Shown here piece by piece: positions 1-64,000 of a stretch of DNA of 64,000 nucleotides (the stretch's first letter is position 1; every line of letters starts with the position of its first letter). The DNA lies in contig SVNX01000010.1 of assembly GCA_015066665.1 (NCBI GenBank), positions 1-64,000 on the forward strand, written 5' to 3'. Position numbers and translations under genes: made by a program. This DNA comes from Ruminococcus sp. Lineage in GTDB: Bacteria; Bacillota; Clostridia; Oscillospirales; Ruminococcaceae. The notes under the pieces were generated by a model. That model was not told where the DNA came from and did not search any database. It saw nothing but the letters and a program-made list of their open reading frames with translations.

Positions 1-46
1 GCATTTCTTTTTCATACTGCTGTATGTGTCTGTAACTCCTTGCCAT
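1..46 (-). CDS. 5' end of a probable IS3-family transposase OrfA (partial, runs off the window)
   Basis: Only 15 codons are visible, reading M-A-R-S-Y-R-H-I-Q-Q-Y-E-K-E-M. This opening resembles the N-terminus of the small helix-turn-helix first ORF of IS3-group elements in Clostridia (family knowledge, from memory). The ATG at 46 is preceded by a strong AGGAGG at 57-62 and a consensus promoter just upstream. The rest lies outside the window, so the identity is an inference from a very short peptide. It could instead be another small HTH protein. Confidence 0.5.
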   Translation of the reverse strand, partial: MARSYRHIQQYEKEM

Positions 47-55
47 AATAACTAA

Positions 56-87
56 ACCTCCTATGGTTCTATTATACCATAGGAGGT
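56..87 (-). promoter_or_regulatory. 12-bp inverted repeat that can hide the transposase ribosome-binding site
   Basis: Arms ACCTCCTATGGT (56-67) and ACCATAGGAGGT (76-87) are perfect complements. The arm nearest the gene contains the AGGAGG Shine-Dalgarno. A transcript from the internal promoter starts about 7 nt past the -10 box, inside or after the far arm, and cannot form the hairpin. A transcript entering from outside can. On the + strand the same hairpin is followed by CTTTTTTG (88-95) and may also act as a terminator. Confidence 0.6.
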
Positions 88-99
88 CTTTTTTGTCAC
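71..99 (-). promoter_or_regulatory. Promoter of the partial transposase gene
   Basis: Reading leftward, GTGACA at 94-99 and TATAAT at 71-76 are separated by 17 bp. The -10 box lies in the loop of the inverted repeat at 56-87. Confidence 0.7.
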
Positions 100-163
100 T
101 GTACGTTTTTACTGGTTCGGTTCAAAAACCGGTGAAGACATGATCGTTCCTGAGGATAAAAAG

Positions 164-195
164 AAAGCATGCGGCAGAATTCGCCGCATGCTTTT
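164..195 (-). terminator. Rho-independent terminator of the GH5 gene
   Basis: A 12-bp stem (AAAGCATGCGGC at 164-175 and its complement near 183-194) lies about 20 nt past the GH5 stop. In the leftward direction it is followed by a T-rich run (153-163). Confidence 0.8.
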
Positions 196-215
196 GTGTT
201 TTTTCAGTGGATGGC

Positions 216-2192
216 TTAGCCGCCGATGGGCAGGGTTACCAGGTCAACCAGGGACTTCAGAATGTTCAGAGAGTCGCCTGCGCCAACCTCGCCGTCCTTG
301 TCAACGTCAGCGTTGACTGCGCCCCGACCTTCGAGTGTCTCAGCACCCATTACGAACTTGTTAACCATGATAACGTCAACGATGGTGGTTGTGCCGTCAT
401 TGTTTGCGTCGCCATAGATCACGTCGTCTGTGGAGGTGGGAGCTGTGGTGGGCTCAGTTGTGGGAGCAGTTGTCGGAGCTGTGGTGGGCTCAGTTGTCGG
501 CTCTGTTGTGGGCTCTGTAGTCGGCTCTGTTGTGGGCTCAGTTGTGGGAGGTACTACAGTGCCGGTGTTTGCGTCTACATAGATCTTCTGATCGAAGATG
601 AGGGTGATTGTGTCGATATCAACGGATACAACGTCATCTGTGGAAGGAGACCATGTCCACCATACACATACGTTCAGGTAGTCCATGTCCATAACATAAG
701 TATCTGTTACGTTGCCGTCATCGTCTGTCAGTTCGCCGTCCAGCTCAACGATGCAGGATGTGGTATCCTTCGGCAGAGACCAGTTTTCAGCGGTGTAGGC
801 CAGATCTGCAACCTCAGTCGCACCGTTCTTCAGAGAGTTGAATGCGACAGCACCGCCGACATTGAAGCTGGCAGCATCGTTTGCGGAAGAGGAGGCACCC
901 TCAATAACAACAGTCTTGACCAGAGCCAGATCTCTGTAGGGGTTCAGGTCGATGCTGTAGAACAGATTGCCGTTCTCATCTTCCTGCGCCTCGAGATCAT
1001 CTGTGTTGAATGTCACTCTGTCAGTCAGAACCAGGCCCTCCGGAACATCTGCGCCTTCAGCGGCCAGATCTGCGAAAACCTTACGAATCTCTTCATCGTA
1101 GAAGGAGAGTGTGGAACGATCAAATACCTGATGCTTACCGCAGCAGTCATCCCACAGGAATGTTGCCATACCCTCGGTCTGGAGACCTGCGGATGCAACA
1201 GTCTTGAAGTAATCAGCAATGTCAGAAGCGGACTTGTCCACCTTTGCATTGTTGGAATGCGTCAGTACGCCGTACTCGCCGATGATAACCGGTACGCCCT
1301 TGGGAACGAAGTAGTTGGCCATTTCGTTGAAGTCATCATAAACAGCCTTTGCTTCGGTCTCAATGTCCCATGTGGTCTTGTAACCCCAGCTGGAATTGGG
1401 CTCGGCTACGCACCATGTTGCAGGTGTATAATAGTGGATGGAAACAGCCACCATGTCGTCATCCGGAACAACGAACTGGCTGTTGCAGGTCTGTTCCTGG
1501 TTGGTGTTGGAGCCGGCCAGCAGGAGCAGTCTGTCTGCGTTGTTGCCGCCTGTTGCACGAACTGTGTCAACGAAGGAAGCATTGAAGTCATTCAGAGTTG
1601 CATAATCGAAGGTAACCTCGTTCATGTCCTCGAATACCAGATGATTGTCATAATCCTTGAAGTAGTTTGCAATCTCAGTCCACATGGTCAGGAACTGTGT
1701 CTTGGCACCGGCGCCCTTGTTCAGCCACTGGCTGCCGTCGGATACCCAGTCCCAGTGCATGTTGATGATGACATACATGTCATTTGCATAGCAGTAGTCC
1801 ACCATGGTCTTGATCTTTGCAAGATATGCATCATCAATGTCATAGGTGGTGGCGTCAGTGAACAGTGTGGAGGTCGGAGACCAGGTGACAGGGATACGGA
1901 CGGAATCGAAACCGGCGCTCTTGATAGAATCGAACAGTGCCTGTGTCAGATACTCGTCCTTGTTGCCCCATGCGGTCCAGGTCTGGTCGGTCCAGTTGAT
2001 GTTGCCCCAGCAATCAAAGGTGTTGCCGAGGTTCCAGCCCATGCCCATGTCGTCAACGAGCTCGATAGCGGTCATGTCAGCGGCAGAAACGCTTGAGAAC
2101 ATTGCTGCGCTGCCTGCAGCCATGGACAGTGTCAGTGCACTTGCCGTGACAGCAGAGAGTACTTTCTTCAACATTTTCATTTTCATTTTCAT
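216..2192 (-). CDS. Secreted GH5 endoglucanase-type glycoside hydrolase with C-terminal dockerin
   Basis: Family 5 glycoside hydrolase, expected to cleave beta-1,4-glucan or a related plant polysaccharide outside the cell as part of a cellulosome-like complex. Numbering from the TTG at 2195: signal peptide about 1-39; catalytic TIM barrel about 40-385 with GMGWNLGNTFD near the start, acid/base Glu193 in FEDMNEV and nucleophile Glu307 in IIGEYGV. A beta-rich module (about 393-540) is not one I can assign. A TTEP/TTAP linker (about 551-588) leads to a type I dockerin with two calcium-loop repeats (GDANNDGTTT and NADVDKDGEVG). I place the start at ATG 2192 because AAAGGAG lies just upstream; TTG at 2195 is one codon earlier. 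Transcribed alone. The exact substrate is not readable from the sequence. Confidence 0.93.
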   Translation of the reverse strand: MKMKMKMLKKVLSAVTASALTLSMAAGSAAMFSSVSAADMTAIELVDDMGMGWNLGNTFDCWGNINWTDQTWTAWGNKDEYLTQALFDSIKSAGFDSVRIPVTWSPTSTLFTDATTYDIDDAYLAKIKTMVDYCYANDMYVIINMHWDWVSDGSQWLNKGAGAKTQFLTMWTEIANYFKDYDNHLVFEDMNEVTFDYATLNDFNASFVDTVRATGGNNADRLLLLAGSNTNQEQTCNSQFVVPDDDMVAVSIHYYTPATWCVAEPNSSWGYKTTWDIETEAKAVYDDFNEMANYFVPKGVPVIIGEYGVLTHSNNAKVDKSASDIADYFKTVASAGLQTEGMATFLWDDCCGKHQVFDRSTLSFYDEEIRKVFADLAAEGADVPEGLVLTDRVTFNTDDLEAQEDENGNLFYSIDLNPYRDLALVKTVVIEGASSSANDAASFNVGGAVAFNSLKNGATEVADLAYTAENWSLPKDTTSCIVELDGELTDDDGNVTDTYVMDMDYLNVCVWWTWSPSTDDVVSVDIDTITLIFDQKIYVDANTGTVVPPTTEPTTEPTTEPTTEPTTEPTTAPTTAPTTEPTTAPTSTDDVIYGDANNDGTTTIVDVIMVNKFVMGAETLEGRGAVNADVDKDGEVGAGDSLNILKSLVDLVTLPIGG

Positions 2193-2223
2193 CAATCTCC
2201 TTTAAAAGTGAATTGGTAACTTA

Positions 2224-2252
2224 ACTATACCATATTTTTTCAGATTTGTCAA
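2224..2252 (-). promoter_or_regulatory. Promoter of the GH5 gene
   Basis: TTGACA (2247-2252) and TATAGT (2224-2229) with a 17-bp spacer, about 30 nt before the start codon. The remainder of 2265-2430 is A/T-rich with no gene or obvious motif. Confidence 0.85.
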
Positions 2253-2435
2253 TAAGATTTGTAAAAAAACCATGACTATCTTAAATGCATAACCTAAAAC
2301 ATATAATATCATCTAATTTATAAGAAAAAATATACAAAAAGAACGAAAAGAGCGCCAATGCAGGGCGGAAGCAGGAATTTTTCGGTGAATTTTGTGACGA
2401 AATGGGGAAAGTGACTGAAAAATTTATGAAAACTG

Positions 2436-2464
2436 TTGCAATACATCCCGTTTTGTGCTATAAT
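2436..2464 (+). promoter_or_regulatory. Promoter of the glmS-LRR operon
   Basis: TTGCAA (2436-2441) and TATAAT (2459-2464) with a 17-bp spacer. The leader is about 130 nt and holds a short hairpin (GTGCCG/CGGCAC near 2508-2519) nested between CATCC and GGATG. I could not recognise a glmS ribozyme core in it. Confidence 0.85.
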
Positions 2465-2599
2465 TTAAAAGTATAAGTGTGCTTCTTTGCGTACTGCATC
2501 CTTTGTGCCGTGCGGCACATAGCGGATGTTTCAGATGAATACTTTATATATTACATGAAGATGATGCCGGATTTTTCCGGCAGAGAGGAGTAATTTGAT

Positions 2600-4429
2600 A
2601 TGTGTGGAATCGTAGGTTATGTAGGACACCGTGAGTGTGCGGATGTACTGCTGGCGGGTCTGTCCAAGCTCGAATACAGAGGTTATGACTCCGCCGGTAT
2701 TGCCGTGTTTGAGAATCAGGAGATCCGTGTGGCCAAGTCCAAGGGCCGTCTGGATGACCTCCGTGCCAAGATGGAAAAAGAGGGCAAGCCCCATGGTATC
2801 GCCGGCATCGGCCATACCAGATGGGCCACCCACGGCGAGCCCTCCGACCGCAACTCCCATCCCCATGGCGGCGGCAGCGTCACACTCGTACATAACGGCA
2901 TCATTGAAAACTACAAGCGCCTCAAGGAATTCCTCGTGTCCAAGGGCAGAGTCTTTGAGAGCGACACCGATACCGAGGTTGTGGCACAGCTGCTTGACTA
3001 CTACTATCAGGGCAACCACGGCAACCCCATCGATGCCATTGTGGAGACCATGCACGAGCTGGAAGGCTCCTTTGCACTGGGCATCATTTTTGCAGATTTC
3101 CCGGACAGAGTGTTTGCACTGCGCCGTGAAAGCCCCCTGATCGTGGGCATCGGCGAAAACGAGAGCTTCATTGCCTCCGACGTGACCGCCATCCTGAAGT
3201 ATACCAAGAACTACTACCTGCTGGAGCATGACGAGATTGCTGTGCTCTACAAGGGTCAGACCAAGGTCTATGACCTGCATTACCAGCAGATCGAAAAGGA
3301 ACTCAGGACCGCTGACTGGGATGAAAGTGCGGCCGAGAAGTGCGGCTATGAGCACTTCATGCTCAAGGAGATCTATGAGCAGCCCACTGCCATCAAGACC
3401 ACCATCATGCCCAGAATCACTGAGGGTCTGCCGAACCTCGAAGAGTGCGGCATCACCCCCGAGCGTCTGCTGGAATTCAACAAGATTCACATCGTAGCCT
3501 GCGGTACTGCAATGCATGCGGGCATTGTGGGCAAGTATGTCATCGAGAAGCTGGCAAAAGTGCCGGTTAATGTCGATATTGCTTCCGAATTCCGCTACCG
3601 TGAGCCGCTGGTGGGCGAGGGTGACCTTGTCATCATCATCTCCCAGTCCGGTGAGACCGCCGACAGCCTTGCCGCAATGCGTCTGGCAAAGCAGCTCGGT
3701 GCCAAGACCCTTGCCATTGTCAATGCAAAGGGCAGTTCCATCGCAAGAGAGGCCGATATGCTGATCTATACCCATGCCGGCCCCGAGATTGCCGTTGCCT
3801 CCACCAAGGCCTATATGGTGCAGATTGCGGTAATGTATCTGTTCGCATTTGAGCTGGCACTGGCAAACGGCTCCATCGATGAGACCGAGTGCCGCCGCCT
3901 GACAGCGCTGCTGCAGGAAACACCCCACGAGATCGAGAAGATTCTGGAGAACAAGGAGCAGACCCAGTTCATCGCTTCGTCCCTGATTACGGCTGACAGC
4001 CTGCTGTACATCGGCCGCGGTCTGGACTATGCGCTCAGCCAGGAAGGCTCCCTGAAGCTCAAGGAAATTTCCTATATCCATTCCGAGTCCTATGCGGCCG
4101 GCGAGCTGAAGCACGGCACCATTTCCCTCATTACTGAGGAAATGCCCGTCATTGCCGTTGCCACACAGACCCGTCTGTTTGACAAGACCGTCAGCAACAT
4201 CAAGGAAGTCAAGGCAAGAGGTGCCAAGGTTGTGCTCATCTGCAATGACGCTTACGAGCCCGAGCAGGATGTGGCCGATTACAAGTTCGGTCTGCCCGCA
4301 TTTGATGACCTGCTGATGCCGATGCTGGCAGTGGTACCGCTGCAGCTGATTGCCTACTACACTGCCGTGTACAAGGGCACAGATGTGGATAAGCCCAGAA
4401 ATCTGGCAAAATCCGTAACTGTAGAATAA
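2600..4429 (+). CDS. glmS: Glutamine--fructose-6-phosphate aminotransferase (isomerizing)
   Basis: Makes glucosamine-6-phosphate from fructose-6-phosphate and glutamine, the first committed step to UDP-GlcNAc for peptidoglycan; cytosolic, EC 2.6.1.16. The protein begins M-C-G-I-V-G-Y-V-G, with Cys2 as the glutaminase nucleophile exposed after Met removal. The type II glutamine amidotransferase domain covers about 1-220. Two SIS sugar-isomerase domains follow (about 285-420 and 455-590; SQSGETADS near 348). It ends in the usual AKSVTVE. Its 609 residues match the family. GAGAGGAG precedes the ATG. The next gene begins 19 nt after the stop with no terminator, so glmS heads a run of four LRR membrane-protein genes. 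Confidence 0.97.
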   Translation: MCGIVGYVGHRECADVLLAGLSKLEYRGYDSAGIAVFENQEIRVAKSKGRLDDLRAKMEKEGKPHGIAGIGHTRWATHGEPSDRNSHPHGGGSVTLVHNGIIENYKRLKEFLVSKGRVFESDTDTEVVAQLLDYYYQGNHGNPIDAIVETMHELEGSFALGIIFADFPDRVFALRRESPLIVGIGENESFIASDVTAILKYTKNYYLLEHDEIAVLYKGQTKVYDLHYQQIEKELRTADWDESAAEKCGYEHFMLKEIYEQPTAIKTTIMPRITEGLPNLEECGITPERLLEFNKIHIVACGTAMHAGIVGKYVIEKLAKVPVNVDIASEFRYREPLVGEGDLVIIISQSGETADSLAAMRLAKQLGAKTLAIVNAKGSSIAREADMLIYTHAGPEIAVASTKAYMVQIAVMYLFAFELALANGSIDETECRRLTALLQETPHEIEKILENKEQTQFIASSLITADSLLYIGRGLDYALSQEGSLKLKEISYIHSESYAAGELKHGTISLITEEMPVIAVATQTRLFDKTVSNIKEVKARGAKVVLICNDAYEPEQDVADYKFGLPAFDDLLMPMLAVVPLQLIAYYTAVYKGTDVDKPRNLAKSVTVE

Positions 4430-4448
4430 TCCTGACAGGAGATAGAAC

Positions 4449-5642
4449 GTGAAAAGAGTATGGAAAACCGGCCTTGCCGCCTTTGCAGTCTGCGGACTGC
4501 TGGCGGCTGTGCCGATGACGGCATTTGCCGATACAGAGCCTGCCACGGAGCCGGAGGCACTTTATACCGAGGACGGCATGTTCCGTTATGGCTTTGATGC
4601 GTCCGGCAACGTCAATATCTATGATTTTGTAATGTCCGACACCTTCGAGGGTGAGCTTGTGATTCCCGCCCAGATCGATGGCAAGGACGTTGTCTACATC
4701 GGCAACGGTGCCCTGGCCGATGCCAAGGGCGTGACCTCTGTGACCCTGCCCGCCACTGTGGAGGGCTTCGGCAAGAGCGTATTCATGGGATGTTCGGCTC
4801 TTGAGACATTCGTTGTCGATGGGGAGGGCAGCATTTTTGTTGATGAAATCGGCGTGCTCTACTCCGAGAACGGCACAATGCTCGAATGCTTTCCGCCCGC
4901 TCTCACAGAGACAAGCTATGCGGTACCGGAGACCGTGCTGGAAATTGCACCGTCCGCATTCCTGACCTGTGCTTCTCTCGAGGCAGTGACGCTTCCCGAG
5001 AGCCTGACGCATATCGATGCCTGGGCCTTTGCACATTCGGGACTCAAGGAGATCACACTGCCGGACAGCCTGATTCAGATCGACGACTATGCATTTGCGT
5101 ACTGCACAAGTCTGCATAATGTGACCTTCGGCGAGAATCTGCAGTCCATCTACGGTGCTGCGTTTGCAGAATGCCGTGCCCTGCAGGAGATCACACTCCC
5201 CGAAAAGCTCGAGATCATCGAGCAGTATGCATTCTGCGGCACCAGCCTGAAATCCGTGACGATTCCGGATTCCGTGACCCAGATCGGCTACTGTGCCTTC
5301 GGATATGATTCGAATATGAATCCCATTTCCGGCTTTACCCTGTACGGTACACCCTATTCCATGGCGCAGACCTACTGCACGGCATCGGACAGCGAGAACG
5401 ATTATCAGAATCAGTTCAACTATGTTGCCATCGATGAAAACGGCGACCCGCTCCCGACCGAGGTCACAGAACCCTCCCAGGAGCAGGCCGATGCGACCGA
5501 AACCACGCCGTCCGGCTCCGCTGATCCTGAAAAGAAGGATACGGTGAAAACCGGCATTGTTGTGGCCGGCTGTGCTGTGATTGCTGCACTGGGCGCAGTG
5601 CTGGTTGTACTGCTTTCCAAAAAGCCGAAAACTAAGAAATAG
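4449..5642 (+). CDS. BspA-type leucine-rich-repeat membrane-anchored surface protein 1
   Basis: Signal peptide about 1-28 (hydrophobic, ending AFA-DTEP). Then a run of LRR_5 (BspA/TpLRR) repeats of about 23 residues, for example IDAWAFAHSGLKEITLPDSL. Then an acidic Thr/Pro/Glu-rich stalk (about 330-365), one membrane helix (about 367-389) and a short basic tail, KKPKTKK. Topology is therefore outside-facing with a C-terminal anchor. It starts with GTG at 4449, supported by AGGAG 9 nt upstream. Repeats of this family usually serve binding or adhesion; the ligand is unknown. Second gene of the glmS run. Confidence 0.85.
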   Translation: MKRVWKTGLAAFAVCGLLAAVPMTAFADTEPATEPEALYTEDGMFRYGFDASGNVNIYDFVMSDTFEGELVIPAQIDGKDVVYIGNGALADAKGVTSVTLPATVEGFGKSVFMGCSALETFVVDGEGSIFVDEIGVLYSENGTMLECFPPALTETSYAVPETVLEIAPSAFLTCASLEAVTLPESLTHIDAWAFAHSGLKEITLPDSLIQIDDYAFAYCTSLHNVTFGENLQSIYGAAFAECRALQEITLPEKLEIIEQYAFCGTSLKSVTIPDSVTQIGYCAFGYDSNMNPISGFTLYGTPYSMAQTYCTASDSENDYQNQFNYVAIDENGDPLPTEVTEPSQEQADATETTPSGSADPEKKDTVKTGIVVAGCAVIAALGAVLVVLLSKKPKTKK

Positions 5643-5653
5643 GAAGAAACAAA

Positions 5654-6829
5654 ATGGGACGAATGAAATCCATTTTCTCAAAAATTGCCATTGCTGTGAG
5701 CGCAGCTGTATTGCTTGCTGTGCCGGCTTCCGTGCATGCGGACGGCGAGATGCTGTTCCCCGGCGGTGTGCCGGAGCAGGTCAACGGCACCACGCTCGAC
5801 GGCAAGTGGAATTATTATGACTATGGTGACGGCACCCTCTCGGTGATCGCCAAGGACAAGACCATGGTGACGGCCGAGGTGCCCGAGACCATCAACGGCA
5901 TGCCCGTCAACATGATCGAGGTGGACTGCTTCAAGGATATGAAAATGCTGGAAAGCGTCACCATTCCTTCTACTGTCACCATCATCGAGGACTTTGCCTT
6001 CTACAACTGCACCTCTCTCAAATCCGTTACGCTCCCCACCGGCCTTGAGACCCTTTCATGGCAGGCGTTCTACAACTGCACGAGTCTTGAGGAAGTGACC
6101 ATTCCGTCAACGGTGACGAGCATTGAGGAATTTGTGTTCGAGGGCTGCTCAAATCTGAAGGCCATCCATGTGTCCGACGGCAACAAGAATTATAAGGACG
6201 TGGACGGCGTACTGTTCGATCAGGCCGGCTCCATGCTGATCCGCTATCCCTGCCAGAAAACGGATACCGTCTATGATATTCCGGAGGGCTGTACGGTCAT
6301 TGAGGACTGGGCCTTTGTGGGCAACACCTATATTGAAGAGGTCGACCTGACGGGCGTGACGGAGATCGGCGAGGATGCCTTCTACTACTGCACCGCCCTG
6401 AAGTCCGTGACACTCCCTGAGGGCCTCACGGAACTGAAGAATTCGGTTTTTGCCTATTGTACGGCTCTTTCCGATATCAACATCCCCGAGAGCCTCACGA
6501 CCATCGGCAAATATACCTTCCTGAGCTGTGCGTCCATGGAGAAGATCACCCTGACAAAGAATGTGACATCCATCGGCGAGTACGCTCTTGGCTTCTACTA
6601 TAGTGATCAGGAACGGCTCGAGCGGATTCCGGAATTTGTCATCGACACAACAAACGACACCCAGGCCTTTGCCTATGCATTGGAAAATGACATCAAATCC
6701 ACCGGCGGTGTCACGCAGAGCAGCGTGTTCATCTACATCATCATCGGCGTTGTGATCCTTGTGCTGGTCGCTGCAATTGTCATCGTTCTGGTGCAGCGCC
6801 GGATCCAGAAGCGCTATGAGCTGAGATAA
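5654..6829 (+). CDS. BspA-type leucine-rich-repeat membrane-anchored surface protein 2
   Basis: 391 residues: signal peptide about 1-29 (ends VHADGE), LRR_5 repeats through about 330 (IEDFAFYNCTSLKSVTLP pattern), then a strongly hydrophobic helix (about 356-380, FIYIIIGVVILVLVAAIVIV) and a basic tail, QRRIQKRYELR. It starts 11 nt after the previous stop, with AGGAAG as ribosome site; an in-frame ATG at 5663 is an alternative start. A paralogue of its neighbours, but the repeats have diverged, so this is not a recent duplication. Confidence 0.83.
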   Translation: MGRMKSIFSKIAIAVSAAVLLAVPASVHADGEMLFPGGVPEQVNGTTLDGKWNYYDYGDGTLSVIAKDKTMVTAEVPETINGMPVNMIEVDCFKDMKMLESVTIPSTVTIIEDFAFYNCTSLKSVTLPTGLETLSWQAFYNCTSLEEVTIPSTVTSIEEFVFEGCSNLKAIHVSDGNKNYKDVDGVLFDQAGSMLIRYPCQKTDTVYDIPEGCTVIEDWAFVGNTYIEEVDLTGVTEIGEDAFYYCTALKSVTLPEGLTELKNSVFAYCTALSDINIPESLTTIGKYTFLSCASMEKITLTKNVTSIGEYALGFYYSDQERLERIPEFVIDTTNDTQAFAYALENDIKSTGGVTQSSVFIYIIIGVVILVLVAAIVIVLVQRRIQKRYELR

Positions 6830-6838
6830 GAGGAAATT

Positions 6839-8023
6839 ATGAATGTAATCAAAAAATGGGCAGTGCTGTGCTGTGCCGCAATGACGGCAGCCTGTCTGCC
6901 CCTGCCTGCCGCGGCTGCGGAGGATTATTCCTATCAGATTCTGCCGGATGGCACAGCCTCGGTGAAAAGTGTCAGCACCGATGCCGTCAGTGCAGAGATC
7001 CCCGCACAGATTGACGGCTATACTGTCACTGCACTCGATAAGGACTGCTTTTCCGGTCATGAGAGTCTGAAGGAGATCACCATTCCCGAGACAGTCACAA
7101 CCATCGGCGATTATGCCTTCAAGGACTGTGCGGCGCTGACAAGCGTGACCATTCCTGCCGGTGTGACGGATCTTGGCGATTTCATGTTCGAGGGCTGCGC
7201 TGCCCTCACTGAAATTCAGGTCGATGACAATAACACCGCCTACTGTGATGAGGAAGGCGTGCTGTACACCGTCGACCGCACAGTGCTGATCCGTTATCCC
7301 GCAGCAAGAGCGGGTGTGGAATATACCGTATCGGCGTTCTGCACGACCATCAGCCCCTGGGCGTTTACCGATTGTGCCGTGCTGCAGAAGCTGGACATGC
7401 CGGCCGTCACCGCCATCGGTGCGGACGCATTTTTCTGTGCCCAGTCCCTGCAGACCGTGAACTTGTCCGAAGGTCTGACCGAGCTTGTGGGTGCGACCTT
7501 TGCCTATTGCGTGAATCTCCGGAAGCTCACATTGCCGTCGACTCTGCAGTCCATCGGCGATAAGTGCTTCTACTACTGTGCATCGCTGCCGTCCGTGACC
7601 CTGCCGGAGGGACTTGTTTCCATCGGTGAAGAGGCCTTCTACGGCTGCGTGCAGCTCAAGGAGCTTACGCTTCCCTCAAGTGTCCGCAGTATCGGCAAAA
7701 TGGGCGTCGGCTACAGCATCGATCCCGATACCAAGGAGAACACAGTCATCAAGGACTTCAAACTCAAGACCATCGCCGGCAGCCGTGCAAGCACCTATGC
7801 CCGCGAGAACAAGATCGCCCATTCGGCGGATTTTAACAGCTATAGTCTGCGTCATTACGCAGTGTACATTGTCATCGGCATTGCCGCTGTCATCCTGCTC
7901 GGCGTGCTGGCTTATTTCCTGATTATCAGGAAGAAGCAGGAAGAAAAGGCACTTGCCATGGAGCGTGAGGCCGCACAGGCCGCCAAGCGTGAGGCACGCC
8001 GTGCCCGCAGATCCAAAAAATAA
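6839..8023 (+). CDS. BspA-type leucine-rich-repeat membrane-anchored surface protein 3, strongly basic tail
   Basis: 394 residues: signal peptide about 1-26 (PLPAAAAED), LRR_5 repeats about 40-310, membrane helix about 341-363 (YIVIGIAAVILLGVLAYFLI), then a 31-residue cytoplasmic tail rich in Lys, Arg, Glu and Ala and probably helical, ending RRARRSKK. The start follows GAGGAAATT and lies 9 nt after the preceding stop, so translation is probably coupled. Function unknown beyond surface recognition or scaffolding. Confidence 0.83.
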   Translation: MNVIKKWAVLCCAAMTAACLPLPAAAAEDYSYQILPDGTASVKSVSTDAVSAEIPAQIDGYTVTALDKDCFSGHESLKEITIPETVTTIGDYAFKDCAALTSVTIPAGVTDLGDFMFEGCAALTEIQVDDNNTAYCDEEGVLYTVDRTVLIRYPAARAGVEYTVSAFCTTISPWAFTDCAVLQKLDMPAVTAIGADAFFCAQSLQTVNLSEGLTELVGATFAYCVNLRKLTLPSTLQSIGDKCFYYCASLPSVTLPEGLVSIGEEAFYGCVQLKELTLPSSVRSIGKMGVGYSIDPDTKENTVIKDFKLKTIAGSRASTYARENKIAHSADFNSYSLRHYAVYIVIGIAAVILLGVLAYFLIIRKKQEEKALAMEREAAQAAKREARRARRSKK

Positions 8024-8045
8024 GAAATCACTTGGGAAAGGACGA

Positions 8046-9629
8046 ATGAATTTGCAGCTGAAAAAGATGCTGGCAGCCGGCATGGCCGGACTGTCCCTGC
8101 TCACTCTGTCCGCACTGCCCGTCAGTGCCGACCGGACAAGCCAGAATGGCGGAAGCAGTGCTTCCTCAACGGAGAATACCCTGACCGACGGCGTCGTGAC
8201 CTATACCTATGTGGACGGCGGCGTTGAGGTGCAGTCCTGCGATACTGCAATCATTGCTGTCAATATTCTCGATGAAATCGATGGCTACAAGATCGTCTCC
8301 ATCGCAGACGGTGCATTCTATGGCTGCGATAACATGAAGAGCCTGACGCTCGGCAATAACATCACCCGCATCGGCGAAGGTGCCTTTATGGGGTGCGTAT
8401 CGCTCACCCAGATGACCATTCCCGATTCCGTCAAGGAGATCGGCTCGCATACATTCTATGGCTGTGCGTCCCTTTCCGAGGTGACACTGCCGGATCATCT
8501 GACCACCATCCCGGAGGGCATGTTCCAGGAATGCAATGTGCTGCAGTCGGTCGAACTGCCCGATTCGCTGACAACCATCGGTTCGGCGGCATTCTTCAAT
8601 TGCAGCCTGCTGTCCGATGTGACATTCCACGAGGGTCTTGAAACGCTGGGGGATTATGCCTTTGCCGGCTGCCTGTCCTTTACGGATGTACAGCTTCCGG
8701 ACAGCCTGCACACCATCGGTGCGGCCAGCTTCTATGACTGCGTGGGACTGACCAGCTTCCACATTCCGGATACAGTGGAGACTGTCGGCACACTGGCGTT
8801 CATGAACTGCCGGAGTCTGAAGGAATTCACAGTGGATGAGGGGCATGCATCGTTCACAGTCAAGGATGGCGTGCTCTTCGATGTGTCGCAGGAGACGCTC
8901 TATGTCTATCCCGCCGGCCGTGAGGAGACAAGCTATATCGTGCCGTCCTCGGTGACCATGATTTATGACGGTGCGTTCTTCGGTTCCGAACTGACGGAGA
9001 TCGTATTCCCCGAAAAGCTCGAGACCGTGGGCGCCGGCGCATTTGAATACTGCGAGCAGCTCAAGGCGATTGCGCTGCCCGAGGGTACGAAGCAGCTTTA
9101 CGACAATGCCTTTGCCGACTGCACGGCGCTGCGTGAGGTTTCACTGCCGCAGAGCCTGGAGAGCATCGGTGCATATGCATTCTATGCCTGCCCGAAGCTC
9201 CGTGAGGTGACGGTGCCGGATGGCTGTGCATCCATCGGCGACTATGCCTTCGGTTTCACAGACGGCACGGAGGAAAAGGAAGACGGCACAATTGAGCCGG
9301 TCAGAATCGATGATTTCCGGCTGCTTGCCAATTCCGGCACACCGGCCAAGCGCTGGGCATCCGCCAACAGAATTGCGTTCAAATCGCTGAATTTCAGTGT
9401 GATGGGCATCGTCTGGATCGTGCTGGGTGTGGCAGTGCTGGCGGTGATCGTGTTCCTGCTGGTGCGTGTGATCAAGAAGAATCAGCTGACTGCCGAGGAG
9501 CGCAAGGCACTTGCTGAGGCTGAGGATGACGAGGACGAGGAAGAGTATGAGAGCATTGTATCCGAAGAGGACAAGCCCGACTTTGAGACCTCGGATGAGA
9601 ATCTGACGATTTTTGATAAGGATGAATAA
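8046..9629 (+). CDS. BspA-type leucine-rich-repeat membrane-anchored surface protein 4, strongly acidic tail
   Basis: Longest of the four (527 residues from ATG 8046). I prefer this start over upstream in-frame codons because GGGAAAGGA sits at the right distance and the first residues then form a signal peptide (MNLQLKKMLAAG to VSADRT). About 15 LRR_5 repeats (for example IGEGAFMGCVSLTQMTIPDS) are followed by a membrane helix (about 451-473) and a 54-residue cytoplasmic tail dense in Asp and Glu (EDDEDEEEYES). This contrasts with the basic tail of the preceding protein. Last gene of the glmS run, closed by a terminator. Confidence 0.83.
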   Translation: MNLQLKKMLAAGMAGLSLLTLSALPVSADRTSQNGGSSASSTENTLTDGVVTYTYVDGGVEVQSCDTAIIAVNILDEIDGYKIVSIADGAFYGCDNMKSLTLGNNITRIGEGAFMGCVSLTQMTIPDSVKEIGSHTFYGCASLSEVTLPDHLTTIPEGMFQECNVLQSVELPDSLTTIGSAAFFNCSLLSDVTFHEGLETLGDYAFAGCLSFTDVQLPDSLHTIGAASFYDCVGLTSFHIPDTVETVGTLAFMNCRSLKEFTVDEGHASFTVKDGVLFDVSQETLYVYPAGREETSYIVPSSVTMIYDGAFFGSELTEIVFPEKLETVGAGAFEYCEQLKAIALPEGTKQLYDNAFADCTALREVSLPQSLESIGAYAFYACPKLREVTVPDGCASIGDYAFGFTDGTEEKEDGTIEPVRIDDFRLLANSGTPAKRWASANRIAFKSLNFSVMGIVWIVLGVAVLAVIVFLLVRVIKKNQLTAEERKALAEAEDDEDEEEYESIVSEEDKPDFETSDENLTIFDKDE

Positions 9630-9631
9630 GC

Positions 9632-9658
9632 AAAAGCCCGCCATACGGCGGGCTTTTT
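9632..9658 (+). terminator. Terminator of the glmS-LRR operon
   Basis: Stem AAGCCCGCC / GGCGGGCTT with a 4-nt loop and TTTTT. The same hairpin with the same loop recurs at 9878-9903 and 11047-11073. Confidence 0.9.
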
Positions 9659-9665
9659 AGCAGCA

Positions 9666-9870
9666 GAACCGATAAAAGATATGGCGGAGCATTCTGAGGA
9701 TTCCAAAGGGAATCATTCCCTTTGGCAGGGGGTATGGGGGACAGCGTCCCCCATCTGCATCAAAAGCAAGCGAAGTGGATGTGTGAATGCAAAACAATGT
9801 GGTATGCAGTTCAGGGATTGCCATCCTCTGCGATGCGTGAGCGAGCAGACGCACTGTCTCATGATCGGTC
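9666..9870. repeat. Dispersed repeat, copy A (partner at 23945-24148)
   Basis: The left block (9666-9755) contains a palindrome centred on GGGAATCATTCCC, CAGGGGGTA, and the hairpin GGGGGACAGCGTCCCCC. A variable middle follows. The right block (about 9814-9867) contains CCTCTGCGATGCGTGAGCGA and GCAGACGCACTG. Both blocks recur in the same order and orientation at copy B with few changes. The copy lies between two identical terminator hairpins. No credible coding frame. Confidence 0.8.
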
Positions 9871-9877
9871 GAAAAAG

Positions 9878-9903
9878 AAAGCCCGCCATACGGCGGGCTT
9901 TTC
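9878..9903. terminator. Second copy of the GCCCGCC terminator hairpin
   Basis: Same stem and loop as at 9632-9658, ending CTTTTCTG. No gene ends directly before it, so it probably arrived with, or was duplicated around, repeat copy A. From 9904 to 10060 nothing further is recognisable except A/T-rich sequence upstream of the next gene. Confidence 0.6.
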
Positions 9904-10079
9904 TGCATCCTCAAATCTTCTCATTTTCACCATGTCCCACAAAAGACAAAGAAACCTTTTGGTGAAACGGGAGAATCATAAAAAAATATCCAATATTTTC
10001 TCAGGATCATTGTTATATAGATGAAGTACTTCAAAAACACTTGCATCCATCCCCGACACGATAAAAAGGAGTTGATCTT

Positions 10080-10877
10080 ATGACTATGACCCATCAGAAT
10101 CTTACTCGTATCACAGCAGTTCTGCTTAGCAGCCTGCTTCTGCCCGCAGTGCCCGTATCGGCAGAGGAGACCGCTGCCAAGGATTTTCTGTACTATCATA
10201 CGCTGTCCGATTATGAGGTGTACCAGGAATATTGTGAGTTATATGGCTTTACTGCAGAGGAAACACTGCCGGAGGAAACGGCGCTTCCGGATTATGAATT
10301 TCTCCGTCATTATACTACAAGCGGTGTCCATGGCGTAGTCTTCTATGTCTACTGTGAGGAAGAGCCGTATGGACTCGACAGCCAACCGGAAATGTTTGGT
10401 CTGCCGGAGAACTGGTTCGAGAACAGTCTGCTCGATGCCGGCCCGGATTATGAGTATTCTACTTACATTCCGGTCGTACAGATCACAGAAACCGGCGGCA
10501 TCACAACCACTGCAAGCGGCACGACATGCAGTCTCTATGAAATCCAGTACCATCTCTACAATGTATCGCATTTTGAGCCGGACTATGTTGAGGGCAGCTA
10601 CGAGGACAGCATTGTGGACATCTACAGAGTCCGTCTGTCCCTGCATCATTCTGATTTTGTCGCACAATATGCCTGCCATGAGGATGATATCAACGTCAGC
10701 CCTGTTGTGCAGTATTATACCATCAGCGGCGGCGACACGAAAAACGATGTGTTTGGCGATATCAACGGAGACCATACCGTGGATGCACTTGATGCTGCGT
10801 GTATTCTGGAATATACGGCCGAGCTTGGTGCCGGCAATACGATCCTGACGCTGGATCAGTATCTTGCACAGAAGTGA
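10080..10877 (+). CDS. Secreted protein with a single dockerin-like half
   Basis: 265 residues. Signal peptide about 1-28 (ends VSAEE). The central region (about 35-215) is acidic and aromatic-rich, matching no family I recognise. The C-terminal 45 residues hold one calcium-loop dockerin repeat, FGDINGDHTVDALDAACILE, followed by YTAELGAG. A normal type I dockerin has two such repeats; here only one is visible. AAGGAG lies 8 nt before the ATG; a second ATG two codons on is an alternative. It may attach weakly to a cohesin or use the loop only for stability. Monocistronic as far as can be seen. Confidence 0.75.
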   Translation: MTMTHQNLTRITAVLLSSLLLPAVPVSAEETAAKDFLYYHTLSDYEVYQEYCELYGFTAEETLPEETALPDYEFLRHYTTSGVHGVVFYVYCEEEPYGLDSQPEMFGLPENWFENSLLDAGPDYEYSTYIPVVQITETGGITTTASGTTCSLYEIQYHLYNVSHFEPDYVEGSYEDSIVDIYRVRLSLHHSDFVAQYACHEDDINVSPVVQYYTISGGDTKNDVFGDINGDHTVDALDAACILEYTAELGAGNTILTLDQYLAQK

Positions 10878-10924
10878 GAATAGCCGAAAACCGATATATG
10901 ACCGTTTTTCTGCGCTTTTGCAAA

Positions 10925-11030
10925 GTGCGGCAAAGTTTGCCCCGCCCCCTGACCCCCTCCCCAAAGGGGAGGGGGAACAGATGAGGGGTGCTGCGCACCC
11001 CTCCCCCGCCAAGGGGCTGCGCCTTTTGAA
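10925..11030. repeat. GC-rich multi-hairpin element
   Basis: Consecutive perfect hairpins: CCCCCTCCCC/GGGGAGGGGG, AGGGGTG/CACCCCT, and AAGGGGC next to GCGCCTTTT. It lies between the end of the secreted-protein gene and the metG terminator. It shares the CCCTCCCC..GGGGAGGGGG core with 28480-28620 and 54640-54690. Confidence 0.6.
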
Positions 11031-11046
11031 CCCATGACTTATACGC

Positions 11047-11073
11047 AAAAAGCCCGCCATACGGCGGGCTTTC
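11047..11073 (-). terminator. Terminator of metG (third copy of the GCCCGCC hairpin)
   Basis: Same AGCCCGCCATACGGCGGGCT hairpin as at 9632. Leftward it ends in TTTTTGCG and lies 15 nt past the metG stop. It also carries T residues on the other strand, so it can act in both directions. Confidence 0.8.
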
Positions 11074-11087
11074 TATTTATGATTCAC

Positions 11088-13031
11088 TTATCTCAGCTTT
11101 GCACCGCAGGGATAGGCATCATCTGCAAACTGTACCTTTGCGCTGCCATCGGGCATGTCCGCTGCACAGATCATACCCTGACTCTCAACGCCGCAGAGCT
11201 TGACAGGCTTGAGATTTGCCACAATGATGACCTTCTTGCCGATCAGATCCTCCGGCGCATACCACTGTGCAATACCGGAAACCACCTGACGTCCGCCCAT
11301 GCCGTCATCCAGCTGCAGGCACAGCAGCTTCTTGGACTTCTTCACCTTCTCGCAGGCAACCACCTTTGCCACACGCAGATCCACCTTCATGAAATCATCG
11401 AATTCAATCGGATCAGCCTGCGGTGCAGGTGTGTATGCAGGCTCGGTTTCCTCCTTGGGAAGTGCCTGCTGGATGATCTGGTTCAGCTCATCGATCTCCT
11501 TGTCCACGTCAATACGCGGGAACAGGATCTCACCCTTGCATACCGTCACATTCTCAGGCAGCACGCCGAACTTTGCAGCATTCTCATAGGTTACATCCTC
11601 AGCCTTTGCACCGATCTGCTCCCATACCTTCGGCATGGTTGTCGGCATGTAGGGGCTGAGCAGCGTGGAAATGATGCGGATGGTGTCAAGCAGATTGTAG
11701 AGCACTGCCGCAAGACGTGCCTTCTGGCTTTCGTCCTTGCCCAGCTTCCACGGTTCTGTCTCGTCAATATACTTGTTCGCTCTGTCCACCAGTGTGAAGA
11801 TGGTCTCAAGCGCCTGCTTGATCTGGGTGTTGTCGATATAGCCATCCACCTTTTCACGGATGGAAACTGCCAGTGCCTTCAGCTCATCATCCACAGGGGC
11901 AGCCTCACGTTCAGTCGGCAGTGTGCCGCCGAAGTACTTGTCAGCCATGGCCACAGTTCTGGAAACCAGATTGCCGAAGCCGTTGGCAAGGTCAGTGTTG
12001 ATGCGGTTGATCAGGATCTCGTTCGAGAAATCGCTGTCCGCACCAAGTGCCATCTCACGCAGAATGTGATAACGGATGGCATCGGGGCTGTAACGCTCAC
12101 CGAGGATGAACGGGTCAACCACATTGCCGAGGGACTTGGACATCTTGGCACCTCCGAAGGTAATCCATCCGTGTACAGCCAGATGCTTCGGGAGCGGCAC
12201 TTCGAGTGCCATCAGCATTGCCGGCCAGATGATGGCGTGGAAACGCATGATGTCCTTTGCTACCATGTGGGTGTCAGCAGGCCAGTACTTGCTGAAATCA
12301 TCATGTGCGCTGTTCTCATAGCCGAGAGCAGTGATGTAGTTGGAAAGCGCATCGATCCAGACGTAAACAACATGCCCCTCATCGAATGTTACGGGCACGC
12401 CCCACTTGAAGGTGGTTCTGGATACACAGAGATCCTCAAGGCCGGGCTTGATGAAGTTGTTGACAAGCTCGGTGGCACGGGTCTTAGGCTGGAGGTAGTC
12501 GGTCTCGGTCAGGAGCTTTTCGAGACGATCGGCAAAGGGGGACATCTTGAAGAAATAAGCCTCTTCCTCAGCATCGACAACATCACGGCCGCAGTCGGGG
12601 CACTTGCCGTCCTTGAGCTGGCTGGATGTCCAGAAGCTCTCGCAGGGGGTGCAGTACTTGCCGGTGTACTTGCCTTTGTAGATATAGCCCTTGTCATACA
12701 GGGTCTTGAAGATCTTCTGTACGGACTCTACATGGTAGTCATCCGTGGTGCGGATGTAGCGGTCATAGCTGATGTTCATGTAGCTCCAGAGACGCTTGAA
12801 GATCTCAACAATGCCGTCCACATATTCCTTGGGGGTGACGCCGGCTTCCGCTGCCTTCTGCTCAATCTTGAGGCCGTGCTCATCGGTACCGGTGAGGAAC
12901 ATGACATCATAGCCCTGCATGCGGCGATAGCGTGCAATGGAATCGCATGCTACAGTTGTATAGCAATGGCCGATATGGGGATTACCGGAAGGGTAATAAA
13001 TCGGCGTAGTAATATAAAACGGTTTTGACAT
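11088..13031 (-). CDS. metG: Methionyl-tRNA synthetase
   Basis: Charges tRNA-Met with methionine (EC 6.1.1.10), cytosolic. From ATG 13031 it is 647 residues: HIGH motif at about 19-22 (NPHIGH), a Cys4 zinc knuckle (CTPCESF and CPDCGRD), the KMSKS motif near 300 (GGAKMSKSLGN), an anticodon-binding helical domain, and a C-terminal tRNA-binding OB fold (about 540-647, DDFMKVDLRVAKVV). This is the long dimeric form. I chose 13031 because AAAGGAGG stands just upstream and the protein then begins MSKPFYITTPIYY; the upstream in-frame extension has no ribosome site. Own promoter and terminator; the short leader has no T-box. Confidence 0.97.
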   Translation of the reverse strand: MSKPFYITTPIYYPSGNPHIGHCYTTVACDSIARYRRMQGYDVMFLTGTDEHGLKIEQKAAEAGVTPKEYVDGIVEIFKRLWSYMNISYDRYIRTTDDYHVESVQKIFKTLYDKGYIYKGKYTGKYCTPCESFWTSSQLKDGKCPDCGRDVVDAEEEAYFFKMSPFADRLEKLLTETDYLQPKTRATELVNNFIKPGLEDLCVSRTTFKWGVPVTFDEGHVVYVWIDALSNYITALGYENSAHDDFSKYWPADTHMVAKDIMRFHAIIWPAMLMALEVPLPKHLAVHGWITFGGAKMSKSLGNVVDPFILGERYSPDAIRYHILREMALGADSDFSNEILINRINTDLANGFGNLVSRTVAMADKYFGGTLPTEREAAPVDDELKALAVSIREKVDGYIDNTQIKQALETIFTLVDRANKYIDETEPWKLGKDESQKARLAAVLYNLLDTIRIISTLLSPYMPTTMPKVWEQIGAKAEDVTYENAAKFGVLPENVTVCKGEILFPRIDVDKEIDELNQIIQQALPKEETEPAYTPAPQADPIEFDDFMKVDLRVAKVVACEKVKKSKKLLCLQLDDGMGGRQVVSGIAQWYAPEDLIGKKVIIVANLKPVKLCGVESQGMICAADMPDGSAKVQFADDAYPCGAKLR

Positions 13032-13080
13032 GGAAAAATCCTCCTTTAATAGGTGTCTGCCGCAATGCGGCGCTACTTTA

Positions 13081-13109
13081 ATTATAGCACAGTTTTTGGA
13101 ATTTGTAAA
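13081..13109 (-). promoter_or_regulatory. Promoter of metG
   Basis: TTTACA (13104-13109) and TATAAT (13081-13086), 17-bp spacer. The leader of about 45 nt holds a small GCCGC/GCGGC hairpin. Confidence 0.8.
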
Positions 13110-13130
13110 CACCAAAGCACAGAATTCCGC

Positions 13131-13160
13131 AAAAAAATCCGCCCCCAAAGGAGCGGATCT
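13131..13160 (-). terminator. Terminator of secDF
   Basis: GGATCCGC-type stem (13137-13145 with 13150-13158) followed leftward by seven T residues, just past the secDF stop. Confidence 0.8.
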
Positions 13161-13172
13161 TTCATAAAAGCT

Positions 13173-15503
13173 TTACGCCTTCTTCTTTGTCTTGTTATAC
13201 TCACCAATGGTCTTGATGCCTCTCTTCTCATTCCACCATACAAAGAGTGTGGAAGCGAGACACTGGGAGGAGTAAGTACCGGCAACCAGACCGAATACCA
13301 TCGGAACGGAGAAGCTCAGGATATTGTCCACCTTGCAGATATAGGCAACGACGGAAACGATGATCATGGTGGCTACCGTTGTGATGGAGGTACGCAGGGA
13401 TCTGCGCAGTGTCTGGCTTGCGCTGAGGTTTACAAGCTCAGCAATGGTGGTCTTCTTGGACATCAGATTCTGATTCTCACGGATTCTGTCATACACAATG
13501 ATCGTGTTGTTGATGGAGTAACCGAAGATGGTCAGAACCACTGCCATGAAGTTGGCATCGATCTCAAAGCCAAGCAGTACGAAGCTGCCGTAGGCAATGA
13601 TGATGTCGTGCAGCAGGGTCACAATGGCGAATACACCGGCGGACCAGCCGCTGATTCTCTTGAAGCGGACTGCAATGTAGATGATCAGCAGGAGTGCAGC
13701 AAAGATAACTGCCACAATGCACTTGCCGAAGAACTCACGGCCGCTGGACGGGCTGACGTCGTTGCTGTCGAGAGCTGCGATCTCCGCATCGGGATAAGTC
13801 TCTTCTACAGCCTTCAGCATTTCGTTCTGCAGCTCCATGCTCAGACCCTCGTCATAGCTGAAGGAGATGGTCAGGACATTCATATCTTCCTCAAAGCTCT
13901 CACCGGTCTGAATGGTGACGGGTGTGCCGAGGATCTCTTCTACTTCTGCCTTGCAGGCGTTCTCATCAATGTCGCCTGTGTAGGAGTAGGATACGATGGT
14001 ACCGCCCTTGAAGTCGATGGCGACCTCCACACCCAGGAAGGATGTGCAGACGGAAGCCAGTACCAGAACAGCGGACAGAATGAAGAAGACCTTCTTGGTG
14101 CCGCTGAAATTGCGTACCTTGGGCTCCTTGTAGGAAGCTTCCTTGTAACCATAGAGGGAAGCCTTCTTGAAGGGCTTGAAGCTTGCGAGGGACATGGTCA
14201 TGAGTCTTGCAGCACCCACGCCCATGATGAAGTTCAGGATAACGCCGACGAGCAGAGTGAAGCCGAAGGAGTAAACAAAGCCCTCAGTGGTGGCACCGAA
14301 CATGAAGAAGATGGTGCTGTCGAGCAGCTTTGTGATGGCATTGGTGTTGGTACCAAATGCGCCCATCAGGATCACAGCCACGATGGCCAGAGTCAGGTTA
14401 CCGTCAAGAATTGCAGAGAATGCATTCTTGTAACCGGCCTTGAGTGCAGCATCCACGGACTTGCCCTTGGCCAGCTCCTCGCGGATACGTTCTGCGGTGA
14501 TGATGTTGCAGTCAACACCCATACCAACAGAAAGGATGATACCGGCAATACCGGGTATGGTCAGTGTGGAGCCTGGCATAAAGTTGAACCAGCCGGAAAC
14601 TGCGGCCAGCATGCCGGCAACCTGTCCGATCAGGCCGATGGTTGCGACCACGCCGGGCAGACGATACAGTACGATCATGTACAGGCAGATGAATACGAGT
14701 GCAATGATGCCGCTGAGTACCATCGCATAAAGCGCACCATTACCCAGAGTCGGGGACAGGGTCTTTGTGCTGGTGGTTTCCAGAGAGAAGGGCAGGGCAC
14801 CGGAGTTGATCTGGTCTGCCAGCTTCTTGGAGGACTCTGCGTCGAAATTACCGGTAATCTGTGCAACACCGCCGGGGATGGCTTTGCTTACAGTTGCACT
14901 GGAGATGCACACCTCATCCATCCAGATGGAGATGTAGCCGCCGCTTGCCGCCTGCTGTGCGGTAGCGGTCTCAAAGGCCTTGGCAGCTGTGTCATCCAGC
15001 TTGAGCTGAACGAGCCACTGCGGTGTCTCACCGCCATAGCCGGCCTGTGCTTCTTCCACGCCGTCACCGGTCAGGATGACTTCGCCGTCCGGCTCCGTGC
15101 CATAACGGAACGTCAGCTCGGACATCTGTCCCAGTTCCTTTACCGCAGCGGAGGGATCGAAGTTCTCTTCGCCCGACTGCCAGGGGAACCGTACGATGAT
15201 ACGGCTGTTGTTGTAGTCCACATAGGTTTCGCTGTCGTTGATGCCGAGTGTGGTCAGACGCATGTTGATGACCTGCATTGCTGCATTCATCTGGTCTTCC
15301 GTTGCATCCACGCCGTCTTCGGGTTCCAGTGTAACATCCACACCACCCTGGATATCAATACCCAGACGGATGTCCTCCAGACCCTTCACATAGGTTGTCT
15401 TAATGTCGCCGTAGTAAGTCGAAATGCCGAAAATCGTGGTATATGTAAATGCCAGAATGACTAAGAAGACAACAAAAAAGACTGGTTTTGCTGATTTTTT
15501 CAC
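13173..15503 (-). CDS. secDF: Protein translocase subunit SecDF (fused)
   Basis: Membrane protein that uses the proton or sodium gradient to help pull secreted proteins through SecYEG. 776 residues carry SecD and SecF in one chain, as in Bacillus, whereas most bacteria have two genes. The SecD half begins with a membrane helix and GLEDIRLGIDIQGGVDV, then the periplasmic-type P1 domain and six membrane segments (GNGALYAMVLSGIIALVFIC onward). The SecF half starts near 450 (FFILSAVLVLASVCTSFLGV) and has GIDFKGG-like VAIDFKGGTIV. Start is GTG at 15503, preceded by CAGGAGG. A chaperone for export fits a window full of secreted proteins. Confidence 0.95.
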   Translation of the reverse strand: MKKSAKPVFFVVFLVILAFTYTTIFGISTYYGDIKTTYVKGLEDIRLGIDIQGGVDVTLEPEDGVDATEDQMNAAMQVINMRLTTLGINDSETYVDYNNSRIIVRFPWQSGEENFDPSAAVKELGQMSELTFRYGTEPDGEVILTGDGVEEAQAGYGGETPQWLVQLKLDDTAAKAFETATAQQAASGGYISIWMDEVCISSATVSKAIPGGVAQITGNFDAESSKKLADQINSGALPFSLETTSTKTLSPTLGNGALYAMVLSGIIALVFICLYMIVLYRLPGVVATIGLIGQVAGMLAAVSGWFNFMPGSTLTIPGIAGIILSVGMGVDCNIITAERIREELAKGKSVDAALKAGYKNAFSAILDGNLTLAIVAVILMGAFGTNTNAITKLLDSTIFFMFGATTEGFVYSFGFTLLVGVILNFIMGVGAARLMTMSLASFKPFKKASLYGYKEASYKEPKVRNFSGTKKVFFILSAVLVLASVCTSFLGVEVAIDFKGGTIVSYSYTGDIDENACKAEVEEILGTPVTIQTGESFEEDMNVLTISFSYDEGLSMELQNEMLKAVEETYPDAEIAALDSNDVSPSSGREFFGKCIVAVIFAALLLIIYIAVRFKRISGWSAGVFAIVTLLHDIIIAYGSFVLLGFEIDANFMAVVLTIFGYSINNTIIVYDRIRENQNLMSKKTTIAELVNLSASQTLRRSLRTSITTVATMIIVSVVAYICKVDNILSFSVPMVFGLVAGTYSSQCLASTLFVWWNEKRGIKTIGEYNKTKKKA

Positions 15504-15554
15504 AATCTAACCTCCTGTAAATTTTTTCGCCGCACGTTCACGACAATTACTATT

Positions 15555-15583
15555 ATTATAGTACAATTTCGCCATAAAGTCAA
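15555..15583 (-). promoter_or_regulatory. Promoter of secDF
   Basis: TTGACT (15578-15583) and TATAAT (15555-15560), 17-bp spacer. Confidence 0.85.
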
Positions 15584-15640
15584 GACCTTATGTGTAATTT
15601 CCATGAAATTTCACAGAAATTTTTCCAGCCTCGCCATATA

Positions 15641-15680
15641 GGAAAAAATAACGGAGCACCGCCCGGAAACGGTGCCCCAG
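15641..15680 (-). terminator. Terminator after tatD
   Basis: Stem GGGGCACCG/CGGTGCTCC (15653-15678) followed leftward by TTATTTTTTCC. Confidence 0.8.
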
Positions 15681-15684
15681 TATA

Positions 15685-16452
15685 TCATGCAATGCGGAAT
15701 AAAGTTTTGCCGTTTTCTGTGCACTGATCGATCAGCGCCTGCGGATCCATTCCCTTGATTTCAGCCGCTTTTTCGGCGGTATAGGCGATCATGCTGCTGT
15801 CGCAGCGCTTGCTGCGGTGGGGGACGGGTGCCATGTAGGGGCAGTCAGTCTCAAGCATGAGCCGATCCATCGGAATTACCTCCAGTGCTTCCAGTGCACG
15901 GCGTGCATTCTTGAAGGTCAGCACACCTGTGAAGCTGATGTACATGCCCATGGCAATCAGTTCCTTTGCGGTTTCTGCCGAGCCGCTGTAGCAGTGCATT
16001 ACGCCGCGGGGGCGGTATTTCCGCAGGATCTCCATGGCATCCCCCATGGCATCACGCACATGCAGGATTACAGGAAGATCAAGTGCCGCCGCAAGTTCCA
16101 GCTGTGCGATGAACACGGTTTTCTGCTTTTCGGCATCATAGCCGTCGTAGTGATAATCCAGACCGATTTCGCCGATGGCACGGATTTTTTTTGATTCCGC
16201 AAGCCGGCGGATCGTTTCCAGCCAGTCGGGTGCAAGGTCATCAATACAGCCCGGATGAACACCGGCGGAGGCCCAGACATAGTCAAATTGCTCGGCCAGA
16301 TGCAGGCAGCCGGCCGAATCCTCCGGATCACAGCCCGCAAGCAGGATGCGTGTCACACCGAGAGAAGGCATCGAGGTCAGAAGTGCCTCGCGGTCTTCAT
16401 CGAATGCACGGTCAAGATAATGCGAATGGGTGTCAAAAATATTCGTATACAA
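15685..16452 (-). CDS. TatD-family metal-dependent hydrolase (putative DNase)
   Basis: 255-residue TIM-barrel amidohydrolase of the TatD/YcfH/YabD group; members are nucleases acting on DNA ends or, in some cases, D-aminoacyl substrates. Metal ligands are visible: FDTHSHYLD at the start (His9, His11), IGEIGLDYHYD with Glu and Asp, PVILHVRDA, MHCYSG, and ETDCPYMAP near the end. The start is TTG at 16452. GGAGGAA lies 8 nt upstream, the residues from here match the family's start, and no ATG is near. It begins 3 nt after the stop of the LCP-like gene, so the two form an operon. Confidence 0.92.
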   Translation of the reverse strand: MYTNIFDTHSHYLDRAFDEDREALLTSMPSLGVTRILLAGCDPEDSAGCLHLAEQFDYVWASAGVHPGCIDDLAPDWLETIRRLAESKKIRAIGEIGLDYHYDGYDAEKQKTVFIAQLELAAALDLPVILHVRDAMGDAMEILRKYRPRGVMHCYSGSAETAKELIAMGMYISFTGVLTFKNARRALEALEVIPMDRLMLETDCPYMAPVPHRSKRCDSSMIAYTAEKAAEIKGMDPQALIDQCTENGKTLFRIA

Positions 16453-16454
16453 GC

Positions 16455-17381
16455 TTATTCCTCCGTGGGCTTTGTTTCGGATGCAGCCTCGGTCGGACGC
16501 GGCGTCACGGTCTCTTCAAAGAATTCCTTGACCGTATTGTAGAAATTGCCGCTCAGGATGAAGACATCGTCGTTCTCATCCTGACTGCCGCCCATGGCAA
16601 TGCGGAATACTGCGATTTCGCTGCCGTAGGTGTACATGTACTTCAGGGCATCCTTGTGATTCTTGTAGTCAATGGCGGAGATGTCGGTTTCCACCATGTT
16701 GATCAGGGTCTTGAAGTTGGAATCCATGGATGCGGCAATACGCTCGTAGTCGGTCTGGTTGACCATCTCGGTGATGATGTCGGCGACCATGGCACTGCGC
16801 TGCGTTTCGCCGTTTTCAAAGAGCGGGTAGGTGATGAGCTTCTCCATCTGGGAGGGGCCGAGGTACTGGGGCGCATTGCTCTCGGTGAAGCCTCTTGTGC
16901 CCGCAGGAACAACATAGTTGACGCCTGCGAAGATATTGCTGATCTTCTGAAATGCCTCGGAATCGAGGATAATATAGCGGTCGACCACAATCTCCGATTC
17001 GTAGGCAATGGCTTCCTTCAGCTGCTGCGCACCGCCGTTGTTGTAGAAATCAGCGAGTGTAGCCTGACGGCCGCCCACAACGGACAGCATATTGGTCGGC
17101 ATGGAAACAAACATGATCCTCTTATCCGCAGGGCACACTCTGGCGATGAGGAACGTGAGCGGCTCGGGTGCCTCATCCTCGTCGAGGACGAACAGGAGTG
17201 TCATATTGCTGTCAGTGCCGGGCTTTTTGACATTGCCTGCGTTTTTGATGATGGTCTCGTTGTCGCCGCCGATCAGATCGAACAGATACACGGCCACGCC
17301 GCCGATGAGAATCATACTGAGCAGAAATGCAATCAGAAAGGGGATGGCAACATGTCCTTTTTTCTTTCTTCTTTTCACCAT
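16455..17381 (-). CDS. LytR-CpsA-Psr (LCP)-like membrane protein, degenerate
   Basis: 308 residues: basic cytoplasmic start (MVKRRKKKGH), one membrane helix (about 12-36), then an extracellular domain (about 58-290) resembling the LCP fold that transfers glycopolymers to peptidoglycan (FLIARVCPADKRIMFVSMPTNM corresponds to the family's conserved strand). The arginine-aspartate catalytic signature (R-x-D-T/S) expected after that strand is replaced by P-T-N-M, so catalysis is doubtful. It ends in an acidic Thr/Pro tail. It has its own promoter with an unusually long leader of about 200 nt and is co-transcribed with tatD. Confidence 0.7.
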   Translation of the reverse strand: MVKRRKKKGHVAIPFLIAFLLSMILIGGVAVYLFDLIGGDNETIIKNAGNVKKPGTDSNMTLLFVLDEDEAPEPLTFLIARVCPADKRIMFVSMPTNMLSVVGGRQATLADFYNNGGAQQLKEAIAYESEIVVDRYIILDSEAFQKISNIFAGVNYVVPAGTRGFTESNAPQYLGPSQMEKLITYPLFENGETQRSAMVADIITEMVNQTDYERIAASMDSNFKTLINMVETDISAIDYKNHKDALKYMYTYGSEIAVFRIAMGGSQDENDDVFILSGNFYNTVKEFFEETVTPRPTEAASETKPTEE

Positions 17382-17459
17382 ATCCGGATACCTCCCATTG
17401 AACCTTGCAGAGCGGAAATGCCGACATCATGAATGATATATGAAAGTTTCGGATTTCGC

Positions 17460-17488
17460 TTGCTTTTTTTTAAAAAAAGTGTTATAAT
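17460..17488 (+). promoter_or_regulatory. Promoter reading toward alr
   Basis: TTGCTT (17460-17465) and TATAAT (17483-17488), 17-bp spacer. The leader to alr is about 225 nt. It contains a long imperfect stem between GTGCGGATGGA (near 17508) and TCCGTCTGCGC (near 17541). Confidence 0.75.
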
Positions 17489-17582
17489 GTAAATATGCGT
17501 CAGATTGTGCGGATGGATTCCTGTACATGCGTATCCCTGTCCGTCTGCGCATAGAATGGACAGAACACACAAAGACATGTTT

Positions 17583-17611
17583 ATTATAGCACAGGCACTC
17601 ACAAACTACAA
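17583..17611 (-). promoter_or_regulatory. Promoter of the LCP-like/tatD operon
   Basis: TTGTAG (17606-17611) and TATAAT (17583-17588), 17-bp spacer, leftward. It faces the alr promoter, so the two transcripts overlap over about 80 nt (17495-17576). Confidence 0.75.
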
Positions 17612-17720
17612 GCGAAATCTGTGATTTTTACTGAATTATTACAGTTCTGTTCCCGTTTCGAAACCAATTCGACATTTTCCCGGAAGAAATCCGGCATGAA
17701 ACAGAAAGAAGGAAGCCAGC

Positions 17721-18890
17721 ATGCAGTATCGTCAGCGGGCCTGGGCGGAGATCTCGCTCGATGCCCTCTCCCATAATGTACAGTCCATTCAGGCCGTTCT
17801 GTCCGGCGGCACACAGTTCTGTGCGGTTGTCAAGGCCGATGCCTATGGACACGGTGAGGAGTTCATCTGCCGCAAGCTGCATGACATCGGCGTCCGGTTT
17901 TATGCGGTCTCGAGCTTTGAGGAGGCCATGCGTGTGAGAAAATGGTGTCCGGAAGGGGAGATCCTCATTCTGGGCTACACATCTCCCGAATGTGCCCCGA
18001 TGCTGGCAGAGCATAATATCCTGCAGGCAGTGGTCTCCGGTGAATATGCCGCTGCACTGTCCGCACAGGCACTGCCCGGCAAGCCCGTCCGCTGTCACAT
18101 CAAGCTCGACACCGGCATGGGACGCATCGGCGTACCCGCACGGGATAAGGCACGGTGTCTGTCCGAGGTGGAGACGATCCTCTCGCTGAAGGGCCTCACG
18201 ATCGAAGGTCTGTTCACGCATTTTGCGGCAGCCGATGAGGAAACACCGGATCATGTTGACTACACGAACCGCCAGGAGGCGGCACTCTTTGATACATACA
18301 AAGCCCTTGAGGCACGCGGCATCCGCCTGCCCCATGTGCACTGCATGAACAGTGCAGCCATCTGCTACCGGAACAATCCCGAAAGCACGCTTGCCCGTGC
18401 CGGCATTATCATGTACGGACTCATGCCGAATGCGGCGCTTTCCATGCCGCTCGATCTGCAGCCCGTTCTTGAGCTGCGCTCACGCATCAGCCACATCAAG
18501 ACGGTTGATGCCGGTACCTGCATCAGCTACGGCCGCACCTATGTTGCGGAGCATACGCAGAAAATCGCCACTGTGACCATCGGCTATGCGGATGGCTACA
18601 GCAGACTCCTCTCCGGAAAGGGCGAGGTGCTTGTCTGCGGCGTACGCTGTCCGGTTGTGGGACGCATCTGCATGGATCAGCTGATGATTGACATCGGCGC
18701 AGTGCCGGATGCACAGGTCGGCACAGTCGTGACGCTGATCGGCCGGGACGGCAGTGACTGCATCACAGCGGATGAGGTGGCCGGCAAGTACGGCACCATC
18801 GGCTATGAGGTGGTCTGCGGCATTTCCAAGCGTGTGCCGAGAATTTTCAGGGATCGGGGCGTCCTCGTCCATGAGGACAGTCTGGTTTAG
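17721..18890 (+). CDS. alr: Alanine racemase
   Basis: PLP enzyme that interconverts L- and D-alanine for peptidoglycan (EC 5.1.1.1), cytosolic. 389 residues: N-terminal PLP barrel with the Schiff-base lysine at Lys38 (VVKADAYGHG), the LDTGMGRIG motif near 129-137, catalytic Tyr270 on the C-terminal beta domain (CISYGRTYVAE), and CMDQLMID near 319. Length and motifs are standard. AAGGAAG precedes the ATG. The gene after it starts 54 nt downstream past a small CCTGCC/GGCAGG hairpin, so read-through is possible. Confidence 0.96.
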   Translation: MQYRQRAWAEISLDALSHNVQSIQAVLSGGTQFCAVVKADAYGHGEEFICRKLHDIGVRFYAVSSFEEAMRVRKWCPEGEILILGYTSPECAPMLAEHNILQAVVSGEYAAALSAQALPGKPVRCHIKLDTGMGRIGVPARDKARCLSEVETILSLKGLTIEGLFTHFAAADEETPDHVDYTNRQEAALFDTYKALEARGIRLPHVHCMNSAAICYRNNPESTLARAGIIMYGLMPNAALSMPLDLQPVLELRSRISHIKTVDAGTCISYGRTYVAEHTQKIATVTIGYADGYSRLLSGKGEVLVCGVRCPVVGRICMDQLMIDIGAVPDAQVGTVVTLIGRDGSDCITADEVAGKYGTIGYEVVCGISKRVPRIFRDRGVLVHEDSLV

Positions 18891-18944
18891 TTTTTTGTCA
18901 CCTGCCCTGCGGCAGGATGGATTACAATACATTTGGAGGAAGCT

Positions 18945-21878
18945 ATGAAATACGCTCTGGGCATTGATGTCGGTTCAACGACAGTAAAAACTGTGGTATG
19001 TGATGAAGCCGGCAATGTTCTGCATTCCGCTTATCAGCGGCATTTCTCAAAGGTCAAGGAGGCTGTGGCAGCACAGCTGACAGCCATTGCAGAAAAATAT
19101 CCCGAGGCCAAGTTCCGTACAGCCATGACCGGCTCTGCGGGTCTGGGTCTGGCCAATGCCGCCGAGATCCCCTTTGTACAGGAAGTGCATGCGGCGTTTC
19201 TGGCGGTTAAGACATGCTATCCCGATACCGATACGGTCATTGAGCTGGGCGGTGAGGATGCCAAGATCATCTTCCTGACCGGCGGCGTGGAGCAGCGCAT
19301 GAACGGAACCTGCGCCGGCGGTACGGGTGCCTTCATCGACCAGATGGCCACGCTTCTGGGCATTACTGCGGATGAGCTGGATGAGGCTGCCCTGCAGGCA
19401 AAGCGTACCTATCCCATTGCTTCCCGCTGCGGTGTCTTCGCAAAATCCGATATTCAGCCCCTGCTCAATCAGGGTGCGGCCCGAGAAGACATTGCTGCAA
19501 GTATCTATCGTGCCGTGGTCGATCAGACTGTGGCCGGCCTTGCACAGGGCCGTGAGATCAAGGGCAAGGTGCTCTTCCTCGGCGGGCCGCTCTCCTTCCA
19601 GAAAGGCCTGCGCAATGCCTTCATCAAAACACTCGATTTATCCGAAGAGAATGCGGTGTTCCCCGAACAGGCACCCGTATTTGTGGCACTCGGCAGTGCG
19701 CTCTATGCCGCCGAAAGCAAGCTCGGTGCCCGCACCGCTTCCATGCTGCTTGCGCAGGTGGAGAATGCCAAGGCTGCTTCCGAGGTGCTCACGGGCGAAC
19801 CGCTCTTCGATTCCCATCAGGAATATGAGGAATTCGTGGCACGCCATAAGCGTCACGACCTGAAATATGCTGATCTGCGCACCTACGAGGGCGACGCCTA
19901 CCTCGGCATTGACTCCGGTTCCACCACGACAAAGCTCGTGCTGATCACCGAGGATGGCCGTCTCCTCTACAGCCACTACGCATCCAACGAGGGGCAGCCC
20001 CTCGACCGCATTGCCACAAAGCTTGCACAGATCTACCGTGACAAGAATCCTGCTCTGCGCATCCGCAGCAGTGCGGTTACGGGCTATGGTGAGGATCTCA
20101 TCCGTGCCGGACTGTCCGTGGACTTCGGTATTGTGGAAACTGTAGCCCATTTCAAGGCCGCTTCCTTCTTCTGTCCCGATGTGGACTTCATCATCGACAT
20201 CGGCGGTCAGGACATCAAGTGCTTCAAGATCACAAACGGTGCCATCGACAGCATCATGCTCAATGAAGCCTGCTCGTCCGGCTGCGGCTCCTTCATCCAG
20301 ACCTTTGCCATGGCACTGGGCTATGACATCGCAGAATTCTCTCAGATGGGTCTGTTTGCCAAGAATCCTGTGGAGCTCGGCTCCCGCTGCACTGTCTTCA
20401 TGAACAGCAGCGTCAAGCAGGCACAGAAGGACGGTGCCACCGTGGAGGACATCTCCGCCGGCCTGTCTTCCTCCATCATCAAGAATGCAATCTACAAGGT
20501 CATCCGTGCCAAGAGCGTGGACGAGCTTGGCAAAAATATCGTTGTACAGGGCGGTACCTTCCTCAATGACGCCGTGCTGCGCTGCTTTGAGCGTGAGATC
20601 GGCCGGAATGTCATCCGTCCCGCCATCTCCGGACTCATGGGCGCATTCGGTGCGGCACTCTATGCCAAGGAGCAGGTGCAGACCCAGGAGCAGGAGAGCC
20701 GTCTCATTTCCCCCGAGGCACTTGAGGCCTTCTCTTATACATCCAAGAACATCCGCTGCGGCGGCTGTACCGCCAACTGCCTGCTGAACGTGATCCGTTT
20801 CTCCGACGGCGGCAAGTTCGTGTCCGGCAACCGCTGCGAAAAGGGCGCCGGCATCAAGCGTACCTTTGAAGTGCCCGACCTCTATACATATAAATACGAC
20901 AGCCTCTTCCAGCTCGCCAAGACCCAGCCCGCCGTATCCCGTGCCAAGGTGGGTCTGCCCATGGTGCTGAATTTCTACGAGCAGCTGCCCTTCTGGCACA
21001 CACTGTTCACAAGGCTCGGCTTTACTGTGGAAATCTCGGGCGAAAGCGACCGCAAGACCTATTTCAAGGGGCAGCATACCATTGCATCCGATACGGTCTG
21101 CTATCCCGCAAAGATCGCCCATGGCCATATCGAGAATCTGCTCGAAAAGAATGTGGACTTCATCTTCTGGCCGTGCATGAGCTATAACCTCAAGGAGGAC
21201 AACACGGACAACTGCTTCAACTGCCCGATCGTTGCCTATTACCCCGAGCTGGTGCATGCCAACCACAGCGGCCTCAATAAGCATAATTTCTTCTATCCCT
21301 TCATGGATATGAATAACCCCAAGAACGTGACCAATGTCATGAAGCGTACCCTCGCCAAGTACAATATCGGCGGACAGGTGGCCGGTGCGGTGGATGCCGC
21401 TTACAAGGCCATGGACAATTTCCGTCAGAGAATCGCTCTGCAGGCACAGGATGTGATCCGGCAGGCAAGAGCGGAGGGCCGCAAGATCATTGTCCTCGCC
21501 GGCCGTCCCTATCATCTCGACAAGGAGATCAACCACGGCATCCATAAGCTGATCACCAGCCTTGGCCTTGCCGTTGTGACGGAGGAGAGCGTGGCTTCCC
21601 TCGGCATGATGCCTAAACTCCATGTCCTCAACCAGTGGACCTATCACAGCCGTCTCTATCGTGCGGCACAGTATGTGACCACGCAGCCCGATATGCAGAT
21701 GGTGCAGCTGGTGTCCTTCGGCTGCGGCATTGACGCCATCACGACCGATGAGGTGCGCAGGATTCTCGAATCCGGCGGCAAGCTGTACACCCAGCTCAAA
21801 ATCGATGAGATCACCAATCTCGGTGCAGCCAAGATCAGACTGCGCAGTCTGCTTGCGGCCATGGGCGGAAACGCCTGA
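18945..21878 (+). CDS. Acyl-CoA dehydratase activase-like protein with two ATPase domains and a DUF2229 region
   Basis: 977 residues from ATG 18945 (GGAGGAAGCT upstream; the in-frame TTG at 18933 lies over the ribosome site). Two BadF/BadG/BcrA/HgdC-type ATPase domains stand in tandem: about 1-265 (GIDVGSTTVKT) and about 318-580 (GIDSGSTTTKL). Each keeps the cysteines that in dimeric HgdC hold a [4Fe-4S] cluster at the subunit interface: Cys123/Cys162 and Cys443/Cys482. A Cys-rich stretch (605-631, CGGCTANC..NRC) and a dehydratase-related DUF2229 region follow, with DTVCYPAK, FWPCMSYN and NCFNCP. The family couples ATP hydrolysis to low-potential electron transfer. The physiological substrate of this branch is unknown. 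Confidence 0.85.
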   Translation: MKYALGIDVGSTTVKTVVCDEAGNVLHSAYQRHFSKVKEAVAAQLTAIAEKYPEAKFRTAMTGSAGLGLANAAEIPFVQEVHAAFLAVKTCYPDTDTVIELGGEDAKIIFLTGGVEQRMNGTCAGGTGAFIDQMATLLGITADELDEAALQAKRTYPIASRCGVFAKSDIQPLLNQGAAREDIAASIYRAVVDQTVAGLAQGREIKGKVLFLGGPLSFQKGLRNAFIKTLDLSEENAVFPEQAPVFVALGSALYAAESKLGARTASMLLAQVENAKAASEVLTGEPLFDSHQEYEEFVARHKRHDLKYADLRTYEGDAYLGIDSGSTTTKLVLITEDGRLLYSHYASNEGQPLDRIATKLAQIYRDKNPALRIRSSAVTGYGEDLIRAGLSVDFGIVETVAHFKAASFFCPDVDFIIDIGGQDIKCFKITNGAIDSIMLNEACSSGCGSFIQTFAMALGYDIAEFSQMGLFAKNPVELGSRCTVFMNSSVKQAQKDGATVEDISAGLSSSIIKNAIYKVIRAKSVDELGKNIVVQGGTFLNDAVLRCFEREIGRNVIRPAISGLMGAFGAALYAKEQVQTQEQESRLISPEALEAFSYTSKNIRCGGCTANCLLNVIRFSDGGKFVSGNRCEKGAGIKRTFEVPDLYTYKYDSLFQLAKTQPAVSRAKVGLPMVLNFYEQLPFWHTLFTRLGFTVEISGESDRKTYFKGQHTIASDTVCYPAKIAHGHIENLLEKNVDFIFWPCMSYNLKEDNTDNCFNCPIVAYYPELVHANHSGLNKHNFFYPFMDMNNPKNVTNVMKRTLAKYNIGGQVAGAVDAAYKAMDNFRQRIALQAQDVIRQARAEGRKIIVLAGRPYHLDKEINHGIHKLITSLGLAVVTEESVASLGMMPKLHVLNQWTYHSRLYRAAQYVTTQPDMQMVQLVSFGCGIDAITTDEVRRILESGGKLYTQLKIDEITNLGAAKIRLRSLLAAMGGNA

Positions 21879-21925
21879 TATAAAAGGAAATCATAGCATT
21901 TCCCACTTCTGAAAGGAGCCGTACT

Positions 21926-23167
21926 ATGTCGGAGTATCCCGTATTTACCGAAAAAATGAAGGCAACGCATACCATTCTGATTCCCAATATGCTGCCCATT
22001 CATTTCAGACTGCTGATGAATGTGTTTGAATCCTACGGCTTCCACTGCGAGCTTCTGGAGAGTGAATCCCGCACCGTTGTGGAAGAGGGCCTGCGCAATG
22101 TGCATAATGATACCTGCTATCCGGCTCTTCTCGTCATCGGACAGTTCATGGAGGCACTCAAAAGCGGCAAATACGATCCCAACCGCACCGCACTGATGCT
22201 GGTGCAGACCGGCGGCGGCTGCCGTGCGTCCAATTACATCTACCTGCTGCGTAAATGTCTCGAGGAGCAGTTCCCGCAAGTACCTGTGATCTCTTTGAAT
22301 TTCTCCGGTTTTGAGAAGGAATGTGCCTTCCAGATGACCGCACCCATTACGCTCAAGTGCTTGTACGGCATTCTGTACGGCGATATGCTCATGACCATCT
22401 ACAACCAGTGCCGCCCCTATGAACTGATTAAGGGCAGCTCTGAAAAATGTCTGAAGATGTGGCAGAAGCGTCTGGACAAGCTCTTCAAGGAGAATAAGTA
22501 CACCAACACAAAGAAGATTTACCGCATGATTCTGGCCGATTTCGGCAAGATCGAGCGTTCGAGCGTGCCGAAGGTCAAGGTGGGTATCGTGGGCGAGATC
22601 TACGTTAAGTATTCCCCCCTTGCCAATAACCACCTTGAGGACTTCCTGCTGTCCGAGGGCTGTGAGCCGGTTGTGCCCACATTCCTCGAATTCATGCTCT
22701 ACTGGGCCATCAACAAGATAACCGATGCCAAGCTCTATGACGCCGCCAATGCCAAAACCCCCATCTTTAAGGCGGTTTATAAGCTCTTCTACAGCAAGCA
22801 GAAGGAGTTCATCAGCGAGATCAAGCGACACGGCATGTTCACGCCGCCCCACGAGTTCGATGAGATTCTCCGCTGCGGCAAGCAGTATATCAGCCTCGGC
22901 GTCTCCATGGGTGAGGGCTGGCTGATTCCCGCTGAAATGGGTGCCCTGGCCGAATCCGGTACCGAGAACATCATCTGCACCCAGCCGTTTGGCTGTCTGC
23001 CGAATCATATCGTTGGCAAGGGCATGAGCCGTGCTGTCAAGAATGCCCATCCCAATGCGAATATCATTGCCATTGACTATGACCCCGGCGCTACCCGCGT
23101 CAATCAGGAAAACCGCATCAAGCTGATGCTGGCCAATGCAAAGGCAGCAGGGGGTGGCAAAGCATGA
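21926..23167 (+). CDS. 2-hydroxyacyl-CoA dehydratase-like partner protein
   Basis: 413 residues, similar to the HgdB/COG3580-3581 type parts of the large activase-dehydratase polypeptides found in many Firmicutes. Conserved cysteines: NDTCYPALL (Cys64), TGGGCRASN (Cys99) and ENIICTQPFGCLPNH near 352-358. These are candidates for iron-sulfur ligands. It starts 47 nt after the activase stop, with GAAAGGAGCC upstream of the ATG. Elsewhere the equivalent is often fused to the activase; here it is a separate gene. It may be related to double-cubane cluster proteins (established for some family members), but which reaction it catalyses cannot be told. Confidence 0.8.
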   Translation: MSEYPVFTEKMKATHTILIPNMLPIHFRLLMNVFESYGFHCELLESESRTVVEEGLRNVHNDTCYPALLVIGQFMEALKSGKYDPNRTALMLVQTGGGCRASNYIYLLRKCLEEQFPQVPVISLNFSGFEKECAFQMTAPITLKCLYGILYGDMLMTIYNQCRPYELIKGSSEKCLKMWQKRLDKLFKENKYTNTKKIYRMILADFGKIERSSVPKVKVGIVGEIYVKYSPLANNHLEDFLLSEGCEPVVPTFLEFMLYWAINKITDAKLYDAANAKTPIFKAVYKLFYSKQKEFISEIKRHGMFTPPHEFDEILRCGKQYISLGVSMGEGWLIPAEMGALAESGTENIICTQPFGCLPNHIVGKGMSRAVKNAHPNANIIAIDYDPGATRVNQENRIKLMLANAKAAGGGKA

Positions 23168-23907
23168 CCCCCCGTAAGCTGCAGGCGCTGATCGAGGCGG
23201 AGGGCATCACGCTGCTGAGCTTCGATATTTTCGATACGCTCATCACCCGGCCGTTTGAAAAGCCCACACAGGTTTTCAGCTATATGACGGAGAATTTCCC
23301 GCCCGTACCCGACAGCTTCCCCCAGAGCCGCCCCCGTGCGGAGCAGCTTGCCCGAAGGGAAGCCCCCGGCGGCGAAGTCAATATGAATGAAATCTATGCA
23401 AAGCTTGCACAGATGGAGGGCTATACCCCCGAACTGTGCAAGACGCTGTGTTCCCTCGAAAAGGAAACGGAGCTGCGTCTCTGCAAGCCCCGTCCGGAGG
23501 GTGCTGCCCTGTTTCAGGCGGTTTCGGAGATGGATCTCCGTGTCATCCTGATCAGTGATATGTATCTGTCCCGGGAGCGCATCAGCCGGATGCTGTGCAA
23601 ATGCGGACTGAAGGATTTCCACGAGCTGTACATTTCCTGCGAATACCGCATGAATAAGGCCAATGGCGATTTGTTCCGCTATGTGAAAAAGCAGGAAGAG
23701 CTGCCGTTTTCGACGATGATGCATGTCGGTGACAATCCGATTTCCGACGTGATTGTCCCTCGCAATCTGGGCATGCATGCCGTTTACCTGCCGATGCAGG
23801 AGAATGCCCCCCTGCCCGAGCGTGACGGTGTGGACAGATTGCTGCCCCACGGCACAAGACGCCGCAATTTTGTTTCCTCCGTGGTGAGGAAGATCAGAGG
23901 AAAATAA
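23164..23907 (+). CDS. HAD-superfamily hydrolase-like protein
   Basis: 247 residues with the HAD motifs in order: motif I SFDIFDTLITRP (nucleophile Asp and general acid Asp near 20-24), motif II ISDMYLS (near 119), a basic residue before NKANGDLFRY, and motif IV HVGDNPISDV (near 186-195). The cap is a helical insert (about 30-110). Such proteins dephosphorylate small molecules or occur as domains of glycosyltransferases; the substrate is unknown. ATGA overlap with the preceding stop shows coupling to the dehydratase-like gene. The basic C-terminus (RRRNFVSSVVRKIRGK) is unusual. Confidence 0.8.
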   Translation: MTPRKLQALIEAEGITLLSFDIFDTLITRPFEKPTQVFSYMTENFPPVPDSFPQSRPRAEQLARREAPGGEVNMNEIYAKLAQMEGYTPELCKTLCSLEKETELRLCKPRPEGAALFQAVSEMDLRVILISDMYLSRERISRMLCKCGLKDFHELYISCEYRMNKANGDLFRYVKKQEELPFSTMMHVGDNPISDVIVPRNLGMHAVYLPMQENAPLPERDGVDRLLPHGTRRRNFVSSVVRKIRGK

Positions 23908-23908
23908 G

Positions 23909-23935
23909 AAAAACCCGCCTTATGGCGGGTTTTTG
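23909..23935 (+). terminator. Terminator of the alr/activase/HAD run
   Basis: Stem AAAACCCGCC/GGCGGGTTTT with loop TTAT and a T run, immediately after the HAD gene. Confidence 0.9.
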
Positions 23936-23944
23936 TTATATGGG

Positions 23945-24148
23945 GAAGCGGAAAAGATACTGCGGAGCAGCCTGAGGATTCCAAAGGGAATCATTCCCTT
24001 TGGCAGGGGGTAAAGGGGGACAGCGTCCCCCTTGCATGATGGGAAGAACGAAAGATTACTGAGACAGAGTGAGGATAATTAGTCATTTAGTTTATGGGAT
24101 ACTTTCCTCTGCAATGCGTAAGCGAGCAGACGCACTGCCTCAATCGCA
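23945..24148. repeat. Dispersed repeat, copy B (partner at 9666-9870)
   Basis: Left block (23945-24033) with the GGGAATCATTCCC palindrome and GGGGGACAGCGTCCCCC hairpin; right block (about 24096-24148) with CCTCTGCAATGCGTAAGCGA and GCAGACGCACTG. The middle 60 nt differ from copy A. Like copy A it directly follows an operon terminator of the CCCGCC type. Confidence 0.8.
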
Positions 24149-24155
24149 TCACCCT

Positions 24156-24818
24156 CTATTTCACTCCGCACACCCGCAGGATTGTTCCTTCCACAGTGAA
24201 CGAAACCTCCATGCCCCCAAAGCTCATTGTATAGACCCTTGTCGGATCGTTCTGATACTGCGGCCTTGGATCCTGCGAGAGAATCTCCACCAGTCCCGCC
24301 TGCAGATGTTCCGGCACAGCGGCACGGCAGGCATCGGGAAATTCCACTTCAAGCAGGCCTTCCTTCTGCTGCAGGGCAAAGCCGCCCAGTGCCTCGGGAT
24401 GGGCATCCGTGTAGGCAAGATAGGGCTTGATGTCATAGATCGGCGTGCCGTCCATCAGATCGGCACCGCTTACATGGAGTATGGGGCCATCCGGCGTATG
24501 CAGCTCAATTTTTTCAAGCCGCACGGAAGACAGCCCGATGGGATTCGGACGGAAGGGCGAACGTGTCGCAAATACGCCCATTCTTGTGTTGCCGCCAAGT
24601 CGGGGCGGACGGACTGTCGGCGACCAGTCCTGACGGATCGCTTCGGAAAACTGCCAGAGAATCCAGATGTGCGAGTAGCCCTCCAGTCCGCGGAAGGCAT
24701 CCGCCACACGGTATGGGGGCTCGAAAACGATCTGCGACTGCAGTCCCGTCAGACCGCTCTGCCGCGGAATGCCGAACTTTTCTGTGAAGGGACTGCGGAT
24801 ATGTGCGATAATATTCAT
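24156..24818 (-). CDS. trmO: TrmO/TsaA-type tRNA (N6-threonylcarbamoyladenosine-37) methyltransferase
   Basis: Methylates t6A37 of certain tRNAs using SAM (class VIII beta-barrel methyltransferase). 220 residues from ATG 24818, which follows TGAGGT; further in-frame starts up to 24848 lack a ribosome site. Family motifs: IAHIRSPFTEKFGIPRQ at the start, EGYSHIWILWQF near 60, then THRSPFRPNPIG-like ATRSPFRPNPIGLSSV and YDIKPYLAYTDAHPEA. A C-terminal extension (about 145-220) is common in Firmicutes. It follows the TM2 genes in the same direction and is separated from them by a terminator-like hairpin. Confidence 0.9.
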   Translation of the reverse strand: MNIIAHIRSPFTEKFGIPRQSGLTGLQSQIVFEPPYRVADAFRGLEGYSHIWILWQFSEAIRQDWSPTVRPPRLGGNTRMGVFATRSPFRPNPIGLSSVRLEKIELHTPDGPILHVSGADLMDGTPIYDIKPYLAYTDAHPEALGGFALQQKEGLLEVEFPDACRAAVPEHLQAGLVEILSQDPRPQYQNDPTRVYTMSFGGMEVSFTVEGTILRVCGVK

Positions 24819-24841
24819 GTGTGACCTCATTTTCAGGATGG

Positions 24842-24876
24842 AAAACACCTGAGAAGAAGCCTCCTCAGGTGCGTAT
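24842..24876 (-). terminator. Terminator after the first TM2 gene
   Basis: CACCTGAG arms (24846-24853 and complement at 24864-24872) followed leftward by GTTTTCC. Confidence 0.6.
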
Positions 24877-24878
24877 GT

Positions 24879-25520
24879 TTATACATAGTAGGGATTCGGC
24901 TTGAACAGCAGAATCAGTGTATCCAGTGCCCAGCCGATGGTGAATCCGCCAAGTGTCAGCAGATACAGAATGCCCATGATCGGCTTGCCTTCATAGAACT
25001 TGTGCGCACCAAGCCATCCGAAGAAGAAGCACAGCAGGAATGCCACCCACTTGTCCTTCTGTCTGCCGGGATTGGTGTTGATATTCTGGTTCATGTTGGC
25101 GTTATTGTTGTTCACAATGATATTGGGGGCAGCAGCCTGCATGACTTCGACCTGACAGCCGCATGCAGTACAGATCACAGCCGCCTTGGGAATCCGGCTT
25201 CCGCAGTGCTGGCAGAACTTCATATCCTGCATCGGCATTGCCGGCTGTGCGGGCTGCGGCATCGGCACGCCGCTCTGCATCTGCTGCACGGGCATGCTCT
25301 GCTGCTGATATACAGGGGGCTGCTGGGGCACGGACTGCGGAACGGGCGGAGGAGGAACCTCCTGCGGCATCGGCGGCACATCCATCTCAGGGGGCGGTGC
25401 CGGAATGTCGTCGACGGGTTCAGCGGTCACTTCTTCAAGAACGATGGCTTCCTTTGCCTCAGCCTCGGGCACATCCTGCTGCGGCTCGGGCTGCATCATT
25501 TTTTCCATTGTCGGATCCAT
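24879..25520 (-). CDS. TM2-domain membrane protein with zinc ribbon, paralogue A
   Basis: 213 residues. Acidic Pro/Gln/Met-rich disordered N-terminal half (1-100), a Cys4 zinc ribbon (FCQHCGSRIPKAAVICTACGC), an Asn-rich stretch (NNNNANMNQNINTN), then a TM2 domain (about 155-213: KDKWVAFLLCFFFGWLGAHKFYEG, second helix ILYLLTLGGFTIGW). TM2 proteins are two-helix membrane proteins of unclear role. It pairs with the next upstream gene, with which it shares the zinc ribbon and TM2 domain almost residue for residue; the proline-rich regions differ. Confidence 0.85.
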   Translation of the reverse strand: MDPTMEKMMQPEPQQDVPEAEAKEAIVLEEVTAEPVDDIPAPPPEMDVPPMPQEVPPPPVPQSVPQQPPVYQQQSMPVQQMQSGVPMPQPAQPAMPMQDMKFCQHCGSRIPKAAVICTACGCQVEVMQAAAPNIIVNNNNANMNQNINTNPGRQKDKWVAFLLCFFFGWLGAHKFYEGKPIMGILYLLTLGGFTIGWALDTLILLFKPNPYYV

Positions 25521-25547
25521 TGTATCCTCCTTGTTGACAGGGTGAAA

Positions 25548-26168
25548 TCAGACATAGTAGGGATTGGGCTTGCACAGCAGAATGATGGTATCAATGAACC
25601 AGCCAATGCCGAAGATACCGCCGGTGAGCAGGTACAGGATACCGGAGCCGATGCGGCCCTCGTAGAATTTATGTACGCCCAGATAGCCAAAGAAGAAGCA
25701 GAGGATGAAGGCCACCCACTTGTCCTTTTGCTTGCCGTAAGCGGTGTTCATGTTCTGGTTGACGTTGGCGTTGTTGTTGTTGACAATGATGTTGGGGGTA
25801 TTGGTCTGCATTGCCTGCACCTGACAGCCGCAGGATGTGCAGATGACTGCCGCACGGGGAATCCGGCTGCCGCAGTGCTGACAGAACTTGGTGTCCTGCA
25901 GATTGGGGTTGGTCTGACCCTGTGTGGGCATGGCGGCCTGCTGGGGGAGTCCCTGATAACCGTTCTGCGGATAGGGCTGAGCGGGTGCCTGCTGATAGCT
26001 CTGCATGGGCATGTTCTGTACGGGCGGGGTCTCCAGCTGCAGATCTACAGCGGGCTTCTCCGCAATCATGATATCGGGTGCGTCTGTATTCTGGAAGTCA
26101 CTTGCTTCCATGAGACGCTCATCCTCGGGGCTGCCAGCGCCCAGGGGGTTGCTATTCTCATAATCCAT
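25548..26168 (-). CDS. TM2-domain membrane protein with zinc ribbon, paralogue B
   Basis: 206 residues from ATG 26168, chosen because GAGGAG lies 8-9 nt upstream and inside any longer form. Same plan as its neighbour: low-complexity N-terminal region rich in Gln, Pro and Met, zinc ribbon FCQHCGSRIPRAAVICTSCGC, an Asn-rich spacer and a C-terminal TM2 domain. First gene of a two-gene transcript; 27 nt separate the coding regions. Both end PNPYYV, which suggests a recent tandem duplication with selection on the C-terminus. Confidence 0.85.
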   Translation of the reverse strand: MDYENSNPLGAGSPEDERLMEASDFQNTDAPDIMIAEKPAVDLQLETPPVQNMPMQSYQQAPAQPYPQNGYQGLPQQAAMPTQGQTNPNLQDTKFCQHCGSRIPRAAVICTSCGCQVQAMQTNTPNIIVNNNNANVNQNMNTAYGKQKDKWVAFILCFFFGYLGVHKFYEGRIGSGILYLLTGGIFGIGWFIDTIILLCKPNPYYV

Positions 26169-26237
26169 ATTCAACACTCCTCTGTGTTTTTTCATCCATG
26201 GTAAAAATGACGCCGGAAATTGGGGTCATATACTATC

Positions 26238-26266
26238 ATTATACCCTATTATCGCAGTGAAGTCAA
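26238..26266 (-). promoter_or_regulatory. Promoter of the TM2 gene pair
   Basis: TTGACT (26261-26266) and TATAAT (26238-26243), 17-bp spacer. Confidence 0.85.
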
Positions 26267-26367
26267 GAGCCATCCGCCGGCACAGTCCAAAATCGGCATT
26301 CTTCATAAATTTGTCATTTTCTTTTTGTGCAGGAACAGATTCCTGCATTGCAGACACATTCATGCTG

Positions 26368-27144
26368 TCAATTCGATTTGCGGAGGAAAGGCTCCAGCTC
26401 CATATAGGGAATGCGGATCTCTGCATGATCTCCCAGTGCATGGCCAACGGGAAAACTGAATACCAGTGCATCCGGATACATAAAGACCGTTGCGGTTGTA
26501 TAGGGTTCGTCATAATGCAGCAGGCATGCCAGTATATATTCAGGGGTTTCGGAAAACATCTCCGCCGGAACTTCCTCAGCGGAAATGTCAAGCTTCTCCG
26601 CATGCTGCGCTGCTCCGTGCTCGTGGTGATAGTCGCAGACGAATTCCGAAAATGCCTCATCCACTGTGTATAGGTCGGAAAGATGCAGAATTTCGCCGGT
26701 TTTCGCATCAAGGATCAGCCCCTCCGCAATATGCGTGGGATGGGCTGTGCCCTTTACATTGAAAAGGCCCTCATAGAACAGGCTGATATATGCATCATCC
26801 ATGCGTGTTACCGTGACATCCATTTCAATGGTGAGCATGGCGTCCTCGTCCCATGCAGGGCATTTGGTCAGACCGGACTGAATTGCCGCTTCCGGAATCT
26901 CCTCCTCCGGTGACCATGCGCCTTCGATCTGCTCACAGATCAGCTTCTCTGTGTACGATTTCACCGAGGCATTCACAGCATCATTGTCTGCAAAGACCGG
27001 ATAGGCATAGGTAATATGCCGGTAATCCGTGGTTTCGGCGGCGTAGCGCAGTTCTGTTTCAGGAATGTCCGCCTTCATTGTACAGCCGCTGCATCCGCAG
27101 AGAAGTGCTGCACAGACGGCGGATAGAATTTTTCTGTATTTCAT
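26368..27144 (-). CDS. Lipoprotein with DUF4163/DUF3298-like (RsiV-type) region
   Basis: 258 residues. Signal peptide with a lipobox around LLCGC (Cys18 modified), then a domain with the order typical of DUF4163 plus DUF3298: TTDYRHITYAYPVF near 38, an SLFYEGLFNVKGTAHPTH stretch near 120-137, and GLILDAKTGEILHLSDLY near 142-159. These domains occur in the anti-sigma factor RsiV, where they bind lysozyme, and in peptidoglycan deacetylase PdaC; no enzymatic part is present here. It starts right after the serA terminator with GGAG as ribosome site. No clear promoter of its own was found. Confidence 0.7.
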   Translation of the reverse strand: MKYRKILSAVCAALLCGCSGCTMKADIPETELRYAAETTDYRHITYAYPVFADNDAVNASVKSYTEKLICEQIEGAWSPEEEIPEAAIQSGLTKCPAWDEDAMLTIEMDVTVTRMDDAYISLFYEGLFNVKGTAHPTHIAEGLILDAKTGEILHLSDLYTVDEAFSEFVCDYHHEHGAAQHAEKLDISAEEVPAEMFSETPEYILACLLHYDEPYTTATVFMYPDALVFSFPVGHALGDHAEIRIPYMELEPFLRKSN

Positions 27145-27164
27145 GTTGCGAACTCCAGAATTCT

Positions 27165-27197
27165 AAAACAACAAAGCCGGCGGATCGCCGGCTTTGC
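27165..27197 (-). terminator. Terminator of serC-serA
   Basis: AAAGCCGGC/GCCGGCTTT stem with loop GGATC and a leftward T-rich tail TTGTTGTTTTAG. Confidence 0.85.
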
Positions 27198-27228
27198 AAA
27201 TTGTATGATTTCTTGTTCAGGTATGCAC

Positions 27229-28395
27229 TTACTTTGCAATCACACGAACGCGGATCACATTCTCCATTGCCTCGAACTTTGCAGCAACGTCAGCGGATAC
27301 ATCACCGGCAACGTCAACCATGGTGTATGCATAATCCTTCTTGGAAGCGTTCACCATGTTGTCGATGTTCAGACCGGCAGCAGCCAGCTCGCTTGTGATA
27401 GCGGAGATGATTGCCGGAACATTCTTGTGCAGGATGCAGATCTTTGTGCCGTTGGCATTCATCACTGCATTCGGGAAGTTTACGCTGTTCTTGATGTTGC
27501 CGTTCTCGATGTAATCGATCAGCTCCTTGGCAGCCATGACAGCGCAGTTGTCCTCGCTCTCGGGAGAGGAAGCACCCAGATGGGGGATGGCGATCACGCC
27601 GTCCATTGCAACAGTCTTTGCATTCGGGAAGTCTGTGACATAGCAAGCGATCTTGCCGCTCTCCAGAGCTGCCTGCATATCCTCATCGTTTACCAGCTCG
27701 CCTCTTGCGAAGTTCAGCACTCTTGCGCCGTCGTTCATCTGAGCGAATACATCAGCATTCAGCATGCCCTTTGTCTCTGCATTGAAAGGCAGGTGCAGAG
27801 TCAGATAGTCAGCCTGTGCGTATACTTCTTCTCTGGTCTTTACCACCTTGATGTGGTGATTGAGCTGCTGTGCGCCCTCAACGGACAGGAACGGGTCAGT
27901 ACCCACAACCTTCATGCCCAGGTGGATGGCAGCATTGGCAACCTTGGCACCGATGGCACCCAGACCGATGACACCGAGTGTCTTGCCCTGGATCTCAGGG
28001 CCTGCAAACTGGCTCTTGCCTTTTTCTACGAGCTTGCCGACCTGATCGCCCTCATCCTTCAGGGTCTTTGCCCATTCGATGGCCTTGGTGATCTTACGGG
28101 AGGACAGGAAGAGGCCTGCCAGAACCAGCTCCTTAACAGCGTTTGCATTGGCACCGGGTGTGTTGAATACAACGATACCCTGCTCAGCGCAGCGGTCAAC
28201 CGGAATGTTGTTCACGCCTGCACCGGCTCTGCCGATGGCCAGCAGGCTGCTGTCAAATTCCATCTCGTGCATGGATGCGGAACGAACCATGATGGCAACA
28301 GGATTCTCGGGAGAATCAGCCACTACATACTTCGCCTTGTCGAACAGATCGGTACCGCATGCAGCGATCTTGTTCAGAGTCTTGATATTGTACAT
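27229..28395 (-). CDS. serA: D-3-phosphoglycerate dehydrogenase (serine pathway)
   Basis: Oxidises 3-phosphoglycerate with NAD, first step of serine synthesis (EC 1.1.1.95). 388 residues from ATG 28395 (GGAGG 8 nt upstream). Substrate domain; Rossmann fold with GVIGLGAIGAKVANAA near 145; catalytic Arg in NFARGELVN, Glu near 260 and His in IPHLGASSPE; a C-terminal ACT domain (about 318-388, KICILHKNVPAIISAI) for allosteric control, in the short form without the extra regulatory domain. It is the second gene after serC, but 240 nt of repeat sequence lie between the two. Confidence 0.93.
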   Translation of the reverse strand: MYNIKTLNKIAACGTDLFDKAKYVVADSPENPVAIMVRSASMHEMEFDSSLLAIGRAGAGVNNIPVDRCAEQGIVVFNTPGANANAVKELVLAGLFLSSRKITKAIEWAKTLKDEGDQVGKLVEKGKSQFAGPEIQGKTLGVIGLGAIGAKVANAAIHLGMKVVGTDPFLSVEGAQQLNHHIKVVKTREEVYAQADYLTLHLPFNAETKGMLNADVFAQMNDGARVLNFARGELVNDEDMQAALESGKIACYVTDFPNAKTVAMDGVIAIPHLGASSPESEDNCAVMAAKELIDYIENGNIKNSVNFPNAVMNANGTKICILHKNVPAIISAITSELAAAGLNIDNMVNASKKDYAYTMVDVAGDVSADVAAKFEAMENVIRVRVIAK

Positions 28396-28479
28396 GGGAT
28401 ATACCTCCAATATGTATTATTTCTGGAAAATTTCTGCGAACTTCCCCTATTTCCTCCAGAACGCAGCAATTTCAGCAGT

Positions 28480-28620
28480 TTCAGGGGGATAGGGGGCGAA
28501 GCCCCCAAAACGGGGGGCCAGGGGGTGTCCCCCCTGGGCGGTGGAGGCGGCGCAGCCGCCTCCTACAACACCCCCTCCCCTCGGGGAGGGGGCAGGGGGT
28601 GGGGGCAGTTTCGCAGAAAC
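28480..28620. repeat. GC-rich multi-hairpin element between serC and serA
   Basis: Perfect hairpins in series: GGGGGCGAAGCCCCC, CAGGGGG/CCCCCTG, GGCGGCGCAGCCGCC and CCCCTCCCCTCGGGGAGGGG, ending TTTCGCAGAAAC. The last two motifs match the 54.2-54.7 kb array (TCGGGGAGGGGCAGGGG, TTTCGCAGAACC). Open frames over it are artefacts of composition. It splits an otherwise normal serC-serA unit. Confidence 0.75.
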
Positions 28621-28632
28621 TACCAAATGCAC

Positions 28633-29715
28633 TTACTTGTTTTCAGCCTCGAACTTCTTCATGAATTCTACAAGTGCCTCTACGCCCTCGATCGGCATTG
28701 CATTGTAGATGGAAGCTCTCATACCGCCAACGCTTCTGTGACCCTTGAGGTTCTCAAAGCCTGCTGCCTTTGCAGCTGCAACGAACTTGGCATCCAGCTC
28801 ATCGTTGCCTGTTACGAACGGTACGTTCATCAGAGAACGATCCTTCTTCTCAACAGTGCCCTTGAACATTTCGCTCTGGTCGAGGAAATCGTACAGGATA
28901 GCAGCCTTCTTCTCGTTGTGAGCCTTCATAGCCTCCAGGCCGCCCATCTTCTTGATCCACTTGAATACCTTGCCGCAGATATAGATACCATAGCAGGGAG
29001 GTGTATTGTACATGGAACCGTTGTCAGCCTGTGTCTTCCACTTCAGCATGGTGGGTGTGCCGGGCAGGCACTCATCTGTGATCAGATCTTCACGAACGAT
29101 GGCAATCACCACACCGGCAGGGCCTACGTTCTTCTGAACGCCGCCGTAGATAACGCCGTACTTTGTTACGTCAACGGGCTCGGACAGGAAGCAGGAGGAA
29201 ACGTCGGAAACCAGTGTCTTACCCTTGGTATTCGGCAGGTTCCAGAACTTTGTGCCATAGATGGTGTTGTTCTCGCAGATGTATACATAGTCTGCATCCT
29301 CGGGAATATCGAGGTCGGAGCAATCCGGAATGTAAGAGAATGTCTTGTCAGCGGAAGAAGCCACTGCAACAGCCTCACCATAGATCTGTGCTTCCTGATA
29401 TGCCTTCTTAGCCCACTGACCGGTTACGATGTAAGCAGCCTTCTTGTTCTTCATCAGGTTCATGGGAACAGCAGCAAACTGCTGAGAAGCACCGCCCTGC
29501 AGGAACATTACCTTGTAGTTGTCCGGAATGTTCATCAGATCACGCAGATCCTGCTCTGCTTCGTCGATGATCTGCTGATACATCTTGGAACGATGGGACA
29601 TTTCCATAACGGACATACCGCAGCCGCGGTAATCCATCATCTCTGCTGCAGCTTCCTGCAGTACTTCCTCGGGCAGTACAGCGGGACCTGCACTGAAGTT
29701 ATAAACTCTGCTCAT
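28633..29715 (-). CDS. serC: Phosphoserine aminotransferase
   Basis: PLP enzyme converting 3-phosphohydroxypyruvate and glutamate to phosphoserine (EC 2.6.1.52). 360 residues from ATG 29715 (GGAGGTAATACAA upstream). It begins MSRVYNFSAGPAVLPE, the family signature. FLQGGASQQFAAVPMNL near 72-87 binds the cofactor phosphate, and the Schiff-base lysine is Lys195 in GGVQKNVGPAG. HRSVGGMRAS stands near the end. Leads the serine pair; no serB is seen in the window. Confidence 0.95.
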   Translation of the reverse strand: MSRVYNFSAGPAVLPEEVLQEAAAEMMDYRGCGMSVMEMSHRSKMYQQIIDEAEQDLRDLMNIPDNYKVMFLQGGASQQFAAVPMNLMKNKKAAYIVTGQWAKKAYQEAQIYGEAVAVASSADKTFSYIPDCSDLDIPEDADYVYICENNTIYGTKFWNLPNTKGKTLVSDVSSCFLSEPVDVTKYGVIYGGVQKNVGPAGVVIAIVREDLITDECLPGTPTMLKWKTQADNGSMYNTPPCYGIYICGKVFKWIKKMGGLEAMKAHNEKKAAILYDFLDQSEMFKGTVEKKDRSLMNVPFVTGNDELDAKFVAAAKAAGFENLKGHRSVGGMRASIYNAMPIEGVEALVEFMKKFEAENK

Positions 29716-29803
29716 TTGTATTACCTCCATACAATTGTAGATAAATATTGTAAGAATCAGACATCTTTACCGTATTGAATCGGTAAAAATGCACTCTCTT
29801 GTA

Positions 29804-29832
29804 ATTATACTCCTTTTTTTATCATAAGTCAA
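29804..29832 (-). promoter_or_regulatory. Promoter of serC
   Basis: TTGACT (29827-29832) and TATAAT (29804-29809), 17-bp spacer. A TTTACCG/CGGTAAA hairpin (29766-29788) lies in the early transcript and could regulate or stabilise it. Confidence 0.85.
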
Positions 29833-29995
29833 GGTGTTCAGCGTGTTTTTTTTCTTTTGTGAGTTCTGCTGTACTGTATGTAAAATTTTGTCGGACAGAA
29901 TGTGCAATTATCAATGAGACAAGAGAAAAGCACGCCCTTTCCGGCCGCAGAGAGCGGGAAAAAGGCGCGCATATTCAGAAAAAGTGTGAAAACGC

Positions 29996-30024
29996 TTGTA
30001 AATTCAGACGGAAAGTGGTATAAT
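29996..30024 (+). promoter_or_regulatory. Rightward promoter, probably for malQ-glgP, running antisense to the CmpB-like gene
   Basis: TTGTAA (29996-30001) and TATAAT (30019-30024), 17-bp spacer. No rightward gene follows until malQ at 30507, so the transcript would pass antisense through 30041-30430. The stretch 29833-29995 holds nothing else recognisable. Confidence 0.65.
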
Positions 30025-30040
30025 ATAGACGTATGCATAT

Positions 30041-30430
30041 TTACGCCGGGTCTGTTAGCCTGGTTTCCGCAAGACGGCAGAAGGCAAAGGCCGGAATGCA
30101 CAGCAGAAACCAGAAGAAACCGTACCGCAGGCAGATCTGTCCCCGGAAGTGCAGGGGCAGGCTGCTGTAATCCCAGACATTCCAGTGCAGATGCACGTTG
30201 ACAATCATCCCGACAAACAGCTCGGTTGCGGTAATGACCGCTGCACCGATGAGACATAACAGCAGGGGATGCAGGGGCGGGGCACTGCGGTAGAGGACAT
30301 AGAGCATCGTCACCACGGCACCGCCTGTGACGGCCATCGTCCAGTGCGTATAGCCTCTGGCGGCAATTTCGATCAGTGCATATATGAAAAATCCCATCAG
30401 AAAGGGAAATAATAGTTTAATATGCTGCAT
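30041..30430 (-). CDS. CmpB-like putative ABC transporter permease family membrane protein
   Basis: 129 residues from ATG 30428-30430, preceded by AGAGGTGAT. Four hydrophobic segments (about 6-22, 28-46, 54-72, 96-115). The WNVWDYSSLPLHFRGQICL stretch is the signature of the ABC_trans_CmpB family (Pfam PF06541), small membrane proteins of unknown function despite the name. It stands alone with no ABC ATPase next to it and is covered by an antisense transcript if the promoter at 29996 is active. The upstream extension has no ribosome site and was rejected. Confidence 0.75.
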   Translation of the reverse strand: MQHIKLLFPFLMGFFIYALIEIAARGYTHWTMAVTGGAVVTMLYVLYRSAPPLHPLLLCLIGAAVITATELFVGMIVNVHLHWNVWDYSSLPLHFRGQICLRYGFFWFLLCIPAFAFCRLAETRLTDPA

Positions 30431-30506
30431 GGTATCACCTCTTTTCCGACAGTATGTGCGTCTGAGGGCGGTTTTATGCGGCATTGTGAAAAAGGAGACA
30501 CACGCT

Positions 30507-32033
30507 ATGAGAAAAAGCGGCATTTTGCTGCATATTTCCAGTCTGCCCTCACGCTTCGGCATCGGCAGAATGGGCCGTGCAGCGTATGATTTTGTGGATT
30601 TTCTGAAGGCAAGCGAGACCGCCTGCTGGCAGATTCTTCCGCTTTCCCCCACAAGCTACGGCGATTCCCCCTACCAGTCCTTCTCGGTCTGTGCGGGCAA
30701 TCCCTATTTCATCGATTTTGTGCAGCTCGAGGAGCAGGGACTTCTCACGCACGAGGATTATGCTTCTCTGCTCTGGCAGAGAACCGGCGATACCATTGAT
30801 TATGAGCTGCTCTACCGCAACAATATCACCGTGCTGCGCCGTGCCTTTGCCCGATTCAGGGAGCATCCTGCACGGGGCTACAGCAAGTTCAAGACCGCCC
30901 AGAAGCACTGGCTGCCGGAATATGCTCTGTTCATGGCACTCAAGGATGCCCATGACGGCGCACCGTGGTACGAGTGGGAGCCGGCACTGGCCCAGCGGCA
31001 GAAGAAGGCACTTGAACGTGCTAAGGAAGAGCTGGCCGAGGAGATCGAGCTGTATTGCTTCATCCAGTTCGTATTCACGCAGCAGTGGCAGGCCCTGAAG
31101 GCCTATGCAAACCGGAATCAGGTGGAGATCATCGGCGATATGCCGATCTATGTCGCCTATGACAGTGCGGATGTGTGGGTTTCTCCCGAGCTTTTCGCAC
31201 TTGATGAGAACAAGCAGCCCATTGAAGTGGCCGGCTGCCCGCCCGATCCGTTCTCCCCGACGGGTCAGCTCTGGGGCAATCCGCTCTACAGCTGGGACTA
31301 TCACAAGAAAACCGACTACAAGTGGTGGAAATCCCGTCTTGCTTTTGCGGCCACGCTCTATGATGTGATCCGCATCGACCATTTCCGCGGCTTTGAAAGC
31401 TATTACGCCATTCCCTTCGGCAGCGAAACCGCAGAAAAGGGCAAGTGGCGCAAGGGCCCGAACAAGGCACTCTTCCTCTCTGTGAAGAAGGAGCTGGGCG
31501 AGCTGAACATCATTGCAGAGGATCTGGGCTTCATCACGCCCGGCGTGCGCAGAATGCTCAAAGCCCTGAAATATCCGGGCATGAAGGTGCTGCAGTTTGG
31601 TTTCGATTCCGATCCGTCCAATGAACACCTGCCGCATAATTTCCAGTCCCCGAACTGTGTCTGCTACACGGGTACCCATGACAATGAGACCCTCACGGGC
31701 TGGCTGGAATCTGCCAATAAAAAGACCGTCAAGTACGCAAAAAAATATCTGCGTGTGACAAAGAAATCCCATATTCCCGATGCAATGGTGGCAGCCTGCT
31801 GGCAGAGCATCGCAGAACTTGCCGTGGCACAGATGCAGGATTTCCTGCACGAGGACAGCGCCTGCCGCATGAATACGCCCTCCGTACTCGGCGGCAACTG
31901 GCAGTACCGCACGGAAACCGCTGACTTCACACCGGAGCTGGCCGCCGCCATCCGCAAGCTCAACCGCACCTACGGCAGAAATGTACAGCCTGCCGAAATC
32001 ACTGAACCCGAAAAGGAGAACACCGAATCATGA
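30507..32033 (+). CDS. malQ: 4-alpha-glucanotransferase (amylomaltase, GH77)
   Basis: Moves maltosyl and longer units between alpha-1,4-glucans, releasing glucose; acts in the cytosol on imported maltodextrins or glycogen. 508 residues from ATG 30507 (AAAAAGGAG upstream; the longer frame starts inside the neighbouring gene's region). GH77 motifs: SLPSRFGIGRMG, SPTSYGDSPYQSFSVCAGNP, GDMPIYVAYDSADVW, the nucleophile region RIDHFRGF, the acid/base region IAEDLGFITP, and GTHDNETLTGW. Stop and glgP start overlap (ATGA), so both are made together. Confidence 0.96.
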   Translation: MRKSGILLHISSLPSRFGIGRMGRAAYDFVDFLKASETACWQILPLSPTSYGDSPYQSFSVCAGNPYFIDFVQLEEQGLLTHEDYASLLWQRTGDTIDYELLYRNNITVLRRAFARFREHPARGYSKFKTAQKHWLPEYALFMALKDAHDGAPWYEWEPALAQRQKKALERAKEELAEEIELYCFIQFVFTQQWQALKAYANRNQVEIIGDMPIYVAYDSADVWVSPELFALDENKQPIEVAGCPPDPFSPTGQLWGNPLYSWDYHKKTDYKWWKSRLAFAATLYDVIRIDHFRGFESYYAIPFGSETAEKGKWRKGPNKALFLSVKKELGELNIIAEDLGFITPGVRRMLKALKYPGMKVLQFGFDSDPSNEHLPHNFQSPNCVCYTGTHDNETLTGWLESANKKTVKYAKKYLRVTKKSHIPDAMVAACWQSIAELAVAQMQDFLHEDSACRMNTPSVLGGNWQYRTETADFTPELAAAIRKLNRTYGRNVQPAEITEPEKENTES

Positions 32034-34417
32034 TGCATTACACAAAGGACACCTTTCTGAGATATCTCGACGCCTCTCTCACCAAGCCCGCAGCGGAGAC
32101 CACCCCGCAGGAGCTGCACAATATCATTGGTGAGATGGTCATGAACCTCATGACCGAGGACTGGGAGGACAGTCGTGCGGCGCACAGAAATACCCGCCAT
32201 GCGTGCTATTTCTCCATGGAATTCCTCATGGGCAGAAGCATTTTCAACAATCTCCTCTGCCTTGGTATCTATGATGAGGTGGAGGCAGCCATGCAGGAGC
32301 TGGGTACATCCCTCACCGAACTCGAATGCATTGAGGATGCGGCACTCGGCAACGGCGGTCTCGGACGTCTTGCAGCATGCTTCCTTGACAGTGCGGCAAC
32401 ACTCGACCTGCCGCTCGATGGCTATGGCATCCGTTACAAGTACGGTCTGTTCAAGCAGAGCATTCTGGAGGGCTTCCAGAAGGAGGACGCCGACGACTGG
32501 ACACGCTATGGCGATGCATGGTCGGTGCGCCGTGAGGAGGACACCGTGACCGTTGCATTCAGCGACCAGGTGGTAAAAGCCGTCCCCTATGATATGCCCG
32601 TTATCGGCTATGGTACGAAGAACATCGGCACACTGCGCCTGTGGCAGGCGGCGCCTCTGAAGGAATTTGATTTCCACACCTTCAACAACCAGAAGTATCT
32701 CGAAGCCTGCGCAGAGCAGATCTACGCAGAGAACATTTCCAGATGCCTGTATCCGAATGATGATACCGACGAGGGCAAGAAGCTCCGTCTGAAGCAGCAG
32801 TATTTCTTCTGCTCGGCATCCTTGCAGGATCTGCTGAAGAAGCACTGGGAGGATAACGAAACAATGGAGAACCTCCCCGATGCGATTGCCGTACAGCTCA
32901 ATGACACCCACCCCGTCATCTCCATTCCGGAGCTGATCCGTCTGCTGACGACAAAGTATCAGGTATCCTTCGAGGATGCCGCTGAGATGGCACGCAAGAT
33001 CTTCCGCTACACGAACCATACCATCATGGCAGAGGCACTGGAAAAGTGGAGATGTGATCTTGTGCGTGAACTTCTGCCGGAGATCTACCAGATCATCGTG
33101 AGACTTCACGAAATGCTGATTGCAGAGCTGTATCAGAAGGGCGCAGAAAAGGCGGAAATAGGCAGAATGCGCATCATTCAGGATGGCATGATCCACATGG
33201 CGCATATGGCAATTTTCATGGGCAGTTTCGTCAATGGCGTTGCGGAAATCCACACGCAGATTCTCAAGGACACAGCCCTTGCGGATTGGTACAAGTACTA
33301 TCCGGAGCGTTTCTCCAACAAGACCAACGGCATCACACAGAGAAGATGGCTGGCCCTTTGCAACCGTGAGCTTTCCGCACTGCTGACGGAGCTGCTCGGC
33401 TCGGAGGACTGGGTGACAAACCTCGATCTTCTCAAGGAACTCGACAAGTATGCCGAGGATGCAGAGGTCATGAACCGCTTCATGGCGATCAAGCAGGAGA
33501 AGAAAAAACAGCTCTGCGACCTGATGTGCGAGCGTGAGAGCCGCATTGCGGATGCTGCGGAATTCGATCTCGACAGCGTCTTCGACATTCAGATCAAGCG
33601 TCTGCATGAATACAAGCGTCAGCTTCTGGCGGCGTTCTCGATTCTGTATATCTACTATGGCATGAAGGACGGCAGCATCACCGATCTGCCGCCGGTGACA
33701 TTCCTCTTCGGCGCAAAGGCAGCGCCCGGCTACCGCAGAGCCAAGGCAATCATTAAGTTCATCAATGAGATTGCGGCAATGATCGATGCGGATGCAGAGG
33801 TTTCCGGTAAGATCAAGGTCTTCTTCGTATCCGACTACAATGTATCCTACGCCGAAAAGCTGGTAGCTGCGGCGGACATTTCCGAGCAGATCTCCACCGC
33901 CGGAACAGAAGCTTCCGGTACGGGCAATATGAAGCTGATGCTCAACGGTGCGGTGACACTGGGCACTTATGACGGTGCAAATGTGGAGATCGTACAGGAG
34001 GCAGGCGAAGAGAATAACTATATCTTCGGCGCAAGAGTGGAAGAACTCAAGGAAATCGTGCCGGAATATGACAGCCGTGCGATTCTGGCAAAGGATGACA
34101 AGATCCGCAGAGTGGTGCAGACCCTCATGGACGGCACCTTCGATGACGGCGGTAGCGGCGATTTCAAGGAGCTTTATGACGCCCTGACAGAGGGCGCAAG
34201 CTGGCACGCTCCCGATCACTACTATGTCCTCGGTGACCTTGACAGCTATGTCAAGACCAAGGTACAGGCACTGCAGGATTACAAGTCCGACCGCATGGCA
34301 TTTGCAAAGAAGCAGTGGCACAATATCTGCGGTGCAGGCAAATTCAGCTCTGACAGAACCATCCGTGAGTATGCAGAGGAAATCTGGCAGATCGAACCGG
34401 TGGTTTTCGAAAACTAA
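32030..34417 (+). CDS. glgP: Glycogen/maltodextrin phosphorylase
   Basis: Releases glucose-1-phosphate from alpha-glucan ends with phosphate (EC 2.4.1.1), PLP-dependent, cytosolic. 795 residues, normal for the family. RNTRHACYFSMEFLMGRS at the start, ALGNGGLGRLAACFLDS near 105, QLNDTHPVI near 291, and the cofactor lysine Lys635 in EASGTGNMKLMLNGA. The first two codons are both ATG; the second may be the true start. With malQ it forms the standard pair that breaks maltodextrins to phosphorylated glucose. Confidence 0.97.
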   Translation: MMHYTKDTFLRYLDASLTKPAAETTPQELHNIIGEMVMNLMTEDWEDSRAAHRNTRHACYFSMEFLMGRSIFNNLLCLGIYDEVEAAMQELGTSLTELECIEDAALGNGGLGRLAACFLDSAATLDLPLDGYGIRYKYGLFKQSILEGFQKEDADDWTRYGDAWSVRREEDTVTVAFSDQVVKAVPYDMPVIGYGTKNIGTLRLWQAAPLKEFDFHTFNNQKYLEACAEQIYAENISRCLYPNDDTDEGKKLRLKQQYFFCSASLQDLLKKHWEDNETMENLPDAIAVQLNDTHPVISIPELIRLLTTKYQVSFEDAAEMARKIFRYTNHTIMAEALEKWRCDLVRELLPEIYQIIVRLHEMLIAELYQKGAEKAEIGRMRIIQDGMIHMAHMAIFMGSFVNGVAEIHTQILKDTALADWYKYYPERFSNKTNGITQRRWLALCNRELSALLTELLGSEDWVTNLDLLKELDKYAEDAEVMNRFMAIKQEKKKQLCDLMCERESRIADAAEFDLDSVFDIQIKRLHEYKRQLLAAFSILYIYYGMKDGSITDLPPVTFLFGAKAAPGYRRAKAIIKFINEIAAMIDADAEVSGKIKVFFVSDYNVSYAEKLVAAADISEQISTAGTEASGTGNMKLMLNGAVTLGTYDGANVEIVQEAGEENNYIFGARVEELKEIVPEYDSRAILAKDDKIRRVVQTLMDGTFDDGGSGDFKELYDALTEGASWHAPDHYYVLGDLDSYVKTKVQALQDYKSDRMAFAKKQWHNICGAGKFSSDRTIREYAEEIWQIEPVVFEN

Positions 34418-34436
34418 GGCTGAAGGATATGGATTT

Positions 34437-35831
34437 ATGATACAAAAGAAATTGCTTGCTGCACTGACAGCAATGACATTGTCCGTTCTGCATCTGCCCC
34501 ATGTTTCCGCTTCGGCGGAGACATGGACACCGCTGACGGATACCATTGAATGGCAGCTTGCCGATGGCACGCTGACCATCCGCGGCACGGGGGAAATGCC
34601 GGATTTCTTCTGTTCTGCACACCGCATCCGGAGTGCAGAAAGAGAGTTCATTCCGTATGATACGGATCAGCTTGCCCCGTGGTACAATGCCGGCTACGAA
34701 CAGATCGAGCATATTGTGGTGGAAGATGGCATCACACGCATTTCGGAGATGGCCTTCATCGGCTGTACAAATGTCTTGTCTGCGAGTATTCCGGCATCGG
34801 TGACGACCATTTCCAATCATGCATTCAAATGCTGCTTTTCGATGCAGGAGGTCAGTTTTGCAGAGGACATCCGGCTTGATTACCTCGGCATGGACGCATT
34901 TGGATATAACTATGATCTGACGGAGATCGACCTGCCGGCGACCCTGACGGAGATGAGTGGTACAGCATTCGATTATTCCGGTCTGACCTGCCTGTATATT
35001 CCGGAAAATCTGACCACGATCAACCCTCAGCTCTTTTCCCATATGAAGAACATCACAGAATTTACGGTCGATCCCGATAATCCTGCCTATTCCTCTCTGG
35101 ACGGCGTACTCTACAACAAGGCTCGGACCATTCTCTACCGCTATCCGGCGGCACGGGAGCAGGACGCATTCTTCACGCCGGACAGCGTGCAGTTCGTGGA
35201 AGGTGCGGCATTCGCCTATACCACAGGAGTGGAAACGGTCTATTTTTCGGACAATGTACTCGGCTTTGATTCCAATCTGTTCATGTACAGCAAAAGTGCA
35301 TCGCTCGTGCGATTTCCGGAAGCACTCTGCAGCCTCCCGAATCAATGCTTCGTAGCCTGCATGTCCCTGCGCACGCTCATCCTGCCTGTGCTTCTCGAAA
35401 ATGCACAGAAGGGCTTTCTGGAAACGGAGACACTCGACATTTACTATGCCCGCACGCAGGAGGATCTTGAACAGATTGCAGGATATTCGGCGTTTATGCA
35501 AAACGGTTATACCGTGCATTACAATGCCGCCGAGGACAATCTGGTCAGTGTCGATCTGTCCGGCGACGGTGTGATCGATGCACAGGATGCCGCCATGATC
35601 CTCTCCTATGCCGCATACAGTGCCACGGGTCTTGAGGGCGGCCTGATGCTCTATCAGCACAGGTTTGCAAACGGGCTTGTTCTTGCCGCCGAACAGACAG
35701 GGGATGGGGCCGCTGCTGCGGATCTGACCGGCGATGCAGAGGTCGATGCGATGGATGCGGTACTCGTTCTGCAATATGCCGCAGCTGTCGGGGCAGGCTA
35801 TGACCAGGGATTACAGGCATTTCTCAATTAA
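34437..35831 (+). CDS. Secreted LRR-dockerin protein of the malQ-glgP run
   Basis: 464 residues from ATG 34437 (AAGGAT upstream). Signal peptide about 1-25 (HVSASAETW), a bacterial Ig- or LRR-associated start (DTIEWQLADGTLTIRGTGEMPDF), LRR_5 repeats from about 95 to 330, then a complete two-repeat dockerin (SVDLSGDGVIDAQDAAMIL and AADLTGDAEVDAMDAVLVL) near 364-455. No membrane helix, so attachment would be through a cohesin. Transcribed with alpha-glucan enzymes, 19 nt after glgP, which hints at starch- or glycogen-related surface binding; this is an inference from position. Confidence 0.83.
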   Translation: MIQKKLLAALTAMTLSVLHLPHVSASAETWTPLTDTIEWQLADGTLTIRGTGEMPDFFCSAHRIRSAEREFIPYDTDQLAPWYNAGYEQIEHIVVEDGITRISEMAFIGCTNVLSASIPASVTTISNHAFKCCFSMQEVSFAEDIRLDYLGMDAFGYNYDLTEIDLPATLTEMSGTAFDYSGLTCLYIPENLTTINPQLFSHMKNITEFTVDPDNPAYSSLDGVLYNKARTILYRYPAAREQDAFFTPDSVQFVEGAAFAYTTGVETVYFSDNVLGFDSNLFMYSKSASLVRFPEALCSLPNQCFVACMSLRTLILPVLLENAQKGFLETETLDIYYARTQEDLEQIAGYSAFMQNGYTVHYNAAEDNLVSVDLSGDGVIDAQDAAMILSYAAYSATGLEGGLMLYQHRFANGLVLAAEQTGDGAAAADLTGDAEVDAMDAVLVLQYAAAVGAGYDQGLQAFLN

Positions 35832-35839
35832 GGTGTGAT

Positions 35840-35888
35840 GACACAAAATAATACGCAGATTTCAGGCAGCCTGTCAGGCTTTGTGTCA
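35840..35888. promoter_or_regulatory. Inverted repeat upstream of nadB
   Basis: TGACACAAA (35840-35848) and TTTGTGTCA (35880-35888) form a perfect 9-bp pair around an inner AGCCTG/CAGGCT hairpin. Two more hairpins follow (CAGGGCTTCGTCCCTG and CCCTTTGCAAGGG, about 35926-35953). It could be an operator pair for a niacin-responsive repressor or a structured leader; no NAD-riboswitch core was recognised. Confidence 0.45.
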
Positions 35889-35976
35889 GCATGAACCGGA
35901 AACAACCGGCTGTAAGCCGTGAATACAGGGCTTCGTCCCTGCCCTTTGCAAGGGAAAAACAAAGGAGATGTATCCT

Positions 35977-37446
35977 ATGACAAATAATTACGATGTCATC
36001 ATTGCCGGTGCCGGTGCGGCGGGGCTCTATGCAGCCATCAATCTGCCGTCCACGGCCAGAATCCTCCTGCTCACCAAGCGTGAGCTGGGACTGTGCAACA
36101 CGGCGCTTGCACAGGGCGGCATTGCCGGCGTGTACAATTCCCCCGAAGACCGCACGTCCCTGCATGAAAATGATACCTACATTGCCGGCGGCTTCCAGAA
36201 CAACCCCGAGACCGTACATATTCTCGTGGAGGAAGCGGCGCAGGACATTGCAAAAATCATTGAACTCGGCGTGGAATTCGATAAAAAAGAGGACGGCGAC
36301 TACCACCGCACCCTTGAGGGCGGCCACAGCAGACGCCGCATCTTCCACCATAAGGACGCCACGGGTGCCGAAATCGCCCGCAAGCTCCTTGCCCATGTGC
36401 AGACCCTCCCGAATGTGGAGATCTGCGAGAACACGCTCCTGTGTGATGTCAGAAAGACCGACACCGGCTTCTCGGCCCTGACTTTGGGTGACGGCATCAT
36501 GCGCACTGTCCGGAGCCATTTCTTCATCATGGCCACCGGCGGCATCGGCCGTGTGTACGAATTCACCACAAATTCCGCCATTGCAACGGGCGACGGCATC
36601 ATGTTCGCCTATAATATGGGTGCCATGATCCGCGGACTGTCCCTCATCCAGTTCCATCCGACTGCCTTCAACAATCGCCACACCCGTGAGTGCTTCCTTA
36701 TTTCCGAGGCCGTCCGGGGCGAGGGGGCCTACCTGCTCAACTGCCACGGCGAGCGCTTCATGCAGCACTATGACGATCGTCTGGAGCTTGCCCCCCGTGA
36801 TGTGGTCTCCAATGCCATCGTGCTTGAAACCAGACGCACGGGCTCCACGGATTTCTATCTGGATATTTCCCATAAGGATGCGGATTTTATCAAAACCCGC
36901 TTCCCGATGATCTACCAGAATCTCCTTGAGCAGGGCTATGACCTCACAAAGGATCGTGTGCCGATCTACCCCTGTCAGCACTATCTGATGGGCGGCATCC
37001 ATGTCAATGCGGACGGCCGCACCAATGTGGACGGGCTGTATGCCGCAGGCGAATGCTCCCATACGGGCGTGCACGGCCACAACCGTCTTGCAAGCAATTC
37101 CCTGCTGGAGGCACTGGTATTCTCCCGCAGAGCTGCTGCGGATATCGCAAAGCGGCTTGCCGATGCACCGGATTCCCATACGCTCGTGCCCTTTGACATC
37201 GATCCGGAGGCACCCCCTGTGCCGCAGGGCATCCGCACACAGCTGCGGCATATCCTGCAGGAGAGCTATTTCGTCATCCCGAACAAGGAAAAGACCCATG
37301 AGAATTTCAGCAAGGTCTGTGCCATCCTCCGCGATCTGGAGGACGGCAATTACCTCATCAACGCCGATTATGTCGAGGCAAAGGCAACCGCAACCATGGC
37401 TTTCCTCATCCTCAATGAAGCCATGATCGAACAGAAAGGAGCATGA
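35977..37446 (+). CDS. nadB: L-aspartate oxidase
   Basis: FAD enzyme oxidising aspartate to iminoaspartate, first step of de novo NAD synthesis (EC 1.4.3.16). 489 residues from ATG 35977; AAAGGAG lies 9 nt upstream and overlaps the alternative ATG at 35968. FAD motif YDVIIAGAGAAGLYAA, then LAQGGIAG, HHKDATGAEI, ATGGIGRVYE, IQFHPTA, RGEGAYLLN, GGIHVNADGRTNVDGLYAAGE and RLASNSLLEALVF. The C-terminal helical domain is shorter than in E. coli. Overlaps the nadC region by a few bases. nadA, the usual partner, is not in the window. Confidence 0.94.
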   Translation: MTNNYDVIIAGAGAAGLYAAINLPSTARILLLTKRELGLCNTALAQGGIAGVYNSPEDRTSLHENDTYIAGGFQNNPETVHILVEEAAQDIAKIIELGVEFDKKEDGDYHRTLEGGHSRRRIFHHKDATGAEIARKLLAHVQTLPNVEICENTLLCDVRKTDTGFSALTLGDGIMRTVRSHFFIMATGGIGRVYEFTTNSAIATGDGIMFAYNMGAMIRGLSLIQFHPTAFNNRHTRECFLISEAVRGEGAYLLNCHGERFMQHYDDRLELAPRDVVSNAIVLETRRTGSTDFYLDISHKDADFIKTRFPMIYQNLLEQGYDLTKDRVPIYPCQHYLMGGIHVNADGRTNVDGLYAAGECSHTGVHGHNRLASNSLLEALVFSRRAAADIAKRLADAPDSHTLVPFDIDPEAPPVPQGIRTQLRHILQESYFVIPNKEKTHENFSKVCAILRDLEDGNYLINADYVEAKATATMAFLILNEAMIEQKGA

Positions 37447-37448
37447 TT

Positions 37449-38288
37449 ATGCAGCTTTTACAGAGTTATATCGACAGCATCATCAATACCGCCCTCGAGG
37501 AGGACATCCATTATGTGGACGTGACCACGGACTATCTTCTCCCCGATGGTCATACAAGCAGTGCATATTACATCGCCAAGGACACGGGTGTTGTCTGTGG
37601 TCTGGACATTGCAAGACGAGTGTTTGAGCTGGTCGGCGGCGGCGTGACCTTTGACGCCAAATGCAAGGACGGCGACAAGGTGAAGAAGGGCGATATCATC
37701 GCCACGATGACGGGCGATACCAAGACCCTGCTCAAGGGCGAGCGTACCGCACTGAACATCCTTCAGCATCTCTCCGGCATTGCCACCGCAACCAACCACT
37801 GCGTGGAGCTGGTGGCCGGCACGAATGCAAAGATCACCGATACAAGAAAGACCCTGCCCGGCCTGCGCAGACTCCAGAAATATGCAGTCATCGTCGGCGG
37901 CGGCAGAAATCATCGCTATAATCTCTCCGAGGGTGCCATGCTCAAGGATAACCACATCGATGTATACGGCGGCATTGTTCCCGCTGTAACGGCACTGCGT
38001 GAGAAGATCGGACATATGACCAAGATCGAAGTCGAGGTGCGCAATCTCGATGAGCTGCAGCAGGCACTGTCCGTGAACTGCGAGCTGATCATGCTCGACA
38101 ACATGAGCTGTGAGGAAATGACCAAGGCTGTGGAACTCACCGCCGGCCGTGCCATGCTGGAAGCATCGGGCAACGTGACCGAGGAGAACATCGCCGACAT
38201 CGCCAAAACCGGTGTGGATATCATTTCTCTCGGTGCACTGACGCATTCCGTGAAGTGCTTTGACATTTCCATGCGCTTTGATAAGTAA
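37449..38288 (+). CDS. nadC: Nicotinate-nucleotide pyrophosphorylase (quinolinate phosphoribosyltransferase)
   Basis: Converts quinolinate and PRPP to nicotinate mononucleotide (EC 2.4.2.19). 279 residues from ATG 37449; AAAGGAG lies 7 nt upstream, and an ATG at 37443 would be too close. Motifs: EDIHYVDVTTDYL, GERTALNILQHLSGIAT, ITDTRKTLPGLRRLQKYAV, GGGRNHRYNLSEGAMLKDNH, EVEVRNLDEL, IMLDNMS, LEASGNV and ISLGALTHS. Two bases separate the nadB stop from this start, so translation is coupled. Confidence 0.96.
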   Translation: MQLLQSYIDSIINTALEEDIHYVDVTTDYLLPDGHTSSAYYIAKDTGVVCGLDIARRVFELVGGGVTFDAKCKDGDKVKKGDIIATMTGDTKTLLKGERTALNILQHLSGIATATNHCVELVAGTNAKITDTRKTLPGLRRLQKYAVIVGGGRNHRYNLSEGAMLKDNHIDVYGGIVPAVTALREKIGHMTKIEVEVRNLDELQQALSVNCELIMLDNMSCEEMTKAVELTAGRAMLEASGNVTEENIADIAKTGVDIISLGALTHSVKCFDISMRFDK

Positions 38289-38298
38289 GGAGAACGCT

Positions 38299-38928
38299 AT
38301 GAAATTACGAAGAATGATCCTTCTGGCAGCCCTTCCGTTCTGCCTGTGCCTGACAGCCTGCGGCGGTGCGGCATCTTCCGGGGCTGACAGCAGCGCAAGC
38401 ATTGCTGAAAGCAGCAGCCCCGACAGCAGCAAGGCGGAGACATCCGCCCCTGAGAAAGCAGAAAAACCCGAAAAGATGGGCGACATTCATGTGACGATCG
38501 AGAATGTTCAGGTCACAAAGGATGACCTGAGGGAAATGCATTTCGTAGTTCCCGTACGCATCAGTCTCGAAAGCAACAGCGGCTTCAACTATTCTGAATG
38601 GGGTGCACAGGTGGATAAGCGCTGCACATTTACCGCTGACAGCACCGAAGCCGAGAGCCTGATCCTGTCCGAATATTACTCGATCAATGAGGATGAGAAA
38701 TTTGTCTGGAATGCCTGGGCAAGCGGTCAGGATTTCAAGAAAACAGGTGATATTCTGATTCTGTATATCCAGATCCCGAAGAGGAGCGAGCCGGGTGACT
38801 TCTATCCTGTCACTTATGCTGACTGGTCGCTTGGTGACAGTGCACACAAGTGGACAAGCACCGGCGGTGACTGGGTGAAGGATGATTCCGTAACCTGGAC
38901 GGACGGCGGCGTGACCATCATCGAATAA
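38299..38928 (+). CDS. Putative lipoprotein of unknown function
   Basis: 209 residues. Lipoprotein signal with lipobox CLTAC (Cys about 21), then a Ser/Ala/Asp-rich linker (about 24-55) and one compact domain (about 60-209) that I do not recognise. Its beta-rich pattern, with VQVTKDDLREMHFVVPVRIS and ILILYIQIPKRSEPGDF, resembles telokin-like or DUF4352-type extracytoplasmic beta sandwiches in a general way only. It starts 10 nt after nadC with AAGGAG upstream and ends before a strong terminator, so it shares the nadB-nadC transcript. Confidence 0.7.
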   Translation: MKLRRMILLAALPFCLCLTACGGAASSGADSSASIAESSSPDSSKAETSAPEKAEKPEKMGDIHVTIENVQVTKDDLREMHFVVPVRISLESNSGFNYSEWGAQVDKRCTFTADSTEAESLILSEYYSINEDEKFVWNAWASGQDFKKTGDILILYIQIPKRSEPGDFYPVTYADWSLGDSAHKWTSTGGDWVKDDSVTWTDGGVTIIE

Positions 38929-38931
38929 ACG

Positions 38932-38961
38932 AACGGCTTCCCGCCAAGGGAAGCCGTTTTC
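38932..38961 (+). terminator. Terminator of the nadBC operon
   Basis: AACGGCTTCCC/GGGAAGCCGTT stem, loop GCCAA, followed by TTCTG. Confidence 0.85.
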
Positions 38962-38994
38962 TGTAAATCGATCTGCTGCGGCAGAGTTTACGGT

Positions 38995-39531
38995 TTATTC
39001 AACCTGTCTGCCCAGAAACTGAGCGGCCGCATTGACAAGGCTCTTCTGCAGCTCGGAAACAGTCTGCTTTGTGCCGTTCGAGAGGAAGGTAACAGCGCCC
39101 GTCACATCCCCCGACGAGAGGATGGGCATGCAGGCAATTGCCGAATGCTCCACGCCCTCGACCGCATAAAAAGTGCGGCTGCCGTCCTCAGCGAAGAACT
39201 GTCGGCGGGATTCCATCAGCTCCTCAAGTTCCGGGGACACACGGCGTTCGTTGAATTCCTTCTTGGTCACACCTGACGTTGCCACCACATGGTCACGGTC
39301 AAAGACGACGACCGGACAGCCTGCCAGCTTGTGCATGATATCGGCCACCTGTCCGGCATTTTCGCTCATTTCCCCGATGGCGGAGTATTTCTTGAAGATC
39401 ACTTCGCCGTCATTGCTTGTGTAGATTTCAAGGGGGTCGCCCTCCCGGATACGCATGGTTCTGCGGATTTCCTTCGGAATGACCACTCTGCCGAGGTCAT
39501 CGATCCTCCTGACAATTCCAGTTGCTTTCAT
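38995..39531 (-). CDS. spoVT: Stage V sporulation protein T, AbrB-family regulator
   Basis: 178 residues beginning MKATGIVRRIDDLGRVV, nearly identical to the start of Bacillus SpoVT. The N-terminal AbrB swapped-hairpin DNA-binding domain (1-50, IPKEIRRTMRIREGDPLEIYT) is followed by a GAF-like sensor domain (about 55-178). In spore formers it tunes forespore genes. The start was set by homology at 39531; an ATG two codons upstream (39537) is also possible, with AAGGAG just before it. A forespore-type promoter sits upstream. It suggests a sporulation-capable ancestor or organism. Confidence 0.93.
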   Translation of the reverse strand: MKATGIVRRIDDLGRVVIPKEIRRTMRIREGDPLEIYTSNDGEVIFKKYSAIGEMSENAGQVADIMHKLAGCPVVVFDRDHVVATSGVTKKEFNERRVSPELEELMESRRQFFAEDGSRTFYAVEGVEHSAIACMPILSSGDVTGAVTFLSNGTKQTVSELQKSLVNAAAQFLGRQVE

Positions 39532-39566
39532 AAGCATTTTACTCCTTTTTTGCAAGATTGCAGGAA

Positions 39567-39595
39567 TAGTATTTGCTGGAATGGGAGAAATATGC
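39567..39595 (-). promoter_or_regulatory. Possible sigma-G-type promoter of spoVT
   Basis: GCATA (39591-39595) and AATACTA (39567-39573) with a 17-bp spacer, against the forespore consensus of roughly G-M-A-T-R and C-A-T-N-M-T-A. No sigma-A box is evident here. Confidence 0.35.
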
Positions 39596-39624
39596 GGATT
39601 GAAAATGGGAATTTGTGGCGGGAA

Positions 39625-39653
39625 TTGTTTTTTTCACCGGTTTGTGCTATCAT
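39625..39653 (+). promoter_or_regulatory. Promoter of the TfoX-like gene
   Basis: TTGTTT (39625-39630) and TATCAT (39648-39653), 17-bp spacer, giving a very short leader. Confidence 0.65.
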
Positions 39654-39676
39654 GAGAAAAAACAGTGAGGTGCAGT

Positions 39677-39991
39677 ATGGCTTCTACAAAAGGTTATCTT
39701 GATTATGTGCTCGAGCAGCTGTCCGGTCTGGATGAAATCACTTACAGAGCCATGATGGGCGAGTACATTCTTTACTATCGCGGCAGAATCATCGGCGGGA
39801 TCTATGATGACAGACTGCTCGTCAAGCCCGTGAAATCGGCGGCGGCTATGATGCCCGATGCCGTACATGAACTGCCCTATGAGGGCGCAAAGCCCATGCT
39901 GCTGGTGGATGCACTCGATGACAGAGCGTTTCTGACAGCACTCTTTGAGGCAATGTATCCCGAGCTGCCGACACCGAAAAAGAAGAAGTGA
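39677..39991 (+). CDS. TfoX N-terminal-domain protein
   Basis: 104 residues from ATG 39677 (GAGGTG upstream). The whole chain is a TfoX_N domain (MASTKGYLDYVLEQLSGLDE, then MMGEYILYYRGRIIGGIYDDRLLVK). The competence regulator TfoX/Sxy of Proteobacteria has the same domain plus a second one absent here. Stand-alone versions are common in Firmicutes and their role is unknown. It ends in a Lys-rich tail. Convergent with the MerR gene, with 73 nt between. Confidence 0.88.
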   Translation: MASTKGYLDYVLEQLSGLDEITYRAMMGEYILYYRGRIIGGIYDDRLLVKPVKSAAAMMPDAVHELPYEGAKPMLLVDALDDRAFLTALFEAMYPELPTPKKKK

Positions 39992-40064
39992 TACGGTTCT
40001 GATGATGGATGCAGCATCACCTGAAATCATCGGAACCCCTCGTTCCGGCGCTCTTTCTTTTGCT

Positions 40065-40799
40065 TTATCCGCAGTACGCCCGTATCGCCTCGCACATGAA
40101 CATCGCCGTGCCTGCCCCGTGTCTGTCGATGTTGTCACGGAATCGTTCATCGGCGGCATACATTTCCCCGAGCCCTGCGAGGATTTCCTTTGTGCAGGTG
40201 TAGAAATGCGCCGTGATATAGTCCTGCCACTGCGTCACAAGTGTCTGTGCAGCAGCGCTGTCAGGGGCATTGCCATTCTTCCGGCAGGATGCAAATTCTG
40301 CCATCAGTGCATCCATGCCGTCCGTGACGGAGTCCCATGTTTCCGCAGAATAGCCCTTTGTTTTCTGTTCGTGTTCCCTGTAGGCATCGGTACTGCCCCA
40401 TTTTTCTTTTGCCTCCTGTGCATAGGCGCTGCGCTGTGCATCCAGTTCATGCTTGTCAAATACGTTCATAGATATGGTTTCTCCTTTCATTGCATCGTCC
40501 AGAGCTGCAATCAGCCGTTCCAGACGTTCCTTTTTGAGTGTGAGCAGGTGCTTCTGTGCATGGAGTGCCGCCTGCTTGTCATAATCGGGTGCGGCGAGGA
40601 TCGCAGCGATGTCTTTCAGCGGAAAATCCAGCTCCCGATAGAACAGGATCTCCTGCATCCTTGCAAGGCAGTTCGCATTATACTCCCGATAGCCGTTCTG
40701 CACGTCCACGGCAGAAGGCTTCAGAAGTCCGATTTCATCATAATAATGCAGCGTGCGGACGCTCACACCCGTCATTTCTGCAAATTCCCTGATCTGCAT
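40065..40799 (-). CDS. MerR-family transcriptional activator with TipAS-type ligand domain
   Basis: 244 residues. N-terminal MerR winged helix (1-70, VSVRTLHYYDEIGLLKPSAV then NGYREYNANCLARMQEILFYRELDF), coiled-coil linker (about 75-110), and a C-terminal TipAS-like helical domain (about 120-244, with WDSVTDGMDALMAEFA) that in TipA and related proteins binds thiopeptide or other drugs. The gene starts right after its own operator-promoter, so it is probably autoregulated. No efflux pump gene adjoins it in the window, so its other targets are unknown. Confidence 0.88.
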   Translation of the reverse strand: MQIREFAEMTGVSVRTLHYYDEIGLLKPSAVDVQNGYREYNANCLARMQEILFYRELDFPLKDIAAILAAPDYDKQAALHAQKHLLTLKKERLERLIAALDDAMKGETISMNVFDKHELDAQRSAYAQEAKEKWGSTDAYREHEQKTKGYSAETWDSVTDGMDALMAEFASCRKNGNAPDSAAAQTLVTQWQDYITAHFYTCTKEILAGLGEMYAADERFRDNIDRHGAGTAMFMCEAIRAYCG

Positions 40800-40818
40800 G
40801 GTGTCACCTCCTGTAACC

Positions 40819-40849
40819 AGTATATACTATGACGTAACGTGAAAGTCAA
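40819..40849 (-). promoter_or_regulatory. Autoregulated MerR-type promoter and operator
   Basis: TTGACT (40844-40849) and TATACT (40819-40824) are 19 bp apart, the stretched spacing MerR activators need. The spacer holds the dyad ACTnnnACGT-T-ACGTnnnAGT. TATATA at a 17-bp spacing is an alternative -10. Confidence 0.75.
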
Positions 40850-40895
40850 GGGCTTTTTTCAATTTTAGCATATTTTTCTGAGAATGGCAAGCATC

Positions 40896-40924
40896 TTGTT
40901 TTTTCAGAATGGCTGTGGTATAAT
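40896..40924 (+). promoter_or_regulatory. Promoter of the twin LRR-dockerin genes
   Basis: TTGTTT (40896-40901) and TATAAT (40919-40924), 17-bp spacer. Confidence 0.8.
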
Positions 40925-40961
40925 GGATTCATTGACACATCAGAATCAGGAGGAGACCGAT

Positions 40962-41957
40962 ATGAACAGATTTTTTGCCATGCTTACCGCCTGTGCCCTT
41001 TGCCTTGCGGGCATGCAGTTTTCCACCGCGGCGGCGTCCGGTGTGGAAAACGAGAATGGATTTAATTACTGCATTGAGGATGGCACCGTCACGGTCATTG
41101 GCTACACGGGGGAGGATCCCGCCGTTGTGGTGCCGGAAACGATTGCGGGCTATCCTGTGACACGAATCGGGAACATTGCATTCCAGGAGAACCTGACGAT
41201 CACAAGTGTGGTTCTTCCCGAGACCATCGAAGCGATCGGGTTCAGTGCATTTTCCCGCTGCAAGAATCTTGAGACCATCAATTTTCCGGACCGGCTCAGA
41301 ACCATTGATGCGTATGCCTTCACCACCTGCCACAGTCTGAAGTCCATTGACCTGAATCAGGTGGAGAGCCTCGGCATGAATGCCTTCCAGCTCTGCATTG
41401 CACTGGAGGAAATCACCGTCCCCGGTACCATCAAAAACATTCCCGACCATGCCTTCCACGGCTGCCACAGTGTGACCTCGCTCACGTTTGAGGAGGGCGT
41501 GGAGACGATTGCAGAGAATGCAGCACTCAATTTGTACAGTCTCATCGAAGTGACCATACCGGAATCCGTGACCACCATCGGCGAGCATGCAGTGGGATAT
41601 ACCTATTATTCCCCTGACTATACACGCGTGAGCACGATCGTCTGCGGCAGCAGCGGATCGGCCGCCGAGCGCTATGCTTTGGACAATGGTTTCGATTTTC
41701 TGTCGGTGCCGCTGGGGCTGGGCGATCTGAACGGGGACAGCACTGCCGATGCGAATGACGCCGCCATGGTTCTTGTGGCCGCTGCCGCAAAGGGTGCGGG
41801 TGCGCCCTCGGGTCTTCTCACCGTGCAGGAAACGGCCGCCGATGCGGACAAAAGCGGTGACTACGATGCAAGCGATGCTGCCTATATTCTTGAATATGCG
41901 GCCAAGGCAGCCCTTGGCGGTATGGGAAGCTTTGAAGCGTATATGGCTGCACGATGA
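40962..41957 (+). CDS. Secreted LRR-dockerin protein, twin 1
   Basis: 331 residues from ATG 40962 (AGGAGGAGACCGAT upstream). Signal peptide about 1-25, a start segment NYCIEDGTVTVIGYTGEDPA, about seven LRR_5 repeats (IGNIAFQENLTITSVVLPET type), then a two-repeat dockerin (LGDLNGDSTADANDAAMVL and AADADKSGDYDASDAAYIL, about 248-320). No membrane helix. Its dockerin is almost identical to that of the next gene while the LRR parts differ more, which suggests duplication followed by gene conversion or strong selection for one cohesin. Confidence 0.85.
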   Translation: MNRFFAMLTACALCLAGMQFSTAAASGVENENGFNYCIEDGTVTVIGYTGEDPAVVVPETIAGYPVTRIGNIAFQENLTITSVVLPETIEAIGFSAFSRCKNLETINFPDRLRTIDAYAFTTCHSLKSIDLNQVESLGMNAFQLCIALEEITVPGTIKNIPDHAFHGCHSVTSLTFEEGVETIAENAALNLYSLIEVTIPESVTTIGEHAVGYTYYSPDYTRVSTIVCGSSGSAAERYALDNGFDFLSVPLGLGDLNGDSTADANDAAMVLVAAAAKGAGAPSGLLTVQETAADADKSGDYDASDAAYILEYAAKAALGGMGSFEAYMAAR

Positions 41958-42004
41958 GGCGGAAAGCTTCCGCAGCACGGATACAACAGAAAGGGAGAAT
42001 CTCC

Positions 42005-42991
42005 ATGAAAAGAATTGCCGCAGTCCTGACTGCATGTATATTATGCTTCGGCGGTGTCCGGCTCACTGCCGCCGCCGATGCTGTCTACAATGATTTTACC
42101 TACGTCATAAAATCGGGCACTGTCACCATTACCGGTTACACCGGAGAGGATGCTGTCGTTGTCGTTCCGGAAACGATCAACGGCGTTGCGGTGACGCACA
42201 TCGGCAGCAGTGCATTCGAGGATAATCTGACGATCACAAACGTAGTCCTGCCCGGAACCATCGAAGCGATCGAATACAAGGCATTTGCCGAATGCAAGAA
42301 TCTTGAGACCATCAATTTTCCGGATCCTCTTGAAACCATCGGCAACTACGCCTTCACGAGCTGCCTGCGTCTGCAGGCCATTGATCTCAAGCAGGTGGAA
42401 AGCATCGGCGACTGTGCATTCCAGCTTTGTATTTCATTAAAGGAGATCGTTGTGCCGGGAAGCGTTTCGTATATCCCCGACCATGCTTTTCAGGATTGCA
42501 GCGGTGTGACCACGCTGATCATTGAAGAGGGCGTTATGGAAATTTCCGAAGATGCCGCCCTCAACATGTACAACCTGAAGGAGATCACCATTCCGGCATC
42601 TGTGACCGTCATCGGGGCGCACGCACTGGGGTTCACTTATTATTATCCCGATTATACCCCTACAGCAGCAGAGATCCATGGCATGATCGGTTCGGCTGCG
42701 GAAAGCTATGCCAAAACCAACGGATTTGATTTTATACCCGGCCCGATGGCACTGGGCGATCTGAACGGGGACAGCCTTGCCGATGCAAATGACGCTGCCA
42801 TGCTTCTTGTGGCCGCTGCCGCAAAGGGCGCGGGTGCGCCCTCGGGTCTGGTTTCCGTGCAGGAAACGGCCGCCGATGCGGACAAAAGCGGTGACTATGA
42901 TGCAAGCGATGCTGCCTATATTCTGGAATATGCGGCCAAGGCAGCCCTTGGGGGCATGGGAAGTTTTGAATCCTACATGGCATCACGATGA
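42005..42991 (+). CDS. Secreted LRR-dockerin protein, twin 2
   Basis: 328 residues from ATG 42005 (AAAGGGAG upstream; the longer frame overlaps the previous gene). Same plan as twin 1: signal peptide about 1-22, DFTYVIKSGTVTITGYTGED, LRR_5 repeats, dockerin with LGDLNGDSLADANDAAMLL and AADADKSGDYDASDAAYIL, final residues GSFESYMASR. 47 nt separate the two coding regions with no terminator between, so they are one transcript. The binding target of the LRR face is unknown. Confidence 0.85.
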   Translation: MKRIAAVLTACILCFGGVRLTAAADAVYNDFTYVIKSGTVTITGYTGEDAVVVVPETINGVAVTHIGSSAFEDNLTITNVVLPGTIEAIEYKAFAECKNLETINFPDPLETIGNYAFTSCLRLQAIDLKQVESIGDCAFQLCISLKEIVVPGSVSYIPDHAFQDCSGVTTLIIEEGVMEISEDAALNMYNLKEITIPASVTVIGAHALGFTYYYPDYTPTAAEIHGMIGSAAESYAKTNGFDFIPGPMALGDLNGDSLADANDAAMLLVAAAAKGAGAPSGLVSVQETAADADKSGDYDASDAAYILEYAAKAALGGMGSFESYMASR

Positions 42992-43015
42992 TACACCCCA
43001 TTTTTCAGAAAATAA

Positions 43016-43048
43016 CAAGCGTCCGGACATTCCATCCGGACGCTTTTG
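43016..43048. terminator. Bidirectional terminator between convergent genes
   Basis: AAGCGTCCGGA/TCCGGACGCTT stem followed by TTTGTTATTT rightward and by TTGTTATTTTC leftward. It ends the LRR twins and the GNAT-RibD gene. Confidence 0.85.
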
Positions 43049-43984
43049 TTATTTAGTATACCGCATCCATACGGCACCGCTGTCCCTTGTTTCCGCCGAA
43101 ATCAGACGGAAATCCGTCATATCCGCATCCATGCAGAGCGGCTTGTCATCCCTGTCTGCAATGGCAGGGGAGACCACCAGACTCAGTTCATCCACCAGCC
43201 CCGCACGCAGGAAGGCGCCGTTGATGATGCTGCCGCCCTCAAGCAGAAGCAGCCGGATGCCGAATGCATCATAGAGCTTTTGCAGGGCAAGCCCGATGTC
43301 GATCTTGTCCGTCCCTGCAAAAAGATACGAAACCCCGATCTTCCGGTAATAGGCAAGCATCTCCTTGGCGGTGCGCTCCGTCACGATTTCGATGATATGC
43401 CGGTCATCATAGCCTGCATCCTCATCGTGGATGAGTCCATCCGTCCAGCCGACCACACCGCAGGTATCAAAGGACACCGCATAGCGGCCGTGGTGCTTTG
43501 CGATATGGTCTCCGTCGGGAAGGGATTCTCCTGAAAATGCCGATACATCGGGACGGAAGCCGTTTGTGAAGCTCGATTCCATCGTCACTCTGCCGCAGGC
43601 GAAGGCCTCGCCGCCGAGCGCCCTGTGAATGGCATAGTAATCCTCGCACACACGCAGACCGGTTTCGCTGTAAAGGAAATCACCGGTTACTTTGCCGTCA
43701 ATGCTCGTCACCATATGACAGATGACAAGGGGCCGCAGCCCGTGCTTTTCAAGATATTTCTGCGCATAGGAGCAGGAGGCCGTGACCGTGCCGCCCTGCC
43801 GGTGGATCTCCTGAATGGCAAGCCGGACAAGCTGTGCCGCAACGCCCCGTCCCTGCATGGATTTGTCCACGACTGTGTGGTCAATCTCGAATACGCCCGC
43901 TTCCCGCTCGGGGAAGGTCACATATCCGACCTCTGCGCCGTCTTCAATGCAGAGGATTCTGTTCGGTTTCGTCTGAAACTGCAT
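43049..43984 (-). CDS. Fusion of a GNAT-like (YjdJ-type) acetyltransferase and a RibD-C reductase domain
   Basis: 311 residues from ATG 43984, chosen because GAGGTGAT stands 4 nt upstream; the ATG at 43990 overlaps the ribosome site. Residues about 1-90 are a small GNAT of the YjdJ/GCN5-like type (IDHTVVDKSMQGRGVAAQLV, then TASCSYAQKYLEKHG). Residues about 93-311 are a RibD C-terminal/dihydrofolate reductase-like domain (PLVICHMVTSIDGKVTG, ACGRVTMESSF, LLLLEGGSIINGAFL). The reductase domain uses NADPH in riboflavin or pterin-type reductions, but this stand-alone branch is of unknown substrate. The two domains are usually separate genes. Own promoter. Confidence 0.8.
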   Translation of the reverse strand: MQFQTKPNRILCIEDGAEVGYVTFPEREAGVFEIDHTVVDKSMQGRGVAAQLVRLAIQEIHRQGGTVTASCSYAQKYLEKHGLRPLVICHMVTSIDGKVTGDFLYSETGLRVCEDYYAIHRALGGEAFACGRVTMESSFTNGFRPDVSAFSGESLPDGDHIAKHHGRYAVSFDTCGVVGWTDGLIHDEDAGYDDRHIIEIVTERTAKEMLAYYRKIGVSYLFAGTDKIDIGLALQKLYDAFGIRLLLLEGGSIINGAFLRAGLVDELSLVVSPAIADRDDKPLCMDADMTDFRLISAETRDSGAVWMRYTK

Positions 43985-44002
43985 GTGCATCACCTCATCC
44001 CT

Positions 44003-44031
44003 ATTATACCACGGACGGGGGAGAATTACAA
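44003..44031 (-). promoter_or_regulatory. Promoter of the GNAT-RibD fusion gene
   Basis: TTGTAA (44026-44031) and TATAAT (44003-44008), 17-bp spacer. Confidence 0.8.
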
Positions 44032-44045
44032 TCTTTTTGGGGTGC

Positions 44046-45251
44046 TTACTCGCAGAGCGTTTCAGAGCAATGGCTCCGGACCGGAAGAATATTGCTCTGG
44101 TCAAGACAGCGGGCGGTGGTTTCGGGTGCAGTGGTTTCCTCAGGCTGGGTTTGGTACATCTCCGGCAGATCGTCCAATGAGAAGTCCGTGTCAAAGGCAT
44201 ATTCACCCCGACGGAGCTTTTCTCCGATGGTGTAAGGCTCTACGATATCCGCCGCTTCGCCCGTCCGCAGTTCGGTCATGCAGAGGCTGTGCGCCAGCTC
44301 ACCGTCTGCAGTGAAATCTTCAAATGACAGCCACATGCCTGTTTCGGCATCCACCAGAATCCGGAAATGACCGGTGCCGGATGAAGGACGGCTGCCCTCG
44401 ATGACGATGCATTCACGCTCCGGCATCTGCACATCGGACTCACTGCGGAATGGTTCCGTTCCGGTGAAGTGCCACAGGCTGAAGTCGGACAGATACATTT
44501 TGGTCAGTTCGTCCGGAAATACAATACAGGTGCTCGTGATGGCCGGGATGGTCAGCGGCTCCGGCAGTTCTGCTTCCAGGATCGAAGCGGTATCCTGCAG
44601 CCCGCTTTCATCCGGATACTCTGTAAGCTGAATGGCCGCCCCTTCTGCATAATACCAGTGATTCTGCTGCAGAGCCGTCATCTGAGAGGCACTGGCATCC
44701 AGCACCAGTTCTTCGGCACTGTAGAAGTCCCGCTCGCAATCGAAGGCAAACTTTCCCTGTGAGTGATAGGACTGCAGCATGCCGACCGCATAGATCTGCA
44801 TGTCGATTTGTCCGGAGATCCGTCCCGGCTTTTCCAGATTGGCAGCAGCCTGCATGCAGAGATCATAGACTGCCTGCTGTGTCCATTCTGTTCCCTGTGT
44901 GGGAAGCAGGGTGGCTTCCGGTGTGGGGGCCTGCGTTGTGTCCGATGTGCTTACCCGTTCCTGCGGGAGCTTCGGCCGGCCGGTGCCTGCCTGCATCCCG
45001 ATGCCGATCATTGCTGTTCCGATCAATGCGATGCAGGCCGCAGCAGCGGCGAATCTGTGCCAGCGGACAGGGCGGGCGGCTTCCACATGGCAGACCGCTG
45101 TATCGGCCAAAGCGGGCTGCTGCATGCGTCTGACAGTTTTTTTGAAGATGCGGTCACGGCACTTCTCACTCACCGGCGGACAAAGTTCTGCAATCCGCTG
45201 TGCGGTTTCATCATCCGTGTGCCGGAATATGCTGCGGATATTCAGTTTCAT
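44046..45251 (-). CDS. Membrane-anchored anti-sigma factor candidate
   Basis: 401 residues from ATG 45251. Cytoplasmic segment 1-65 (MKLNIRSIFRHTDDETAQRI), one membrane helix about 66-89 (RFAAAAACIALIGTAMIGIG), a Thr/Pro linker, and a large extracellular domain (about 120-365) of LolA/DUF6612-like appearance (ASQMTALQQNHWYYAEGAA; FRILVDAETGMWLSFEDF). It ends in a Thr/Glu-rich segment. The start overlaps the sigma factor stop (ATGA). The role as anti-sigma is inferred from that coupling and the topology; no zinc-binding anti-sigma motif (HxxxCxxC) is present. Confidence 0.7.
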   Translation of the reverse strand: MKLNIRSIFRHTDDETAQRIAELCPPVSEKCRDRIFKKTVRRMQQPALADTAVCHVEAARPVRWHRFAAAAACIALIGTAMIGIGMQAGTGRPKLPQERVSTSDTTQAPTPEATLLPTQGTEWTQQAVYDLCMQAAANLEKPGRISGQIDMQIYAVGMLQSYHSQGKFAFDCERDFYSAEELVLDASASQMTALQQNHWYYAEGAAIQLTEYPDESGLQDTASILEAELPEPLTIPAITSTCIVFPDELTKMYLSDFSLWHFTGTEPFRSESDVQMPERECIVIEGSRPSSGTGHFRILVDAETGMWLSFEDFTADGELAHSLCMTELRTGEAADIVEPYTIGEKLRRGEYAFDTDFSLDDLPEMYQTQPEETTAPETTARCLDQSNILPVRSHCSETLCE

Positions 45252-45787
45252 ATTGATTCCTCCTCTGAAAGGGCCTGCTTCAGTCGTTTCAGTGCCCTCG
45301 TGCATCGCTTCCGGACGGCTGCGGGCTGCATGCCAAGAGCCGCAGCGATCTCACCGGATTTTCGGTTGTAGTAATATTTCATCAGGAGGATGCTGGTGTC
45401 CGGCTCGCCCAGTGCTTCAATCAGTCCGAGCAGTGTCCGCTGCATCCGGACGGCATCCGAGACCGCCTCGACCGAATCCTCGGCAGGCATGTCCGGCAGT
45501 GAAGCGATCGGAAGGAACCGCTTCCGTTCTGCCATCAGCGTACGGCGGAAATTGAGTGCTTTGTGCTTGGCTGCTGTGCCGAGATAGGCCTTGAGCGAGG
45601 CACTGTCGATGTCCTCCATCCGGCGCAGGACATCGGCAAAGGTGTCGCTGATGCATTCCTCCACATCTGCTTCCGTTCCGCAGTCACGCAGTATCCGGAA
45701 AACAATGGCATAGACATAGCTGAAATATTGATCGAACACAGCTCTGCAGCGTGCTTCGCTGCTGTCCTGCTGCGCTTTGGCCGTCAT
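45248..45787 (-). CDS. ECF-type RNA polymerase sigma factor
   Basis: 179 residues. Region 2 about 15-80 (FDQYFSYVYAIVFRILRD, ECISDTFADVLRRMED, AYLGTAAKHKALNFRR) and region 4 about 118-172 (LLGLIEALGEPDTSILLMKYYYNRKSGEIAAALGMQPAAVRKRCTR in outline, with the helix-turn-helix near 146-168). AAAGGAGGGC stands just before the ATG. It directs polymerase to stress or surface-signal genes. The overlapping downstream gene encodes the likely membrane anti-sigma factor. Targets are not identifiable here. Confidence 0.92.
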   Translation of the reverse strand: MTAKAQQDSSEARCRAVFDQYFSYVYAIVFRILRDCGTEADVEECISDTFADVLRRMEDIDSASLKAYLGTAAKHKALNFRRTLMAERKRFLPIASLPDMPAEDSVEAVSDAVRMQRTLLGLIEALGEPDTSILLMKYYYNRKSGEIAAALGMQPAAVRKRCTRALKRLKQALSEEESI

Positions 45788-45833
45788 ATGCAGCCCTCCT
45801 TTCTGTAGAAGCGATTGTGCACGAATCCGCTTT

Positions 45834-45862
45834 CATACACTACAGACACAGCATAGTGTCAA
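45834..45862 (-). promoter_or_regulatory. Promoter region of the ECF sigma operon
   Basis: TTGACA (45857-45862) and a weak TGTATG (45834-45839) 17 bp apart. The dyad GACAC-N6-GTGTC (45845-45860) overlaps the -35 box. The leader also carries the hairpin ACGCCGGC/GCCGGCGT further upstream (45892-45914). Confidence 0.45.
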
Positions 45863-45928
45863 ACTGTGACATGGAAAATCCCCATGCCCTGACGCCGGCT
45901 TTGTCTGCCGGCGTGAAGGAGATGCGTA

Positions 45929-45962
45929 TAAAAAACGCATCCCTTTCATGGGATGCGCTTTA
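45929..45962 (-). terminator. Terminator of the large LRR-dockerin gene
   Basis: GCGCATCCC/GGGATGCGT stem with a leftward TTTTTTATAC run, right after the stop. Confidence 0.85.
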
Positions 45963-45964
45963 TC

Positions 45965-47692
45965 TTATATTCCGGCGTCCTCCAGGAACATCCGGACTGT
46001 GCCCTGATAGCCCGCACCGGCTGCAGCGGCATACTGGAGGATGTTGGCTGCATCGGCGGCATCGAAGACCTGATCGCCGTTGACGTCTGCGGCCTTCTTC
46101 TGCAGGTCAGTCAGTCCGCTGTCCTGTCCGCTGCCGGCAGCGGCCGCACTCACAAGGATGGAAGCGGCATCGGAAGCGTCGGCAACGCTGTCGCTGTTGA
46201 GGTCACCCGGATGGAAGGTGCTGTTGAAATAGACCGTGCCGATGTCCAGATTGTAGTTGTCTGCACCGATCGTGATGGCATTCCACTCTTCCTCCGTGCC
46301 GGCAAAATAGACTTCAATCGGGTCATAGCCGGTATAGAGTGCCTGATCGCCGATGGAGGTGACGCTCGAGGGAATGTTGATGTATTCCACATCGTAGCAG
46401 TTAATGAACAGGTTTTCCGGCAGCGAGGTTACGCCTTCCTCAATGGTAATTTCCCGAAGGCCGCTGCCGCTGAAGGCACCTTTTTCGATGGTCTCCACGC
46501 TGCCGGGAATGGTGATCTCCCGCAGTGCATTGCAGTTGAAAAAGGCGTTGTCGCCGATGTATCGGATGCCCTCATGCAGATCAGCCGAGGCCAGCGACTG
46601 GCAGTCGGAGAAGGCGGATGGCCCGATGGTCGTCACGGTGTCCGGAATGTCCATGGCCGGCAGGCTGTGACAGCCGCTGAAATAATCCTGCGGGATCTCT
46701 GTGATGCCTGCGGGGAGGGCGGTGTCTGTGAGACTTTTGCAGTCTTTGAACATGCCGATGGCTATGGTATTGAAACCGGCCGGAAAATGCAGAGTCTCGA
46801 GGGCCTCGCAGTAGCTGAATGCATATGCACCGATGGAAGTGACCGAATCCGGGATCACGATCTCCTTCAGGGCGCCGTTTTCCCGGAAGGCACTCGGATT
46901 GATTGTGGTTACGCCGTCCGGCACGATGTGCCTTGTGTACTGTCCGCCTGCCGGATATTGGAAAAGCGTGGTCAGTGCCTTGTCGTAGAGTGCACCATCA
47001 ATGTCGCAGTAGTGGGCATTCGCATCGTCCACATCGATGGCCTCGAGGGAATCACACCACAAAAAACAGCCCGTGCCGATGGAAGTCACAGATGCCGGAA
47101 TGTTGATCCGCTGCAGGGAGGTGCAGTCAAGAAACGCACTTTCTCCGATCGTCTGGAGACCGTCGGGGAGCGTTGCTTCCTTCAGCGAGCCGCAGAATGC
47201 AAATGCTTCCTCCCCGAGGGAGAGGAGGGCGTCGGAGAATTCGGCCTTTTCAAGTGCATCACACCATGAAAACGCACCGGTGCCGATGTATTCCACGGTA
47301 TCGGGGAGTGTGACCTCCCTGAGACTGGTGCAGTGTTCGAAGGCCTTGTAGTTGATGTGCTCGAGCGAAGCGGGGAGCTTCACATCCGTCATTTCCGTGC
47401 AGTAGCCGAAGCAGAAGCCGCCGATGACGGCAACAGGAGAATCACCGATCGCATCCGGAAGGCTCACAGAGGTCAGGGATTCCTCCGGTACAAGAAGATC
47501 GGAAATCTCAAAATAGTTCAGGGATTTGTCAGTCTGCGCTGAATGATAGATGACCTTGAAATCTTCATGATCATAGAAGGTATAGTAGGTTTCACCGCAG
47601 TCCTCCACAATGCCGGCATGCGCCGCAAAGGGCCGGATCTGCACAGCACAGGTCAGGGCAAGGAGGGCGGCAAGGATTCTGCTTGTCTTCAT
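45965..47692 (-). CDS. Secreted LRR-dockerin protein, large
   Basis: 575 residues. Signal peptide about 1-26 (FAAHAGIVED), an N-terminal segment, about 15 LRR_5 repeats (for example YIGTGAFSWCDALEKAEFSD), a segment EVYFAGTEEEWNAITIG near 455-470 that often ends such arrays, then a complete dockerin (HPGDLNSDSVADASDAASIL and AADVNGDQVFDAADAANIL, about 492-560). AAAAGGAGC precedes the ATG. Single-gene transcript with its own promoter and terminator. Divergent from the cobalamin-riboswitch operon. Confidence 0.85.
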   Translation of the reverse strand: MKTSRILAALLALTCAVQIRPFAAHAGIVEDCGETYYTFYDHEDFKVIYHSAQTDKSLNYFEISDLLVPEESLTSVSLPDAIGDSPVAVIGGFCFGYCTEMTDVKLPASLEHINYKAFEHCTSLREVTLPDTVEYIGTGAFSWCDALEKAEFSDALLSLGEEAFAFCGSLKEATLPDGLQTIGESAFLDCTSLQRINIPASVTSIGTGCFLWCDSLEAIDVDDANAHYCDIDGALYDKALTTLFQYPAGGQYTRHIVPDGVTTINPSAFRENGALKEIVIPDSVTSIGAYAFSYCEALETLHFPAGFNTIAIGMFKDCKSLTDTALPAGITEIPQDYFSGCHSLPAMDIPDTVTTIGPSAFSDCQSLASADLHEGIRYIGDNAFFNCNALREITIPGSVETIEKGAFSGSGLREITIEEGVTSLPENLFINCYDVEYINIPSSVTSIGDQALYTGYDPIEVYFAGTEEEWNAITIGADNYNLDIGTVYFNSTFHPGDLNSDSVADASDAASILVSAAAAGSGQDSGLTDLQKKAADVNGDQVFDAADAANILQYAAAAGAGYQGTVRMFLEDAGI

Positions 47693-47721
47693 GAGAATGC
47701 TCCTTTTGTAAAGATACTTTT

Positions 47722-47750
47722 ATTTTACAACGCCGGTGAAATTTTGTCAA
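47722..47750 (-). promoter_or_regulatory. Promoter of the large LRR-dockerin gene
   Basis: TTGACA (47745-47750) and TAAAAT (47722-47727), 17-bp spacer. It stands 15 bp from the divergent riboswitch promoter. Confidence 0.8.
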
Positions 47751-47765
47751 GCACAGAACTGCTTC

Positions 47766-47794
47766 TTGACGAATCCACGTTCCTGTGTTATAAT
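47766..47794 (+). promoter_or_regulatory. Promoter of the riboswitch-controlled operon
   Basis: TTGACG (47766-47771) and TATAAT (47789-47794), 17-bp spacer. A CCTGTG/CACAGG inverted repeat (47782-47803) surrounds the -10 box. Confidence 0.8.
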
Positions 47795-47824
47795 AATCAC
47801 AGGAATCCGTTCCTGAAATTGAAT

Positions 47825-47952
47825 ATCTTCGCAGTCCGGTACGAGGGAAGTTCGGTGCAAATCCGTCGCAACCATCATTACCGTAATTGGAGCCATCCTT
47901 AAGTCGGGATACTCACCGGACAGTGCGGGTGAGGATGCCGATCTGCATCCTT
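47825..47952 (+). promoter_or_regulatory. Cobalamin-class riboswitch aptamer (divergent, compact)
   Basis: GTCCGGT (47834-47840) pairs with ACCGGAC (47915-47921). Between them is the conserved GGGAAGTTCGGTGCAAATCC core (47845-47864), and before the closing arm the B12-box-like AAGTCGGGATACTCACC (47901-47917). A GGATGC/GCATCC hairpin (47933-47950) stands where the regulatory hairpin belongs. The family binds adenosyl- or other cobalamins. The middle is shorter than the textbook element, so subclass is uncertain. Confidence 0.85.
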
Positions 47953-48034
47953 TGCACCTTTGGATATGAAGGGTGCAGCCATTTTTCGCTTTTGCAGGCG
48001 AGCTGTGTCCCCTTGCAGAAGCAAAGGATTGCTG

Positions 48035-48076
48035 CGCCCTTTTGCTAAATTTTACGGCAAAAGGGCGTTTTTGTTT
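48035..48076 (+). terminator. Expression-platform terminator of the riboswitch
   Basis: Perfect CGCCCTTTTGC/GCAAAAGGGCG stem followed by TTTTTGTTT, 36 nt before the first gene. Its place between aptamer and gene indicates control by premature termination when corrinoid is bound. Upstream hairpins at 47953-48030 are candidate antiterminator parts. Confidence 0.8.
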
Positions 48077-48111
48077 GCCCACACAAGGGAAGCAGGACCC
48101 GGGAGGTGGGT

Positions 48112-48327
48112 ATGGATAACAAGAAACTGACAAAGGCCGACTGTCTCCTTCTGCTGCAGGAAAAGCAGCGGATGCTGACGGCAGAGGGCACACTGCGCTA
48201 CCCGAAACGAAGCGATTTCACCGAAGCGCAGGTCGTTGCCATCAAGGCCTTCCTCGGCCCGTGGCCGAGAGCACTCGAACAGGCGGGACTGAAACCCCCG
48301 AGAGAAAAGAAACACAAAGAAAAGTGA
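48112..48327 (+). CDS. Small HNH-repeat (homing-endonuclease-associated repeat) protein
   Basis: 71 residues from ATG 48112, with GGGAGG 5 nt upstream (a GTG at 48106 overlaps the ribosome site). LRYPKRSDFTEAQVVAIKAF followed by GPWPRALEQAGLKPP matches the homing-endonuclease-associated repeat fold, a short DNA-binding helix pair, with no nuclease domain attached. Lys-rich tail. It is the first gene after the cobalamin riboswitch and lies 9 nt before the next. A regulatory or DNA-binding role is inference; why it leads a corrinoid operon is unknown. Confidence 0.7.
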   Translation: MDNKKLTKADCLLLLQEKQRMLTAEGTLRYPKRSDFTEAQVVAIKAFLGPWPRALEQAGLKPPREKKHKEK

Positions 48328-48336
48328 GGTCATCTT

Positions 48337-49272
48337 ATGAAAAAAACAATCGCCGTTCTGACTGCCGCATTTGCACTGAGCATCTGCGCAAGCCCCGTAT
48401 CTGCGGAGGAAACCACCACTGCATTTGTGACCATTGTCGATGCAGAGGGTGAGATCGTTGTTGCCGCAAAGAATCTCCATGTCACCGATACCGACGGTGA
48501 CGGCGTCCATACCATCCACGATGCCCTGTATCTTGCCCATGAGGAATGCTATGACGGCGGTGCAGCTGCCGGCTATGCCGCATCCCGTACCGAATACGGT
48601 CTGGGCATCACGAAGCTCTGGGGTACGGAGCAGGGAAGCGGCTACGGCTACTGCGTCAACGACAAGTCCGCCATGTCCCTCGAAGATCCCATCTCCCACG
48701 CCGCACGCATTACCGCATTCGTGTACACCGATACCGTGAATTATTCCGACACCTACAGCTTTTTTGACATCTCCGACATCAGCACTTCTACGGGTGAAAC
48801 CTACGAATTCACCCTTTCTGCCAACAGCTATGACGCCAGCTGGAATCCCATTGTGGTTCCTGTGGAGGGTGCAGTCATCACCATCAACGGCGAACGCACA
48901 GATTATGTCACCGATGCTGAGGGCAAGGTGACTGTGACATTTGATAAGGCCGGCGATCTGGTGTACAGTGCCGTTTCCGACAGCATGACGCTTGTCCCGC
49001 CGATCTGCCTTGCATCCATCGTCGGTGTCCCTGAAACGACAGCCCCCGAAACCACATCTCCCGAAACAACCGCCCCCGAAACCACTGCTGCTGCCACGAC
49101 ATCTGCGGCGGCGACAACGGCTGCGGGCATTTCCGTGAAGTCCACCACCACCCCGAAGTCCACCGGCACACCGGCAGCTACGGGCGACCATGCGGGCATT
49201 TTTGCCGCAGCGGCCGCTGCAATTGCCTGCCTGACTGCCGCATGTGCCATGAAAAAGCGGCATGAGGACTAA
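48337..49272 (+). CDS. Secreted DUF4430-like (transcobalamin beta-domain-like) protein with wall-anchor-like tail
   Basis: 311 residues. Signal peptide 1-23 (SPVSAEE). Residues about 28-135 follow the DUF4430/transcobalamin-C pattern: HTIHDALYLAH near 58, GLGITKLWGTEQGSGYGYCV near 88-107, VNDKSAM, and ITAFVYTD near 125. Residues about 140-222 form an Ig-like beta domain (VEGAVITINGERTDYVTDAE). A PETT/AATT linker (about 231-270) leads to PAATGD (279-284), a hydrophobic stretch (286-303) and KKRHED, the layout of a sortase signal but with a non-standard motif. It probably binds corrinoid at the surface; that is inference from domain and operon. It overlaps the next gene by 11 bp. Confidence 0.72.
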   Translation: MKKTIAVLTAAFALSICASPVSAEETTTAFVTIVDAEGEIVVAAKNLHVTDTDGDGVHTIHDALYLAHEECYDGGAAAGYAASRTEYGLGITKLWGTEQGSGYGYCVNDKSAMSLEDPISHAARITAFVYTDTVNYSDTYSFFDISDISTSTGETYEFTLSANSYDASWNPIVVPVEGAVITINGERTDYVTDAEGKVTVTFDKAGDLVYSAVSDSMTLVPPICLASIVGVPETTAPETTSPETTAPETTAAATTSAAATTAAGISVKSTTTPKSTGTPAATGDHAGIFAAAAAAIACLTAACAMKKRHED

Positions 49273-50743
49273 AATCATTGCATGGCTCCTGCCCCTGCTG
49301 CTTCTGTGCCTGCTTCCTCTTCCGGTGTGGGGGGAGGAAGCAGCCGCAATGCGGGAGGGCATCATTCGCTGTCAGCTTTCTGAAAATCATGCAGATTCTG
49401 TGCAGGAATGGATTGACGGTGCCCTCACGGAGTCTGCGGGCGTTGGTGCGGAGTGGTACATCCTCGCCCTTGCACAGCAGGGCGGATATGATTTTTCCGG
49501 CTATGCACAGGCACTTTCCGCATATCTTGCAGAGAACGAGGTGAACAGTGCCTCCACAAGACTGAAGCTGGCACTCGTGCAGAAATGCATCGGGGAGGAT
49601 GCAGAGATGCCGCCCGATGCCATCGGTCAGCAGGGGATCATGAGCGAAATTTTCGGCCTGCATCTTCTGCATAACGGCTTCGTGAGTGAGACCCATACGG
49701 AAGAAGCCCTTGTGGATGCCATTCTTTCCGCACAGCTTGCGGACGGCGGCTGGGCACTCTCCGGCGAGGTGTCCGATCCGGATGTGACGGCCATGGCACT
49801 GCAGGCGCTTGCGCCCCATGCCGGAGAATGCGGCGATGCCATTGAACGGGCACTGCAGCGGCTCTCTGCATTGCAGCGGGAGGACGGCGATTTTGCCAGC
49901 TACGGCGTCCCGAATCCCGAAAGCACAGCGCAGGTGCTCATTGCACTCGTTTCACTGGGAAGGGATCCGCTGACGGAGGCGGATTTCATCAAAAACGGCA
50001 ATACGCTCCTCGACGGCATTGCCCTGTACCGGCTTGCGGACGGACAGTTTTCCCACACAAGGGACGGGCAGGCGAATGCCAATGCCACATCGCAGGTTTT
50101 CCTTGCACTGACAGCCTATGAAACAGGGCAAAATCCCTATATTCTGAGGGAAACTGCATCAACCGCTCCGGCAGTGGGGTACAGGCTTCCCGTGATTCTT
50201 GTGATTTCCGGTGTCGGTGCAATCGTCTGCATCGTGCTGCTTTGCCGCAAAAATCGCAGCATCAAGGCGATTCTGCCGGTCATTGTTCTCACAGCGGGTG
50301 CAGCGGTCTTTGTCGGTGTGACAGATTTTCAGTCGGCGGAGGAGTATTATCAGCCGGATGCGCCGGCATCGGGCGAGGTGATCGGGACGGTCACGCTCAG
50401 CATCCGCTGCGATACGGTCGCCGGAAAGGCGGCGCACATTCCGGAAAACGGCATTATCCTTGAGGAAACAGCGCTTTCCATCTGCGAGGGCGATACGGTT
50501 TTTGATGCCCTCACGCAGGCTGTCAAAGCCCGCAGCATCCATATGGAATACAGCGGCACACCCGAGCTTGCCTATGTACGGGGTATCGGCAATCTCTACG
50601 AATTCGATCACGGAGACCTCTCCGGCTGGGTGTACCATGTGAACGGTGCGTCCGTGAGTATCGGCTGCGGAGAGTACATGCTCCAGGACGGCGATTGCAT
50701 CGAATGGCTGTATTCCTGCGATCTTGGAAAGGATGCGGAGTGA
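49262..50743 (+). CDS. Membrane protein with alpha/alpha-toroid plus DUF4430 domain (intrinsic-factor-like architecture)
   Basis: 493 residues. Signal peptide 1-24; alpha/alpha-toroid of prenyltransferase/squalene-cyclase type about 28-295, with repeats ALVDAILSAQLADGGWAL (149-166), AIERALQRLSALQREDGDFA (193-212) and LLDGIALYRLADGQFS (249-264). Two membrane helices follow (308-327, 335-352), then a DUF4430 domain (about 372-488: TVFDALTQAV, GDLSGWVYHVNG, LQDGDCIEWLY). Animal intrinsic factor and transcobalamin combine the same two fold types to sandwich B12. Here the two helices place both lobes outside the cell. Likely a corrinoid-capturing component working with the ECF transporter encoded next. 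Function is inferred from architecture, riboswitch and neighbours. Confidence 0.75.
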   Translation: MRTKIIAWLLPLLLLCLLPLPVWGEEAAAMREGIIRCQLSENHADSVQEWIDGALTESAGVGAEWYILALAQQGGYDFSGYAQALSAYLAENEVNSASTRLKLALVQKCIGEDAEMPPDAIGQQGIMSEIFGLHLLHNGFVSETHTEEALVDAILSAQLADGGWALSGEVSDPDVTAMALQALAPHAGECGDAIERALQRLSALQREDGDFASYGVPNPESTAQVLIALVSLGRDPLTEADFIKNGNTLLDGIALYRLADGQFSHTRDGQANANATSQVFLALTAYETGQNPYILRETASTAPAVGYRLPVILVISGVGAIVCIVLLCRKNRSIKAILPVIVLTAGAAVFVGVTDFQSAEEYYQPDAPASGEVIGTVTLSIRCDTVAGKAAHIPENGIILEETALSICEGDTVFDALTQAVKARSIHMEYSGTPELAYVRGIGNLYEFDHGDLSGWVYHVNGASVSIGCGEYMLQDGDCIEWLYSCDLGKDAE

Positions 50744-50789
50744 TGCAGAGGTGCTGCCCCACACTCACCAGAAGGGAGGAATACACCAT

Positions 50790-51668
50790 ATGAAGGCATT
50801 TTCCGACTACCATCCGGTTGTGCTGGCGGTTTATTTTGCGGTCACGGCGGGTATCACCATGTTCAGTCAGCATCCGGTGCTGGCGGGCATCTCCCTTCTG
50901 GGGGCCGTGGTGCTGTTCCTTGTCCGTAACGGCAGAAAACAGGGAATGTCGCATCTGCTCTTCCTCCTGATGCTGGCGGGCATGGCACTCATCAACCCCC
51001 TTGTTTCGCACAACGGCAGTACGGTGCTCTTTGTGATGAATCACAATCCTGTCACGCTGGAAGCCCTGCTTTACGGCATTTCTGCGGGCGTCACGATGAC
51101 GGCGGTGCTCTACTGGATGCGAAGCCTGTCCCAGATCATGACACGGGACAAGCTGCTTTGCGTGTGCAGCCGGCTCTCACCGGGGCTTGCACTCGTGCTG
51201 TCGATGGCAATCCGCTATATTTCTCTCTTTGCGGCACAGGCAAGGAAAATCCACCTCGCCCAGAAGGCAGCCGGCCGATACGGCGACCACAGCCTCATTG
51301 ACCGGATCCGAGGGGGCATGCGCATCTTTTCGGTGCTGCTGACCTGGGCGCTTGAGCATGGCATCACGACCGCCGACAGTATGGAGGCCCGCGGCTACGG
51401 CAGCGGAAAACGCACGCAGTTTGCCCGCTTCCGGATGGGAACGGGGGATGGACTTCTGCTTGCGGGGACGCTTCTGACAGGCGGCCTGACCTGCGGCGGC
51501 ATGGCGGCAGGTGCGCTTTCGTTTTCATTCTATCCCCGGATCGTCTGGGGCGAGGTGACGCCGCTGACAGCGGTGAGCCTTTTGTCGTTCGGGCTGCTGA
51601 CGATGCTGCCCGTAATCATTGAAGCAAAGGAGGCACTGGCATGGAAATATTATCTGTCGAGGGTCTGA
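50790..51668 (+). CDS. ecfT: ECF transporter transmembrane (T) component
   Basis: Energy-coupling T subunit that links ATPases to the substrate-binding S subunit. 292 residues from ATG 50790 (GGGAGGAATACACCAT upstream). Several membrane helices (about 8-46, 52-70, 88-112, 225-250, 262-282). The cytoplasmic coupling helices carry the family A-R-G motif at 200-202 (DSMEARGYGSG); a second copy nearer residue 160 is degenerate (AAGRYG). The 3' end overlaps the ATPase gene by 28 bp. Confidence 0.88.
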   Translation: MKAFSDYHPVVLAVYFAVTAGITMFSQHPVLAGISLLGAVVLFLVRNGRKQGMSHLLFLLMLAGMALINPLVSHNGSTVLFVMNHNPVTLEALLYGISAGVTMTAVLYWMRSLSQIMTRDKLLCVCSRLSPGLALVLSMAIRYISLFAAQARKIHLAQKAAGRYGDHSLIDRIRGGMRIFSVLLTWALEHGITTADSMEARGYGSGKRTQFARFRMGTGDGLLLAGTLLTGGLTCGGMAAGALSFSFYPRIVWGEVTPLTAVSLLSFGLLTMLPVIIEAKEALAWKYYLSRV

Positions 51669-53242
51669 GCTTTACCCATGCCGGATGCAGTGAACCTGCC
51701 GTGCGGGATGTGTCTTTCCGTGTGCGGGAGGGGGAGCTGATTGTGCTCTGCGGTGCGACCGGATGCGGAAAATCCACGCTGCTGCGTCTGCTCAAGCCCG
51801 AGCTTGCCCCGAACGGCACGCAGCACGGCCGAATTCATTTTGCCGGCACGGGATCGGGTGCGGCACGCATCGGTTTTGTCATGCAGCGTCCCGAGCAGCA
51901 GATCGTCACGGACAGGGTCTGGCATGAACTGGCCTTCGGCCTCGAAAATCTCGGCGTGCCGCAGGAAATCATGGCCGCACGCATTGCCGAAATGGCAAGC
52001 TATTTCGGCATTGAGGAATGGTACGACCGTGACACCGCTTCACTTTCCGGCGGACAAAAGCAGCTGCTCAATCTCGCTGCTGTGATGGTGATGGAGCCGG
52101 AGCTGCTCATTCTCGACGAGCCGACCGCACAGCTTGACCCGATTGCCGCATCCGAATTCATTGCGGTACTTCACAGACTCAGCCGTGATTTCTCTCTGAC
52201 GATTCTGGTGGCCGAGCATCGTCTCGAGGAACTGATTCCCCTCTGCGATCGTCTCCTTGTGATGGAGGCGGGACGCCTCATCCTCGATGATGCGCCAAGG
52301 CAGGCTGCACATGCGCTCCGGCACCATCCGGCGCGGCTCTGTGCAATGCCCGCCCCCGTGCGGCTCGGCTGCCTGCTCGGCACCGAAAGGCTGCCCCTGA
52401 CTGTACGGGAGGGAAGAGCGCTCACGGCCGAATATGCCTGCAAACCCCCGGAACCTGCGGAAACCGCCCCGCGCCGGACCTCCCCTGCGCTCACCCTTGA
52501 GCACATCCGCTTCCGGTATGACCGTGCATGTCCCGATGTATTGCAGGATCTGAATCTGACCGTGCATGAGGGTGAGATCTGCTGCCTGCTCGGCGGCAAC
52601 GGTTCGGGCAAGAGTACGGCACTGGGGGTCGCTGCAGGCCTGCTCCGGCCGATGACAGGCGAAGTCCGTGTGTTCGGCAAGCCGCTGAGACGGTATCGGG
52701 ACGGTGCACTCTACCGGGAATGCCTCGCCATGCTGCCGCAGGATGTGCAGACGCTGTTTCTGCGGCATACCGTGCGTGAGGAGCTGGCGGATGCGGGGGC
52801 GCTGGGGATGGATTTTCCGTTCGATCTGTCATATCTGTATGACCGCCACCCCTATGATCTGTCCGGCGGAGAGCAGCAGCTGACGGCACTGGCCAAGATT
52901 CTGGCGCAGAAGCCCCGCCTGCTTCTGCTCGATGAGCCGACAAAGGGACTCGATGCCGCCGCAAGACAGACGCTGACGGGCATCCTCAGGCAGCTGCAGG
53001 CACAGGGCGTGACGCTTGTGATCGTGACGCATGATGCTGAATTTGCTGCGCAGTGCGCCGACCGATGCGTGATGTTTTTCCGCGGTCAGGCCGTGTGTAC
53101 GGATATTCCGGCACGCTTTTTCTCATCGAACCGGTTCTATACCACGGCTGCCAGCCGCATGTCACGAGGGATACTTTCGGAGACCGTGACGGTCGAGGCC
53201 ATTGCCGCCTGCTGCAGGACTTCAGGAGGTGCCCCATGCTGA
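51641..53242 (+). CDS. ECF transporter ATPase, two ABC domains fused (A-A')
   Basis: Hydrolyses ATP to drive ECF-type vitamin import. 533 residues hold both ATPases that are usually separate EcfA1 and EcfA2 subunits. Domain 1: Walker A GATGCGKST (38-46), signature LSGGQ (135-139), Walker B LLILDE (155-160), His switch in VAEHR. Domain 2: Walker A GGNGSGKST (318-326), LSGGE (407-411), LLLLDE (427-432), VTHD. Q-loop MQRPEQQIV in domain 1 has the Q-rich helix typical of ECF ATPases. The linker (about 240-282) is Pro/Arg-rich. Its 3' end overlaps the S-component start. Confidence 0.9.
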   Translation: MEILSVEGLSFTHAGCSEPAVRDVSFRVREGELIVLCGATGCGKSTLLRLLKPELAPNGTQHGRIHFAGTGSGAARIGFVMQRPEQQIVTDRVWHELAFGLENLGVPQEIMAARIAEMASYFGIEEWYDRDTASLSGGQKQLLNLAAVMVMEPELLILDEPTAQLDPIAASEFIAVLHRLSRDFSLTILVAEHRLEELIPLCDRLLVMEAGRLILDDAPRQAAHALRHHPARLCAMPAPVRLGCLLGTERLPLTVREGRALTAEYACKPPEPAETAPRRTSPALTLEHIRFRYDRACPDVLQDLNLTVHEGEICCLLGGNGSGKSTALGVAAGLLRPMTGEVRVFGKPLRRYRDGALYRECLAMLPQDVQTLFLRHTVREELADAGALGMDFPFDLSYLYDRHPYDLSGGEQQLTALAKILAQKPRLLLLDEPTKGLDAAARQTLTGILRQLQAQGVTLVIVTHDAEFAAQCADRCVMFFRGQAVCTDIPARFFSSNRFYTTAASRMSRGILSETVTVEAIAACCRTSGGAPC

Positions 53243-53922
53243 TGATCCGCAGCGCACGGCTGCGTACATTTCTGAGGTGGAGCATCCCGCTGTGCCTGAT
53301 GCCTGTGATGGTGCTTGTCGGCGGTATGATTTTCCGTGAGAAACGCTATCTGCTCCTCGCCTGCATGGCAGCGGGGCTGGCGGTGCTGCTCTTCCTTTCG
53401 GGCGTGGAACGCAGGCAGACGGGGGCACGCCGGATGGTGCTGGCAGCCGTGATGACGGCACTGTGCATTGCGGGACGTTTCATTCCGCTTTTCAAGCCCG
53501 TCACGGCCATCACCGTATTGGCGGCGATGTATCTCGGACGGGAGAGCGGCTTTCTGATCGGGGCGATGGCGGCGCTTCTTTCGAATTTCTACTTCGGTCA
53601 GGGCCCATGGACGGCATTTCAGATGCTTGCGTGGGGGATGATCGGGTGGCTGGCAGGGCTGCTTGCAGAGCCGCTGAAGCGGCATCGGTTCTGGTTGCTG
53701 CTCTATGGGACGGCAGCGGGCGTGTTCTATTCGCTCGTGATGGATATATGGACGGTGCTGTGGTATCAGGACGGCTTCCATCCGGCACTCTACCTGACGG
53801 CTATTGTGACGGCACTGCCGCATACGATTCTGTATGCCGCATCGAATCTGCTGTTTCTGTGGTGGATGGCGAAGCCCTTTGGTGAAAAGCTCGGCCGGAT
53901 TCAGATCCGGTATGGAATATAG
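53236..53922 (+). CDS. ECF transporter substrate-binding (S) component, predicted corrinoid
   Basis: 228 residues from ATG 53236 (AGGAGGTGCCCC upstream). Six or so hydrophobic segments (about 17-32, 40-56, 66-85, 90-112, 120-150, 176-205). The first helices of the core bear the S-component pattern MVLAAVMTALCIAGRFIPLF and a loop AAMYLGRESGFLIGAMAALL. The ligand cannot be read from the sequence; cobalamin or a precursor is inferred from the B12 riboswitch and the transcobalamin-like genes of the same transcript. Confidence 0.8.
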   Translation: MLMIRSARLRTFLRWSIPLCLMPVMVLVGGMIFREKRYLLLACMAAGLAVLLFLSGVERRQTGARRMVLAAVMTALCIAGRFIPLFKPVTAITVLAAMYLGRESGFLIGAMAALLSNFYFGQGPWTAFQMLAWGMIGWLAGLLAEPLKRHRFWLLLYGTAAGVFYSLVMDIWTVLWYQDGFHPALYLTAIVTALPHTILYAASNLLFLWWMAKPFGEKLGRIQIRYGI

Positions 53923-53934
53923 GAGGCGACGAGG

Positions 53935-54198
53935 ATGGAATCCGAACGCAAATACAGTTGTTTTTCTCATGCGGAATGCGAATTTTTCCCCTGTCATCCG
54001 GATGCGGATCCGGCGGCATTCAACTGCCTGTTCTGCTATTGTCCCCTGTATGCACTGGGGGAAGCATGCGGCGGGGACTATGTGATGCTGGAAGGCGGCA
54101 TCAAGGACTGCAGCAGCTGTCTTTTCCCGCACCGGCCGGAGAATTACGACTGCATCACCGCAAGGCTTGCTGCACTCTGCAAACCGGAAGAAGAGTGA
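53935..54198 (+). CDS. Cys-rich small metal-binding domain protein
   Basis: 87 residues with ten cysteines, matching the cysteine-rich small domain (Pfam PF04071): YSCFSHAECEFFPCHPDADP, then FNCLFCYCPLYALGEACGG and GIKDCSSCLFPHRPENYDCI. A probable metal- or cluster-binding protein. In other genomes it is often near cobalamin genes (from memory, not checked here). AGGAGG stands 10 nt before the ATG, 12 nt after the S component. It ends the operon; no terminator is evident apart from the repeat array that follows. Confidence 0.8.
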   Translation: MESERKYSCFSHAECEFFPCHPDADPAAFNCLFCYCPLYALGEACGGDYVMLEGGIKDCSSCLFPHRPENYDCITARLAALCKPEEE

Positions 54199-54220
54199 TC
54201 TGACGCACAGCCCTCGGGGG

Positions 54221-54690
54221 GTGTCGGGGCCGCAAGGCTCCAATTTTTTCCCTCGGGGAGGGGAAGGGGAGTTTTGCACAACCATCCCCACTGGGTCAAG
54301 GGCTGTGCCCTTGAACGGGGTGTCGGGGCCGCAAGACTCCGATTTTTTCCCTCGGGGAGGGGCAGGGGCGTTTCGCAGAACCATCCCCACTGGGTCAAGG
54401 GCTGTGCCCTTGGACGGGGTGTCGGGGCCGCAAGGCTCCGATTTTTCCCCTCGGGGAGGGCAGGGGCGTTTCGCAGAACCATCCCCACTGGGTCAAGGGA
54501 TGTGCCCTTGGACGGGGTGTCGGGGCCGCAAGGCTCCGATTTTTCCTCTCGGGGAGGGGCAGGGGCGTTTCGCAGAACCATCCCCACTGGGTCAAGGGCT
54601 GTGCCCTTGGACGGGGTGTCGGGGCCGTCAGGCCCCGACTTTATTCCCCCTCCCTCAGGGAGGGGGCAGGGGGAGGGGAGTTTTCGCAGA
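54221..54690. repeat. 99-bp tandem repeat array with internal hairpins
   Basis: Four full units begin at 54221, 54320, 54419 and 54517, with a degenerate fifth from 54616; periods are 99, 99, 98 and 99 bp. Each unit contains GTGTCGGGGCCGCAAGGCTC, a CCCTCGGGGAGGG-type hairpin, TTTCGCAGAACCATCCCCAC and the hairpin AAGGGCTGTGCCCTT. The fifth unit passes into CCCCTCCCTCAGGGAGGGGG. Because 99 is a multiple of three, open frames appear on both strands, but none has a ribosome site or gene-like composition. Confidence 0.85.
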
Positions 54691-54704
54691 ACCCCACCCC
54701 CCTA

Positions 54705-54733
54705 TTGCAAAATCCCGCCGCATATGCTATAAT
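54705..54733 (+). promoter_or_regulatory. Promoter of the sugar-isomerase-like gene
   Basis: TTGCAA (54705-54710) and TATAAT (54728-54733), 17-bp spacer, right after the tandem array. Confidence 0.8.
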
Positions 54734-54762
54734 GTAGAAAACATGCGGAAAGGAGAGATCCC

Positions 54763-55581
54763 ATGCAGGCGGGTGTTTCTACGGCATGCCTGTACCCGAA
54801 GCTTCTGGAGGACGCCCTCTATGAGCTGGCGGTCAACGGCATTGCCCATACTGAGCTGTTCATCAATGCGGACTGTGAGCTGCGCCGTCCCTTTGTGGCG
54901 ACCATGGCCGAGCTGATGTCACGTTTTGGCGTGACGTGCCGTTCGCTCCATCATTTCGCTGCACCCATCGAGCCGATGATGCTGTTTTCGGTGTATGAGC
55001 GCAGAGTCGGTGACCTGATCGATTACTATAAGCATAGCTTCGAGGCCATGCAGACACTCGGTGCCGAGATCTTTGTGCTCCACGGCAACGCCGTCCATAA
55101 TCCCGTGCCCGCTGATTTTTACTGTGAACGCTTCATGCGGCTCGCTGAGGCCGCCAGACCCTACGGCGTCATCGTCGCACAGGAAAATGTCGTTCGCTGC
55201 CAGAGCGGCTCGCTCAAATTTCTCGAGGAAATGAAAGCACAGATGGGCGATGAGATCCGCTTCGTCCTCGATGTGAAGCAGGCCATCCGTGCAGGGGAGA
55301 ACCCCCACCTCATGCTCCAGCGTCTCGGCAGCAATGTCGTGCATGTCCACATCAGCGACCACAGCGAAAAAGGTGACTGCCTTCAGCTGGGTACAGGACG
55401 CTTCCGGATCCGTGCGTTCCTTGAGGAGGTTTACCGTCACAGCCCCGAATGCTCCGTGATGCTCGAGCTGTACCGCAGCAGCTACCGCGGTATCTCCGAT
55501 CTCGTCAGCAATTACCGCATGCTCTCACGCATGATTGCAGGCGTGGAAAAGGCAGCGGAGGAAACACCTTTCACAGAATGA
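54763..55581 (+). CDS. Xylose-isomerase-like TIM-barrel protein (sugar phosphate isomerase/epimerase family)
   Basis: 272 residues, whole chain an AP-endonuclease-2/xylose-isomerase-like barrel. Metal-ligand candidates: Glu in AHTELFINADCE, His in FVLHGNAV, Glu in IVAQENVVR, Asp in FVLDVKQAIR, His in VVHVHISDHS, and Glu in VMLELYRSSY near the end. The substrate is unknown; relatives isomerise sugars or inositol derivatives or act on DNA. AAAGGAG precedes the ATG. Single-gene transcript. Confidence 0.82.
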   Translation: MQAGVSTACLYPKLLEDALYELAVNGIAHTELFINADCELRRPFVATMAELMSRFGVTCRSLHHFAAPIEPMMLFSVYERRVGDLIDYYKHSFEAMQTLGAEIFVLHGNAVHNPVPADFYCERFMRLAEAARPYGVIVAQENVVRCQSGSLKFLEEMKAQMGDEIRFVLDVKQAIRAGENPHLMLQRLGSNVVHVHISDHSEKGDCLQLGTGRFRIRAFLEEVYRHSPECSVMLELYRSSYRGISDLVSNYRMLSRMIAGVEKAAEETPFTE

Positions 55582-55659
55582 ACACAATACCGCCGTCATC
55601 GGCGGCACACTGCTGTATTCAGGACATGCTGCGGAGAGAAAAATTGGTGAAATCCCGCA

Positions 55660-55688
55660 TTGACAGCCCTTGGAAAATGCGGTATAAT
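55660..55688 (+). promoter_or_regulatory. Promoter of nrdR
   Basis: TTGACA (55660-55665) and TATAAT (55683-55688), 17-bp spacer. Confidence 0.85.
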
Positions 55689-55769
55689 TATATCGGTATC
55701 GCGGTGCTGCATCCGGACGGATGCAGCCCGCATGCATTTTAGCCGGAAAGGCAGAGAGAGGTGGCATGC

Positions 55770-56225
55770 ATGAAATGTCCGTTCTGCGGCTTCGATGATT
55801 CCAAGGTCATCGACTCGCGTCCCTTAGAAGATAAAAAAAGACGGCGGCGTGAGTGCCAGAAGTGCGGCCGGCGCTTTACAACCTATGAAGTGGTGGAAAT
55901 CCCGCTGCGGATTGTGGTGAAGCGTGATGGTTCCTTTCAGCCGTTCGACCGCAACAAGCTTCTCAGCGGTATCTTTCATGCGATCAAAAAGCGTCCCGTG
56001 ACCATCGAGCAGGTCAATTCCATTGCCGATGAAATCGAGGATCGCTACACCAGCAGCTTCAGCAGCCAGATGAGCTCCGATAAGATCGGTTCCCTCGTCA
56101 TGGAACGGCTCCGTGAGCTGGATGCGGTCGCCTATATCCGATTTGCGTCGGTCTATCAGGATTTTACCGATGTGGCTGGCTTTATTGCCGCAATTTCCGA
56201 CCTTGACGGCACAACAAAATCATAA
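55770..56225 (+). CDS. nrdR: Transcriptional repressor NrdR
   Basis: Nucleotide-sensing repressor of ribonucleotide reductase genes. 151 residues from ATG 55770 (AGAGAGG 9 nt upstream; the GTG at 55761 is less likely). Zinc ribbon MKCPFCGFDDSKVIDSRPL with Cys3, Cys6 and a second pair Cys29, Cys32 (RRRECQKCGRRF), then an ATP-cone domain (about 46-136, VVKRDGSFQPFDRNKLLSGI). Length and order are standard. No ribonucleotide reductase gene lies in the window. Confidence 0.96.
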   Translation: MKCPFCGFDDSKVIDSRPLEDKKRRRRECQKCGRRFTTYEVVEIPLRIVVKRDGSFQPFDRNKLLSGIFHAIKKRPVTIEQVNSIADEIEDRYTSSFSSQMSSDKIGSLVMERLRELDAVAYIRFASVYQDFTDVAGFIAAISDLDGTTKS

Positions 56226-56237
56226 GGAGGCAAACTA

Positions 56238-56690
56238 ATGGACTTTAATTTTAAGGCCATGCAGGACGAGATCATGCATCCTCAGGATGTCACTGACATG
56301 TTCTCTGCAGAGGATATCCAGAGCAATAAATGGGCTGCAGCCGTTGCAACCATTCAGCCGCTCTTCTTCATCCCGATCATTGCCACACCCGAATCGGGCT
56401 TCGGCAAGTTCTATGCCAATCAGGGTCTCATGCTCCTGATCCTGAATGTCGCACTCAGCCTTGTGGGCGGTATTCTGGGCGGTCTGCTCGGTCTGCTCGG
56501 CTCCCTGCTCGCAATGATTCCCTATATCGGTGCTGTGTTCGCACTGATCTTCGGTTTCCTCGCAGGCGTTGTGGGACTCGTGGCAGGTGCAGTCAGCATC
56601 GCTGCATTCGTGTTCCTGCTCGTCAGTGCACTGCAGGGCAAGGCACGCTACATTCCCGTTGTCGGCAAGCTCTTTACAGCATTCAAGTAA
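56238..56690 (+). CDS. Small membrane protein, Tic20/DUF4870-like
   Basis: 150 residues. Acidic N-terminus (MDFNFKAMQDEIMHPQDVTD), then hydrophobic segments about 33-50, 62-92 (very Gly/Leu-rich, LSLVGGILGGLLGLLGSLLA) and 95-133. This resembles the Tic20/DUF4870 type of small integral membrane proteins whose function is unknown. It starts 12 nt after nrdR with AAGGAGG upstream, so it shares the nrdR transcript. It ends tail to tail with the next gene with no space at all. Confidence 0.7.
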   Translation: MDFNFKAMQDEIMHPQDVTDMFSAEDIQSNKWAAAVATIQPLFFIPIIATPESGFGKFYANQGLMLLILNVALSLVGGILGGLLGLLGSLLAMIPYIGAVFALIFGFLAGVVGLVAGAVSIAAFVFLLVSALQGKARYIPVVGKLFTAFK

Positions 56691-57107
56691 TCAGCCCGCC
56701 GAAGTACCCTGAAGATCCCGTGTGATCCCATCGTACGGATGGTAGCCCTGCGCGCCGACCAGTACACCGTCTGCGGTGAGCAGCTCGGCGTAAAATGGCG
56801 GATCGCTGCCCTCTGTATAATAGGTGTACAGCATGCCGTCTTCCCCTGCATGGGAAGCAAACGGCAGCCCGAGCGTTTCCTGCAATGCGGCATAGTCCGC
56901 AGGCACACTGCGCACATCGGCCGGAATGGTCACCGGTGCTTCTGCAACCGGGACACAGCTTAGCCCCTGCGAGGCAAGCCACGCAAGCCGCTCGGCTTCT
57001 GAACCGGCCGGAATGTCGGTTTTGGCCGGCACCGGATGGGAAAACCAGCACACCGCAAGGATCACCAGCGGCACAGCCGCCAGCAGACAGATCATAGAAC
57101 GCTTCAT
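56691..57107 (-). CDS. DUF4830-like secreted or membrane-anchored protein
   Basis: 138 residues from ATG 57107 (AGGAGGAATCTCC upstream). One N-terminal hydrophobic segment (about 4-22), which may be a signal or anchor, then a domain of DUF4830 type: RLAWLASQGLSCVP, APVTIPADVRSVPADYAALQ, GMLYTYYTEGS, and FYAELLTADGVLVGAQGY. Function unknown. Convergent with the Tic20-like gene; divergent from rsuA. Confidence 0.7.
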   Translation of the reverse strand: MKRSMICLLAAVPLVILAVCWFSHPVPAKTDIPAGSEAERLAWLASQGLSCVPVAEAPVTIPADVRSVPADYAALQETLGLPFASHAGEDGMLYTYYTEGSDPPFYAELLTADGVLVGAQGYHPYDGITRDLQGTSAG

Positions 57108-57180
57108 GGAGATTCCTCCTTTACAGATCGGTTTCATGCCATGTATATGCAGGAGGATGCCAGGGAAGAACGGAGGAACT

Positions 57181-57966
57181 ATGGCTCAGATGAGACTCGA
57201 CAAGCTGCTCTCGAACCGCACACCCCATTCACGCAGTGAGATTAAGCTTGTTCTCAAGAACGGTGCCGTCAAGGTCGACGGCCGCATCGTGACCGACGGC
57301 AGCTGCAAGGTCGACCCCGATGCGCAGGAGATCACCTGTCAGGGCAAAAAGCTGACCGGTGCGCTGCATACTTATTTTATTGTCAATAAGCCCGAGGGCT
57401 ATATCTGTGCCACCGAAGACCGTGAACACCGCACGGTGCTTGACCTGCTCCCCAAGGAGCTGCGGGTGAAGGGATTGTTCCCCGCCGGCCGCCTCGACAT
57501 CGACAGCACGGGACTCGTGCTCCTCACCGATGACGGCGACCTCGCTCACCGGATGCTCGCACCGAAAAGTCATGTGCCGAAGTATTATCTCGTGCGTCTT
57601 GCCCGTCCCTGCGGGAAAGAATATGCGGAAAAACTCGCTGCGGGCGTCGTGCTCGGAGACGGCACACAGTGCCTGCCGGCCGAGCTGAAGATCGTCGATC
57701 CGAAGAAAAAAGCCGTCCTGATCTGCCTCCACGAGGGGAAATATCATCAGGTCAAACGCCTGTTTGCAGCCCTCGGAAATCATGTTGAACATCTGCATCG
57801 TGTGGCCGTCGGAGGGCTGATTTTACCCGATAAATTGGCACTTGGGGGCTATATGGAGATTGTGCACAAAGATGTTGAAACTATGTTGAAACCGAGCTGT
57901 ATGGACGGGGTGTGTGAACGAATTGTGACAGACTTTTCGTCATATTGGATAAATGACAGGCAATAA
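57181..57966 (+). CDS. rsuA: Ribosomal small subunit pseudouridine synthase (RsuA family)
   Basis: Isomerises a uridine of 16S rRNA (position 516 in E. coli). 261 residues from ATG 57181 (GGAGGAACT upstream; the longer frame overlaps the divergent gene). S4 domain 1-60 (MRLDKLLSNRTPHSRSEIKL), then the catalytic domain with GRLDIDSTGLVLLTDDGDLA (catalytic Asp near 120) and EGKYHQVKRLFAALGNHVEH. A 20-residue C-terminal extension is not typical. No terminator is visible before the next promoter. Confidence 0.93.
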   Translation: MAQMRLDKLLSNRTPHSRSEIKLVLKNGAVKVDGRIVTDGSCKVDPDAQEITCQGKKLTGALHTYFIVNKPEGYICATEDREHRTVLDLLPKELRVKGLFPAGRLDIDSTGLVLLTDDGDLAHRMLAPKSHVPKYYLVRLARPCGKEYAEKLAAGVVLGDGTQCLPAELKIVDPKKKAVLICLHEGKYHQVKRLFAALGNHVEHLHRVAVGGLILPDKLALGGYMEIVHKDVETMLKPSCMDGVCERIVTDFSSYWINDRQ

Positions 57967-57984
57967 GTTTAGGTAATTAGCGAC

Positions 57985-58013
57985 TTGAAAAATGGTTCGT
58001 AATTTGGTATGAT
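57985..58013 (+). promoter_or_regulatory. Promoter of the msmX-type gene
   Basis: TTGAAA (57985-57990) and TATGAT (58008-58013), 17-bp spacer. The 75-nt leader has a GGGGTATACCC dyad (58036-58046). Confidence 0.75.
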
Positions 58014-58087
58014 ATTAGTAGACAGAATGACCGACGGGGGTATACCCTGCGGCGTCTTGAAAAATGTAAACAGGAGGACTGGAATAA

Positions 58088-59230
58088 ATGGCAAGTTTAT
58101 CACTCAGAGGAATCTATAAGAAGTATCCGGGCGGCGTTGTAGCTGTATCCGATGTAAATCTGGAAATCAGAGACAAGGAATTCATCATCCTGGTAGGCCC
58201 TTCCGGCTGCGGTAAGTCCACCACACTGCGTATGATCGCTGGTCTGGAGGAGATCTCCGAGGGCGAGCTGTACATCGGCGACCGCCTTGTAAATGATATT
58301 GCGCCTAAGGACAGAGACATCGCAATGGTTTTCCAGAACTACGCTCTGTATCCTCATATGACTGTATTTGAGAACATGGCATTTGGCCTGAAGCTCCGTA
58401 AGGTACCGAAGGACGAAATCGCTCGTAAGGTAGAAGAGGCTGCAAGAATCCTCGACCTGACACACCTGCTCGACAGAAAGCCGAAGGCAATGTCCGGTGG
58501 TCAGCGTCAGAGAGTTGCGCTCGGCCGTGCAATCGTTCGTTCTCCTAAGGTATTCCTGCTCGACGAGCCGCTGTCCAACCTGGACGCTAAGCTCCGTGCA
58601 CAGATGAGAACTGAGATCTCCAAGCTCCACAAGAAGCTGGGTACAACATTTATCTATGTAACACATGACCAGACTGAGGCTATGACAATGGGTGACCGTA
58701 TCGTAGTTATGAAGGACGGTTTTGTACAGCAGATTGATACACCTCAGGCACTGTACGAGAATCCTGTAAACAAGTTCGTTGCAGGCTTCCTGGGCTCTCC
58801 TCAGATGAACTTCATCGACGCTGTTCTGAAGAAGAACGAGAACAGACAGTACTATGTAGAGTTCGGTTCCGAGGACTCCAAGACTGCAAGAGGCGTGAAG
58901 TATCAGATCATCATTCCCGAGTCCAAGTGTGTAGCTGACCTCGAGAAGTATGTTGATCGTGAGGTTACTCTGGGCGTTCGTCCTGAGTCCGTACACGATG
59001 AGGAAATGTATCTGTCCAACGCAACAACAGGTATCATTGACTGTAACGTAGAAATCACCGAAATGATGGGTGCTGAGACATTCCTGTATCTGGAGTGCCA
59101 GGGTATTCCGATCACCGCAAGAGTATCTCCTCGTTCTACTGCAAGACCGCAGGATGAGATCAAGGTTGCCATCGATCCCAACAGAATCCACCTCTTCGAT
59201 AAGGAAACTGAGAGAACAATCGTTAACTAA
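58088..59230 (+). CDS. msmX: Sugar ABC transporter ATPase, MsmX/UgpC type
   Basis: ATPase that energises carbohydrate ABC importers. 380 residues: Walker [15 protein letters not shown] (about 38-51), Q-loop [12 protein letters not shown], signature [14 protein letters not shown], Walker [14 protein letters not shown], His in [10 protein letters not shown], and a C-terminal MalK-type TOBE/regulatory region (about 235-380). Length is standard. No permease or binding-protein genes stand beside it, which fits a shared ATPase serving several sugar importers. Its codons (many GTA, GCT, CGT, CTG) differ from the C-ending style of neighbours, as expected for a highly expressed gene. Own promoter and terminator. 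Confidence 0.92.
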
Positions 59231-59251
59231 GTTTCTTCCAATCAGAAATGC

Positions 59252-59284
59252 AAGTCCGTTCCCGCAAGGGAGCGGACTTTTTTG
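59252..59284 (+). terminator. Terminator of msmX
   Basis: AAGTCCGTTCCC/GGGAGCGGACTT stem, GCAA loop, seven T residues. 59285-59405 is A/T-rich with nothing recognisable. Confidence 0.9.
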
Positions 59285-59410
59285 TCATAACTTTGTAAAC
59301 AATGCGCAGAAAAATCCCCCAAAATAAGGCGATATGTACGAAAAATCCTCCGTGATTTTGTATTGATCATAGAAAATGGTAATAGAAGAGTTAAGAAGTA
59401 CCGATGTTGA

Positions 59411-59439
59411 TTGACTGGTATAGGGGAGATATGTATAAT
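59411..59439 (+). promoter_or_regulatory. Promoter of the twin lipoprotein genes
   Basis: TTGACT (59411-59416) and TATAAT (59434-59439), 17-bp spacer. Confidence 0.85.
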
Positions 59440-59518
59440 TAAAGTATAAGCACGGCGGGATAGCGGTGCAATGATCGGAATGTTATGTAGAGAGTACTGA
59501 AAAAGGGGAGGAATTATT

Positions 59519-60136
59519 ATGAAAAAGCGAGTTCTGGCATTAGTTTTACCCATGATGCTTTGCGGATGCTCTGCGGAAGCGGCTGTAGAAAGTAAAAGTA
59601 CGGAGCCTGTGATGCATGTGAATATCGATGATACGATTCCGTACCAGGATGTGCCAGCGTTTCTTGCTTCGGATTTCTGCAAGGAGATGCGTGAAAGCGG
59701 CTATACTGTCTATGTTCCCGAATTTGACGCGGAGAAGTATGACTTTGTCAAAGTGGAGTCGCATCGGTCATTCTATAATTTCTTTTTCGATGAGAAAGGA
59801 ACTTCGAAAAGAATCAATTATCAGATCACATATAACACCTTTGAAAAAACAGTGGAAGAATTTACGGGAAATGTACTGGATACGTCCGGTGACATATTTA
59901 CTACAGTGGAAAAGGACGGGGTTGAATATGATGTATACATTCCGAAGACCCCGTATATGACGGAGACCGAATACAATCTCCAGTATATTCCTTTTGAAAA
60001 ATATCATGTTTATATTCTGTGTAAAACCTCCACCCCCGAAGAAGCTCTCGCCTACATCCATGATTTTGATCTGGTGCCGGTGGAGGAGGGGACAGTGGCG
60101 ACTGAAGTTTCCGTCGAGAGCGACACAGCGTCGTAG
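59519..60136 (+). CDS. Putative lipoprotein, twin 1
   Basis: 205 residues. Lipobox MLCGC (Cys17 modified) after a short signal MKKRVLALVLPM. The mature protein (about 30-190) has no family I recognise; it is rich in aromatic and acidic residues (ASDFCKEMRESGYTVYVPEF). It shares with twin 2 the segments DFCK-M-x-x-G, ITYNxxEKTxEExxGNxxDT, TVEKDGVxYDVY and STPEEALAYIHxFDLVPV. GGGGAGG precedes the ATG. Confidence 0.72.
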   Translation: MKKRVLALVLPMMLCGCSAEAAVESKSTEPVMHVNIDDTIPYQDVPAFLASDFCKEMRESGYTVYVPEFDAEKYDFVKVESHRSFYNFFFDEKGTSKRINYQITYNTFEKTVEEFTGNVLDTSGDIFTTVEKDGVEYDVYIPKTPYMTETEYNLQYIPFEKYHVYILCKTSTPEEALAYIHDFDLVPVEEGTVATEVSVESDTAS

Positions 60137-60160
60137 GTGTATTTATAAGGAGGGATTATC

Positions 60161-60973
60161 ATGAAAAAACGAATTTATGTATTAGCCTTAACCATGCTGC
60201 TCTGTGGGTGCGGAAGTCAGCAGGTTCCGCCGGAAGAAACCGTGCTGACCACCACACAGCCTGAAGAAATCGTGGAAACGAAGAATACGGAGAGCACTCC
60301 TTTAGAAACCGTTCTGGAGGTCGATCTGAACACCACTACGCAGTACGGTAGTTTCGAGGGCTTCCTCAGATCGGATTTCTGTAAGAAGATGCAGCAGGAT
60401 GGTTTCACGACCTATGCGCTTTCCTATGATAAAGAGCGCTTCGTGGAAAGGGGTATGATGTCCGATGCCAGCTTTTACACGATGGGGTTTAATGACAAAA
60501 ACAATCCGGAAGGACGGGGCGTCGTTTGTACAATTACCTACAATGCCTATGAGAAAACAGCGGAAGAACTGGCCGGAAATAAATGGGATACATCCGGCGA
60601 CAGCATTGTCACAGTGGAAAAAGATGGTGTGAAATATGATGTCTATGTTTCTAAGACAATTTTGGTTGATTATGACGAGTACAGCATCATCTATATTCCT
60701 TTTGAGGGTTATACGTTAAGCATCAGAGCTTCTGCCTCCACCCCCGAAGAAGCCCTCGCCTATATCCACGAGTTTGATCTGGTGCCCGTGACAGCGGAGG
60801 GCGAGATCGCCGAAACAACAGCTGCACAGGAGACAGAGACCACTCCGGAGGAAACTGCTGCGCCGGCAGAGACGGAGGCAACGGAAACGGAACCGACCCC
60901 CGAAACCATCCCTGAAACCACCCCCGAAACCAACGAAAATCCCCCGGCAGAAACGCCTGCCGAGCCTGAATAA
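60161..60973 (+). CDS. Putative lipoprotein, twin 2
   Basis: 270 residues. Lipobox MLLCGCGS (Cys about 17), a Thr/Glu-rich spacer (about 20-46), the domain shared with twin 1 (about 47-210), then an acidic Thr/Pro/Glu tail of about 60 residues (TETEPTPETIPETTPET) that twin 1 lacks. 24 nt after twin 1, AGGAGGG upstream. The tail looks like an interaction or spacer region; the function is unknown. Both are one transcript ended by a strong terminator. Confidence 0.72.
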   Translation: MKKRIYVLALTMLLCGCGSQQVPPEETVLTTTQPEEIVETKNTESTPLETVLEVDLNTTTQYGSFEGFLRSDFCKKMQQDGFTTYALSYDKERFVERGMMSDASFYTMGFNDKNNPEGRGVVCTITYNAYEKTAEELAGNKWDTSGDSIVTVEKDGVKYDVYVSKTILVDYDEYSIIYIPFEGYTLSIRASASTPEEALAYIHEFDLVPVTAEGEIAETTAAQETETTPEETAAPAETEATETEPTPETIPETTPETNENPPAETPAEPE

Positions 60974-60978
60974 ATCCC

Positions 60979-61016
60979 ATGACGCCGTGCAAATTCCTGC
61001 ATGGCGTCATCATTTT
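60979..61016 (+). terminator. Terminator of the twin lipoprotein operon
   Basis: ATGACGCC-GTGCA/TGCA-TGGCGTCAT stem with ATTTTG tail. Confidence 0.8.
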
Positions 61017-61078
61017 GTACCTGCTCGCTGAAAAAATGTCGTGATATTTGTGCAGTGTGCCAAATTTCTGCCATACTA

Positions 61079-61107
61079 TTGACTTTTGGCATTTTTCGTG
61101 GTACACT
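61079..61107 (+). promoter_or_regulatory. Promoter of hrcA-grpE-dnaK
   Basis: TTGACT (61079-61084) and TACACT (61102-61107), 17-bp spacer, with the CIRCE operator starting 5 nt beyond. Confidence 0.85.
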
Positions 61108-61111
61108 AAAC

Positions 61112-61138
61112 TTAGCACTCGGGGATAAAGAGTGCTAA
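61112..61138 (+). promoter_or_regulatory. CIRCE operator (HrcA binding site)
   Basis: Perfect TTAGCACTC-N9-GAGTGCTAA, the classic HrcA site, at the transcription start. HrcA encoded next binds it, so the operon represses itself until heat or misfolded protein draws on the chaperones. Confidence 0.98.
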
Positions 61139-61177
61139 CACTCACGAAAGCAAACTGCCAGAAAGGAGCGTATTCCT

Positions 61178-62203
61178 TTGAATGAACGGAAGCTGAAAAT
61201 TCTGGCTGCCGTAGTGGAGGAGTATGTGCGTACCGGAGAACCGGTTGGTTCGAAGGCCATTGCCTCCTTGCCGGACATCGGCGTTTCCGCCGCAACCGTC
61301 CGCAATGACATGGCAATGCTGGAGCAGCTGGGTTATCTGGAACAGCCCCATACCTCCGCAGGCAGAATTCCCACGATCAGCGGTTACCGGCTGTATATTG
61401 ACAAACTGATGACGGCACAGTGCCTCTCCGGCGAGGAGCGGCAGCGGCTTGATGATATGCTCGAACAGCAAGGCCCCATGACCGAGGAGCTTCTGATTCA
61501 GAATGCGACCACGGCACTGGCGGAGCTGACGCAGTGTGCGGCTGTTGTGTCCGATTTTTCCCCGAAATTCTCGATCATCTCCAAGGTCGAGGTCATCCCG
61601 ACAGGAAAACGCATGTATGTGATTCTCCTGATCACCTCCGGCGGCAGCATCAAAAACAAGGCGTGCCGGCTGGAATTTGACCTGACCCACGAACAGCTTG
61701 CCATGTTCTCGAGCTGCCTTGCAGAGCATCTGGAGGGACTCTCCGTGGCGGATCTGTCCGAGGAAATGATGGAGCGCATGACGGAAGCAATGGGCACCTA
61801 TGTGATGACCATGGCACCGCTTGTGCAGGGATTGTGTGAAATCTCCCGTGAAATGCGCCAGCATGCACTTGTGTTCCGGGGCGAGAGCAATCTCTTCTCC
61901 CACGAGGAACTTGATAAAATGGAGGTTGTCCGCTTTATCGAGCACAAGGATGAGCTGACCCATCTGCTGGATGATTCGTTCAGCGGCATCCGGGTGGTAT
62001 TCGGACAGGAAAAGGACAGCTTTGTCATCGGCAATTCCAGCATGATCGTGTCGAAGTACAGGAAGGGCGAACACAGTGTAGGTTCCCTCGGCGTCATCGG
62101 CCCCATGCGGCTGGATTATGCAAAGGTGATTCCCTACCTGGAATACTTTTCACAGAAAATTACTGACCTGATCTCAGAGACACCTGAGGACGAAGAAGAA
62201 TAG
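61178..62203 (+). CDS. hrcA: Heat-inducible transcription repressor HrcA
   Basis: Represses chaperone operons at CIRCE. 341 residues from TTG 61178, supported by AAAGGAG 9 nt upstream and by the match MNERKLKILAAVVEEYVRTG to the family start. Winged helix about 1-75 (SAATVRNDMAMLEQLGYLEQ, then PHTSAGRIPTISGYR), GAF-like effector domain about 95-320 (VFGQEKDSFVIGNSSMIVSK, LGVIGPMRLDYAKVIPYLEY). First gene of hrcA-grpE-dnaK, the usual Firmicutes order. Confidence 0.97.
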   Translation: MNERKLKILAAVVEEYVRTGEPVGSKAIASLPDIGVSAATVRNDMAMLEQLGYLEQPHTSAGRIPTISGYRLYIDKLMTAQCLSGEERQRLDDMLEQQGPMTEELLIQNATTALAELTQCAAVVSDFSPKFSIISKVEVIPTGKRMYVILLITSGGSIKNKACRLEFDLTHEQLAMFSSCLAEHLEGLSVADLSEEMMERMTEAMGTYVMTMAPLVQGLCEISREMRQHALVFRGESNLFSHEELDKMEVVRFIEHKDELTHLLDDSFSGIRVVFGQEKDSFVIGNSSMIVSKYRKGEHSVGSLGVIGPMRLDYAKVIPYLEYFSQKITDLISETPEDEEE

Positions 62204-62217
62204 AAAGGGTGAAACCC

Positions 62218-62775
62218 ATGATGAGTGATGCAGAAAAGAATCTGGAAGAACTGACGGAAGAAGAACTGGACGAGACCGCTGAGGAGATGGATCCTGCAGA
62301 AGAGTCCGCAGACGATGCGGCAGAGGATGCCGGCACGACCGTGGAAGATCTGGAGGAAAAGCTCGATCAGGCACAGGATCAGTACCTGCGTCTGTATGCG
62401 GAGTTCGACAACTTCCGCAAGCGCACCGCAAAGGAAAAGCTCGACACCTTCGGTGATGCCACCGCAAAGTGCATCGAACAGCTGCTTCCGGTTGTGGATA
62501 ATTTCGAACGTGCGCTGGAGGCGCCCTGTACGGATGAACAGTACAAGAGCGGCATGGCCATGATCTTCACGCAGATGAAGAACTTTATGGATAAGCTCGG
62601 CGTGACAGAGATCGAGGCGCTCGGCGCAGAATTCGATCCCAATGTCCACCAGGCCATCAAGCAGCAGCCCGCAGATGAGGAATACGAAGAGAACACCGTG
62701 TGTGAGGTATTCCAGAAGGGCTACAAACTGAAAGACCGTCTGATTCGCCCGGCCATGGTTGCCGTTGCGAACTGA
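62218..62775 (+). CDS. grpE: Co-chaperone GrpE (nucleotide exchange factor)
   Basis: Exchanges ADP for ATP on DnaK. 185 residues from ATG 62218; the next codon is also ATG and a GTG lies upstream at 62209. Acidic disordered N-terminus (about 1-40), long coiled coil (about 45-95, YLRLYAEFDNFRKRTAKEK) and C-terminal beta wing (about 130-185, ALGAEFDPNVHQAI; EVFQKGYKLKDRLIRPAMVAVAN). It starts 15 nt after hrcA. Confidence 0.97.
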   Translation: MMSDAEKNLEELTEEELDETAEEMDPAEESADDAAEDAGTTVEDLEEKLDQAQDQYLRLYAEFDNFRKRTAKEKLDTFGDATAKCIEQLLPVVDNFERALEAPCTDEQYKSGMAMIFTQMKNFMDKLGVTEIEALGAEFDPNVHQAIKQQPADEEYEENTVCEVFQKGYKLKDRLIRPAMVAVAN

Positions 62776-62820
62776 CCATACAAGCAAACAAAAAATAGAC
62801 AATAAGGAAGGAAGATTGTT

Positions 62821-64000
62821 ATGGGAAAGATTATCGGTATTGACCTCGGTACAACAAACTCCTGCGTTGCAGTAGTGGAGGGCGGCAACGCTGTTGTCAT
62901 CCCCAACGCAGAAGGCGCAAGAACCACACCCTCCGTTGTGGCATTTTCTAAGACAGGTGAGCGTCTGGTCGGCAAGGTTGCCAAGAACCAGGCCATCACA
63001 AACCCCGACAAGACCATTGCCTCCATCAAGCGTCACATGGGCACCAGCTATAAGGTGGACATCGACGGCAAGAAGTACACACCCCAGGAGATCTCCGCAA
63101 TGATCCTCCAGAAGCTGAAGGCAGATGCTGAGGCTTATCTGGGTGAGACTGTGAATGAGGCAGTTATCACTGTACCCGCTTACTTCACCGACTCCCAGCG
63201 TCAGGCAACCAAGGACGCCGGCCAGATTGCAGGCCTTGTGGTAAAGAGAATCATCAACGAGCCGACCGCTGCCGCTCTGTCCTATGGTATCGACAAGGAA
63301 GAGGATCAGAAGGTTATGGTATATGACCTCGGCGGCGGTACCTTCGACGTATCCATCATTGAGATGGGTGAGGCATTCCAGCAGGTACTGGCAACTGCCG
63401 GCAACAACCACCTCGGCGGCGACGACTTCGACCAGAGAATCATCGACTGGATGGTTGCTGAGTTCAAGAAGGAACAGTGCATGGATCTCTCCACTGACAA
63501 GATGGTTATGCAGAGACTGAAGGATGCGGCTGAAACAGCAAAGATCGAGCTGTCCGCCACACCCACAACCAATATCAACCTGCCCTTCATCACAGCGGAT
63601 GCAAGCGGCCCCAAGCACCTGAACCTGACCCTGACACAGGCAAAGTTCAACGAGCTGACTGCCGATCTCGTACAGGCTACCATGGAGCCCGTTCGTCAGG
63701 CTCTGTCCGACAGCGGTCTGTCCGCTTCCGATCTGGATAAGGTGCTGATGGTCGGCGGTTCTTCCAGAATCCCCGCTGTACAGGAAGCTGTTAAGAAGCT
63801 CATCGGCAAGGATCCCTTCAAGGGCATCAACCCTGACGAATGCGTAGCACTCGGTGCGGCTCTGCAGGGCGGCGTGCTCGGCGGCGATGTGAAGGAAGGC
63901 CTGATGCTTCTGGACGTAACACCCCTGTCCCTCGGTATCGAGACCGCAGGCGGCGTGTGCACCAAGATGATCCCCAGAAACACCACCATCCCCGCAAAGA
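62821..64000 (+). CDS. dnaK: Chaperone protein DnaK (5' part, runs off the window)
   Basis: Hsp70 chaperone; only the first 393 codons are present. Starts [20 protein letters not shown], then the ATPase domain with [67 protein letters not shown], and the start of the substrate domain [13 protein letters not shown]. The chain uses the shorter Gram-positive form without the E. coli-type insertion near 80. AAGGAAGGAAG precedes the ATG, 45 nt after grpE. A dnaJ gene, if present, lies beyond the window. Confidence 0.98.

Follow-up and report, generated by a model that had tools for sequence, protein, structure and literature searches.

A conserved Ruminococcus operon that probably couples intrinsic-factor-like corrinoid capture to import by a CbrT-related ECF transporter

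Corrinoids are contested in the gut and rumen, and their capture by Gram-positive bacteria is less known than that by the BtuG/BtuH proteins of Bacteroidetes. The animal carriers intrinsic factor, transcobalamin and haptocorrin are soluble, and their uptake is mediated by receptors. A transcobalamin-like clade of the SLBB superfamily was described in 2007 by Burroughs et al. (PMC1796856). According to the parts of that paper used here, its members are predicted secreted or surface proteins of Gram-positive bacteria, whose SLBB beta-grasp domain is in many cases joined to an alpha/alpha toroid, in both orders; a fusion to a beta-propeller is also mentioned. Their operons contain a CbiO ATPase and CbiQ and often a second SLBB protein. 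The hosts are mostly devoid of B12 synthesis, the proposed role was B12 scavenging, and the animal carriers were proposed to have been transferred from low-GC Gram-positives (PMC1796856). The central scavenging idea is thus already 19 years old; experimental follow-up was not found in the open-licence literature, as judged on titles and the beginnings of abstracts. On the transporter side, the structure 6FNP represents ECF-CbrT, which imports cobalamin and cobinamide (PMC5997447, in the parts used here).

An intrinsic-factor-like gene in an ECF operon is located at positions 47766 to 54198 of the window, i.e. the stretch of 64,000 nucleotides from a Ruminococcus sp. that was analysed; the corresponding assembly comprises 2.03 Mb and is 77% complete. 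This observation is confirmed. The sequence-only interpretation as intrinsic-factor-like capture is supported in part. It missed that bacterial B12 scavengers that combine a toroid with an SLBB domain and CbiO/CbiQ-type transporters had been predicted before, as the parts used of PMC1796856 make clear. The operon has the following features:

47817 to 47953, plus strand: riboswitch aptamer of the AdoCbl-type cobalamin class, compact variant (RF01482, below the gathering score)
48035 to 48076, plus strand: likely intrinsic terminator (11-bp stem 48035-48045/48057-48067 and a T run, read from the letters)
48106 to 48327, plus strand: 73-aa protein with a weak HNH-associated repeat (PF18780, 23.5 bits; cut-off 26)
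48337 to 49272, plus strand: 311-aa surface protein with signal peptide, beta-grasp and Ig-like domains, Thr-rich stalk and C-terminal membrane helix
49262 to 50743, plus strand: 493-aa intrinsic-factor-like protein with signal peptide, alpha/alpha toroid, two membrane helices and DUF4430 lobe
50790 to 51668, plus strand: EcfT transmembrane component (CbiQ, PF02361, 3.2e-9)
51641 to 53242, plus strand: EcfA-A' fused ATPases (two ABC_tran stretches, 6.1e-55)
53236 to 53922, plus strand: EcfS substrate-binding component, CbrT-related (sole significant PDB match 6FNP_A)
53935 to 54198, plus strand: Cys-rich small protein of 87 aa, optional (PF04071, 8.7e-25)

From the 73-aa ORF onward, neighbouring genes overlap or are at most 47 bases apart. 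Upstream of the operon, the other strand encodes a BspA-type leucine-rich-repeat protein with a dockerin (45965-47692), and the operon is followed by a tandem array (54218-54649) in which a 99-bp unit is repeated 4.4 times with 94% matches.

EcfT, two ATPase domains and an S component are present, as had been read from the sequence, and kept in the relatives. In a comparison with all PDB chains, the only significant match of EcfS was 6FNP_A (3.4e-9), and the profile of its 27-sequence family matched the same chain at 9.7e-14, followed by 4HZU at 0.0031. The assignment of the S component to the corrinoid type is thus supported for the single protein and for its family. The Pfam label of EcfS is the riboflavin-type family PF07155 (40.1 bits, above the cut-off), and there is a weak match to NCBIfam folT. 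The genome further encodes a MetH-like protein of 783 aa, which scored 492.7 bits with TIGR02082, under the cut-off of 1010.85 that is set for a longer form. CbiC and CobS, the two families sought, were both not found in the 77% complete assembly. For these reasons, the host is likely a cobamide user that would depend on import.

The 493-aa protein consists of a toroid (about residues 24-290), membrane helices (about 308-353) and a DUF4430 beta lobe (about 373-487), and it is the only protein in the 77% complete assembly that matches DUF4430. Predicted structures and their comparison support both fold types, and hydrophobicity and loop charge agree that the two helices place both lobes on the outer face, as had been proposed. 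In the predicted structure, toroid and beta domain form a two-lobe clamp as in animal intrinsic factor and transcobalamin, a placement that AlphaFold2 may owe to animal carriers among its training structures. At the level of sequence, the relationship is most visible for the beta domain. PF14478 scored 64.4 bits with the window protein and 25.1 bits with human transcobalamin (cut-off 23.8). By means of hhalign, the DUF4430 domain was aligned to transcobalamin with an E-value of 0.0014 (probability 18), and the whole-protein profile comparison recovered the beta lobe alone (E 0.0063, probability 6); for the toroid, E was 0.029 and the probability 1.7, a link that is unconvincing by sequence profile. 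PF01122 yielded no match to the window protein at E 10 and 361.7 bits with human transcobalamin, which keeps the 493-aa protein out of this animal family. In the PDB, HMMER profiles of the whole protein found squalene-hopene cyclases, and the profile of the DUF4430 domain found nothing below E 0.45. Transcobalamin was absent from all of these match lists, so that the link comes from Pfam's family or from structure. Published contact residues of transcobalamin were not found in a literature search.

The 311-aa protein contains a transcobalamin-type beta-grasp domain (about residues 24-137) and an Ig-like domain (about 139-230). Its structure model matched DUF4430, where hhalign with the 311-aa family had found nothing. 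A DxDxDGxxTxxDAL stretch is conserved in the family alignment, which we take to resemble a dockerin or EF-hand calcium loop.

The riboswitch of the window scored 42.3 bits (E 2.4e-6) with RF01482 and 28.7 bits (E 1.6e-5) with RF00174; these scores are significant, yet they are under the Rfam cut-offs of 50 bits (gathering) and 31.5 bits, respectively. The sequence-only reading had regarded the folds and the riboswitch class as established, which was too strong a grading. The compact riboswitch was aligned with 23 sequences from homologous operons (24 in total, mean column identity 64%) and scored with the structure taken from the RF01482 alignment of the window copy. Paired cells amounted to 71.5%, compared to 64.0% in shuffles, and cells with two-sided changes to 79, compared to 42.5. 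Each pairing measure dropped when the helix partners were slid, a control that favours a structure derived from one aligned sequence. Helix 1 is poorly aligned (51.9% paired). Altogether, a conserved core and helices with compensatory changes are present in the homologous loci (24 sequences), and judged from these alignments the support for the riboswitch is family-wide and goes beyond the window copy. The terminator at 48035-48076 may serve as the expression platform for an OFF switch. A first covariance model (R1) was dropped due to a poor RNAalifold structure. A strict regular expression for the B12 box matched 2 of 80 loci and a looser one most loci; both were replaced by a second covariance model (R2).

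Relatives of the 493-aa protein occur in 109 of 297 family genomes at E 1e-3. Scans for RF00174 and for TPP riboswitches covered 80 of the 108 genomes other than that of the window; the remaining 28 have best E-values of 5e-18 or weaker among the matches listed. A B12 riboswitch was found on the same strand, at most 12 kb upstream, for 40 of 97 clusters with toroid or DUF4430 genes; it was on the 3' side of one cluster and on the opposite strand of none, and for 57 no such riboswitch was found. The fraction was 17/47 for clusters with toroid and DUF4430, 18/25 for DUF4430 only and 5/25 for toroid only. The value of 40/97 is probably an undercount owing to strict scan filters and short contigs. 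In contrast, the identical test with 109 TPP riboswitches gave only 1/97, at a distance of 10.7 kb. For the two classes counted, the homologues are hence not found mostly with other vitamin riboswitches.

A second survey for near homologues yielded at least 595 matching stretches, of which 545 were confirmed and 80 loci kept. These originate from Oscillospiraceae, Lachnospiraceae, other Clostridia and Ruminococcus including R. flavefaciens Y1, many of them from rumen or gut samples. Besides the window protein, alignment A2 comprised sequences from 64 of the 80 loci and A8 those of 38 out of 73 listed relatives; A9 consisted of 27 sequences. Omitted sequences were truncated, had odd frames, or were left out to limit alignment size. 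Model R2, which was trained on the 24 riboswitches, 23 of which come from these loci, gave 63 matches at E <1e-5, all on the strand of the gene; four are downstream of the gene start and 59 upstream (59/80 loci, median distance 1309 bp). Outside the training set, 36 of 57 loci had an upstream match. Hits in L100 (0.087) and L105 (other strand, 0.33) were not counted. An Rfam scan of 13 loci missed by R2 added five that pass RF00174 (L066, L087, L092, L093, L100); the only non-B12 riboswitch seen in these 13 was a lysine riboswitch in L090, on the other strand and 7.6 kb from the gene. Thus, 64 of 80 loci possess an upstream riboswitch, although the loci are related by descent and such counts are not independent events. 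Among the other 16, the upstream region is cut short or occupied by ECF genes in five, eight are Rfam-negative on the strand of the gene, and three were outside the Rfam scan. Together with the family-wide alignment, the two surveys support the claim of a cobalamin riboswitch over the operon. A second B12 riboswitch was seen immediately 3' of the toroid gene in four loci (L055:11690-11800, L056:11668-11780, L063:11605-11717, L091:6363-6474). An ORF of the 73-aa type comes after it, and then, in three of the four, the ECF genes; in L091 the contig ends.

The other genes of the operon were counted in the same 80 loci, in several of which the contig ends within it. A gene of the 311-aa type was found in 75, relatives of EcfT in 69, of EcfA-A' in 67 and of EcfS in 64 loci, and all three ECF genes jointly in 63. 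The 73-aa type ORF occurs in 41/80 loci, mostly soon after a riboswitch. EcfT follows the gene of the 493-aa type in 64 loci and precedes it in five. Ten more distant regions, picked for a nearby riboswitch, were additionally inspected. DUF4430 and ECF genes adjoin in nine of them; the tenth, L122, contains DUF4430 and no ECF gene within the stretch taken. The toroid is encoded as a chain of its own or was not detected, except for L117, where it is part of a 676-aa chain with opposite lobe order, ahead of a second DUF4430 gene. Surface and ECF genes are therefore rearranged yet retained together, which argues for a joint function. In L113 (470-3109) and L122 (481-4746), large beta-propeller surface proteins are encoded between the B12 riboswitch and the DUF4430 gene; they may be a Gram-positive counterpart of the BtuG propeller. 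Three genes were rejected as core parts of the system. The Cys-rich protein has relatives in only 2/80 loci and an NrdR-like neighbour in none. The TIM-barrel gene 3' of the operon (54763-55581) has a weak likeness to the cobamide-remodelling CbiR; it reaches 24.2 bits where the cut-off is 105, has relatives in 0/80 loci, and was discarded as a CbiR partner.

The operon, the folds, the topology, the riboswitch association and the relationship of the S component are thus supported by computation. It is plausible to assume, with a probability of roughly 0.8, that the operon is a corrinoid-scavenging system in which a riboswitch controls two surface proteins, a clamp and the handover to CbrT-type ECF import; the widely conserved system very probably performs corrinoid capture coupled to import. 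We infer the ligand, its affinity, the handover and the OFF-switch behaviour. At low intracellular adenosylcobalamin, the riboswitch would allow transcription past the terminator. The toroid and DUF4430 lobes of the 493-aa membrane-hairpin protein, both facing outward, would clamp the corrinoid like intrinsic factor or transcobalamin, and the stalked 311-aa protein would supply a second transcobalamin-type beta domain. Corrinoid would be enriched at the cell surface by both proteins and delivered to the CbrT-type S component. Turnover of this component by the EcfT/EcfA-A' module would consume ATP. For the specific arrangement of a membrane-tethered two-lobe receptor stage, with the 493-aa protein as trap, the 311-aa protein as assistant and the S component as recipient, we consider the chances to be even.

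Many cobamides exist in rumen and gut, and the system might mainly capture incomplete corrinoids such as cobinamide, or cobamides other than B12, instead of cobalamin. ECF-CbrT indeed accepts cobinamide (PMC5997447, in part). However, CobS, required for nucleotide-loop assembly, was not found in the 77% complete genome, which speaks against cobinamide as the main ligand and leaves other complete cobamides unaffected; as a whole, this possibility appears rather unlikely. It is doubtful as well that the surface proteins store or buffer corrinoids or deny them to competitors, with a transporter that works independently. Purified ECF-CbrT takes up cobalamin in liposomes, and substrate binding is ascribed to its S component, as stated in the parts used of PMC5997447. 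In contrast, the surface and ECF genes stay joined across two gene orders and, with other chain layouts, in 9/10 distant regions.

Instead of a corrinoid, the ligand might be a cobalt complex or a compound resembling riboflavin or folate, for which the PF07155 label of EcfS and the weak folT match would speak. The B12 riboswitch association with its TPP control, CbrT as the best structure match and the intrinsic-factor-type fold make a ligand other than a corrinoid very improbable.

If the receptor-stage reading is true, the operon would provide an ECF transporter that relies on a capture protein outside the cytoplasm, and the S component would no longer be the lone binding protein of such a transporter. 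The handover, and hence the ECF receptor stage, is the most interesting part and still a proposal. Furthermore, the intrinsic factor clamp would have an extant counterpart in bacteria, consistent with the proposal that the animal carriers came from bacteria. One defined operon that comprises riboswitch, receptor and transporter renders both the scavenging prediction of 2007 and the proposed acquisition of intrinsic factor by animals from Gram-positive bacteria directly testable.

Compared to the animal carriers, the 493-aa protein is membrane-anchored, carries two helices between its lobes, is encoded beside an ECF transporter and, unlike human transcobalamin, does not match PF01122. A further near system is RUMGNA_00854 of Ruminococcus gnavus, whose deposition 3U7Z describes a putative metal-binding protein. 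By sequence, the nearest solved S component is that of ECF-CbrT from Lactobacillus delbrueckii (6FNP), which likewise has EcfT and two ATPases. Once purified, this complex transports with no surface capture protein present (PMC5997447, in the parts used), whereas in the window T, A-A' and S share one operon with two surface proteins. With the clade of Burroughs et al., the system has in common the SLBB/DUF4430 domain, a surface protein, the toroid fusion and a CbiO-/CbiQ-like operon. The word riboswitch does not occur in the main text of that paper, and the parts of it used here contain neither an S component nor a membrane hairpin between the lobes; within this scope, riboswitch, S component and inter-lobe hairpin are what the present operon adds to the 2007 prediction.
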